From a virus, in IMG/VR virus record IMGVR_UViG_3300025769_013579, positions 1-37,994 of that record: a DNA stretch of 37,994 nucleotides; one strand, written 5' to 3'. Positions 1 through 37,994 of this stretch are shown one piece after another. The position numbers and the translations under genes are program-made. Within the stretch, counting starts at the first letter, position 1, and every line of letters begins with the position of its first letter. Under the pieces are notes generated by a model. The model had not been told where the DNA came from. It ran no database searches and saw only the letters and a list, made by a program, of their open reading frames with translations.

Positions 1-3000
1 TGCCATAGTTGCTGAAGCAGTAGCATAAGCAACTGGAACTGCCGGCACGGCTGGGGTTCTTGTGATACTTGGGAAATCTAGAATTGGACTTTCCCACTTA
101 GGCATGATTGTCCATTTATTAGGATCTACTGATTTATATGAAGACCCTGCTGAAGTTGGGAACTCATTGTCTATGTTGATAGAGGCATCAATGTCCATTC
201 TGTTGAGCCAAGCACGATTCCACTTATAAGCAGGTGTTGTGTTTGTTGTTATGGTGTTTCCGTAAGCATCGACATAAGAGCCTGATGTAGCATCATAGTA
301 ACTTCCGCTTTCATTGAGGAAATCTACAAAGACTTCACCACGATCATTGTTTAGGATTTCTTCTAGTGTATATTCTTCTTTGTCCCCCAAAGGCATGAAG
401 GTAATACGAGCCAGTGAAGGTCCGTAGTAATATGGTGGTGTAAATGGAGCGAACTCACCACGGTGTTTAGGCCAAGCAGAACCAGAGGGTACCCAGGAGC
501 CAGAGGCCTCGGCAATTTCCCAAGGCTGGTAAATATAGCTTGTGTTAGTTGCTGGACCAAAAGCTGCTGGGTTGCTGTACATATTGAACTGATCAGTCTT
601 CATTAGACCGATCTCCATCATGTAAGCCTTTTTAGGATCAATAGTTACAGTACGAGCAGCGGCTGTAACTTCTTGAGAGCCCTTGGATGGGCTGCCGAAT
701 TGAGATACAAACTTCGTGAGTTTCCCTGGAGATCCAAACTTATTCTCCTTTGTCTTCAAGAAAAATTGTGGAACATTAGCAAGGAAGTTAGATACTGCTT
801 TTTTGTAAAGATTGTTAGAATCTATCTGCCCTTCAGTGAAAGACGCTGTAACATCTAGGTGAAGGAATGTGTTAATATCAGACATCACTGTTGCCAATGA
901 ACCAGTTGTGGTGCCTAAATCAGCAGTTAAGTAATCTTCAGGTGCCAAAATAGACTCAAAAGGAAGTCTGTCTGCCCAGAATAAAGCATTTACATCTGGA
1001 TCGGTCCAATCAAAATCTTCTCTATTTCTTCTTTGTCCCCCTGGGATTGTACCTGAAACATCAGCAGCACCAGTTAAAGCACCGTAGAGGCTGCCGAACA
1101 ATGGGTAGCCAATCTTATAGCCTGGATATATTGGATCATAAACAACAGTATTTTGCTCGACATATTGTCCTTCATTTCTTGTTACCCTGCGGATTGGATA
1201 ATCAACAGCAACACCAGACTTGATGGAGTTATACATGATGCCTGGTGCGAAGTATGGTCTTAATAATGTTCTCCACTGACTATGAGCACCAGCCTCAGAG
1301 CCTGTAAATTGTGCAGCAGCACTATAGGATTGGGAGAAAAGTGTTGATATTTCAAGGGTTCTATTCATTGGATAGAATCCATCGTAAGGCAACAACTTCA
1401 TAATCGCATCAGAATTTATCTCAAAGTGACGAGGATAATCATTAAAAATAAAATTGACATCGCCCTTATCATATGTCATAAAGTCAGATAAGAACTCCAT
1501 ATTATCCGTAGTAGAATACCTTGTGTAGAAGTCTGTGTTCGTTCCGTCAAAATTATTTGTATTTGCTCCCGTGATTTCTAGTGAGGAAGAAATCGCTGTG
1601 AACAGTGTTCGATTGGTCTTAAACTCGGATACATGCTCGCTTACACGATACTCTGGAATAATTGTGTGGGCCTTGCCTTTAAGTCTTAGTTCGGCTACCC
1701 ACTGGTCGTAACTATTATAGAATGGGTAAACCTGAGTAGCCAAGTCCCCTTTGTTTTCTCCATCGACAAATCTTCGCTCAGAAGCCGCTGTCCAAGCAGG
1801 ACGAGAGAAAGGCCCACCTGGAATACGGGGCTCAACAGATGTAGTAAGGGTGCTGAGAGTTCCTGTAGCAAAAGCAATGTTATAAACATACTGAGAAGAT
1901 ACTGTATCGGCTGTTAAGTAATAACTGCGACTACTTGTGACATACAGCGGATTACTGTCCGTTGTATAATCTATCACTGTCCCGTAATGAGTCATCATAA
2001 GCTCACCACAAGCGGTAGTTGATTGGTCAGCCAAGATAACAGAAGCCGAATAGGTTCCTGTATTGAATGCTGACCCAGCATATGTATCGGACAAATCAGA
2101 CCACAAATAAGAATCCATTGGCCATATAGATGCAGTGCCTGGGCCTGTTCCTTGAGGTGTCGAAGGGTTAGAAGGATTGTAAGGCAACTGTTCAGACCTC
2201 TGGATGACATATCCTTGAGAAGTTGTGAATGGAGCAGTCAATCTTGGGACTTGTCTATTGTCTCTTGCTTCAATTGTGGGAGAATAAAAAAGAACATCAA
2301 AATTGCTATAGAAAGTTGTTACAGTTTCTATATCAGCATCATTCTTCCAATAAGAGTTTGCAAACGCTAAACGAGCACGACTTCCAGAAAGGTAGGTGTT
2401 TATTTCTCTTGGGAAGATTGTCTCGTTGTATGCGAACATTTTTATCATATTCACGCCATTTAGAGTGCGAGATGAGTCACTATTTAGTTGTTCCCGCAAT
2501 GCTTCGTATGGTCGCTTGATTTTGTTGTGAGCAAACTTAAGATCGCCAGCAAGTTGTCTGTTAAGTTCTCGGTTCGCAAAGCCCATCAAAGAGTTGCCAT
2601 AACTGTATTCTAGATTAAGCGTAATCTTGTTGTCAGTTGTCTCTGAGGGGGATCCAATAAATGTCTCAATCTGATGGACGAGTGGCTTATATCGAGAGGT
2701 TATTGGAGGCTCAATAAATGCTTGAGAATAATAGTTTGTTATTGTGTTCCCGGCTTGATCAGTAGAAGTTCTTGACTGGGTAGAATCTAAATTATTAATC
2801 GCATCCTTAGAGACAACCTCTTCAGGAAGGAGTTCATAAAGATTATTCTTTCTTAGGTATCTTGCCGCATTTTTGTATTGTGTTGCAATCTGTGACCAGG
2901 GTGCATTATATGGATTATCTGACCAGATATAGTATGTATTTCCATCAGTCCAGGTGAAACCACCAGTCCCAGGATCAAATAAACTTGGTGCGTCCGCAGT

Positions 3001-4866
3001 AATATTTGTTCTTGATAGAGTGATATCTTCTGGATACTTTGAACCCGAAAGAACATAGTTGCTATATGTATTTGTGTCAGACCCAGATAAAGCAAAGAAC
3101 CACTGAGTACTATCACCCGCTGGAACTGGTCTTGTCACAAAATAAGCATCATAAACTGTCCCTGTTACGAATGTACTACCAGAAGCCTCTACTCGTTGGG
3201 TTTGGTTTCTTTGTGTTTTATGGACTGAAGCGACTGTTGTGCTTCCTGGCTCAAAACCGCCAAAGTCTGTATGTGTAGCAAGTTGCTTAATGTATGGATT
3301 CCGTACAGGCAAGTTGCGGAATGGAAGAGCATTATTAGATGAGAACTGATCAGATGCTACATCACGGAACTGCTGCTTAGAATCTACCTTATCACCTGGA
3401 GCAGAGAAACGATTCACAATGATTGTCTCGTTAATCTTTCTGGAAGTGATCTGACGAGGTGCGGGGAAATCTGCCGAACCAGTTAGTCCCAGTGTCCTAC
3501 GGTCAGGCGTTGTCACGAAAGCACTTGGTGTCTGATAGCTGTAGTTATCTGTGTTATAAGCCAAGTCCATGTTGGTTGCGGCTCGGTTAGCACCTTGAAC
3601 AACTTCATAGTTTCTGACGTAGTTACCAACTACACGAACACTATCGGATGTAAATAATGTTTTTATGTTCCTTATATTTACAGGTGCTTTGGCTGCCTGT
3701 CCTCGTAAATATTGACCCCTTGGGTTAGCTCCAGAAATCGCATCGATTGTGGCGGATGGTGCCTTACCACCTGCAAAAGCAGCGGTAGATCCATAAATGC
3801 TAGATATAAGAGATCCTGCAAACTCAATCCCATTCACTGAAGGTCCTGGAATCCTAGAGGATACAAATATCACCGCACCAGAAGAATAAGGTTCAACAAA
3901 GATGCGGAGACCCTGTGCTGTGATAGCAGCATTTAGACTATTCTTGAGGGCGGTTGCTACATCACTTACATTTAGAGCATCGGCAATACCCGAAACACTT
4001 TCAGTGCTTTCATCTATATTCACGCCAATATCAAAGCTAGTTATAAAACTGACGCCGTCTAAATCTAGAGTGACCTCTTTGCCGTCATAGTTTGCTATAT
4101 CAAAACCGCCGCCGATGTCGATTGTTATTGAAGCTATAGCAAAACCACCATCCAATGATATAGAAAACTGCTCTTTTCTTTCGCTTGTTCTCAATGGTGC
4201 ATTGTGTCGTGCCTGAATACCGCCAACATATCTTTCAGTGAAAGGTCCCTGAAGTGGAACCTCTCCGTTGTATGGCTGTATTTTATCGTTATGAAGATTT
4301 GCAAAATCTACATCTGTATAGCCTGATGATGATAGGAAAGATTGGTACCCTGTATTGACGCTTGAACTAAATGCACTGAAGGGAAGTACTTGTTCCCCTA
4401 CATAAGTTTGCCCATCTATAGTTGCCTTTACAGATAGTCTCTTTTTTAAGTTGGGATACAACTCATCAGTTATGTTTATCTCTTGCTCAAAGTCACCAAA
4501 TGCAATATTTGTTAAACGATTCTTTTTATTGAAAGGTTGATTACTTCCACCTTTTATAGATTTGTTTATTTCCGCATCTAGATTATAAATTCTTCTTTTA
4601 TCTGATTCCCTCTGAACCTCACGTTGAGCAGACTGTCTTGTGTATAAAACATCGCCAGACGAAGACAAAGGTGCATCGTATCTCTCTGCGTTTTCTTTCC
4701 ACCAAATAGCGTTCTTACTCTCATCAGAATCTATTGGAGCGTGGTTAAGAGCCCAACCGTGAGATCCCTGTAGGTTTAATCTTGCTTTACTTCTCTGGTT
4801 AGATCCGCCTATAACCCTTTTTGATGGTTTTGGTGGAGCAGAGTTTATAATAGTTTTATTAGCCAT
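1..4866 (-). CDS. Very large virion structural protein (partial, C-terminus outside window)
   Basis: The minus strand is open without a stop from an ATG at 4866 to the left edge, giving at least 1622 codons; the protein is incomplete at its C-terminus. It begins MANKTIINSAPPKPSKRV. The body is rich in Ser, Thr, Gly, Tyr and Asn, with recurring SGS/LSGS stretches typical of beta-rich phage tail proteins. I see no enzyme motif, signal peptide or membrane segment. An AAGGA lies about 13 nt before the ATG, and the start follows the stop of the LamG-like gene by 26 nt, so it is the next gene of the tail/baseplate operon. I do not recognise the family. Position and composition suggest a tail, baseplate or fibre component (inference). 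Short reading frames in other phases here are shadows. Confidence 0.85.
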   Translation of the reverse strand, partial: MANKTIINSAPPKPSKRVIGGSNQRSKARLNLQGSHGWALNHAPIDSDESKNAIWWKENAERYDAPLSSSGDVLYTRQSAQREVQRESDKRRIYNLDAEINKSIKGGSNQPFNKKNRLTNIAFGDFEQEINITDELYPNLKKRLSVKATIDGQTYVGEQVLPFSAFSSSVNTGYQSFLSSSGYTDVDFANLHNDKIQPYNGEVPLQGPFTERYVGGIQARHNAPLRTSERKEQFSISLDGGFAIASITIDIGGGFDIANYDGKEVTLDLDGVSFITSFDIGVNIDESTESVSGIADALNVSDVATALKNSLNAAITAQGLRIFVEPYSSGAVIFVSSRIPGPSVNGIEFAGSLISSIYGSTAAFAGGKAPSATIDAISGANPRGQYLRGQAAKAPVNIRNIKTLFTSDSVRVVGNYVRNYEVVQGANRAATNMDLAYNTDNYSYQTPSAFVTTPDRRTLGLTGSADFPAPRQITSRKINETIIVNRFSAPGDKVDSKQQFRDVASDQFSSNNALPFRNLPVRNPYIKQLATHTDFGGFEPGSTTVASVHKTQRNQTQRVEASGSTFVTGTVYDAYFVTRPVPAGDSTQWFFALSGSDTNTYSNYVLSGSKYPEDITLSRTNITADAPSLFDPGTGGFTWTDGNTYYIWSDNPYNAPWSQIATQYKNAARYLRKNNLYELLPEEVVSKDAINNLDSTQSRTSTDQAGNTITNYYSQAFIEPPITSRYKPLVHQIETFIGSPSETTDNKITLNLEYSYGNSLMGFANRELNRQLAGDLKFAHNKIKRPYEALREQLNSDSSRTLNGVNMIKMFAYNETIFPREINTYLSGSRARLAFANSYWKNDADIETVTTFYSNFDVLFYSPTIEARDNRQVPRLTAPFTTSQGYVIQRSEQLPYNPSNPSTPQGTGPGTASIWPMDSYLWSDLSDTYAGSAFNTGTYSASVILADQSTTACGELMMTHYGTVIDYTTDSNPLYVTSSRSYYLTADTVSSQYVYNIAFATGTLSTLTTSVEPRIPGGPFSRPAWTAASERRFVDGENKGDLATQVYPFYNSYDQWVAELRLKGKAHTIIPEYRVSEHVSEFKTNRTLFTAISSSLEITGANTNNFDGTNTDFYTRYSTTDNMEFLSDFMTYDKGDVNFIFNDYPRHFEINSDAIMKLLPYDGFYPMNRTLEISTLFSQSYSAAAQFTGSEAGAHSQWRTLLRPYFAPGIMYNSIKSGVAVDYPIRRVTRNEGQYVEQNTVVYDPIYPGYKIGYPLFGSLYGALTGAADVSGTIPGGQRRNREDFDWTDPDVNALFWADRLPFESILAPEDYLTADLGTTTGSLATVMSDINTFLHLDVTASFTEGQIDSNNLYKKAVSNFLANVPQFFLKTKENKFGSPGKLTKFVSQFGSPSKGSQEVTAAARTVTIDPKKAYMMEIGLMKTDQFNMYSNPAAFGPATNTSYIYQPWEIAEASGSWVPSGSAWPKHRGEFAPFTPPYYYGPSLARITFMPLGDKEEYTLEEILNNDRGEVFVDFLNESGSYYDATSGSYVDAYGNTITTNTTPAYKWNRAWLNRMDIDASINIDNEFPTSAGSSYKSVDPNKWTIMPKWESPILDFPSITRTPAVPAVPVAYATASATMA

Positions 4867-4892
4867 TTAGTAACTAGTTCCTTGCAGAGTAT

Positions 4893-7800
4893 CTATCCAA
4901 GCCTAGGTCTTAATAAGTCTGGGTCTATATCTGGTTCTACTTGCACTTCACCAATCTGGAAGTTTCTTGCCCAATCCTGAAGTCTTTGTTCATCTAGAAC
5001 ACCAGGGCTTACAAGCTGATTGCCACCAAGATCGCCTGGGTCTGGTTGTGCAGGTCGGCGGGGAGGATTGCTGACTACATCGCTAGGGTCGCCCTCGACA
5101 CCAATCTGTGTATTTGCACCGTTTATGTCACCAGTTATCTGATTTACTCCTGCCAGGCTTCCTAGTGGTTTAAGCAATGGAGCACGATATTGGAGTTTAT
5201 TTCTTTCCAAAGCATGACTCTCAACAATATTGCGAACATTAGCAGCATAACGAGCAGATGCGGGCATAAGTTGGTCAAGCATTTGAGTCATTGCTGTGTC
5301 AAGCCACTTGTAGTAATCAAGATATTTCTGTAGATCTACAATATCATTCTGGACTTTGCGGAAGAAGATTTCCCGCATTTTTTCCATGTGTTTGTAGTTC
5401 ATTCGGTACTTATTGACTGGCTCACCGATAAGGTTGTTGAAGTCTTTAATAGAGGCAAACAAGTGGAGCATACGATTAGAAATGCTGCGATACATGCTCT
5501 TTTCTATAGCAAAGAAGCTACTAGCAGGCTTCTTAAATGTTCCGAAGACTTCATCATCTACTGAGAGGACTTTTACCATCTCGTTAGAAGCGATGTATTC
5601 TGGTGGTAAAAGTTTATCAGCATAAACATATTGCTTACGAACTGGAGTGGATGAGTTTGTAAAGAAGTCGCCACGACCAGTGTGTTGTCGTAGATTTATG
5701 TTACTGAATGTATCCCCTTGGTATGTGGATTCATAATCTGTTCCCGCAGACCCAGAAGAGGCATCCTGTACTATGAAGCGGCCATTTGTATCTGATCCTG
5801 TTACTTCGGCGAACTCCCAGTTGAGTGCAAGTGTTTGAATACTTGGAATGAAAACGCCAGCACTTGCTGTTTGGAACAAGTAAGCATTTCTAGAAGGATG
5901 TAAAGACCCGTGAGTATCTACTTGTTTTGCCTGCAAATCTACAACTTCTGGTGAGAAGTAATCTGTCCAGTATCTTATACTTGAAGCACGGACATCGGTG
6001 GAAGTTAGAGTGCTTCCTGTAAAGTTTGTTTTGTGTGCCCCGATATAGATCCTTTTTGCGGAACCAATAATAGAAGACCCAGAAGCATAAGTCAAGTCTG
6101 TTGTTGCATTAAAATAGTTTTGCTTGGCTCCTGTGTCGAAATTAACACCATAAAGCCCAAGTTCATATCCTGTTGTGGAAACAGATGAATCTAAAACACC
6201 ATCAGAGAATGGATATCTTTTTGGCTTAATGGACAAGGATAGATTCCAGCGTTCGTTGTCATAGACGTTTCTGAAAATACTGGAAGTTAGAAGAGTATTA
6301 CCAGCACGATCTTCTACAACAAAGTAGGCGTCTTTTACACGGTAAGTTGGTGAGGTTATTTCTGCAAACTCGCCGGGACTCTTAACAGCATACACCTGCA
6401 AACCAAAATCATTTGCTGCCGACTCCCAAGTCAAATCTGTAGAAGTCTGACTTGTGTCGCTTGGTGTATGGAACCCATAAAGAGAGGAACTAACAACTTG
6501 AGGCATAATGTATGAAAGCTGATCCTGCTCATCTTTGTTAGGGAAGATGAACTCACCTTGTAAAGTAAAAGCATATTCATCAAGATCTGTAGAACCACTA
6601 ATGAGACCCACAGAGTTAGCGTTAGAAGAATCATAATACTGATAAACTGTAGCATCGTCATCAGACTGATTAAGCAAAGCTGTAAAATCTACGTACTTCT
6701 TCGTACTAACTGATGTAACATAGCTGCTGGAAAGCTCAAAGTCAGTGTCATCAGAATAAGTATTGAAAGCTAACACCTCTTCACCAACACCCAAACAACG
6801 AATGAAGTTTCTGACTGCCTTCTCGTTACCCTTGGATTTGAGAATAAAGTTGAGGTTATTATAAATGTTCTTGTAGATTGAGTTCTTAATATCTACCAAC
6901 TGTTGATCAAAGTTGATCTGCTCGTCTCTCTGGAAGAACTGTGCTAGTACATCTGCGTTTTCAAACAACTCTGGTGTCTGGATACCTAGATTCTCGACTA
7001 GTCTATCATTATAGGGGAACTCGTCTATTGAATCTGTAAGACTTCCGCTAATATACTTGTTATATTTTAGTTCCCTCAAGGATGTAAGCTGATTATAGAG
7101 CGTATCAAAATAGCCAGAAATGATTTGCGTTATAGATACGATTTCATTATTGTTGTTTTCTTCTTCCTCAATAATCCAGTTTGGAAGGTGGTTCAATAAT
7201 CTAGCATTATTATTGTAGTCGTAGGTTGATCCGCTCAACTCATAGCTACTCTTGACAGAAATATATTCAGGATGATTTGTTCTTACAATGGGGTCGCCAC
7301 GTTCGCTGACTGATTCAATCGATAGTTGATCTATGGCTGAGCCTGTGTTTCTACAGTTTGTTGTATATCCTGTGAATGTACCGTTAGAAACCCTACCAGA
7401 ATAATCTAATGTGACCTGATCAATACTGGCGGTTTGAGTGATGCCTTCATTGAATTTAAAATATACACCCAAAGAAACATTGGCATCATACTTGTCACTA
7501 CCGCCCTCCACATTAGAGAACCAATAACGACCAACTTGTTCAGCGTCTCTTTTTGTTTTCCAGAAGCGGAACTCATCTATAGAAGCTGACAACTTGCCAG
7601 CACCTTCTGTGAGCCCTGTTGAGCCTGATGGGTTTTGGCGGAGGGCACCAATATTACCAATCAAAGTTCCTGTAACGACTGTCTCAATGTTGGAGGTGCC
7701 TGTTATTCCTGTCTCTATACAGGTGCCATTTACATAGAAATCAATTGATGGCACACCAGATGAACCACTGGTATCAAATACAAATGAGAAGTTTCTCCAT

Positions 7801-8561
7801 GTCCCGTCAGAGATTGTTGTTTGCCCTGCGGTTGAGGGAACAGAAACATTGTTAAATCCTGTTGCACCAGACAACATGGTCACATTGAATTGCGTCTCAG
7901 AACCTGAAACAAGCTCTATCCTTAGTCTCCCATAATCTGCACTACCAGAGTCTGTGACCCCGTTAGTAAGATCGAAGATAACTTGTCGTGGGGACTCTGA
8001 TCCAGAGTCTATGAGGTCGTCCTTCTTTAGGAAGAACTCTACTGTTGAGCCGCTTGGACCACCAAACTCAAGATTTGATGTTCTATTTTTTGATTCATTA
8101 AATTTTGTGTTTAGGTGTGGCCCGCCCTTGACTTGAATATATTGATCAAGGGAAGAAGAATAATATCCTGAAGAGTTTGAATATGCGGTGCCGTAGTCTG
8201 CACCGATAGTAACAAAGCCAGTTGATCTAGGATATACCACCTCTAGCATATATTTTTCTAGTGGGTTTATGTTATTGTAGAAGTTTGTCTTCTCTAGCCC
8301 TGAGCCGTCATAAGGATAATCACTAGCGATGTATTCAAACGCATTCTTATAATATTCATAAGCAGACCCAAACTTTACAAAGTTCTCTGGGTCTGAATAA
8401 TCAATGGGTGGAAGGAAATAATCGTTACGTGCCGTAAGAGCATTTAAATGAGCTTCGGACTCTACCCCGTCGCCGACTGTATCAGGCGAACTGCTCTTGA
8501 GGTATTTACTTACCGTTGTGCCTTCTTTGTTGTTTTGATATAAACTCTTTAGGCTGCTCAT
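4893..8561 (-). CDS. Large tail protein with LamG/concanavalin-like domain (1222 aa)
   Basis: Residues about 163-350 look like a LamG/ConA-type jelly roll: a DGTWRNFSFVFD strand pair near 252-263, IDFYVNG near 273-279, and a closing SASIDEFRFWKTKR near 325-338. LamG-like folds bind carbohydrate or protein ligands and are common in phage adhesins. The rest is Ser/Gly/Tyr-rich, with a helical, coiled-coil-like stretch near residues 1040-1150 and a Pro-rich C-terminus. No signal peptide or membrane segment is visible. Its ATG overlaps the stop of the upstream DNRLRE-like gene (ATGA), so the two are probably translationally coupled. A role as a baseplate/tail-fibre protein contacting host surface glycans is inferred from the domain and neighbours. 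The fold assignment is by motif pattern only. Confidence 0.8.
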   Translation of the reverse strand: MSSLKSLYQNNKEGTTVSKYLKSSSPDTVGDGVESEAHLNALTARNDYFLPPIDYSDPENFVKFGSAYEYYKNAFEYIASDYPYDGSGLEKTNFYNNINPLEKYMLEVVYPRSTGFVTIGADYGTAYSNSSGYYSSSLDQYIQVKGGPHLNTKFNESKNRTSNLEFGGPSGSTVEFFLKKDDLIDSGSESPRQVIFDLTNGVTDSGSADYGRLRIELVSGSETQFNVTMLSGATGFNNVSVPSTAGQTTISDGTWRNFSFVFDTSGSSGVPSIDFYVNGTCIETGITGTSNIETVVTGTLIGNIGALRQNPSGSTGLTEGAGKLSASIDEFRFWKTKRDAEQVGRYWFSNVEGGSDKYDANVSLGVYFKFNEGITQTASIDQVTLDYSGRVSNGTFTGYTTNCRNTGSAIDQLSIESVSERGDPIVRTNHPEYISVKSSYELSGSTYDYNNNARLLNHLPNWIIEEEENNNNEIVSITQIISGYFDTLYNQLTSLRELKYNKYISGSLTDSIDEFPYNDRLVENLGIQTPELFENADVLAQFFQRDEQINFDQQLVDIKNSIYKNIYNNLNFILKSKGNEKAVRNFIRCLGVGEEVLAFNTYSDDTDFELSSSYVTSVSTKKYVDFTALLNQSDDDATVYQYYDSSNANSVGLISGSTDLDEYAFTLQGEFIFPNKDEQDQLSYIMPQVVSSSLYGFHTPSDTSQTSTDLTWESAANDFGLQVYAVKSPGEFAEITSPTYRVKDAYFVVEDRAGNTLLTSSIFRNVYDNERWNLSLSIKPKRYPFSDGVLDSSVSTTGYELGLYGVNFDTGAKQNYFNATTDLTYASGSSIIGSAKRIYIGAHKTNFTGSTLTSTDVRASSIRYWTDYFSPEVVDLQAKQVDTHGSLHPSRNAYLFQTASAGVFIPSIQTLALNWEFAEVTGSDTNGRFIVQDASSGSAGTDYESTYQGDTFSNINLRQHTGRGDFFTNSSTPVRKQYVYADKLLPPEYIASNEMVKVLSVDDEVFGTFKKPASSFFAIEKSMYRSISNRMLHLFASIKDFNNLIGEPVNKYRMNYKHMEKMREIFFRKVQNDIVDLQKYLDYYKWLDTAMTQMLDQLMPASARYAANVRNIVESHALERNKLQYRAPLLKPLGSLAGVNQITGDINGANTQIGVEGDPSDVVSNPPRRPAQPDPGDLGGNQLVSPGVLDEQRLQDWARNFQIGEVQVEPDIDPDLLRPRLG

Positions 8562-10045
8562 ACATCATCTTCTTCTATTTTAAATTTGAATACTTCGGGT
8601 TGTTCTCTATATTCACCTTGTAAATAGTAAGCAAACTGAATTCCATACATATAGCCAGGCTCTAAATACGAAGTATCTAACTCAAAATAGTTCCCGCTTA
8701 CGTCATACGATAAGCGAGTGAAGTTGTTGTTTGAGCTTCCAGTTCCGTAAGGAACTATCTCTAAGTTGTCGATTGATCGGAAAATGCGATAGTAAGCATC
8801 TTCAATGATAGTTGTTTCAACAGTAGCATTTGCAACTGTATAAATGTTTGGACTCCAGTCCTTATCTCTAACAAATACACGAAGTTTTGGCTTTTGACCT
8901 TTCTTGTACTCGTCATCCAAGTTTGTAATAGTTGTCAAATAAACTGTGTCGTATAATAAATCAGAAGTCGCCACTGATAGTGGTTCATAAGATCCTGTAT
9001 AGAACTCTATTCTAGAGCCGCCTGAACCTGTGTGCCAGACGTCAAATATTGTATCCAAGGAACTTGTAGAAGCAAAAGAAGCAGTATAAACACCTGTAAC
9101 TGTGTTGCCGTTCTCTACTAGCAAGCCGCCAGTTATAGCAGTTACTGAAGACCCATCTGAATCAACGACAGAAAGTGGATCGCCAGTTGGTGCAGTGCTT
9201 CCAGAATATATTTCAACCATCAACTTATTATCAGAAAGTCCTGGTATGTTTGTTAGCTGCCCACGGATAACATTATAGAGATAAAGTGTGTTAAGGTTAT
9301 CAGCGGCTGGAGCTATGCTGCTGCTAATGTAGAAGTTTCCTCTATTGTCTTTTCGAGCAGAATCCCAGCGAGCTTCAATAGTTGGTTGGTAGTGGAAGAA
9401 CTCACTAGTTCTCCCAAAAAATTTCTTAGTGTAGAAAGAGTCTGGACCGCTAAGATCATCATCAGGGAACTTAATGAGAAAACCATAGTTGTCAGTAGTA
9501 TCAAGCCATTTATATACTTGCTCTGAAATATCTATGGATATGTTCTCAAGACCTGTGTCAAAAGATATACTAGCAGAAGTATTCAATCCTGTAAGGAATG
9601 ACCCACCTGCTGTATCCCACTGAACTCCTGAAGAAGCTGAGATCCAGTTGGAGACACCAGCATCTGAATAGTTGTCCATATCCAAACCACGACCCTCTGT
9701 CCAGCTTTGAGAAAGCATCTTAAGGTCTAGAGTAAAGTTCTCTGGTGTTGTAGATCCGTGAGGAGCGTTGTAAAGATTAAGATGGAACTTAATACTTCCT
9801 GTGTCTGCCGGCAAGATCCCATTGTCAATATCTGACTGGATTGAACTGACAGGGAACTGTATAATGATTCTACTTTGTTCCGCATTTGTAGCGTTGATTG
9901 AGGCAGATGTTTGCCCTTGGATTACAAAAGCTTCCAATACATCAGCAGCACCCATATTGGAGCCAGTACCTCTAGTAATGAGGTTTTCCTTGAAAGCATT
10001 TGTGATTGTGTTATCTTTTGTTGCGTAATATTTTTTTATGCCCAT
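8558..10045 (-). CDS. Putative DNRLRE-like tail structural protein (495 aa)
   Basis: The N-terminal half (about 1-230) resembles DNRLRE-type beta-sandwich proteins: an early YATKDNTITNAF segment, alternating beta strands such as QSRIIIQFPVSSI, and a W-T-E-G-x-G-x-D turn (SWTEGRGLDMD) that recurs in that family. The remainder is beta-rich with SGS and TGS turns, ending in an acidic tail (FKIEEDDV). No enzymatic motif is seen. It starts 2 nt after the stop of the gp6-like gene and its stop overlaps the start of the LamG-like gene, placing it in the baseplate/fibre operon. A virion role is well supported by context; the DNRLRE assignment is tentative. Confidence 0.75.
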   Translation of the reverse strand: MGIKKYYATKDNTITNAFKENLITRGTGSNMGAADVLEAFVIQGQTSASINATNAEQSRIIIQFPVSSIQSDIDNGILPADTGSIKFHLNLYNAPHGSTTPENFTLDLKMLSQSWTEGRGLDMDNYSDAGVSNWISASSGVQWDTAGGSFLTGLNTSASISFDTGLENISIDISEQVYKWLDTTDNYGFLIKFPDDDLSGPDSFYTKKFFGRTSEFFHYQPTIEARWDSARKDNRGNFYISSSIAPAADNLNTLYLYNVIRGQLTNIPGLSDNKLMVEIYSGSTAPTGDPLSVVDSDGSSVTAITGGLLVENGNTVTGVYTASFASTSSLDTIFDVWHTGSGGSRIEFYTGSYEPLSVATSDLLYDTVYLTTITNLDDEYKKGQKPKLRVFVRDKDWSPNIYTVANATVETTIIEDAYYRIFRSIDNLEIVPYGTGSSNNNFTRLSYDVSGNYFELDTSYLEPGYMYGIQFAYYLQGEYREQPEVFKFKIEEDDV

Positions 10046-10046
10046 T

Positions 10047-11843
10047 TTATACTATCACTCCAACAATGTCAGTGTTTGGTAATAGAATTTCGGCTGCTGA
10101 GTCAGCGGGAATTCTTAGGTATCTGCCGTCGTTAGATAGGTTAGAATTAATATCATAGACAACGTTGCTGTATGTTCCGCCGACACGGTTGTACAACTCA
10201 ACACTCTTAGTATCGGTTACACCTGGAACATCATTAAGGACTTTGTAAATGTCTGAAATGTAGATTGATTCGCCTAAACCAAACTTGATGGTCAAGAAGT
10301 TATCACTAATTGCTTTGTTGCATTGCTGCAAAAGATCATAGCGGTTAATGTCTAGATCAGGAATCACTTCATACCTTATTCCAATGTTTATTATTTTCCC
10401 GTTGAGTATGTCGATTGTGTCGTTTATCATTCGGTAGTTATCAAGCCATACCTTAAGATTGTCTTTTAATACGGAGTTAGGAATAGTTAAGTTTCCGTTT
10501 TCGTCCTCAGATAAAACATACATGTTTAGATTTCTTTTTAGAGAAGTCTCGTCTCTAACAACATTTGCTCTTTTGATTTTCCCAAATTTTGCAGGCATAC
10601 GATAAGCAAGATTCATATAGTCTTCTCTTGTTACCGCACGGTTTTGAGCAGCGAATGTTCCAAATGCTCTGGTTCTTATCTCGTCAGCAGTCAAAGGTGC
10701 TGTATCGCCAAGGATTGGCTCTTCGTTGTCGACTTCAATGGAACCTACCATGGTTGAGATAGTTCCCTCAGATAGAGCAGAGCGGTCTCTAAAGAGAAGC
10801 TTGGGTGAGATAATATTTGTTACAGAACCAACTGAAGCATTCGCAATGTTGGAAGTATTTGCTGTGTAAGTTACTGTTAATGTTGTATTTACTGGAACAA
10901 CTCCGAACTTATCTGTCTTGATTAGATTAGTTGGATCAAAGGTTGTCTCAGTAACATAAGGCTTGCTATCAACGTTCAGTACGACATCAGCAGGATCAGC
11001 TACAACATCGCCAGTTAGATTATCTTCTGAGCCATAGCCAAACTGAACGCTTGTTGTGTTGTCTGTATTAAACTCTACAACATACCTTCTTGGTACAGGA
11101 GTCACTCTCATAGAGTATGGGACAGCGTCTCTTGATGTGTTATCTACGTTTTTAACTTGAGATAGAACTACGTCTTGAGAAAGATTTTCTACTTCGTAGT
11201 ATTCGTTCCCTTGAGCATCAACGATAGACAGAACCTCTGTTACATTTGGTCGGCTTAGAGATAGTCTCAAGAATCTCTGGTAGTCACCTACTGTAAGCTG
11301 TTCTTCGAATTGCTGCCCTGAAACTACCTGTCCAAATGCTTTCACAGCGAAGAAAGTTGGGTTACCTGTTGTAGTATCTGTGCGAGCAACTGTTATTTCG
11401 TTATTAGAATCGGAAAAATCAACATCACTTATTAGTGTGTATGTTGCTCCATTATCTCCCGTAAAGATTGTGCCTTGCTGGAGAATAGGAAAATAATCTA
11501 AATCTGGTGCTCTAGAGTTTGCTGCAACAGGAACAAGCATGTAGATAGCCACCTGACCTGTTGATTTAGCGACACCTTGGTTTTTATAGCCAAGAGTCTC
11601 TGACAGACGAACAACATTATCGTATCTAATAGCACTATCTAGAAAACTTTCGTTGGCTTGGAAATCAGCATAGAATGATAGCTGGTCACCGACATAAGCG
11701 ACAAGATCCAACATCAAAGCACCGAAAGATGCTTCGCTGAAATCCTTGAAGGTTGTTGGATAATAACGCTTAGCATAGTTCTCTAAGTCGGTCTTAATAG
11801 ACTCAAAGTCTCTGCTTGTGTAGTTTATCGGTCTTTTAGCCAT
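10047..11843 (-). CDS. gp6: Baseplate wedge protein, gp6 / baseplate-J-like (598 aa)
   Basis: The N-terminus (INYTSRDFESIKTDLENYAK, then ALMLDLVAYVGDQLSFYADF) is the characteristic opening of T4 gp6/baseplate-J-type wedge proteins of T4-like phages. In T4, gp6 dimers form the ring of the baseplate inner wedge. Its 598 residues compare with about 660 in T4 gp6. The C-terminal part (about 370-560) carries a segment TADEIRTRAFGTFAAQNRAV, typical of baseplate J, where the protein is told to start from later positions in the array of wedge domains. It lies directly downstream of the gp25-family gene, the same pairing seen in T4-like phages. The start is ATG with no strong Shine-Dalgarno, consistent with coupling to gp25 (gap 17 nt). 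Confidence 0.9.
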   Translation of the reverse strand: MAKRPINYTSRDFESIKTDLENYAKRYYPTTFKDFSEASFGALMLDLVAYVGDQLSFYADFQANESFLDSAIRYDNVVRLSETLGYKNQGVAKSTGQVAIYMLVPVAANSRAPDLDYFPILQQGTIFTGDNGATYTLISDVDFSDSNNEITVARTDTTTGNPTFFAVKAFGQVVSGQQFEEQLTVGDYQRFLRLSLSRPNVTEVLSIVDAQGNEYYEVENLSQDVVLSQVKNVDNTSRDAVPYSMRVTPVPRRYVVEFNTDNTTSVQFGYGSEDNLTGDVVADPADVVLNVDSKPYVTETTFDPTNLIKTDKFGVVPVNTTLTVTYTANTSNIANASVGSVTNIISPKLLFRDRSALSEGTISTMVGSIEVDNEEPILGDTAPLTADEIRTRAFGTFAAQNRAVTREDYMNLAYRMPAKFGKIKRANVVRDETSLKRNLNMYVLSEDENGNLTIPNSVLKDNLKVWLDNYRMINDTIDILNGKIINIGIRYEVIPDLDINRYDLLQQCNKAISDNFLTIKFGLGESIYISDIYKVLNDVPGVTDTKSVELYNRVGGTYSNVVYDINSNLSNDGRYLRIPADSAAEILLPNTDIVGVIV

Positions 11844-11860
11844 ATTATTTTTTCCCGATA

Positions 11861-12265
11861 TTAATTAGTCATCGTCGAAGTTATTACTAACTCATCTTCT
11901 TCGTTAAAAGGCAATATGTTATACTTTATACTCACCCTTACTTCGTTTAGTTTTAATGTTGAGTCTTCATCGCTTGTCAAGAAGTTAATCTCTTCTAGTG
12001 AAATACTAGGTATATAAAACTCTACTTGCTCTTTTATAGCTTGTGCGATTCTCCCAAAAGTTTCGTCATTTACACCATCAAACAAATAGCCATATATGCC
12101 CACACCAAATTCTGGTATCATCGGTCTTTCGCCAGGCATCGTGAGAATGAGCATCTTAAGGTTCTGCTGAAACGTTTGCTTCAACGTCTTATTAAGCTGA
12201 TAAGGTCCGTCTGTTGGGTCATAGACTAACGGAAGCCTTGGTGAGATGCCTTCTAACTTACTCAT
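11861..12265 (-). CDS. gp25: gp25-family baseplate wedge protein (134 aa)
   Basis: Size (134 residues, T4 gp25 132) and motifs fit the GPW/gp25 family: LTMPGERPMIPEFGVGIYGY, where the PGER loop and the following G-x-G-x-x-x-Y/L segment are signatures, then a helix QAIKEQVEFYIPSISL. In T4-like phages gp25 sits in the inner wedge core and helps start sheath polymerisation; it is also the counterpart of type VI secretion TssE. The ATG overlaps the end of the 1927-residue gene by 8 nt, and gp6-like follows. This gp25-gp6 pair is the most secure evidence that the phage has a contractile tail. Confidence 0.93.
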   Translation of the reverse strand: MSKLEGISPRLPLVYDPTDGPYQLNKTLKQTFQQNLKMLILTMPGERPMIPEFGVGIYGYLFDGVNDETFGRIAQAIKEQVEFYIPSISLEEINFLTSDEDSTLKLNEVRVSIKYNILPFNEEDELVITSTMTN

Positions 12266-15200
12266 TTCTGTTAATTAGTGTTTCTAGAGTACTTTTCTCT
12301 TCTAATCTTCCTTGAAGAGGTACATTATAGTTTCTATATAAATTCACAAGATATATTCTGAAGAATCTCTGTGAGAGAGCTTTTACTTGATTCTGAACGT
12401 AACTATCTGGAGCACCTTCAGCATTTACTGGTCCCCCAATACCATCTGGACTATCTGGGAACTCTGTGCCAAAAAGTTCAAATATGTTGGCTAATAAGTT
12501 GAAATATGATCCTGGCATCCTGTCATTTGGGAAAAGATTGTCTAATCCCCCTCTTCCTAATCCAGTACTTCCTTGGACTTCTAGTGATAAGAAGTTTTGG
12601 ATCTGCTCAACTACTCTTCTTCTTATAACCCCATCAGGTCTTTCTAGTTCTCTTTGTCCTTCGAGCCCTTCAAGATTATCTCTAATGTAAGCATCTCTAC
12701 TATCTGGATTATAGAATAAACTATTTAGTAGCCGAAGACGGTCGCTTACTCTTTCCTGTAGTTCTGTTGAAATTCTTTGAGAAAGATTTTGCGGTATTGG
12801 TTGTCTTCTACCACCACCGTCTAAGTCATCTCCAACTAGATTTCCAGCACCAAAGTACTCAGGAAATAAACTGATCAACGTGGCGGGTTCGGATCTTTGG
12901 TCTGGCGAGAACTGAACTCTTGATCCCTGATTTCTCAAGAATAACAAGTCTCTAAGTCTTAGTATTCTATCTCTGGTTAAGAGCCCATCTGAAATCTCTT
13001 CTCTCAATATTGCAATTCGTTGCTCTACCTGATCTGAGTAGTAATAAGTTACTTCTTGTGTTCCGTCGTAGTATTCAACATTCACTGGGAAACCAACAAA
13101 AGTTGGAGTAAAACGCTGAACCACTTGTCTTTTTATTGCCGTAAGTAGGTTATCATCTGCACCAGCTATTTCTAACAGAATCCTATACTGAGTATCACTA
13201 TACCTATTAGCATACTGTATGCCACGATCATAATAGATCATATAAGAAGCAATCTGAAAAGCTACTGGGAAATAATAGGCACCCACAAGAAGTCCAAGTT
13301 GCGTTATTTGATTTCTATTGTAGAACTGACCTATAATCTGCTGGGCTGCACGGGCTTGGTCTGGATCCGCAATACCATATTCTTCAAAATTGACATTGAA
13401 CAATAATCTATAAAACTTAACAAGAGTATTTTCATATAGCTGTTTGGTATTAGTAGGAGCTTCTGGGTCAAATATTGATTTGTTTATACCTGTATATTCA
13501 GAGGTTGTTGAAATATTATCCAACATACCAAGATAGATTGATTCTATAATGTTCCTCATATTTTCCGCAGGAGTTAAATCCTCTCTAATGATTGGATTTC
13601 TGTTATAGTCCTCATCCTCTGAATCGTGAGGGAAAACAAGTTTAATGTATTGAATAGATTCATAAAAAGGTCCAATCATCTCTCTAGGCGTTAGTTCGTC
13701 AGTTATCTTCTTATGAAGATAATCTACGATAAGCTGAGTTGTTCCAACACTGCCCCAGCAAGTATATACACGAGCAAGCGGCATGATGTTCATAAAGAAA
13801 GAAATCATTCTTGTCTGCAAAACTTGCACTGCTGATTCTGCCCTGAAGGTGTCTTCCTGGGTAACACAAAAATCATCCGTCTTCTCAAGGGGAAGCTTTC
13901 CTATGGCTGCAACATATCTAGGCATTCTCCTTCTACCTGTATCGTTTATTACAGCTATATTAATCTGCGTATCCAGCCTTTCACGATAGTTTTGAATACT
14001 AACAACATCAGCATCTCTATCAGAAGCTTGCAGTGCCAACTGGTTATTTGTTGGGTTTTCAACTGGTAGTCCTACGGAGAAGTTTCCATATAACTTAGGT
14101 ATGCCACTTAGTCCGCCCTGCCCCTCATTAAAGAAGCCATAGTTTATGCTAGGAAGAAGGGTATCATTTACAAAAAGTTGGTATTGATCATCTACTCTAA
14201 AGTTGAAGTTCCCAACCTGAAGATTGTCAAAGATTCTGTAATCTACAGAAGTAAAATCTCCATTCTCTCCTACGGTCTGTGTTTCCGAGGATATTGATTT
14301 TTCATTATGAACAATCCCCGCAGGATTATAATAAGCAACAGTTGGAGTTTGGCGATCGGCATCCCAATAAACTATTCGTATATCACCCTTAGATGGATTT
14401 GAGCAGTATAAGTTTGAGGCACCAGCATATCCACGATATGGAAATACGCTCTCTTGTTGTCTTAAATATCCATATGTGGCATTTGTTATTTTATTAAGTT
14501 GTGTCTTTTCAATAGTTGATGGATTTCCATCGGGCTGAAGGGGTTGATACACTCGACTTAAACTTTCTGGACTCAATAACGCAGTTCCTTGACTTTGGGC
14601 ATTATTTAGTAGCTTCTTTAGAGGAGAAGGTGCGTTATTTATAGCATAGTAAGCTGTGCCATAAATATCAAAGGGTTTTGTTGGCGGATTTCTATATTGT
14701 GGAATGGGTATCTTAGGAAGCTCTCCAGTTCCACTATATGTCATCCAAAAGAAGTTATAGACATTATCAGATGTCCAGGCGTTTCTTCTTGATCCTATCT
14801 GTCCGCCAGTTAGAGTAACGTTATCATCATCAACTACAGTCGTTATTTGTGTTCTTTGTCCAAAACCAGCAGGTGTTTGGAAAAACACATCTCCATTTCT
14901 AGATTTATAAAGCTGATTTATACTTCCTTCCCTTAGTTTAGTCCCAAGCTGGTAGTATATCTCAGTTCCCATTTTTGAGTTATATAAGTTGTACTCATAG
15001 TTTTGAACTCTTCTTTGCTCTCTTCCAAACAAATTTGACAATAGACCAGCAAGCCACTCAGATAATGAGTTACTCAAGCCAGCTATAAACTCCAAGAGAT
15101 CATCGTACCAAGACATTGTTGGCAATGAGTCAATCAATCTCTCTAGTTCAAATTTTATATTAGACAAATCTCTAAGCCAATTACATAAGTTATTAATTTT

Positions 15201-18041
15201 ATTAATCTTATCACTGACTATGTCTGAATATTGAGCTTCTATCTCTGGAATCTCAAAGTTAAGCTCCAGTGGATTTGTGTAGTTTTCCCTCTGATCACAG
15301 TATGCCTCTAAGGGAGAGCGGAAAGGCAAATCACCAAATTGACCTTGCCCCTCTATAGCATCCCCAAGGAGAATGAAAAAGTCAATAATCTTTTCTTCAG
15401 TAAAGTTTAGTGTATTATATTCCCTTGGATCAATTATTACACGATTTTCTTCACCAGGATTTGAGAAAGGAGAAATATAATTGACCACGTGATCACTTGA
15501 TAAAGTCTCAAATAGGTGGTTTATCAACTCAGAATTGGCATCACCGTCAAGAAGTTGCTGTAGTTCAACTGGGGTTGCCATTGCAGAGACATCCTCAAGA
15601 ACATTTTGAATCTGTTCCAAGGTCGCATCTGAAGTTTGTCCTTGTTCATTGATATTGAAAAGGTTCGCTAATCGAGCTATTTCTACTAAATCTACTTCAT
15701 CAACGTAGTTTGATAAATCAGTAAATCCAAAGTCTTGCTTCTTGAAAGAGTTTTTTAACCCACTTGCTGGTCTTTTATTTCCATCTGGTCCGCAACCCAA
15801 CAATGCACTAATAACATCTTTTGCTATACCAGCAACAATAGATTTAACAAAGTTTAGCAAAATTGTTTCAATAGCTTTTCTATAGACTTTTGATTGCTTA
15901 GTCTTTAGAGAAATCATATTCCTCTTTGTAAATTCAATCTTTATTGGCTCATCAAGAGTCTTCCTTACAAGAGCATTAGCTACTGGAGGTGCTCCAATGG
16001 GATCTAAGAAACTATCTTCAATAAAGTCTCCAAGGACATCCAACGAGCAGAATATCTGCTGATTGATCGCTTGTTCCACCTGCCTCTGAGCTAGTGCGGG
16101 GTTCTGTGCAAATCTTGCAGCATCAGAGAGCCTTTGTTTGGTTAGTTCATCTTCTATGATTTCCTGACGGAGAAGTATGATTGTTTCCCTGATTAATGAT
16201 CTTACTTTTGTTTTCCCTGTAGCAGCTTGCCAAAACCTTAAAGCGTACTTAGCTGCCTTTGCTTGTCCTGTATTGCAGTCTATCGATTGAAGGGTTGAAG
16301 ACATTCTATAAGACAATGGCCTGTTTGAGAATAGTCTCTCATATTCAGCAGGACTGGTTTTGGATAGTTCAGATAGCTTAGTGAATAAATCTTTTCTTTT
16401 TCTCCTTCGGCGTTCATCTTGTGCAGCGGAAGCATTAGCTCTCTTTGCTTTAACGGCATCAATCCTTGATGATGGAAACGCATATTTGGATAAAAAGTCT
16501 AAAGCATCTTCTCGTGTTGAAGGTGTTGTACTCTTCACATCATTATAGATTGGATAACTATTCTTTATGAACGAAAAAGTTGTTGGCGTAAAAAGAGAGA
16601 ACGCATTTGCTATACGGGCTTGCTCTTCTTCTATATTAAGATATGTTGTGTTACCAGTTCCCTGATAATAAAAACTTCCGTTGATACAAATGTGATCCAG
16701 CAAATAATCTTCAGTAAAGAACATCTGGACGAGGTCTTCGTCTTCTAGGGATATTTTATTGTACCCGTAAAATAGAGACAACAAATCAAAGAAAGACTCA
16801 AGTCGGTCAGCCTCTCTACCTAAATCAAGTCCATTGAGAACCTGCGGCGTTAAACCGTCGTCTAAAAGCTTTTCGTTGTATTCTACAAGGATGCCCCTGA
16901 CTGAGAACATATACCTCAACATATCTTCCACACGGAAGGTTACACTGTTTGCGGTTTTGTTTTCTTCTCCGATTATTCTCTTTGCCTTCTGGAGGGAGGA
17001 AAGTTCATACTCTTCAAAAGAAGGTCTGTCTTCAGATTCTAATGAATCTGGTAGATTATTAACATCGGATGAGTTTATTTGTAAGCAGTAGATCCACCTT
17101 GAGCCTGGTCTTAAGTCTCTGTAGGTTAAAAGAGAAAAAGTTTCAGGGGCTGAGTATTTTGATAATAACCTCTGAAAGTTGGCTTCCGAGTGCTTACCTG
17201 TGAGCTTCAGTATCTCACGAATGCTTGTTTCTATAGCATCGTTATATCTTCCTCTCTGACTCTCAGTGTATCCAAGCCAGGTCGCCACTGCATCTGCTCT
17301 TTCTCCTAGTCTCAAGGAGTTGAAAGCATACGCTCCAGTTTCTGTGCGTCCTGTTCGCTTGACATAATAATATTTTAAATCAACTGGGTTATAATAAACT
17401 CTGTCATTATCTTCCCCTGGAAGTCCGTTCTTTCTCCAGTCATATAAATCTACATTTGAATCTGAGCTTATATAAGTTGTAACGCTAGGACTTAGGTTCA
17501 ATAGGTCAAGCCCAACTTCCTCGCTGTATTGAACCTCTGGAAGATCAAGAGCTTTTCTAAGTTTATTCTTATACTGCCTAGAGTGGGCGGGTGGAATAGC
17601 TATTAGATTGGCGATATCCTGATTTAAATCAGGGCGTATATCATTGTTTCTATATTCCCTCTGATACGTCAATTCAGAAGTTTCTGAAGAATATTTCTCC
17701 AGGACACCATTCCTTCTTAGCTCCTCTACTATTAGTTGGAGGGCTTCTGTTGCTTTCGTATCGCTGATTTTCTGTACTTCGTTCCCTACAACTTTACCGT
17801 TCTGTGGATGAAGTGCGAAATATGCCAACATATCACTTGTAGTGATTGTGCGATTACGACCTGCTAGTTCCAACCCAATTGCGGGAAACTCATAAAAATA
17901 TAAATAACTCTCATGAATCGCATCGATAACGAATTTGTTAGATTCATTTTCATAATCGTAACCAACACCACGGCGTTCCTCCGTGTTAATGCTTTCCGCA
18001 TAAGGGTTGATTATTCTTCGTTGTCGTTCAGTGAGAGCCAT
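12258..18041 (-). CDS. Giant virion protein of unknown fold (1927 aa), probably baseplate-associated
   Basis: This is an uninterrupted 1927-codon frame starting at ATG 18041, with AGGTAAG 6-12 nt upstream. It begins MALTERQRRIINPYAES. It mixes Tyr/Asn/Arg-rich segments with helical blocks, for example a charged stretch near residues 520-560 (AKRANASAAQDERRRRKRKD). A region near residues 730-750 (FVKSIVAGIAKDVISALLGC) is hydrophobic enough to be an amphipathic or membrane-active helix but is not a clear membrane anchor. No catalytic motif or signal peptide is recognised. It sits between the spike/lysin genes and gp25/gp6, where large baseplate hub or wedge proteins are usually encoded. I do not recognise the family; a baseplate role is inferred from position only. 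Confidence 0.82.
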   Translation of the reverse strand: MALTERQRRIINPYAESINTEERRGVGYDYENESNKFVIDAIHESYLYFYEFPAIGLELAGRNRTITTSDMLAYFALHPQNGKVVGNEVQKISDTKATEALQLIVEELRRNGVLEKYSSETSELTYQREYRNNDIRPDLNQDIANLIAIPPAHSRQYKNKLRKALDLPEVQYSEEVGLDLLNLSPSVTTYISSDSNVDLYDWRKNGLPGEDNDRVYYNPVDLKYYYVKRTGRTETGAYAFNSLRLGERADAVATWLGYTESQRGRYNDAIETSIREILKLTGKHSEANFQRLLSKYSAPETFSLLTYRDLRPGSRWIYCLQINSSDVNNLPDSLESEDRPSFEEYELSSLQKAKRIIGEENKTANSVTFRVEDMLRYMFSVRGILVEYNEKLLDDGLTPQVLNGLDLGREADRLESFFDLLSLFYGYNKISLEDEDLVQMFFTEDYLLDHICINGSFYYQGTGNTTYLNIEEEQARIANAFSLFTPTTFSFIKNSYPIYNDVKSTTPSTREDALDFLSKYAFPSSRIDAVKAKRANASAAQDERRRRKRKDLFTKLSELSKTSPAEYERLFSNRPLSYRMSSTLQSIDCNTGQAKAAKYALRFWQAATGKTKVRSLIRETIILLRQEIIEDELTKQRLSDAARFAQNPALAQRQVEQAINQQIFCSLDVLGDFIEDSFLDPIGAPPVANALVRKTLDEPIKIEFTKRNMISLKTKQSKVYRKAIETILLNFVKSIVAGIAKDVISALLGCGPDGNKRPASGLKNSFKKQDFGFTDLSNYVDEVDLVEIARLANLFNINEQGQTSDATLEQIQNVLEDVSAMATPVELQQLLDGDANSELINHLFETLSSDHVVNYISPFSNPGEENRVIIDPREYNTLNFTEEKIIDFFILLGDAIEGQGQFGDLPFRSPLEAYCDQRENYTNPLELNFEIPEIEAQYSDIVSDKINKINNLCNWLRDLSNIKFELERLIDSLPTMSWYDDLLEFIAGLSNSLSEWLAGLLSNLFGREQRRVQNYEYNLYNSKMGTEIYYQLGTKLREGSINQLYKSRNGDVFFQTPAGFGQRTQITTVVDDDNVTLTGGQIGSRRNAWTSDNVYNFFWMTYSGTGELPKIPIPQYRNPPTKPFDIYGTAYYAINNAPSPLKKLLNNAQSQGTALLSPESLSRVYQPLQPDGNPSTIEKTQLNKITNATYGYLRQQESVFPYRGYAGASNLYCSNPSKGDIRIVYWDADRQTPTVAYYNPAGIVHNEKSISSETQTVGENGDFTSVDYRIFDNLQVGNFNFRVDDQYQLFVNDTLLPSINYGFFNEGQGGLSGIPKLYGNFSVGLPVENPTNNQLALQASDRDADVVSIQNYRERLDTQINIAVINDTGRRRMPRYVAAIGKLPLEKTDDFCVTQEDTFRAESAVQVLQTRMISFFMNIMPLARVYTCWGSVGTTQLIVDYLHKKITDELTPREMIGPFYESIQYIKLVFPHDSEDEDYNRNPIIREDLTPAENMRNIIESIYLGMLDNISTTSEYTGINKSIFDPEAPTNTKQLYENTLVKFYRLLFNVNFEEYGIADPDQARAAQQIIGQFYNRNQITQLGLLVGAYYFPVAFQIASYMIYYDRGIQYANRYSDTQYRILLEIAGADDNLLTAIKRQVVQRFTPTFVGFPVNVEYYDGTQEVTYYYSDQVEQRIAILREEISDGLLTRDRILRLRDLLFLRNQGSRVQFSPDQRSEPATLISLFPEYFGAGNLVGDDLDGGGRRQPIPQNLSQRISTELQERVSDRLRLLNSLFYNPDSRDAYIRDNLEGLEGQRELERPDGVIRRRVVEQIQNFLSLEVQGSTGLGRGGLDNLFPNDRMPGSYFNLLANIFELFGTEFPDSPDGIGGPVNAEGAPDSYVQNQVKALSQRFFRIYLVNLYRNYNVPLQGRLEEKSTLETLINRNE

Positions 18042-18052
18042 TATCTGCTTAC

Positions 18053-18955
18053 CTAATTTACATTATTATATTTACTACGGAAATTGTATTTTGCAAAAGG
18101 ATTTTTATTACTGTAGTTAAGCTGATGGAAAGTAAAGTTCCATTCTTGTAAAGATAAATTGACCACCTCTGTGGGCAAGCGTTTTACCATAGAAGCCAAC
18201 TTAGTTGCAGATACCCCAGTTGGATCAACAAATGCAGCAGCTAAGGTAGCAAGAAGCTCCAGTGTAAAAGCGGCTGAACCGTGAAGATCAACAATAAGCT
18301 CTAACATATTGTCTAGCAGTTCTGCTAAATCATCGCCCTTTACCATTGGTTGCAAGTCTGCGTCGTTATTGCCGGCGATCAGATCAATGCCCTGAATATT
18401 GTCTCCAATAAACATACCAGCAGCACCATTATAAGAATCAGTGCTAGTTACCAGCTTTATGCCTTCTCTCCCGATAACTCGCACAGAGTCAGCTTTTATA
18501 GCGATAGCGGAGCGGTTGGTTAGGTTGCCAACCTTTCCTGGGGCAAGGTTAAAGTATTCGGGCGAATCAATGTCTGCTCGCTGCGATATATAGATACGAG
18601 CAGAATCAAGTTCGGTACTTTTGTTTGTTAGTACCTTTTCCCCTTGATTATCAACCTCTCTAGCCATAATGCCAGACAAGCCGGCGATTATGTCAATGCA
18701 CCCAACATTGGTATTGGCTGATGATCCTTTTCCAGAGAACTCACTACCTGGACGGTCACGACCCATAATAATAATGGTGTTGTGTTTCCCTTGGATGATA
18801 TTTTCTGACTCTTTGAGGTTATAAGAAGGATTTGGCCCTATAATGTCAGACTGGAAATATCCTGAGTATTCTTGTCCTTGAAGTTTTGGGGAATCATTCT
18901 CAAGTGATTTCTTATTATTTGCTAGGAGTGCTTCTGTTATTGATTTGCCTAACAT
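18053..18955 (-). CDS. Putative baseplate central spike / gp5 C-terminal-like protein (300 aa)
   Basis: The central section contains repeated short beta segments of the kind found in gp5-type spikes: SAIAIKADSVRVIGREGIKL followed by GIDLIAGN and DLQPMVKGDDLAELLD. The IKADSVR-x-x-GREGIKLVT pattern and the PMVKGDNL-like hinge are typical of the spike or post-spike region of T4-like marine phage hub proteins. The C-terminal 90 residues are helical and end with a short basic/Asn-rich tail. The gene starts 3 nt after the M23 lysin stop, which suggests that the two form one functional hub/spike complex split over two genes. T4 gp5 fuses OB domain, lysozyme and spike in one chain. No catalytic residues are seen here. 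The function is inferred with moderate confidence. Confidence 0.72.
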   Translation of the reverse strand: MLGKSITEALLANNKKSLENDSPKLQGQEYSGYFQSDIIGPNPSYNLKESENIIQGKHNTIIIMGRDRPGSEFSGKGSSANTNVGCIDIIAGLSGIMAREVDNQGEKVLTNKSTELDSARIYISQRADIDSPEYFNLAPGKVGNLTNRSAIAIKADSVRVIGREGIKLVTSTDSYNGAAGMFIGDNIQGIDLIAGNNDADLQPMVKGDDLAELLDNMLELIVDLHGSAAFTLELLATLAAAFVDPTGVSATKLASMVKRLPTEVVNLSLQEWNFTFHQLNYSNKNPFAKYNFRSKYNNVN

Positions 18956-18958
18956 ATT

Positions 18959-20122
18959 TTACTCCTGTGACTGGTAGAAGGTTTTTCCAATAAAATGAGC
19001 CATTGGGTCCTTTTTGCTTCCAGCATTAAATGGTGTAGAGGAATTAGTGATATATTCAAAGTGAAGGTGGGCACCATTTCCAATACCAGAACCTCCAGAG
19101 TATCCTATAAGCTGACCTCGTTTTACATTTTGTCCATTCCTTATAACTGGTCTTCTATTGTAATCCTGAAGGTGTGCATAAAGGGTGAAGAAAGGCTCTG
19201 GGGACATATTCGGTAAAGTACTATATGCTGTATGTCTTATGAATATGTAATATCCATATCCTTTAGTTGGTCCGCCGCCGTTTGTTCTCAGAGTAGCTAC
19301 TCCGTCTAAAGCAGCAAAGATAGGCTCATTAATTGGAGCCCTAAAGTCTGTACCGTAGTGAGCCCTTATCCTTCCACTCACTGGGTGTCTTCTGTTCAAA
19401 TTATAAGGGGAAGTAACAAACAAACTCCTAACGGGAGGAGTAGGAGAAAGTTGTATTTGCCCTGAGTCTAAAGTCATTGGAGGAGTTGAGATAGGTGCAA
19501 CCTCTCCAAGTCTTGAAACTGTCTCGCAGGGATCTGGCGACACTTGGCTTGTAGAAGGTAAGATTGTTAGACACTTCTGGGCTTCCTGTAGAGCATACTT
19601 GTTATTGAGGTGCCCTTCGATATTAATAATGTTCCCTGTTTCCATATGGCTGGAGAACTGTGCTCTTGGATTATTGAATTGTACTTCTACTATATCACCA
19701 GGCTTTATGCCTGTACCAACCTTGTCTCTATAAACATATTTAACCAAAGGATAGAATCCGATTGCTGGATCGTCAAACCTCTTAACTTCTGGAATCCAGA
19801 AATGTCTTGGATCACTAAACACCATAACTCTAGCCATTTGATATTTTGCTTCTGAGTCTGGCTGGTTTACTGTCTCGTAAAAAGACTTAATCTGATCCTC
19901 TACTCGTAAGACTAAAGCTTTTGCTATAGTTAAATCTGTTGAAGAGTTTGGTGTATTTAATCTACGAATGATATTCTTTAACGTTCCCATAGGAGTGGAA
20001 CGGTCGAGATCCCAAGCATTATTGCTTATATCATTTCCAAAAGACATATCATTTTGGAAAAGCTGTTGCTTATCGTCGTCGTAAATTGTTTGATCTTTTA
20101 GATCTTTTGGTCTGGTAGCCAT
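18959..20122 (-). CDS. Tail hub lysin with OB-like domain and M23 peptidase (387 aa)
   Basis: Residues about 95-170 (from FSDPRHFWIPEV through PGDIVEVQFNNP) look like the OB-fold of gp5/VgrG-like hub proteins. Residues about 235-375 form an M23 (LytM-type) zinc endopeptidase with the complete site: H255 and D259 in HYGTD, H317 in YAHLQD, and H352 and H354 in AHLHFE. Such enzymes cut peptide cross-links of peptidoglycan, so the protein is probably carried at the tail tip and opens the cell wall during injection. T4 gp5 uses a lysozyme domain instead, so the enzyme type differs while the architecture is analogous. The start has an excellent ribosome site (AGGAGG, 6-7 nt spacing) that overlaps the end of the upstream gene. 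No signal peptide is present, as expected for a virion part. Confidence 0.88.
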   Translation of the reverse strand: MATRPKDLKDQTIYDDDKQQLFQNDMSFGNDISNNAWDLDRSTPMGTLKNIIRRLNTPNSSTDLTIAKALVLRVEDQIKSFYETVNQPDSEAKYQMARVMVFSDPRHFWIPEVKRFDDPAIGFYPLVKYVYRDKVGTGIKPGDIVEVQFNNPRAQFSSHMETGNIINIEGHLNNKYALQEAQKCLTILPSTSQVSPDPCETVSRLGEVAPISTPPMTLDSGQIQLSPTPPVRSLFVTSPYNLNRRHPVSGRIRAHYGTDFRAPINEPIFAALDGVATLRTNGGGPTKGYGYYIFIRHTAYSTLPNMSPEPFFTLYAHLQDYNRRPVIRNGQNVKRGQLIGYSGGSGIGNGAHLHFEYITNSSTPFNAGSKKDPMAHFIGKTFYQSQE

Positions 20123-20123
20123 A

Positions 20124-20414
20124 TCAATCCTCCTTTAGAATATCAAACAATTGGTTCTTATCGTCTTCGCTAAGACCTGTTTGATTGGAGGCTTGATCCT
20201 TCTTATAAACCAGAGTTGCTAGCTTGACTAGCTGTTCGTTGCTTCGTTGTAGTGTTTCCACAAATTTAGCGGCTGTGGGACCGGAATCTGAATAACGATC
20301 TTTAGAAACACTCATATACTCCTTTAAGTTGTCTAGGAGCATTTCTGTTTCTTGTCTGTCCCTGTTAATGTTTTCTAGGGCTTGTTCGATTAGTGAGTTG
20401 AGATCTTTCTTCAT
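20124..20414 (-). CDS. Small helical protein of unknown function (96 aa)
   Basis: A 96-residue, charged and mostly helical protein beginning MKKDLNSLIEQALENI. It has heptad-like spacing of hydrophobics through residues 5-30 and 60-75, so a short coiled coil is likely. No cysteine or catalytic motif is visible. It lies between the late sigma factor (9 nt upstream stop) and the lysin gene, whose ribosome site is embedded in its last codons, so the two are likely co-translated. The ATG has no clear Shine-Dalgarno at normal distance. It could be a tail chaperone, a sigma-associated factor or a hub assembly protein; nothing in the sequence decides this. Confidence 0.68.
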   Translation of the reverse strand: MKKDLNSLIEQALENINRDRQETEMLLDNLKEYMSVSKDRYSDSGPTAAKFVETLQRSNEQLVKLATLVYKKDQASNQTGLSEDDKNQLFDILKED

Positions 20415-20429
20415 ACAATAAATAGAATG

Positions 20430-21116
20430 TTAAGAAATTTCTCCTTCATTCCACTTCTTTTTAAAGGTCCTGTATCTTTCCCGCATTTTGTTGAGGGCAC
20501 TCACGATTTGCTTTGTGTTGAGACCTGTGATCTCTCGCATATACAGATAGACTGCTTTCTTGTTAAAGATTTCTATTTGTTCTATGTTTTCCATCAAAGT
20601 GATGACGGCATTGAGAACTTTCTCTTCGTTGGGCTTTAGAGTGAGGTTTTGCCAGCTATTGATTTCACCGAGGAGTGAGAGCCAGAATTCCTTTTCCTCG
20701 ATATCAGTCATCAGGTCGCCCTCAGTCCCTGATATTGCTTCTACTTCCCTAACCATTTCGTCATAATTAACTTCACGGCGGTTCTTCTTCGTTTGTTTCT
20801 TAGCCTTATGCGTGAACCAGTTCTTTGTTACGACTGAGAAGTAGGAGAAGGCTTTCTTGTTCTTGGAGGGGTCAAACTTTCCTAGAATAGTTGTAAGCCA
20901 GATCTTACAGTCGTCCTTGTGGTATTCAATATTCTCAAGGGAAGTAAATTTATAAGTATAGACAATCTTATCTACGAGTTCATCAAAAGCAGGTTGAATA
21001 TGTTCTGTATAAAGCTTTGTTCTTTGTGATAAGCTGTCTGTGTTGCAATATTCTACAATCGCCTGTTCTGTTACTTCCGTAAAGTAATAATTGTTCTTTT
21101 TCTTTTTCCTAGGCAT
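20430..21116 (-). CDS. gp55: Late-transcription sigma factor, T4 gp55-like (228 aa)
   Basis: After a basic start (MPRKKKKNNYYF) comes the core pattern of T4 gp55-type sigma factors: AFDELVDKIVYTYKF, CKIWLTTILGKFDPSKNKK, then AFSYFSVVTKNWFTHKAKK, a reduced sigma region 2 with the aromatic melting-type motif. T4 gp55 (185 aa) directs host RNA polymerase to late promoters together with gp33 and the gp45 clamp. I chose the ATG at 21116, which overlaps the previous stop by 8 nt (ATGCCTAG), over a TTG at 21185 that would add 23 residues lying wholly within the preceding gene. The C-terminal part (about 150-228) is longer than in T4 and helical. It sits directly before the tail genes it probably helps to express. 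Confidence 0.87.
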   Translation of the reverse strand: MPRKKKKNNYYFTEVTEQAIVEYCNTDSLSQRTKLYTEHIQPAFDELVDKIVYTYKFTSLENIEYHKDDCKIWLTTILGKFDPSKNKKAFSYFSVVTKNWFTHKAKKQTKKNRREVNYDEMVREVEAISGTEGDLMTDIEEKEFWLSLLGEINSWQNLTLKPNEEKVLNAVITLMENIEQIEIFNKKAVYLYMREITGLNTKQIVSALNKMRERYRTFKKKWNEGEIS

Positions 21117-21417
21117 TTTCAGTCTCTGTTTCTGTTCTAGTAAGATCCTCATTGGCTTTGAGATATTCTTGGACTTCGTCAGCAAGATTACTGGTATGCA
21201 TCAAAAGCTTCTCCAATGTGGAGTCACCGTAGAAAAGTTCACGCCCATAAACGTCAGTTAAATGTGCTTCATACTCTGCAATAGATTCCAAGACGATTCT
21301 TGTCTCTTCGTTCGTCATTTCCAAATAACTTAAGAGACTGCGGGTATACCAAACAAAAACAATATTAACAACCATTGAGGATATTAAAGCGATCGTTAAA
21401 AGCGTTGTGGTAATCAT
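21109..21417 (-). CDS. Small membrane-anchored phage protein (102 aa)
   Basis: Residues about 3-24 (TTTLLTIALISSMVVNIVFV) form one N-terminal transmembrane helix, followed by WYTRSLLSYL and a soluble acidic helical tail. The segment YEAHLTDVYGRELFYGDSTL, with later LLMHTSNLADEV, resembles a small protein often found beside the late sigma gene in marine T4-like phages; its function is not known to me. There is no cleavable signal site, so it is probably an inner-membrane protein with a cytosolic tail or the reverse. Its ATG overlaps the stop of the zinc-ribbon gene (ATGA) and its end overlaps the sigma factor start. Confidence 0.78.
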   Translation of the reverse strand: MITTTLLTIALISSMVVNIVFVWYTRSLLSYLEMTNEETRIVLESIAEYEAHLTDVYGRELFYGDSTLEKLLMHTSNLADEVQEYLKANEDLTRTETETENA

Positions 21418-21677
21418 TTTTTCTTATAAACCCGATTCTTTTTTTGCTTCTTGTAGGCTTCTAACTCTTGTTTGCCTTCTTGGATTGCTTTTTCTACTTG
21501 ACTTCCTGTTTTCTCTTTGGTATTATAGCATTTTTTTGTTACTTGTAAAACGTTGGAAAGGTTTTTCTGTATGTTCTGTGATTTACAGTTGGTACACTCC
21601 GCCCCTTTGGCGTTATATGCGTGCCGGATGCTTACTTGTTCTTTACAGTCCAAACAGTCGTAGACGTACAGAGGCAT
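21414..21677 (-). CDS. FmdB-type zinc-ribbon protein (87 aa)
   Basis: The N-terminus MPLYVYDCLDC is the FmdB/CxxC zinc-ribbon opening. Two CxxC pairs (C8-x2-C11 and C28-x2-C31, the second within GAECTNCKSQ) would bind one zinc. After the ribbon comes a Lys-rich helical tail ending NRVYKKK, suited to binding nucleic acid or acidic protein. FmdB-type ribbons are small putative regulatory proteins; no reaction is known. The ATG overlaps the stop of the 54-residue gene (TAATG), and its own stop overlaps the next ATG. The proximity to the late sigma factor makes a role in transcription possible, but this is inference. Confidence 0.82.
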   Translation of the reverse strand: MPLYVYDCLDCKEQVSIRHAYNAKGAECTNCKSQNIQKNLSNVLQVTKKCYNTKEKTGSQVEKAIQEGKQELEAYKKQKKNRVYKKK

Positions 21678-21841
21678 TATTCAGTTGCTGTTTTGACTGA
21701 AGGTGGGTTGGTTACAACGATTTCATCGTTCTGTACTTCTAGGTTCCAGTCCGATAGAAGTTCTGTAATATCTGTTTGTTCTGCTAGACACTTCTGTAGT
21801 GTCATTAGCAATGCACCAACGGCTTGATCTGAAAGTTTCAT
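21677..21841 (-). CDS. Conserved-looking small phage protein (54 aa)
   Basis: A short frame from ATG 21841 to TAA 21677, beginning MKLSDQAVGALLMTLQKCLA and ending VTNPPSVKTATE. It has a strong AGGAG ribosome site 6-7 nt upstream, lying at the end of the glycosyltransferase gene, and a TAATG overlap with the next start; together these make it a convincing gene despite its length. Predicted form: one amphipathic helix, an acidic middle (EQTDITELLSDW) and a short strand. The pattern resembles small proteins found in other T4-like marine phages, from memory only. No function can be assigned. Confidence 0.8.
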   Translation of the reverse strand: MKLSDQAVGALLMTLQKCLAEQTDITELLSDWNLEVQNDEIVVTNPPSVKTATE

Positions 21842-21842
21842 T

Positions 21843-22649
21843 TTAGTCTCCTTTGATTATAAAATCATCAATATTTGGCTCAATATCATTATTGATATGC
21901 CTTATTATATCTAAAAACTGATTGTAGTTATCTTTAAATGGTCTTTTAAAATTGCAAGCGACATAAAGATTATTCTTTAATTTATTTAAATCCACTGACC
22001 ACCAACTTCTATCAATCCAAAAATTCTTAGTATCTACTGACCTTCTAACATGATGAACGCTTATGTCTGATTCGTTAATCAACACTCTCATAAGGGATTC
22101 ATCAGAAAACTTAGTCCATGGATTTGATATATCCTCATTATTGTCATAAACTTTCGTGCCGACAAGTGATTCTATTCTTTCTTGAAAAGAAAGATTATCT
22201 GGATTTATTAATCTCTGAAAAACTTTAGATTCAGCAGTCATTGTGCTAATGGGAAATTTTCCTTCCCCAGAGATTCCACCATAAACTTCAGACCCTACTG
22301 CTAGAAGGTGATTTTTAGGTCTTTGTGAAGTTCTATCAGAATAGTATTCTCTCTGTAGCGGGATAGTATCAATATCTTCTATCATACACACTTCGTCTTC
22401 GTATTTGGTAGCCAAAAAATGACGAGCAAACTTAGCTTGATTTGCTGTGTGAATTCCCTCAACAGGCTTAAATAAACGAACCTCGCAAAAAGTTCTCATA
22501 TGATTTACAACAGGATCAGCATCATCCCGATCTGTTATAAAAGCTAAACTTACTTTAACTCCTGGGAAGTACAGGTCCCACGCTTTACAACAGATTGGCA
22601 AAAAGTCTTTAAATGCCTCATCAGTAGACAATATGACCCTATCGAACAT
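21843..22649 (-). CDS. GT-A-fold glycosyltransferase-like protein (268 aa)
   Basis: The N-terminal half has the Rossmann-like strand pattern of GT-A enzymes (FDRVILSTDEAF, then VKVSLAFITDRDD), with a DxD-type metal/nucleotide-sugar site in MIEDIDTIPL (E91-D92-I93-D94). The later WTKFSDESLMRVL and FWIDRSWWSVDL segments fit an acceptor-binding half. No membrane segment is present, so it would act in the cytosol or at the membrane face. It is the last gene of the carbohydrate cassette in transcription order and is preceded by AGAGGAA. Donor and acceptor sugars cannot be read from the sequence. Confidence in a GT-A fold is good; the family number is not determined. Confidence 0.75.
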   Translation of the reverse strand: MFDRVILSTDEAFKDFLPICCKAWDLYFPGVKVSLAFITDRDDADPVVNHMRTFCEVRLFKPVEGIHTANQAKFARHFLATKYEDEVCMIEDIDTIPLQREYYSDRTSQRPKNHLLAVGSEVYGGISGEGKFPISTMTAESKVFQRLINPDNLSFQERIESLVGTKVYDNNEDISNPWTKFSDESLMRVLINESDISVHHVRRSVDTKNFWIDRSWWSVDLNKLKNNLYVACNFKRPFKDNYNQFLDIIRHINNDIEPNIDDFIIKGD

Positions 22650-22659
22650 ATTAATTCCT

Positions 22660-23214
22660 CTATATAACTTTTAAAATTGGAACTTTATCTTTTTCTTTTT
22701 GGTTTTGGTAAATTACTTTTATATTATTGTCTAAGAATTTTCTTTCATCAAGATATTTTCTTCCGCTAGGTCCAGCAATATAAGTTTCAGCATTATGTAT
22801 TTTACAGATCTCTAACAGCCTGTCAGTGCCCTTCTGGTCTGTTTCTTTATCATATACTATCTTTGTCTTTATATTAAGAAAACTGCAAATCTTTTTGATG
22901 ATATCTATATTTGTATGCATTAAACTTTTTTGAATACAGTCATCAAACTCGTCCAAAGTCTTTTGATATTCGGGCAGTTTTCTTTTGATATTGTCCCAGT
23001 CTTTCACTTCGTTAATATACTGTTTGGTTGTTATGTTGTGCATTCCTCGATTTACACTCATAGTGTGCCACCTATCATTCATGTTGAATCTATTTTGAAA
23101 TCCACCTTTTTCATATTGACAATGTGACAGAATAACAAATATATCAGCTTCCTCTACCTTTTTAAAGAAGGGGTACCAAGGCATAAAATTAGGTTGATGT
23201 ATTGATATTTTCAT
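22660..23214 (-). CDS. WbqC-like protein (184 aa)
   Basis: The opening MKISIHQPNFMPWYPFFKKV and the following ADIFVILSHCQYEKGGFQNR match the WbqC family pattern (HQPxxxPWxGxxxK, DxFVxxDxxQ, xxxxxNRN). WbqC-like proteins occur in O-antigen and glycan clusters and are thought to modify or transfer groups on amino sugars; the exact reaction is not settled. The TYIAGPSGRKYLDERKF segment near residue 142 is another family feature. The neighbours are a methyltransferase and a glycosyltransferase, consistent with work on one sugar. Length (184) is slightly short of the usual 200-250. Confidence 0.83.
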   Translation of the reverse strand: MKISIHQPNFMPWYPFFKKVEEADIFVILSHCQYEKGGFQNRFNMNDRWHTMSVNRGMHNITTKQYINEVKDWDNIKRKLPEYQKTLDEFDDCIQKSLMHTNIDIIKKICSFLNIKTKIVYDKETDQKGTDRLLEICKIHNAETYIAGPSGRKYLDERKFLDNNIKVIYQNQKEKDKVPILKVI

Positions 23215-23217
23215 TTT

Positions 23218-23730
23218 TTATTTTAATACAGTAAATTGAGGTGCGCCACGCTCAGTGCCTTCAAGTATTATCTCTTTTCCTAGTTTTAATAATTCATTTA
23301 CAATATTTCTTTCTTTTTTTCTATATGTATCATCAACTATAATAACAGTATCTTCTATATCGAACAAGCCTATATTATCTATTATCTTATGCCTGTCTCC
23401 ATATACTGGACCGTCTATTAGTATCATAGAATATTCCTTAGGAAGCTGATTAGTTAAACAATTTACGTCGTACCAGCCACCTACAAGAGGTGCATGAATA
23501 TAATTAAGGTTATTGTTTTTAATCGTCATCCACCTTTTGTCTTGCTCTACGCTATAAGTTTTCCAATAGTTAGACAAAAATTCTGTACTTGTTAGTCCTG
23601 CCCCTATCTCTAAAACTATTTCACCATGAGGGATGTTCTCTATAATCCACTCAGCAGCCTCCCTCACCATGCCTGAACCGCCCCAAGTAAAACTATCCAA
23701 TGTTTTCTTCTGTGAATCTGATATCGTCAT
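23218..23730 (-). CDS. Class I SAM-dependent methyltransferase-like protein (170 aa)
   Basis: Motif I of Rossmann methyltransferases is visible as IVLEIGAGLTSTEFLS (about 38-53), followed by an acidic strand end (YSVEQDKRW) that would hold the ribose of S-adenosylmethionine. EYSMILIDGPVYGDRHK (near 99-115) and DTVIIVDDTYRKKE look like the motif IV region. The protein is short for the class, but complete to a natural stop. Given its place in the sugar cassette it probably O-methylates a glycan or modifies a sugar intermediate (inference). The ATG follows the stop of a gene-tail remnant by 3 nt. Confidence 0.78.
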   Translation of the reverse strand: MTISDSQKKTLDSFTWGGSGMVREAAEWIIENIPHGEIVLEIGAGLTSTEFLSNYWKTYSVEQDKRWMTIKNNNLNYIHAPLVGGWYDVNCLTNQLPKEYSMILIDGPVYGDRHKIIDNIGLFDIEDTVIIVDDTYRKKERNIVNELLKLGKEIILEGTERGAPQFTVLK

Positions 23731-23733
23731 ATT

Positions 23734-23841
23734 TTACCCGTATTGTTTAGCCATTTTTTTAAAATCACTTGGAGCAAACTCTCGGTGGTGCAAGTACCAT
23801 AAATTATGTTCTGGGTTGTATTCATTACATTTTTTCTTCCG
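23734..23841 (-). pseudogene. Duplicated C-terminal tail of the NodB-like gene (remnant, 35 codons)
   Basis: The 108 nt between two methyltransferase genes have no usable start but form 35 sense codons plus TAA. They encode NEYNPEHNLWYLHHREFAP followed by a short Lys-rich end. This nearly repeats the last 30 residues of the neighbouring deacetylase-like protein (NEYNPEHNLWYLHHREIAP) at 24474-24560, and the DNA is visibly similar. The stretch is in frame with, and directly after, the TAG stop of the 23842-24474 methyltransferase. The simplest reading is the tail left when a second deacetylase-type gene was replaced by recombination. Read-through of the TAG to give an extended protein is a less likely alternative. 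Confidence 0.72.
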
Positions 23842-24474
23842 CTAAATGGTTTTCTTTACTAGATAAATCTCTCGTTGATTATTATAAACTACTTGATAGT
23901 CATTGTTATTTTCTAAGAAGTTTACGACTGCTAAAGGAGTCTGACTGAAGTTGGTAAGGCGATTCATATCATCTAGACATATTATAGTTACGTCTAGTTG
24001 TGCCATAAGATTTATGTCGCCTAGTAAATGGTCGGCATACTGTAGTCCATCAACAAAGGCTGCCACATATGGTTTATTTTTCTCTAGCTGATGGTAAAGC
24101 TCTGGATGATTGGAATTTTCTTGGATGACAGAAACTGTTCGTGATTCTAAAAACGGTTTTAAGTTTTGTTTAAATTTCTCAAAAGGGTACGGCTTTCCAT
24201 AAGATTCGGGCATCTCATCCCATCCAGACTCAAAGGGATCTATGACCGTAACGTTAACGTCATGACGTTCTGCTATGGCGGCTAATTTTTGTGTGCCTAC
24301 ACCGAAGCCAGCACCTATTTCAATAATATTACCTCTTATAGAGGGCAGGACAGAATTAATGATAATACTCAAACGATCAGTGTGGGGATCTTGTTGATCG
24401 GTAAATAAACTTGCTGACTGTTTGATTACACTAACAATATCTTTTAATTTTGGTAAGGATTTATCTGTCATCAT
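23842..24474 (-). CDS. Class I SAM-dependent methyltransferase (210 aa)
   Basis: Motif I is clear as GNIIEIGAGFGVGTQKLA, with an acidic VTVIDPFESGWDE after strand 2 and a VAAFVDGLQYADHLLGDI segment like that of the Methyltransf_24 group, including the conserved D-G pair. CLDDMNRL fits the metal or substrate loop. Likely role: methylating a sugar or glycan intermediate of the cassette. I place the start at 24474 because ATGATGA there overlaps the stop of the upstream gene with GGAT before it; an ATG at 24489 would add five residues but lies deeper inside the neighbour. After its TAG the same frame continues into the tail remnant. Confidence 0.82.
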   Translation of the reverse strand: MMTDKSLPKLKDIVSVIKQSASLFTDQQDPHTDRLSIIINSVLPSIRGNIIEIGAGFGVGTQKLAAIAERHDVNVTVIDPFESGWDEMPESYGKPYPFEKFKQNLKPFLESRTVSVIQENSNHPELYHQLEKNKPYVAAFVDGLQYADHLLGDINLMAQLDVTIICLDDMNRLTNFSQTPLAVVNFLENNNDYQVVYNNQREIYLVKKTI

Positions 24475-25046
24475 AATAAGCCAATCCATTTTTTGAAATG
24501 TTCTGGGGCTATTTCTCTATGGTGGAGGTACCACAAATTATGCTCTGGGTTGTATTCATTATATTCACAACACAACCAGCCGTCTTCAAACTTTACTAAC
24601 TCTATGTCATGTTCTTGACATATTTTTTCTGTATGTTTATTCCATTTATTAAACGGAGGTACGAATATTCTACTCTTGGCCAACGAGCAACTCACTAGTA
24701 TGCTCATTTCTTGTGCAGAAAATTCTAAAAGTCGATGATCTACATGTACTAATCCATGCGAAGCTGAAATGACCCTGTCAGGTATTTCAGGAATGCCGAT
24801 TTTATCTATTTTGTAGAATATCCTGTGGTCACTATAAGCATTATAAATCTTAGGAAATATTCTTTGTGAAGTTACAGGATCTGAAGAATCTGACATATCA
24901 TTTACACATGGAGATATGCAGTACAATACCTGTGCATCTGGGTATTTTTTTAGTATCTGATAGGCTAAAATATTAGCGTGCTCTAAATCTGTATTGATGC
25001 ATATGTCATCAAACCGAAAAACTTTTCTAGTCTTGTCTAGTTTCAT
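24471..25046 (-). CDS. NodB-like polysaccharide deacetylase-type protein (191 aa)
   Basis: The sequence carries the layout of carbohydrate esterase family 4: an N-terminal FRFDDICINTD (D13-D14, the first the likely catalytic base and the second a metal ligand), a SASHGLVHVDHR block (H97 and H101 as metal ligands), and FVPPFNKWN in the place of the RPPxG motif. CE4 enzymes remove N- or O-acetyl groups from sugars. It has no signal peptide, so it would act in the cytosol on a precursor. At 191 residues it is about the size of a minimal NodB domain. The C-terminal motif NEYNPEHNLWYLHHREIAP is repeated as a remnant at 23734-23841. Function is inferred from motifs only. Confidence 0.75.
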   Translation of the reverse strand: MKLDKTRKVFRFDDICINTDLEHANILAYQILKKYPDAQVLYCISPCVNDMSDSSDPVTSQRIFPKIYNAYSDHRIFYKIDKIGIPEIPDRVISASHGLVHVDHRLLEFSAQEMSILVSCSLAKSRIFVPPFNKWNKHTEKICQEHDIELVKFEDGWLCCEYNEYNPEHNLWYLHHREIAPEHFKKWIGLL

Positions 25047-25062
25047 TTTCTATCCACTCATT

Positions 25063-25911
25063 TCAAGACTTTAAGTCCCTATAGATATCTAGGAGCATAA
25101 TAGCTCTTTTGTCATATGTATGTTCTTTGGCGAGAGATAGACCATTCTCGGCTATTGTATCCAAGAGATCATATTTTTTTAAGTACTTATCAACTTTTTC
25201 TGTTAAACCTTGTTGGTCTCTGTACATGAGACAGTTATATTCATCTTTGAATCCAAGCTCTAAATACTGCGGGTTGTAATTTGTCAGCAATACGGTTCCG
25301 CACCCTATCGTCTCAAAGCTGCGGTAATTTATGTCATTTGATAGATTCATATTAAAGTGAATCCAATAAGAATTAATCTTATCTACCATTGCATCACCAA
25401 GAACCCAGATGTCTGGCTGGAGGTTGTATCTTTCATTTAAAAAGTTAAGAACCCCCGATCTATTCAATAGCGATCCGCAGAATCCTATGTCTTTTGTCTT
25501 TTCGATGTCCCGTTTATGTATCAGTGTATCATCATAACAATTGGGAAACCAAATACTAACATCATTCAAGTAATCTTTTGTTGATTGAAGTATTTTACTA
25601 TACTTTCCCTGGTTAAAAGTGTTTATATAAGGTGTCATTGTTCGACAGTGAGCATCTATACTCCACAACAACTTAATACAATCCATATCTTCTAGGCTTG
25701 GTAGCCAACCACTTGTGTCATAGTTTTCTAAATTAATAATAAGATCATAGTGGTCATTTATGATATTTTTATTTTCAAAATTATTATGCCCCAAGCCCCA
25801 TACCACGACACTACAACCCAGCTTCTCTAGAGACCTTTTCATTGAAAAGCATTCTCTAAAGTTTCGATTCTGTTCGTGTCTTCCGTTTTCTTGGATTATA
25901 AGAATTTTCAT
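25063..25911 (-). CDS. GT-B-type glycosyltransferase (282 aa)
   Basis: I use the ATG at 25911 (MKILIIQENGRHEQN), which overlaps the dehydrogenase stop as TAATG; an upstream extension within the neighbour is unlikely. The C-terminal half has the GT-B donor pocket pattern of CgeB/GT1-like enzymes: DIGFCGSLLNRSGVL, then the block SFETIGCGTVLLTNYNPQYL with the acidic residue that contacts the nucleotide sugar, and EYNCLMYRDQQGLTEKVDKY. The N-terminal half is a degenerate Rossmann domain (VVVWGLGHNNF, YDLIINLENYD). There are no membrane segments. It probably transfers one sugar in the pathway encoded by the cassette; substrates are unknown. Confidence 0.82.
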   Translation of the reverse strand: MKILIIQENGRHEQNRNFRECFSMKRSLEKLGCSVVVWGLGHNNFENKNIINDHYDLIINLENYDTSGWLPSLEDMDCIKLLWSIDAHCRTMTPYINTFNQGKYSKILQSTKDYLNDVSIWFPNCYDDTLIHKRDIEKTKDIGFCGSLLNRSGVLNFLNERYNLQPDIWVLGDAMVDKINSYWIHFNMNLSNDINYRSFETIGCGTVLLTNYNPQYLELGFKDEYNCLMYRDQQGLTEKVDKYLKKYDLLDTIAENGLSLAKEHTYDKRAIMLLDIYRDLKS

Positions 25912-26747
25912 TATGATGTGGCTCCAGGGATCTCTTCCCAGTCTCTTGTTTTTCGAACTTCTAGGTTCTTCTCCCAAGCTGCCTGTAAAACTAATGGATT
26001 TACATCCAACTCTTTAGCAATGTTTATAAATGCATTTATATCTTTAGGGAAACACTTTCCGCCAAACCCAAGCTCTCCATCGTACCCAGGGACTGAATGG
26101 TGGGAATTCCCAACTCTTCCGTCGGATAAAAATCCCTCTTTGGCTGCTTCCCAATCAACTCCTAGTTCATTAGACATTTGAAGCATTTCATTCATATATG
26201 AAATCTTTACTGAGAAAAAGCAGTTAGCCATATATTTTATGAACTGTGCTGTCGTTACATCTGTTGTTATGATCTTCTTATAAGGAAATCTTTTCCTATA
26301 AAATTCTTCTAACTTATCAGTGTGCTCTTTGTCTCCGCCTATCACAATCCTTGTAGCATTGATAAAATCAAGGTTTGCACTTCTTTCGGTTAAAAACTCT
26401 GGGTTAAAAACTATGTTTAGATCTGGGTATTGTTCTATAAACTTTTCCACTGATCCTGGAGGGACTGATGATTTGATAATATAAATCCTATCTCTATTTC
26501 CGATTTTAATCTTTTGGACTTCCTGCAATACACCCTCAATGATGGATGTATCGACTCTACCAAGGTCATCAACCTTCATAGGAGTTGGAACACAGATGAA
26601 AACATATTCACTATTGATCACTGTATCTTCTAGTGTGTTAATTGACCTCAATGGATCCTTGTCATAGATCCTAACATCACAAAACAAACTAAATCCATTT
26701 GCTATGGCATTTCCAACGAAACCATTACCTAAAATTCCTATTGTCAT
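25911..26747 (-). CDS. UDP-glucose/GDP-mannose dehydrogenase-type protein lacking the C-terminal domain (278 aa)
   Basis: The NAD-binding motif GILGNGFVGNA is at residues 4-14, ICVPTPM at 51-57, the proton-relay segment FNPEFLTERSA at 114-124, the conserved FIKYMANC with K171 and N175, and the active-site cysteine in GFGGKCFPKD (C232). Family members oxidise the C6 hydroxyl of UDP-glucose or similar to a uronic acid in two NAD steps through a thioester at this Cys. Standard enzymes have 390-450 residues with a third UDP-binding domain; this frame stops about 45 residues after the cysteine, so the third domain is absent though all catalytic residues remain. It is translationally coupled to both neighbours (ATGA, TAATG). 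Substrate is uncertain. Confidence 0.88.
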   Translation of the reverse strand: MTIGILGNGFVGNAIANGFSLFCDVRIYDKDPLRSINTLEDTVINSEYVFICVPTPMKVDDLGRVDTSIIEGVLQEVQKIKIGNRDRIYIIKSSVPPGSVEKFIEQYPDLNIVFNPEFLTERSANLDFINATRIVIGGDKEHTDKLEEFYRKRFPYKKIITTDVTTAQFIKYMANCFFSVKISYMNEMLQMSNELGVDWEAAKEGFLSDGRVGNSHHSVPGYDGELGFGGKCFPKDINAFINIAKELDVNPLVLQAAWEKNLEVRKTRDWEEIPGATS

Positions 26748-27415
26748 CTTAAACTCCTTAATGCCTCTCTCAATGAGGCTCTATGTTCTTCTAGGGGCAT
26801 ATTGTTTTTATCATATACTTGCCCAACAAATTCTAGTCCATCTCTTTCTGTGGGAAATGGTCTTTTTTGAAAAAATTCATCATGAACCATGCTATCCTGG
26901 CTTACAACTGGGTAGATACTTTCTCTAAGAAAGTTTTGATCAACTTGCCAAAAGTTGCCGATTCTTTTATAATCTTCTATCAGGGAAACCATATTACTCA
27001 ACAATGGCTTCTTGCACCCCCACATGCCGCCAAGTATTTCAGTTCCATGATGTGGGTGGTCTCGCATTATATGGAAACTTTTATTACTATGTTCCCATTC
27101 TTCAACCGCCATTCTCTCACGATTCCCAAGTCTTGAATCGCAATCTCTAGATATCATGATTGATACATCAGGATCACTAGCAGCATAAAATCTCCAAAAC
27201 ATACCTGTCCAGTCACCGTCTTCGTCCATTAGGACAATCTCTGTATTTTGAAAATCATCCAGTTGCTTAACAATGTCTTCAGGAACAGATTTGCCAAGGT
27301 AGTATCGACAAACCCACCCTGGGTAATGCTCTTGAGCTAGCCTAGCATTTTCAATGGCTCCGATGGTGTATTTCTTGTCGTCACCCCACAGACTAAAAGT
27401 TATGACCTTCTTCAT
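26744..27415 (-). CDS. GT-A-like glycosyltransferase (223 aa)
   Basis: I use the ATG at 27415 (MKKVITFSLWGDDKKY), 1 nt after the stop of the FkbM gene; a longer frame upstream lies inside that gene. The pattern is that of GT-A sugar transferases: an N-terminal FSLWGDDKKYTIGAIENA, WVCRYYLGKSVP, and a DxD site in ISRDCDSRLGNRE (D91-C92-D93). The later ILGGMWGCKKPLL and WQVDQNFLRESIYP fit the catalytic/acceptor half. Enzymes of this shape are common in O-antigen and capsule clusters. It has no membrane segment. It ends with ATGA over the start of the dehydrogenase. Donor and acceptor are not known. Confidence 0.77.
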   Translation of the reverse strand: MKKVITFSLWGDDKKYTIGAIENARLAQEHYPGWVCRYYLGKSVPEDIVKQLDDFQNTEIVLMDEDGDWTGMFWRFYAASDPDVSIMISRDCDSRLGNRERMAVEEWEHSNKSFHIMRDHPHHGTEILGGMWGCKKPLLSNMVSLIEDYKRIGNFWQVDQNFLRESIYPVVSQDSMVHDEFFQKRPFPTERDGLEFVGQVYDKNNMPLEEHRASLREALRSLR

Positions 27416-27416
27416 G

Positions 27417-28151
27417 TTATCTGCCTCTAACATCAAAATAGTTTTCATTGTACCAGATATCTGACAGAGCACATTTTTTGTGAAAAGTGAATCCGTTTTG
27501 TTCTAATATTTCTCTACACTCATTGTCTTTTTCTTCGTTTGTTCCGTCTAGTTCGATAACAATAACGTAGATTGGAACACTGAAATCTACTGTTTCGAGT
27601 ACTTCTTTTTCAGCACCCTCAACATCTATAAAGAACAAATCAACATACTTTAAACCTGATTTCTTTACAATGGACGAGATCTTATCTGTTTGGATTTTTA
27701 TCAGGGAACTGTTTTGACCATGCCAGGAGAGCTTGTTCTTTTCTGACATTGTCTTTTCCATGCCAGAAACCCAGCCTCCGCCTGGTCCTTTTGATACTAA
27801 GAAGTCTTGTGGTTCCTCTGATTCCGACACAATACAGTTGTGAAGGCTGTTGTTTGGTCTTGTTTTTTGCAGCATACTAAAAAACTCTGGGACGGGTTCG
27901 ATCAGTGCCCCTGTGAAACCTAGGTCATCTTCAAAGAACTTAGTGTTTGAAAACTTAACTCCATCACTGCCGCCGACTTCAATATAGGTTCCATTATTTC
28001 TGAATACTTCTTTATTTTTAGCTATAAAATCAACATAGACCTCCAAGTCCTCCCCGCATTGACCATAGAAGATGGTTGCTGTAGAAGGACCGATTATGGA
28101 TTGTCCTCTGTCGTCTTTATAATATTCAACTAACTTAGTTGCTTTTTCCAT
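27417..28151 (-). CDS. FkbM-family methyltransferase (244 aa)
   Basis: FkbM features are in order: YGQCGEDLEVY near the N-terminus, motif I as TYIEVGGSDGVKFSNTKFFE (about 55-74), FTGALIEPVPEFF where the E-P binds the cofactor ribose, and LFFIDVEGAEKEVLE (about 173-187), the hallmark IDVEGxE motif. FkbM enzymes O-methylate sugars or polyketides, and many phage and bacterial surface clusters hold one. The third methyltransferase of the cassette suggests more than one methylated position or sugar. The start overlaps the 544-residue gene end by 17 nt. No membrane segment is visible. Confidence 0.9.
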   Translation of the reverse strand: MEKATKLVEYYKDDRGQSIIGPSTATIFYGQCGEDLEVYVDFIAKNKEVFRNNGTYIEVGGSDGVKFSNTKFFEDDLGFTGALIEPVPEFFSMLQKTRPNNSLHNCIVSESEEPQDFLVSKGPGGGWVSGMEKTMSEKNKLSWHGQNSSLIKIQTDKISSIVKKSGLKYVDLFFIDVEGAEKEVLETVDFSVPIYVIVIELDGTNEEKDNECREILEQNGFTFHKKCALSDIWYNENYFDVRGR

Positions 28152-29769
28152 TTATAACTTCCCTATATTTGTTGAAGACTTCTATTTCTTCAGCATGTTT
28201 TGTTTGATTATTAGAAACAGCAGTACTCAAACCCTCAGGGTTAAAATAATAACACCCCATCACCTTTTTGTTTCGCATAAACTTACTGCCAGATTGAACG
28301 CACCTTAACCAAAACTCCCAATCTCCAGCATGTTTATACTTTTCTTCAAAGTATCCATTTTTATCATGTAGGGATCTTCGCCACAATGGCATACATCCTG
28401 GTAGGCACTTGATCATCATTTTTGGAGAAAAATCATAACTCTCATATGTCTTCCTATAAAGAGTTGTATAGAAAGTATCTTCTTGCTTGTCGGTCTGAAT
28501 AAAGGGATGATACACAAGATCAATGTCCTTATTCTTATCAAGCATCTCTGACAAAACTTTAAGCTGCTCATAAGATCGGAAATCATCTAGGTTTGCATTT
28601 GTAATATACTTGCCTTTTGAGTTTTTAATCCCATAGTTCCAAGCACCATACACTCCAGGATCTTTCTCAAGATGGTGATACCTTAAGTTAGAAAAATGCT
28701 TTTGATATCTTTCTATTACCTCTTTTTCAAAGCCTGGTTGTTTATTACAATCCACCAAGATCATTTCACACTCGGAAAAGTTTTGCTGCTTTGTCATCTC
28801 CGCAAGAAACTTCTCTATGTAATCTTCTCCTTTGAAGACGGATGTTATAATAGAGATCTTTGGCTGCTTTTTGGTGGTTACTTCTTTTTTCCTTGGCTGT
28901 GTATCTTTTGAGGAAGTGAATAAAGAACTTATCGCCTCAACGAGTTCAGCTTCCTTTTGTTTCAACTTGTCTAAGATACTTTCCCTAGAACTCCAGTCAT
29001 ACTTTTCTGACAAAGCACCAATCAAGTTATTTGTTATAACTTTGCAGCCAGCAAGCTTAGCTTCCAGAAAAACCCTGGAAAATGTCTCTGGTGTTCTCGG
29101 CAAGAATACTAAAGTCTCATACCCCGATAATACCTTATATAACTCAACAGAGTTCCTAGCAGAAACTAAGTCATACTGTATTCCTGAGTTATGGCAGTAT
29201 TCCTGTGCTAGATCCTGACCCTTGTTTGTTTGATTACTTCTTAAAATGGCTGTTCTTGATTTACGCTGTTGATTATCTTTAGATGCCTGGTTGAACTTTT
29301 CTATTTGTTCTCCCCAAAGGGAGCACCCAGCGTTATAAAGATTTGATAGGTTTGGTAGGTTCTTGCTTATTATTTCTTGATGAAGCTTGGACTGACAAAC
29401 AACCAAGTTTGCGTTTTGATACAAACTCTCAAATACAATGTTCTCCTTTGGAGAGACATATTCTTTAAAAGCAGCAGGGTTCCTGTTCAGTAGATATTTG
29501 TGATCGTGCTCATATATGACATACTTCATATTCTCCAAACTTGAGAGTGATTCTTTTGGAGCAAGTAAAAAACCAGATAAAATATATAAACTATCAGGGT
29601 GTGCCTTTAAAAAACTATCAGATAGTTTATAAGAGTGTAACTTCAATACACTGTTATCTTTACGTAAAAGATTTATCAACTCTTCGTTGCAAACTTCACC
29701 ACCACCATTAGGGATTTCATTTGTGAAGAAATCTGCTACAAATATTATGTCATATTGTGTGTTAGACAC
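28135..29769 (-). CDS. Two-domain glycosyltransferase, GT4-like plus GT2 (544 aa)
   Basis: The N-terminal half (about 1-290) resembles a GT-B enzyme with a partly preserved donor block, TPETFSRVFLEAKLAGCKVI (227-246), the E-x7-E region of GT4. A charged linker (about 285-302) leads to a GT2 domain: PKISIITSVFKGEDYIEKFL (303-322), CEMILVDCNKQ, GVYGAWNYGIKNSKGKYI, the metal-site segment NANLDDFRS (391-399, LDD in place of DxD), and the acceptor motif AGDWEFWLR (481-489). The two domains probably add two sugars in succession. The start is GTG, overlapping the stop of the previous GT by 8 nt. No membrane segments. Acceptor and sugars are unknown. Confidence 0.87.
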   Translation of the reverse strand: MSNTQYDIIFVADFFTNEIPNGGGEVCNEELINLLRKDNSVLKLHSYKLSDSFLKAHPDSLYILSGFLLAPKESLSSLENMKYVIYEHDHKYLLNRNPAAFKEYVSPKENIVFESLYQNANLVVCQSKLHQEIISKNLPNLSNLYNAGCSLWGEQIEKFNQASKDNQQRKSRTAILRSNQTNKGQDLAQEYCHNSGIQYDLVSARNSVELYKVLSGYETLVFLPRTPETFSRVFLEAKLAGCKVITNNLIGALSEKYDWSSRESILDKLKQKEAELVEAISSLFTSSKDTQPRKKEVTTKKQPKISIITSVFKGEDYIEKFLAEMTKQQNFSECEMILVDCNKQPGFEKEVIERYQKHFSNLRYHHLEKDPGVYGAWNYGIKNSKGKYITNANLDDFRSYEQLKVLSEMLDKNKDIDLVYHPFIQTDKQEDTFYTTLYRKTYESYDFSPKMMIKCLPGCMPLWRRSLHDKNGYFEEKYKHAGDWEFWLRCVQSGSKFMRNKKVMGCYYFNPEGLSTAVSNNQTKHAEEIEVFNKYREVINGKSN

Positions 29770-31030
29770 TTACGACTTCCTTCATAACAGAAGATGACCA
29801 AGCAATATTTTGAATATCTTTAGCAACGAACTCTTGATATTGCTTATTTATATTTTCTAAGCTAAACTTTTCTCTCAAGTGTAGTGATAAGTTCTTACTA
29901 TCTTCTAGGTATGAAGTCTTATTTTTTCTTATGAACCTTAAGTTCTTTTTAAAAGACTCTTCCTTTGGATAAGCCCATAGGCAATCTTCTGTGATTAACC
30001 CTGGCATCAAGTGTTGTTGCTTTACCTTGTCGATATCGAAATCAACTTTTAGGAAGTGGCTTATGATTTTCTTTCTTTTCCTAACTTGCACAGGTGCCCT
30101 GAGAAAGTCAAGATGCCCTGACCAGTTTGTAGTAATGATTGGAATACTATTACAAGCAGCATTAAATAATGGAATGCCGAACCCTTCGCCGTGGGTAGCT
30201 GAAATATAACAATCAACGTATTCTGGGTTATATAGAGAAGCCATCTGCTGCTCAGTAAGATTCCCATGAACAAGATAAACCTTACACTTTCTTTCCTTTG
30301 AAGCTGCATCAAGGATATGATTTACTCTAGCCCTGACAGCGTGAAAATCTAACGTACTATTATTCTGGAGATGTGTCTTTACAAAGAGTCCTACCTTCTC
30401 GTCGTCCTTGAACTCTTGTACAAACCACGTGAGCATATTCTCAAAGTTTTTTCTTGGTGCCATTTGACAGACTGTAAGAAAGTTGAAATCTGTTGTGATA
30501 TCCATATCTTCATAGATGTCCAACATTTCAATTGAACTATTGAACCCGAATGGAATCACCGTGATTGGTGTGGAAATACCTTGTCCGTTTTGATCTTTTG
30601 TATTCTTTAGATTCTTCTTAGCGTGCTCTGAGACCACTAGAACATGCTTCATTAGATTACATTTAGAGACCCATTCTGGCGGGGCAAATGTTGTTTCTAG
30701 TGCGGCTGTTACACCGACATCGTTCTCTGACATTTTCTGAAACTCATTCGGTGGTCTCACCTGATATGTAGCATCAAACAATCCAGCGACATTAACTCTT
30801 CCTTCTGGGTCTTTTCGGGAGTTAAAGAGGGTGTTTGTTTTAACTATTAGATCTTTGTACTTCTCAAAATACTTACTGCTTGTAGTTGAAGCAGCCCATT
30901 GAGTATTCTGGACATACAAATCAATAGTGTCCTGCATCTCGATCAGGGAATCCAAAAGAGTTCTAGCGTGCTCGCTATACCCCGATAAGTTACAAACTGA
31001 TCCTACTAATAATACTCTTGGTTTGCTCAT
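29762..31030 (-). CDS. GT4-family glycosyltransferase (422 aa)
   Basis: A complete GT-B enzyme. The N-terminus has a glycine-rich donor-side turn (RVLLVGSVCNLSGYSEHART). The C-terminal half shows MAPRKNFENMLTWF, then VKTHLQNN, and the GT4 signature HGEGFGIPLFNAACNSIPII with the conserved E-G-F-G and the following acidic/Asn position that contacts the nucleotide sugar. GT4 enzymes are retaining transferases that build LPS, capsule and glycoprotein glycans. It overlaps the next upstream gene by ATGA. It looks related in design to the 418-residue gene beside it, so the pair may have arisen by an old duplication. Cytosolic; no membrane helix. Confidence 0.88.
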   Translation of the reverse strand: MSKPRVLLVGSVCNLSGYSEHARTLLDSLIEMQDTIDLYVQNTQWAASTTSSKYFEKYKDLIVKTNTLFNSRKDPEGRVNVAGLFDATYQVRPPNEFQKMSENDVGVTAALETTFAPPEWVSKCNLMKHVLVVSEHAKKNLKNTKDQNGQGISTPITVIPFGFNSSIEMLDIYEDMDITTDFNFLTVCQMAPRKNFENMLTWFVQEFKDDEKVGLFVKTHLQNNSTLDFHAVRARVNHILDAASKERKCKVYLVHGNLTEQQMASLYNPEYVDCYISATHGEGFGIPLFNAACNSIPIITTNWSGHLDFLRAPVQVRKRKKIISHFLKVDFDIDKVKQQHLMPGLITEDCLWAYPKEESFKKNLRFIRKNKTSYLEDSKNLSLHLREKFSLENINKQYQEFVAKDIQNIAWSSSVMKEVVSV

Positions 31031-32283
31031 AGTTGTTCTACCCTAATATTTTTATGTTTTCTTGTTTCCCAAGATCCATGATTCTCATGAACACTTGTCA
31101 TCAAATCTACCCACTGCTTCCCGAAGGTTTCAAAGCTGTAGTTTTCTTGAACGTGCTTCTGACCTAGCTCGCCGAGCTTTTGTCTTTCTTCTGGGGTCTT
31201 ATTATACATTTGCAACAAAGCATTTATGAAATCTTCTTTGGAGATACGATCTTCGTGAATGTATGGAACATTTTGTGATCCAATAACGGCTTTTGATGCA
31301 GGCTCAATACCGATACCAAACCACTCTTCACCATTTGTAACTTGTTCCTGTAGCCCGCCTGTCATATTTACTATGATTGGTGTTCCGCAAGACAAAGATT
31401 CTAAAGTAGCCAGTCCAAAACCTTCGGCATCTGAAATATTAACAGTGCAATCAGCCAAGTTATACAACAAACTCATCTGCTCTGCTGGGAGTTTATTAGT
31501 GGATAACACCACCTCTCCCTCATTAAAACCTAGATCATCAACAAGGTATTGAACTGGTTGTCCATGAGGATCGTTTGGATCTGTGTGCAAGAACAAGCAC
31601 ACTTTATCACGATCAACTTCCTCTAGTTCTAAAAAGTCCCTAAACCAATAAATAAGACTTCCTGTTTGTTTTCTTCTGGCATTTCTATTATTCCAGAAAA
31701 ATACGAACCGATCCTTGAGAGGCTTATTTGCTTTAAGAAGTTTCTCAACTTCAGCTTCTGGCTTTTTGTTAAAGATTTTAGAATCAACAGCATGTGGAAC
31801 ATAGTGTTCTTCTACAGTTGGAGCTACAGTTCGAACAATGTCGCTCGTTACTTTTGAAATAGACGCAATGACATCGTTTGATTCGTAGTATCGTTGATTA
31901 AACTTTGGATAAGGATAGTTATCCCACACATGATAATATACCATTGGGATGTTTTCCCTGATACTATCATCTATTGCCCACAACCATTCATAAAAACGAG
32001 GGTCAGTCATAAAATAAAGAATATCTGGTTTTCTTTCGTTTATGAAAGAGCTAACAATCTGAGCGTTTCCATATCCATCTATAGGGAAGATCTCCCAAGT
32101 TCCAGGGAAACCATCTACTCTAGTAGGAGTGTAGTTAGCGTGTTTCACTGCACCGCCAAGTGAAACAATATTAAACTTCCCGCTACGGAGAAGTGCCTCA
32201 ATAACATATTTCGTTTGAGTTCCGACCCCAGAAGGTAATAAAGGGTGATCACTAATGGTTAGAACCGTTATTTTTTTATCCAA
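31027..32283 (-). CDS. GT4-family glycosyltransferase (418 aa)
   Basis: The start is TTG at 32283, backed by GAGG about 7 nt upstream and by a conserved-looking N-terminus (KITVLTISDHPLLPSGVGTQ), where SGVGT is the glycine-rich loop of GT4. The donor site is DAEGFGLATLESLSCGTPII (285-304), with E287 and E295 as the E-x7-E pair, and RKQTGSLIYWFRDFL lies in the nucleotide-binding half. It is the first gene of the sugar cassette in transcription order, following a 9-nt gap after the nuclease gene. Likely role: retaining transfer of a hexose during assembly of a phage-encoded glycan. Substrates cannot be inferred. Confidence 0.88.
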   Translation of the reverse strand: MDKKITVLTISDHPLLPSGVGTQTKYVIEALLRSGKFNIVSLGGAVKHANYTPTRVDGFPGTWEIFPIDGYGNAQIVSSFINERKPDILYFMTDPRFYEWLWAIDDSIRENIPMVYYHVWDNYPYPKFNQRYYESNDVIASISKVTSDIVRTVAPTVEEHYVPHAVDSKIFNKKPEAEVEKLLKANKPLKDRFVFFWNNRNARRKQTGSLIYWFRDFLELEEVDRDKVCLFLHTDPNDPHGQPVQYLVDDLGFNEGEVVLSTNKLPAEQMSLLYNLADCTVNISDAEGFGLATLESLSCGTPIIVNMTGGLQEQVTNGEEWFGIGIEPASKAVIGSQNVPYIHEDRISKEDFINALLQMYNKTPEERQKLGELGQKHVQENYSFETFGKQWVDLMTSVHENHGSWETRKHKNIRVEQL

Positions 32284-32292
32284 TTTTATACC

Positions 32293-33132
32293 TCATTTGC
32301 AATATTCTGTCCTGTAGAATTCGCATACACCTGGTCGGTGCTTACACTCTACACAAGAAGTTCTGTTTTTAATATAACGCTCTTTTGTGATGTTGTAAAG
32401 AGCAGTCGTCAAAGATTTCATAGCGTCGCTAGTTCTTTTCTTTGCTGCGGTTACTCTCACAAACTCTACTTTTTTCCCTGGCTTCGCTGTCCTTTTAAGC
32501 AGAACAAAGTGACATTCAATATCTTTGGGATCAACTTCATATTTCTGAGCGTAGAAGTGCTTGTAGAAAACTAGCTGATATGCTAGGGTTTTGTCACTTT
32601 TCTTTTGAGGTTTCCATCCCCACGAACAAGTTTTCCAGTCAATGAGATGTACCTTCTCATCTTTCTTAGTATGAACCACGAGGTCAATAAAGCCTTTAAA
32701 ATTTTTCTCTGCTTCCGTAAATTCTGTGATAGGCTCATAGAGTTGCTCCTCGGCAGCCAGAACGTTCCAATCCTGACCAAGCTTGCCGAACTTCTCTGAG
32801 AGAGTTCTGAACAAGTCGGGAATGATTTCAATGCCGTGCTGCTTCCACTGCTGTAAATCAAACTCATTAACTGCTCGTTGCTGCTCTTCAGCCGGCAGGG
32901 CTTTAAGTTCCTTTACAAACTGTTCCTTAAGCAGGGTAGTGATCTTTTCCTGAGACCTATACTGCTCAGTCTTTGTGAGAGTTTCCTCACATAGGGTATG
33001 TAAAGCCTTTCCAAAAGCAGTATAAATATTTCCTTCAAACTGCTTGACTTTATCAATGTAGGTAAGTTTGTGGTAGTATGGGCAAATAACCCAGTTCTTC
33101 CACTCCGAGTAGGAGATGTGTTTTCCAGCCAA
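32293..33132 (-). CDS. PD-(D/E)XK nuclease with predicted Fe-S cluster, Cas4/AddB-like (279 aa)
   Basis: RecB/Cas4-type motifs in order: YSEWKNWVICPYYHKL (C17), AFGKALHTLCEE (H45), GFIDLVV (D150), LIDWKT (D165 and K167) and AYQLVFY (Q186). The C-terminus holds three clustered cysteines in CVECKHRPGVC (C260, C263, C270), with C278 beyond. One N-terminal plus three C-terminal cysteines is the 4Fe-4S arrangement of Cas4 and AddB. Such enzymes cut single-stranded or end DNA, in phages probably for recombination, host DNA breakdown or packaging. The start is TTG (33132), since the frame runs back in phase from there to the previous stop with no ATG before the first motif. Its ribosome site is weak. 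Confidence 0.87.
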   Translation of the reverse strand: MAGKHISYSEWKNWVICPYYHKLTYIDKVKQFEGNIYTAFGKALHTLCEETLTKTEQYRSQEKITTLLKEQFVKELKALPAEEQQRAVNEFDLQQWKQHGIEIIPDLFRTLSEKFGKLGQDWNVLAAEEQLYEPITEFTEAEKNFKGFIDLVVHTKKDEKVHLIDWKTCSWGWKPQKKSDKTLAYQLVFYKHFYAQKYEVDPKDIECHFVLLKRTAKPGKKVEFVRVTAAKKRTSDAMKSLTTALYNITKERYIKNRTSCVECKHRPGVCEFYRTEYCK

Positions 33133-33147
33133 TGTATAACCGCTTTC

Positions 33148-33804
33148 TTAGTTGCTGAGTTCTTCAAGTTTGTTATATAGTTCAGGGCTAATTCGTTTTA
33201 CTTTTTCTTTGTTCCCCAAAAAGTACTGCTCAAATCCTGTTGCGAAATATTCACGGAGAGAAACAGAAGCATAAGGGCGGACGAACATACCAGTAGTAAT
33301 CATCCTTAGAAGGTTTTTACCAACACGCTTGTAAAGGAAGTCGTCAAGTGCGTAGTCATATTTTAAGTCCAAGAAGTTAAACTCGTCTGTCCAATATCCC
33401 TCTGAACGGAGTTCGAATTCCAACTCTGAACGCTTCTTGCGGAACTCTTGTTTGATCTTCCCGTCCCCGTAGATCTCTTCTGGATAAAGCATTTCAACGT
33501 GGTGAGCAAACTCATGGATAATGTCGTCAATCAGGTCGGCAGCGTTGTCTTGTTCGTGTGTAATATAGAAAACTCCGTCCTTATAGACAGCGTTTGCATC
33601 ACGTTTATCAAACACCTCTTGGTGACCAATCTCAACGCCTTTTAGCCCCTTGAAGAACTTTGCGGGAATAACATCTTCAATAGAGCGAAAGATCGCTTGA
33701 CCATCAACATTATTTGTTAGTTCGTCCCTTTGGAAAACTGGAACATTCCCAAACTTAAAATGTCGTGTAGTATCTTTGACTTTCTCAAAAATGTAATCTT
33801 TCAC
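33148..33804 (-). CDS. Zinc metallopeptidase-like protein, HEXXH (218 aa)
   Basis: The DIIHEFAHHVEML block carries a full HEXXH zinc motif (H97, E98, H101), and a glutamate in LREYFATGFEQYF (E185) about 84 residues later could be the third ligand, as in gluzincin-type folds. Upstream, IFRSIEDVIPAKFFKGLKGV and the exposed ITHEQDN strand before the motif recall the ATLF-like (lethal-factor-type) peptidase domain. No signal peptide, so it would act inside the cell. The start is GTG overlapping the PhoH stop as GTGA, with GGAG 5 nt upstream. The substrate is unknown: it could be a phage head/tail precursor or a host protein. Fold assignment is by motif only. Confidence 0.78.
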   Translation of the reverse strand: MKDYIFEKVKDTTRHFKFGNVPVFQRDELTNNVDGQAIFRSIEDVIPAKFFKGLKGVEIGHQEVFDKRDANAVYKDGVFYITHEQDNAADLIDDIIHEFAHHVEMLYPEEIYGDGKIKQEFRKKRSELEFELRSEGYWTDEFNFLDLKYDYALDDFLYKRVGKNLLRMITTGMFVRPYASVSLREYFATGFEQYFLGNKEKVKRISPELYNKLEELSN

Positions 33805-35105
33805 AGAATCTCCGAAGCTAATGTTGCTAGTTGTGATCTTTCGCCTTTAGTAAGTGTGATATGACCTGCAATATCGTACTGCTTGAATTTCTCAACCGCA
33901 TGAGTCAACCCATTAGATACTGAATCTACGTATGAGTTATCAATCTGCTGGATATCTCCTGTTAGTACGAGCTTGGTGCCATGACCTACCCTTGTTATTA
34001 TAGTCTTTAATTCGTGTGCCGTCAAGTTCTGTGCTTCATCTACAATCAAAAAAGCATTTGCAATTGATCGACCACGAATGTAAGTCATCGCTTCTATTTC
34101 GATTGTGCCTTGCTCTATCTGCATATCTAATGCCGTTCTATCACCGAATAGGTGCTCTAGATTATCACGTATTGGTGCAATCCATGGGAGCATCTTCTCT
34201 TCCAAGGTGCCAGGCAAAAACCCAATATCTCTACCCATGGGCTGAACAGGTCTTGTTATAATTAATTTATCGTACCCTCCGCTGGCTCCTGTTGTGTTAA
34301 TAACTTGCTCCAATGCACAAGCAGTAGCTAACAATGTTTTACCAGTCCCTGCGGGACCAGTCAAAGAAATGACATGTATATCTTTATCAAACAAAAGGTC
34401 CATAGCATACTGCTGTTCTTTATTCTTTGCAGACAGTCCCCAAATGTTTTTAAACTTATTTACTTTTCGAAGGGGCTTATCATACCCCTCGAACTTACAA
34501 ATAGCAGATTTGTTTGTAGCTTCATTTTTAAGTATCAAGTATTGATTTGGATAGAGTTTTACTTTCTGCTCCTCCAACATGAATGGCTCACCCGTATAGA
34601 ATCTATCGATAGTACTAAACTCTACCTCTAGCTCTTGCGTACCCGTAAAAAGGTTCTCTACTGAGCTAATAGCCTTTTGTGGCTGGTAATCATGACACTC
34701 GATTCCGTGAGCATCACATTTAACTCTCATATTGAGGTCCCGTGATACAACGGCGACTTCATGCCCTTTGTCTTTTAACCTGAGTGCGATAGCAATGATT
34801 TTATTATCTGAGTCGTCTTCATTCATTCCTGGTGGCATAAACTTCTCATCATAATGAGCAGCAAATACTTTGCCCTTGCCACGTCCAAGAGCAACACCAT
34901 CCATAAGACTGCCCTTTTTTCTCAAGGTGTCCAATACCCTGTTCATTGTGCGAGCGTTCAAGCCTGCGGTGTCTTGTCGGTGTTTGTGCTTATCTATTTC
35001 ATCGAGTACAATTGTTGGGATCGCTATGTTGTGTTTCCCAAATGCTAGTATAGAACCTGCTTCAGTAAGATACACATTAGTATCTAAGATTATAGTTTTC
35101 TTCAT
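33801..35105 (-). CDS. phoH: PIN-PhoH fusion ATPase (PhoH2-like, 434 aa)
   Basis: The N-terminal PIN domain (about 1-140) keeps its acidic nuclease residues: D8 in ILDTN, E36 in VLDEID, D100 in DDSDNK and D123 in SRDLNM. A linker (about 150-215) is followed by the PhoH P-loop ATPase: Walker A GPAGTGKT (250-257), RPVQPMGRDIGFLPG, Walker B FLIVDEAQN (352-360) and TGDIQQID. In bacteria PhoH2 proteins are RNA-unwinding and RNA-cutting enzymes; single-domain PhoH is a common marine phage gene, while the PIN-fused form is less usual in phages. The gene is the first one downstream of the tmRNA terminator, so it needs its own promoter or read-through. Confidence 0.93.
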   Translation of the reverse strand: MKKTIILDTNVYLTEAGSILAFGKHNIAIPTIVLDEIDKHKHRQDTAGLNARTMNRVLDTLRKKGSLMDGVALGRGKGKVFAAHYDEKFMPPGMNEDDSDNKIIAIALRLKDKGHEVAVVSRDLNMRVKCDAHGIECHDYQPQKAISSVENLFTGTQELEVEFSTIDRFYTGEPFMLEEQKVKLYPNQYLILKNEATNKSAICKFEGYDKPLRKVNKFKNIWGLSAKNKEQQYAMDLLFDKDIHVISLTGPAGTGKTLLATACALEQVINTTGASGGYDKLIITRPVQPMGRDIGFLPGTLEEKMLPWIAPIRDNLEHLFGDRTALDMQIEQGTIEIEAMTYIRGRSIANAFLIVDEAQNLTAHELKTIITRVGHGTKLVLTGDIQQIDNSYVDSVSNGLTHAVEKFKQYDIAGHITLTKGERSQLATLASEIL

Positions 35106-35162
35106 ATTTTCACCGTAAAAAGTGGGTTTATATAACTAGTTCTGAGCGGGTATTTAGAGTAA
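35106..35162 (-). promoter_or_regulatory. Possible promoter region of the PhoH operon (weak)
   Basis: The 57-nt leader between the tmRNA terminator and the PhoH start must hold a promoter if the terminator is efficient. On the minus strand TCTAAATA (35151-35158) is one base from the T4 late motif TATAAATA, and TATATAAA lies further in; no good sigma70 pair is visible. Either could serve phage late transcription by the gp55-like factor. The signal is weak, because short AT-rich matches occur by chance in this genome. Confidence 0.3.
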
Positions 35163-35163
35163 T

Positions 35164-35186
35164 AAAAAAGCCGCCCGAAGGCGGCT
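35164..35186 (-). terminator. Intrinsic terminator of the tmRNA
   Basis: Reading the minus strand, a perfect 7-bp stem AGCCGCC/GGCGGCT closed by a TTCG tetraloop (35169-35186) is followed by six T (35164-35169). The stem begins at the final A of the tmRNA CCA end, so the transcript would be trimmed at its 3' end. This is the strongest hairpin in the window and shows that the tmRNA is an independent transcription unit. Confidence 0.93.
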
Positions 35187-35512
35187 GGTGGAGGTAGGGA
35201 GAATTGAACTCCCGTCTTGTCCGTTTCCAAATCAAGGTCATTCACAAGGTTAGACTAGCTTTTATCGTCGGCAAGTCTCTAGACTATATTACTTGTTTCG
35301 CTACACACAAATAATCAAAAGCGTTTATAGGACAAAAATACGACTTTCTGTTTTTCGGTTGTCGCCACCTCAAGTCTAGTCAGGTTATTAAGCTGCTAGT
35401 GCTAGTTCTGCGTTGTTGTTTGCAGTTATAGTTTTAAGCGTTTTTAGTGAGCCACGCTTCCCTCACCCTTGCACCCATTCATCTTTCACGTCAATCGATT
35501 CCGGTTACCCCC
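35186..35512 (-). ncRNA. ssrA: Transfer-messenger RNA (tmRNA, one-piece, 327 nt)
   Basis: The 5' GGGGGUA pairs with UACCUCC before A73 and an encoded CCA, giving a 7-bp acceptor stem with G3-U70, the alanine identity pair. The T-arm is GGGAG-UUCAAUU-CUCCC. Upstream of the tag, GTGAG/CTCAC and AAGCGT/ACGCTT (35436-35466) form pseudoknot PK1, ending 12 nt before the resume codon. The tag frame is A-N-N-N-A-E-L-A-L-A-A followed by TAATAA. tmRNA with SmpB rescues stalled ribosomes and marks peptides for ClpXP through the LAA end. Length 327 nt compares with 363 nt in E. coli. It has a sigma70 promoter and an intrinsic terminator. No smpB is visible in the window, so host SmpB is presumably used. 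Confidence 0.96.
35385..35423 (-). other. tmRNA tag-peptide reading frame (ANNNAELALAA)
   Basis: Eleven codons start at GCA (35423) and end with GCT before two TAA stops (35385-35390). With the alanine carried by the tmRNA itself, the appended tag would be A-ANNNAELALAA. The ALAA end matches the ClpX/ClpA degron. GCA is chosen as the resume codon because it lies 12 nt after PK1, as in E. coli, and begins a GCAAAC pair common in tmRNA tags. Confidence 0.85.
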
Positions 35513-35522
35513 TAACAAAAAT

Positions 35523-35551
35523 GTTATACACCAAGTTTAAATAGTTGTCAA
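35523..35551 (-). promoter_or_regulatory. sigma70-type promoter of the tmRNA
   Basis: On the minus strand TTGACA (35546-35551, a perfect -35) and TATAAC (35523-35528, five of six matches to the -10) are separated by 17 nt. The expected start near 35516 leaves about four nucleotides before the mature tmRNA 5' end at 35512, which RNase P would remove. A host-type promoter points to transcription by unmodified host polymerase, probably early or throughout infection. Confidence 0.9.
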
Positions 35552-35717
35552 GTTTCATGTCGGAAGAAAATCGATCTTTTCTACTACTGAAGAACACTGA
35601 AAGCGTAATCTTAACGATCATTACTACAGTTATAGCTCAGAAAAGCAGTAAGAAATAAGAAAAAGTAAGAAAAGTAGAAAGAAGAGTTTTGATTTCGTTG
35701 TTTAACAGCTTGCAGCT

Positions 35718-35745
35718 ATTATAACGAAGCCTGAAAAGGTGTTAA
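35718..35745 (-). promoter_or_regulatory. Second sigma70-like promoter upstream of the tmRNA
   Basis: On the minus strand TTAACA (35740-35745, five of six) and a perfect TATAAT (35718-35723) are 16 nt apart. A transcript would start near 35711 and run through about 200 nt before the mature tmRNA. It may give a longer precursor or an additional small RNA. The pairing of elements is good but rests on sequence alone. Confidence 0.6.
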
Positions 35746-35757
35746 GGGAAAAAATGA

Positions 35758-36534
35758 TTAAATATCTAGTCCAAGGTCCATTTCACTTTCACTAGAATCT
35801 CCAAGGTCTTCTTTTTCCTCTTCGTATTCTGGTGTAGAAACATCTGGAAGTGTGTTGGCTAGTTCATCTTCAAACTTATCAAAATAGAGAAGCAAGTTTG
35901 TGATAAGGTAATCGTAGAAAACATTTTGATCTGTTTCGTCTGCTAGCATATCGTAGGCATCAACGATTTGTTTTTCTACCTTCTTAAATGTAACAGCAGC
36001 AAAGTTACGACCTGTTTCATTCTGGTCATCTAGTTTTACGAAATCATCCTCATCTGAATCGCCATCTCCATCAATATCAATGAACTCACCTTCTACAGAT
36101 TGTTCTTCTTTCCCGTCATCTTGTGGGTCTAGGTCAATTGATATTTTCTCTAGGAGAGTATCTCTATCGATTTCGTATTCTATATTTTCTGTTTGTTCTT
36201 CCCCTTGAGTTGCTGCTTCGATTGGGCGAAGGGTATTCTCAACGGCATGAACAATGTGGTTCTTAAATGAATCTCTCTGCTCTTTATCGCTGGTGAGCAT
36301 CTTGTAATCGTTTTCAATAGTTGGAATAATCTTTTCCAGCAAGTCAGCTAGAACATTGATACCAGTGCTACGACTAGCTTCCTCAGTACCTGTCTCAGCT
36401 TCAATAAGCTGACGGACTGCTTTCCTTATCTTCTCTTCAGCAAGTCTCTGTTGTTCAAGCTTTAGAGTAATTCTTTTACGAATGTGTTCTCTGATAAGTT
36501 CTTCAGCGATTAGTTCATTTCGGTTAATAGTCAT
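35758..36534 (-). CDS. Acidic protein with calcium-loop-like motif (258 aa)
   Basis: I use the ATG at 36534 (MTINRNELIAEELIREHIRK); an upstream extension would lie inside the previous gene. Residues 1-50 form a charged helix, 60-105 another helical block, then an acidic section with DIDGDGDSDEDD (153-164), which fits the DxDGDGxxDxxD calcium loop of thrombospondin-3/dockerin-type repeats. Residues 175-230 are helical and the C-terminus is again very acidic (SSESEMDLGLDI). The composition recalls scaffold or prohead-core proteins, which are acidic and helical, but no family is recognised. It is separated from the upstream gene by only 10 nt, so they are probably co-transcribed. Confidence 0.78.
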   Translation of the reverse strand: MTINRNELIAEELIREHIRKRITLKLEQQRLAEEKIRKAVRQLIEAETGTEEASRSTGINVLADLLEKIIPTIENDYKMLTSDKEQRDSFKNHIVHAVENTLRPIEAATQGEEQTENIEYEIDRDTLLEKISIDLDPQDDGKEEQSVEGEFIDIDGDGDSDEDDFVKLDDQNETGRNFAAVTFKKVEKQIVDAYDMLADETDQNVFYDYLITNLLLYFDKFEDELANTLPDVSTPEYEEEKEDLGDSSESEMDLGLDI

Positions 36535-36544
36535 AGTACTGTAA

Positions 36545-37994
36545 TTATCTCCGTCTTTGTCGTTTCGCTCTTCTAGTAGTACTTCTTTTTTTTGTGCCGC
36601 CGATTGGGAGAGAATATCCGCCGACAGCACCACCAGCCATGCCAGACATTTCTTCAATGGCTGTATCAATGAAACTGGTTACGTCTTCAGTAGTTGTAGT
36701 GAGCGCCGCCCAGATAGCATCAGCATCTGCATTTGGCGGAATATAAGAAACAAAAGTTTCCTTATCACCATCAGCAATAGCCTTTCTCATATCACGGGCA
36801 CTATAAACAACTCCAGCACGAGACTGAACTGGGTCTTCAACGATGTCCTCGACATTTACACCAGGGTTATGCCGCTCAGCATACGATTGAGCACGATCAA
36901 AGCGAGTATCCCCTACATCCTTGCTGCTCTTCACTAAAAGGATTGTATCTCCGTCTTTAGCAGTTGCTGGGTCAGCAACAAATTCATAGACTGCTTGGAC
37001 TGGGCTGCGGTAGTCTGCAATTTTTGCAGTGATGTTGGATTCTCCATTTTCGAGATATTCATCCCAAATCTTGAGAGCCTGTGCATTGCTTACTTCTGGA
37101 TAATCAACGGGAGAAATCAAAACAACAACTTCATCAACATCAGGTCGTTTAGCAATCTTATTTACATAATCAAAATGACCACGATGTGGTGGCTTAAACT
37201 TACCTGGGAAGAGTGCTATTCTCTTTCCGTCCTCTTCTGTAATAACTCTAGCATTAGCATTGAGAGATTCATTTGTTTTTCTTTTTAGGTTCCCATAACG
37301 GAACATTCCAAGAATCTGGTTCAATGGAGCGAAGTTACCAGCGAACTTATATGTGTGCCCGTTATAATCGAAGACCACCGCCTCAACTGGAGTAGTAATC
37401 TTAGAGAAGTCTTTGATTTTGTTTAGGTGTCGCTGCATAACAGCCATTGCTTCAGGGTTTTCAGTACCAACATTGGTAATTTCCCTTACAGCAGTTGCGA
37501 GTTCTTCTTTGAGTCGCATAACTTCTTTTTCGTTGTCTGCGATAAAGACACTCTCCAAGCCCTTAAGAAGATCTACTGTAAAATCGTGGATAGCAAGTTC
37601 CAATGGTTCGATAGATTGCTGGAGAAGTGATTTGCTTGTTGCGATTATAGCATTCAAATCCTGTAGGTCTTGTGGGTTAAGTCCCTTCTTTAGAGCCCTT
37701 AATCCCATATTTCCAGGAAGTTTAAGAATATAATTTATAATTTCTTCCCGCAGGTTTGGCGGAAGATCACTATCCATCCCGTTCATTAGTCTTTTGAACA
37801 TATAATCTACAACTGTAGAGTCGTCGTTTAGACCCTCTTTTCTCATTTCATTATTGATTTTAGAGACTGCCTTGTTTAGGGCTTCGCCGTCATCCTCAAT
37901 CTTTTTGATATCAACCATAGCACGACGAGCAAGTCTAAAGTCATCTTTATGGAGTTTCTGCTCCATTCTTTCCATAGCATCATCTAGAGTTTCT
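36545..37994 (-). CDS. Protein with NMNAT/cytidylyltransferase-type domain (partial, N-terminus outside window)
   Basis: The frame is still open at the right edge (codons for E-T-L-D-D-A precede a Met at 37975), so the true start is outside. The visible 482 residues comprise a helical N-terminal part (residues 1-195 from that Met), a short beta section with GHTYKFAGNFAPLNQILGMF, a nucleotidyltransferase domain (about 253-415), and a basic tail (TKKRSTTRRAKRQRRR). The transferase shows LFPGKFKPPHRGHFDYV with the HxGH motif (H264-R-G-H267) and YSARDMRKAI in the place of the ISxTxxR motif. Related enzymes join NMN or CTP-type nucleotides (NAD synthesis or lipid/sugar activation). The fusion to helical and basic parts is unusual; the substrate is unknown. 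Confidence 0.84.
   Translation of the reverse strand, partial: ETLDDAMERMEQKLHKDDFRLARRAMVDIKKIEDDGEALNKAVSKINNEMRKEGLNDDSTVVDYMFKRLMNGMDSDLPPNLREEIINYILKLPGNMGLRALKKGLNPQDLQDLNAIIATSKSLLQQSIEPLELAIHDFTVDLLKGLESVFIADNEKEVMRLKEELATAVREITNVGTENPEAMAVMQRHLNKIKDFSKITTPVEAVVFDYNGHTYKFAGNFAPLNQILGMFRYGNLKRKTNESLNANARVITEEDGKRIALFPGKFKPPHRGHFDYVNKIAKRPDVDEVVVLISPVDYPEVSNAQALKIWDEYLENGESNITAKIADYRSPVQAVYEFVADPATAKDGDTILLVKSSKDVGDTRFDRAQSYAERHNPGVNVEDIVEDPVQSRAGVVYSARDMRKAIADGDKETFVSYIPPNADADAIWAALTTTTEDVTSFIDTAIEEMSGMAGGAVGGYSLPIGGTKKRSTTRRAKRQRRR

Follow-up and report, generated by a model that had tools for sequence, protein, structure and literature searches.

A fragment of a viral genome (IMG/VR record IMGVR_UViG_3300025769_013579, positions 1 to 37,994; we call this whole stretch of 37,994 bases the window) carries a complete one-piece tmRNA gene (ssrA), and this gene is a fixed trait of the phage clade that the fragment belongs to. 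tmRNA in phages was already known, and its presence in this T4-related lineage is new. We consider it likely, from comparisons of sequence, that this is a working and selected phage ssrA gene that keeps ribosomes recycling during infection with the help of host factors.

The gene lies on the minus strand at 35186..35512, is 327 nt long, and encodes its own CCA. Infernal aligned it to the Rfam family RF00023 over the full model (35512..35186, model positions 1-374, not truncated) with 91 bits and E = 2.6e-34, where the gathering score is 47 bits; RF00023 was the only Rfam family matched in the window. The original prediction had placed a complete phage tmRNA at exactly these coordinates without giving the strand, and all of the features that it listed (G3-U70, the T-arm, PK1, the encoded CCA, and the tag ANNNAELALAA followed by a double stop) are present in the sequence. 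The acceptor stem (within 35190..35512) pairs GGGGGUA (35512-35506) with UACCUCC (35196-35190) and includes G3-U70; A73 is at 35189 and the CCA is at 35188-35186. The T-arm, GGGAG-UUCAAUU-CUCCC, occupies 35197..35213, and the pseudoknot PK1 (GUGAG/CUCAC plus AAGCGU/ACGCUU) occupies 35436..35466 in the RF00023 alignment. The tag frame runs through 35385..35423 (GCA AAC AAC AAC GCA GAA CTA GCA CTA GCA GCT TAA TAA); a degenerate tag pattern matched the window once and matched none of 100 shuffled versions. Helix P5 (35376..35399) forms between the last part of the tag frame and the bases that follow the stops. All of these elements are on the minus strand. Infernal found no match in the window to the permuted-tmRNA family, and the RNA is collinear with the one-piece model, so it is not of the two-piece type.

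Both Infernal and ARAGORN had been suggested as checks, and they disagreed: ARAGORN made no tmRNA call in the window. We attribute this to limited sensitivity, because ARAGORN independently called 31 of 42 genes from the main clade (see below) with identical tag frames; it also called 6/6 bacterial controls. Since about a quarter of the copies in this clade escape ARAGORN, surveys that are based on it undercount phage tmRNAs.

We found relatives of the window in viral contigs by way of the PhoH2 gene that lies just downstream of the tmRNA. The main clade comprises 45 contigs whose PhoH2 proteins are 65-96% identical. The tmRNA is present in 42 of these, and the remaining three break off no more than 185 nt from phoH2, leaving the site uncovered. 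Five further contigs bear the tmRNA: three are relatives and two were found with the exact PK1 word across the whole viral collection (44 contigs contain this word, and each was already in the set or is one of the two additions). Thus the tmRNA is present in 47/47 contigs of the clade that cover the site (PhoH2 at least 65% identical), and it is always directly upstream of PhoH2. Because it has been kept in every relative examined, the phage very probably uses its own tmRNA during infection, if conservation of sequence is a guide.

As judged from the alignment of 34 distinct sequences, the structure of the tmRNA is held by selection through compensatory changes. The alignment covers 10 helices with 57 pairs; standard pairs fill 94.6% of their cells, and 20 pairs have changed on both sides. 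There are 100 double-change cells, as compared to 33 in shuffled alignments and 5-19 if the partners are slid; the slid-partner control preserves relatedness, which shuffling does not, and the two controls agree. The alanine-type acceptor (G3-U70, A73, and the CCA end) is invariant in 34/34 sequences. Loss of the acceptor or T-arm pairing in close relatives had been named as evidence that would count against a tmRNA; in our alignment the pairing of both is complete (100% of cells) and includes compensatory changes (both-sided changes affect two pairs of the T-arm). Both-sided changes also affect three pairs of P5, and PK1 is nearly invariant, with 98.8-99% of its cells paired.

The gene also has signals of its own for transcription. 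On the minus strand, a sigma-70-type promoter at 35523..35551 (TTGACA at 35551-35546, a 17-nt spacer, and TATAAC at 35528-35523) matches 11/12 consensus positions, and its TATAAC is 10 nt from the start of the tmRNA. Within the clade, 30 of 34 distinct upstream regions score at least 10/12 against the sigma-70 consensus, versus 4% of shuffled regions. A promoter scan of the single sequence missed this promoter because the scan demands a T at the last -10 position, and it was recovered by comparison across the clade. At the other end, an intrinsic terminator (AGCCGCC-TTCG-GGCGGCT-TTTTTATT; 35159..35186, minus strand) begins at the terminal A of the CCA, and in 29 of the 32 distinct sequences downstream, the CCA is followed by a GCYGCC/GGYGGC hairpin and its T run. 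Given the conserved promoter and terminator, the gene looks like an independent transcription unit that host RNA polymerase could read; that it does so is something we infer.

The tags evolve within the clade. We tabulated 42 genes (the window and 41 relatives), and 41 of them encode 11 different tags of 11 residues: ANDDFQLAQAA (14 genes), ANDDFNMEMAA (7), ANNNAELALAA (6), ANDDFQLALAA (4), ANDDFEMEMAA (4), and six singletons. All 41 standard-length tags end in AA and are followed by a UAA stop (TAA), there are synonymous codon changes among them, and the endings vary between ALAA, AQAA, and EMAA. Another relative (L056, PhoH2 69%) has the tag ANDNFNLEMAA. The 3' half of the tag sits in P5, and the opposite strand of P5 changes along with the tag codons. 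In one gene (L098, at G035:53965-54291), the frame after the resume codon is just Ala-Ala-stop and the remaining RNA is intact. This is either a natural two-residue tag within an 11-residue clade or an assembly error. An Ala-Ala-only form of the tag is known from Fermentibacterota (PMC11915505), and because L098 has only Ala-Ala, the full degron may not be strictly required everywhere.

More distant tmRNAs have other forms. Eight outgroup tmRNAs (L267, L269, L270, and L272-L276) are one-piece with 13-residue tags of the ANDNVEFDYALAA type. Their matched 3' ends are CACTT, CACCT, CACTA, or CACTG and not CACCA, so these RNAs would need to have CCA added after transcription. The tmRNA of another distant relative (L268, at G068:117-565) contains a 61-amino-acid open reading frame that is nested between the tag and the 3' half, with its own ribosome-binding site and ATG and with its stop codon in the 3' strand of P2.

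The original prediction called this a T4-type phage, and in the broad sense this holds. In the near-complete relatives, which are 172-179 kb long, we found homologues of T4 gp17, gp18, gp20, gp21, and gp23 with 27-37% identity, and tblastn matches to T4 head, packaging, and sheath proteins in two of them (G031 and G014) reach 7e-50. By these homologies the lineage is part of the T4 superfamily, broadly defined. In the 38-kb window itself, only baseplate proteins matched, and one of these is closest (about 31%) to proteins from a Microcystis phage, an uncultured phage, and Flavobacterium phages. We found no close sequenced isolate (the best identity for PhoH2 was 37%). When we searched T4 and five other large phages as controls, no tmRNA exceeded the cut-off. 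Two very large proteins without PHROGs matches (1927 and 1222 amino acids; window positions 12258-18041 and 4893-8561) flank the baseplate genes. Also, G031 encodes a complete PrkA serine kinase (AAA_PrkA plus the PrkA C-terminal domain; L166:6443-8395), and G014 has a protein of about this size that shares its Walker-A motif (L171:18072-20003).

Where the gene came from is harder to say. When we compared the window tmRNA and a sister from the clade with 50,697 phage records by BLAST, nothing matched the body of the RNA, and there was no BLAST match to the tmRNA in E. coli genomes. It had been proposed that comparing tags would lead to the closest bacterial source, yet none of the GTDB r220 genomes in our pattern scan bears ANNNAELALAA: the 52 loci that matched, which recovered about 50 bacterial tmRNAs, do not include any of the phage tags, with the proviso that the pattern asked for TAATAR directly behind the tag and would miss hosts with other stop contexts. 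Most of these loci have tags of alphaproteobacterial type (for example, ANDNEAFAVAA, ANDNVRLAMAA, ANDNSRLALAA), and a few have others, such as ANDNVELALAA. A BLAST search of 399 Pseudomonadota genomes gave only local matches of 22-66 nt, most of them around the tag and P5; the ones that we read were tmRNAs of gammaproteobacterial type with the tag ANDENYALAA. Because these matches are so short and local, we cannot name the donor.

Compared to bacterial one-piece tmRNAs (RF00023), the phage RNA has the same parts: a tRNA-like domain with G3-U70, the T-arm, PK1, a tag frame, P5, further pseudoknots, and CCA. It differs in its tag, which the pattern scan did not find in GTDB r220 bacteria, and in its score, as three bacterial copies have 174-200 bits versus 91 for the window copy. 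Phage tmRNAs had been described to us as known but rare; they are indeed known, but with tmRNAs in 402 of 18,146 phage genomes (PMC9004378), we would call them uncommon rather than exceptional. The original prediction was aware of no described role in a T4-type phage; a two-piece tmRNA has already been described in the T4-like marine phage Melnitz, and roles have been proposed for it but not tested (PMC9004378). As in our phages, the Melnitz/Mosig-type tmRNA has a promoter upstream and there is no integrase. In contrast, the Melnitz RNA is permuted, two-piece, and of alphaproteobacterial type, it is associated with a glutamine riboswitch, and it is present in only 17 of 47 related contigs (PMC9004378), while the RNA that we studied is one-piece, is followed by a terminator, and is fixed in its clade. 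Complete or partial tmRNAs are also known from Bxz1, Wildcat, phage G, and DS6A (PMC4131195). The Bxz1 group and Wildcat resemble our phages in being tailed phages with a complete tmRNA, and for Wildcat's, high expression during lytic growth has been demonstrated (PMC4131195, PMC7474061), but these are mycobacterial phages of other lineages. The only match between mycobacteriophage tmRNAs and the tmRNA of one of our distant relatives was 46 nt at the 3' end.

If the tmRNA does work in infection, then it would depend on other proteins, and most of these would come from the host. The original prediction suggested looking for smpB elsewhere in the genome; we did not find SmpB in any of 50 related records, which are mostly fragments, and the control bacteria were positive. 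Huge phages also encode a ribosome rescue RNA, but there SmpB is reported to be included (PMC7162821). Similarly, SspB was found in 0 of 31 related records (mostly fragments; bacterial controls positive), and we saw no ClpX-like unfoldase among the Walker-A proteins that we checked in two relatives. A ClpP-like protease is encoded by all 10 of the main-clade records of at least 97 kb (for example, L158:13695-14297 in G031 and L170:17293-17895 in G014). Its alignment with bacterial ClpP spans the length of the protein, and the triad of Ser (AMSCGA), His (MIHD or MVHD), and Asp (HADWF) is kept in all five of the full sequences that we read. PHROGs labels this family as a head maturation protease; a role in the head seems less needed because these phages also have a gp21-type prohead protease. 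The ClpP-like protein is found as well in many outgroup records, with a detected tmRNA or without one (G049 and G074). We also considered a phage FtsH (AAA plus peptidase M41, with the HEAGH motif; L159:5888-7714 in G031, and also in G026) as a general partner, and we dropped this idea because FtsH is in just 2 of 48 records.

The next gene downstream of the tmRNA encodes PhoH2, a PIN_4 plus PhoH protein of 434 amino acids (33801..35105, minus strand; PF13638 and PF02562). Its acidic residues D8, E36, D38, D100, and D123 and its Walker motifs are invariant. The role of PhoH2 in phages has been called enigmatic, and clearing jammed ribosomes is one of the options that have been suggested (review, PMC7824862). 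A conserved neighbour with a HEFAHH motif (33148..33804, minus strand) has weak Pfam metallopeptidase matches, below the cut-off, and is probably a small phage metallopeptidase. On the other side, the conserved upstream neighbour (35758..36669, minus strand; 303 amino acids) has no family assignment.

We propose the following course of events. Host RNA polymerase would start at the tmRNA gene's own sigma-70-type promoter and stop at the gene's own terminator, and host enzymes would trim the RNA at the encoded CCA. Host AlaRS would recognize G3-U70 and A73 and charge it. SmpB and EF-Tu from the host would then bring it to ribosomes that are stalled at the broken ends of mRNAs, which should be frequent while a large lytic phage is breaking down the host's transcripts and putting others in their place. 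The ribosome would switch to the GCA resume codon, add ANNNAELALAA, terminate at the double stop, and return to phage mRNA. The tagged fragment would go to ClpXP, possibly with the phage's ClpP-like protein as the peptidase subunit. Each of these steps, from expression and charging to the use of SmpB, rescue, and the link to ClpP, is one that we infer, and we offer the links of the tmRNA to ClpP and to PhoH2 as hypotheses. A puzzle for the rescue explanation is why a second copy should be needed when the host presumably has an ssrA already. Furthermore, E. coli SsrA remains stable during infection by T4 (PMC9697503); since it survives, and T4 itself lacks a tmRNA, a phage copy is not generally needed.

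Other explanations for the gene do not all compete with rescue, and our estimates for those that refine it overlap with our estimate for rescue itself. One such refinement is that PhoH2, as a PIN-PhoH ribonuclease and helicase, cuts mRNA, and the tmRNA clears the ribosomes from the cut ends. The two genes are directly adjacent in 47/47 clade contigs, and of 19 tmRNA-bearing records from distant relatives, 18 have the tmRNA upstream of PhoH2 at a distance of no more than 10 kb, with different RNAs and intervening DNA; the invariant PIN acidic residues and Walker motifs also speak for the module. But the genes that flank the pair are equally syntenic, so inherited gene order is enough to explain the linkage, and we do not claim a functional pair from adjacency. 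Also, a terminator separates the two genes, the tmRNA is on the opposite strand in three distant relatives, and many phages with PhoH2 have no tmRNA. We think that this module is improbable, if worth keeping in mind. Somewhat more doubtful is the idea that the main purpose of the gene is not rescue but to add a phage-preferred tag, so that host ClpXP or the phage ClpP would clear host proteins or recycle amino acids. The variation of the tag within one clade, the absence of all of these tags from the bacterial tmRNAs that our pattern recovered, and the ClpP in all of the large main-clade relatives would fit with this. On the other hand, none of SmpB, SspB, or ClpX, which could make the tag private, turned up in the records searched, and ClpP also occurs in relatives with no detected tmRNA. 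And because tmRNA tags proteins only on stalled ribosomes, it could not choose host proteins.

It seems very unlikely that the RNA is a dominant inhibitor that titrates host SmpB and blocks the host's own trans-translation. There is a proposed precedent, the tmRNA of mycobacteriophage DS6A that consists of the tRNA-like domain only (PMC4131195, PMC11915505), and as we found no phage SmpB, the phage RNA would compete for the host's. But a decoy would not need the mRNA-like domain, PK1, the resume codon, or the tag frame, all of which have been maintained. Even less plausible is a passenger, that is, a remnant of a host ssrA that was taken up by an integrating phage. Integration at ssrA is common, and prophages can contain partial copies of the gene (PMC9004378). 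We rejected this origin: integrase was found in 0/31 related records (mostly fragments; bacterial controls were positive), and the gene is complete, has its own promoter and terminator, is under selection for its structure, and stays at one fixed site. The matches to gammaproteobacterial tmRNAs, short and mostly at the tag, do not point to a close bacterial source either.

Returning to ribosome rescue, we can speculate that these phages carry part of a tag-and-destroy pathway: a tmRNA whose tag is unlike those known from bacteria, a ClpP that takes over as the peptidase for the host's unfoldase, and an adjacent PIN-PhoH RNase that creates the stalls. We would bet against this full combination. 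If it were true, then rescue during infection would be run on phage parts, except for SmpB and ClpX. In any case, the presence of the tmRNA across the clade, its compensatory changes, and its evolving tag are good comparative evidence that such a phage gains from having its own ribosome rescue. The natural series of tags (ALAA, AQAA, EMAA, and Ala-Ala), together with a ClpP companion that is conserved, makes it possible to test an old question, namely what phages gain from an ssrA gene.
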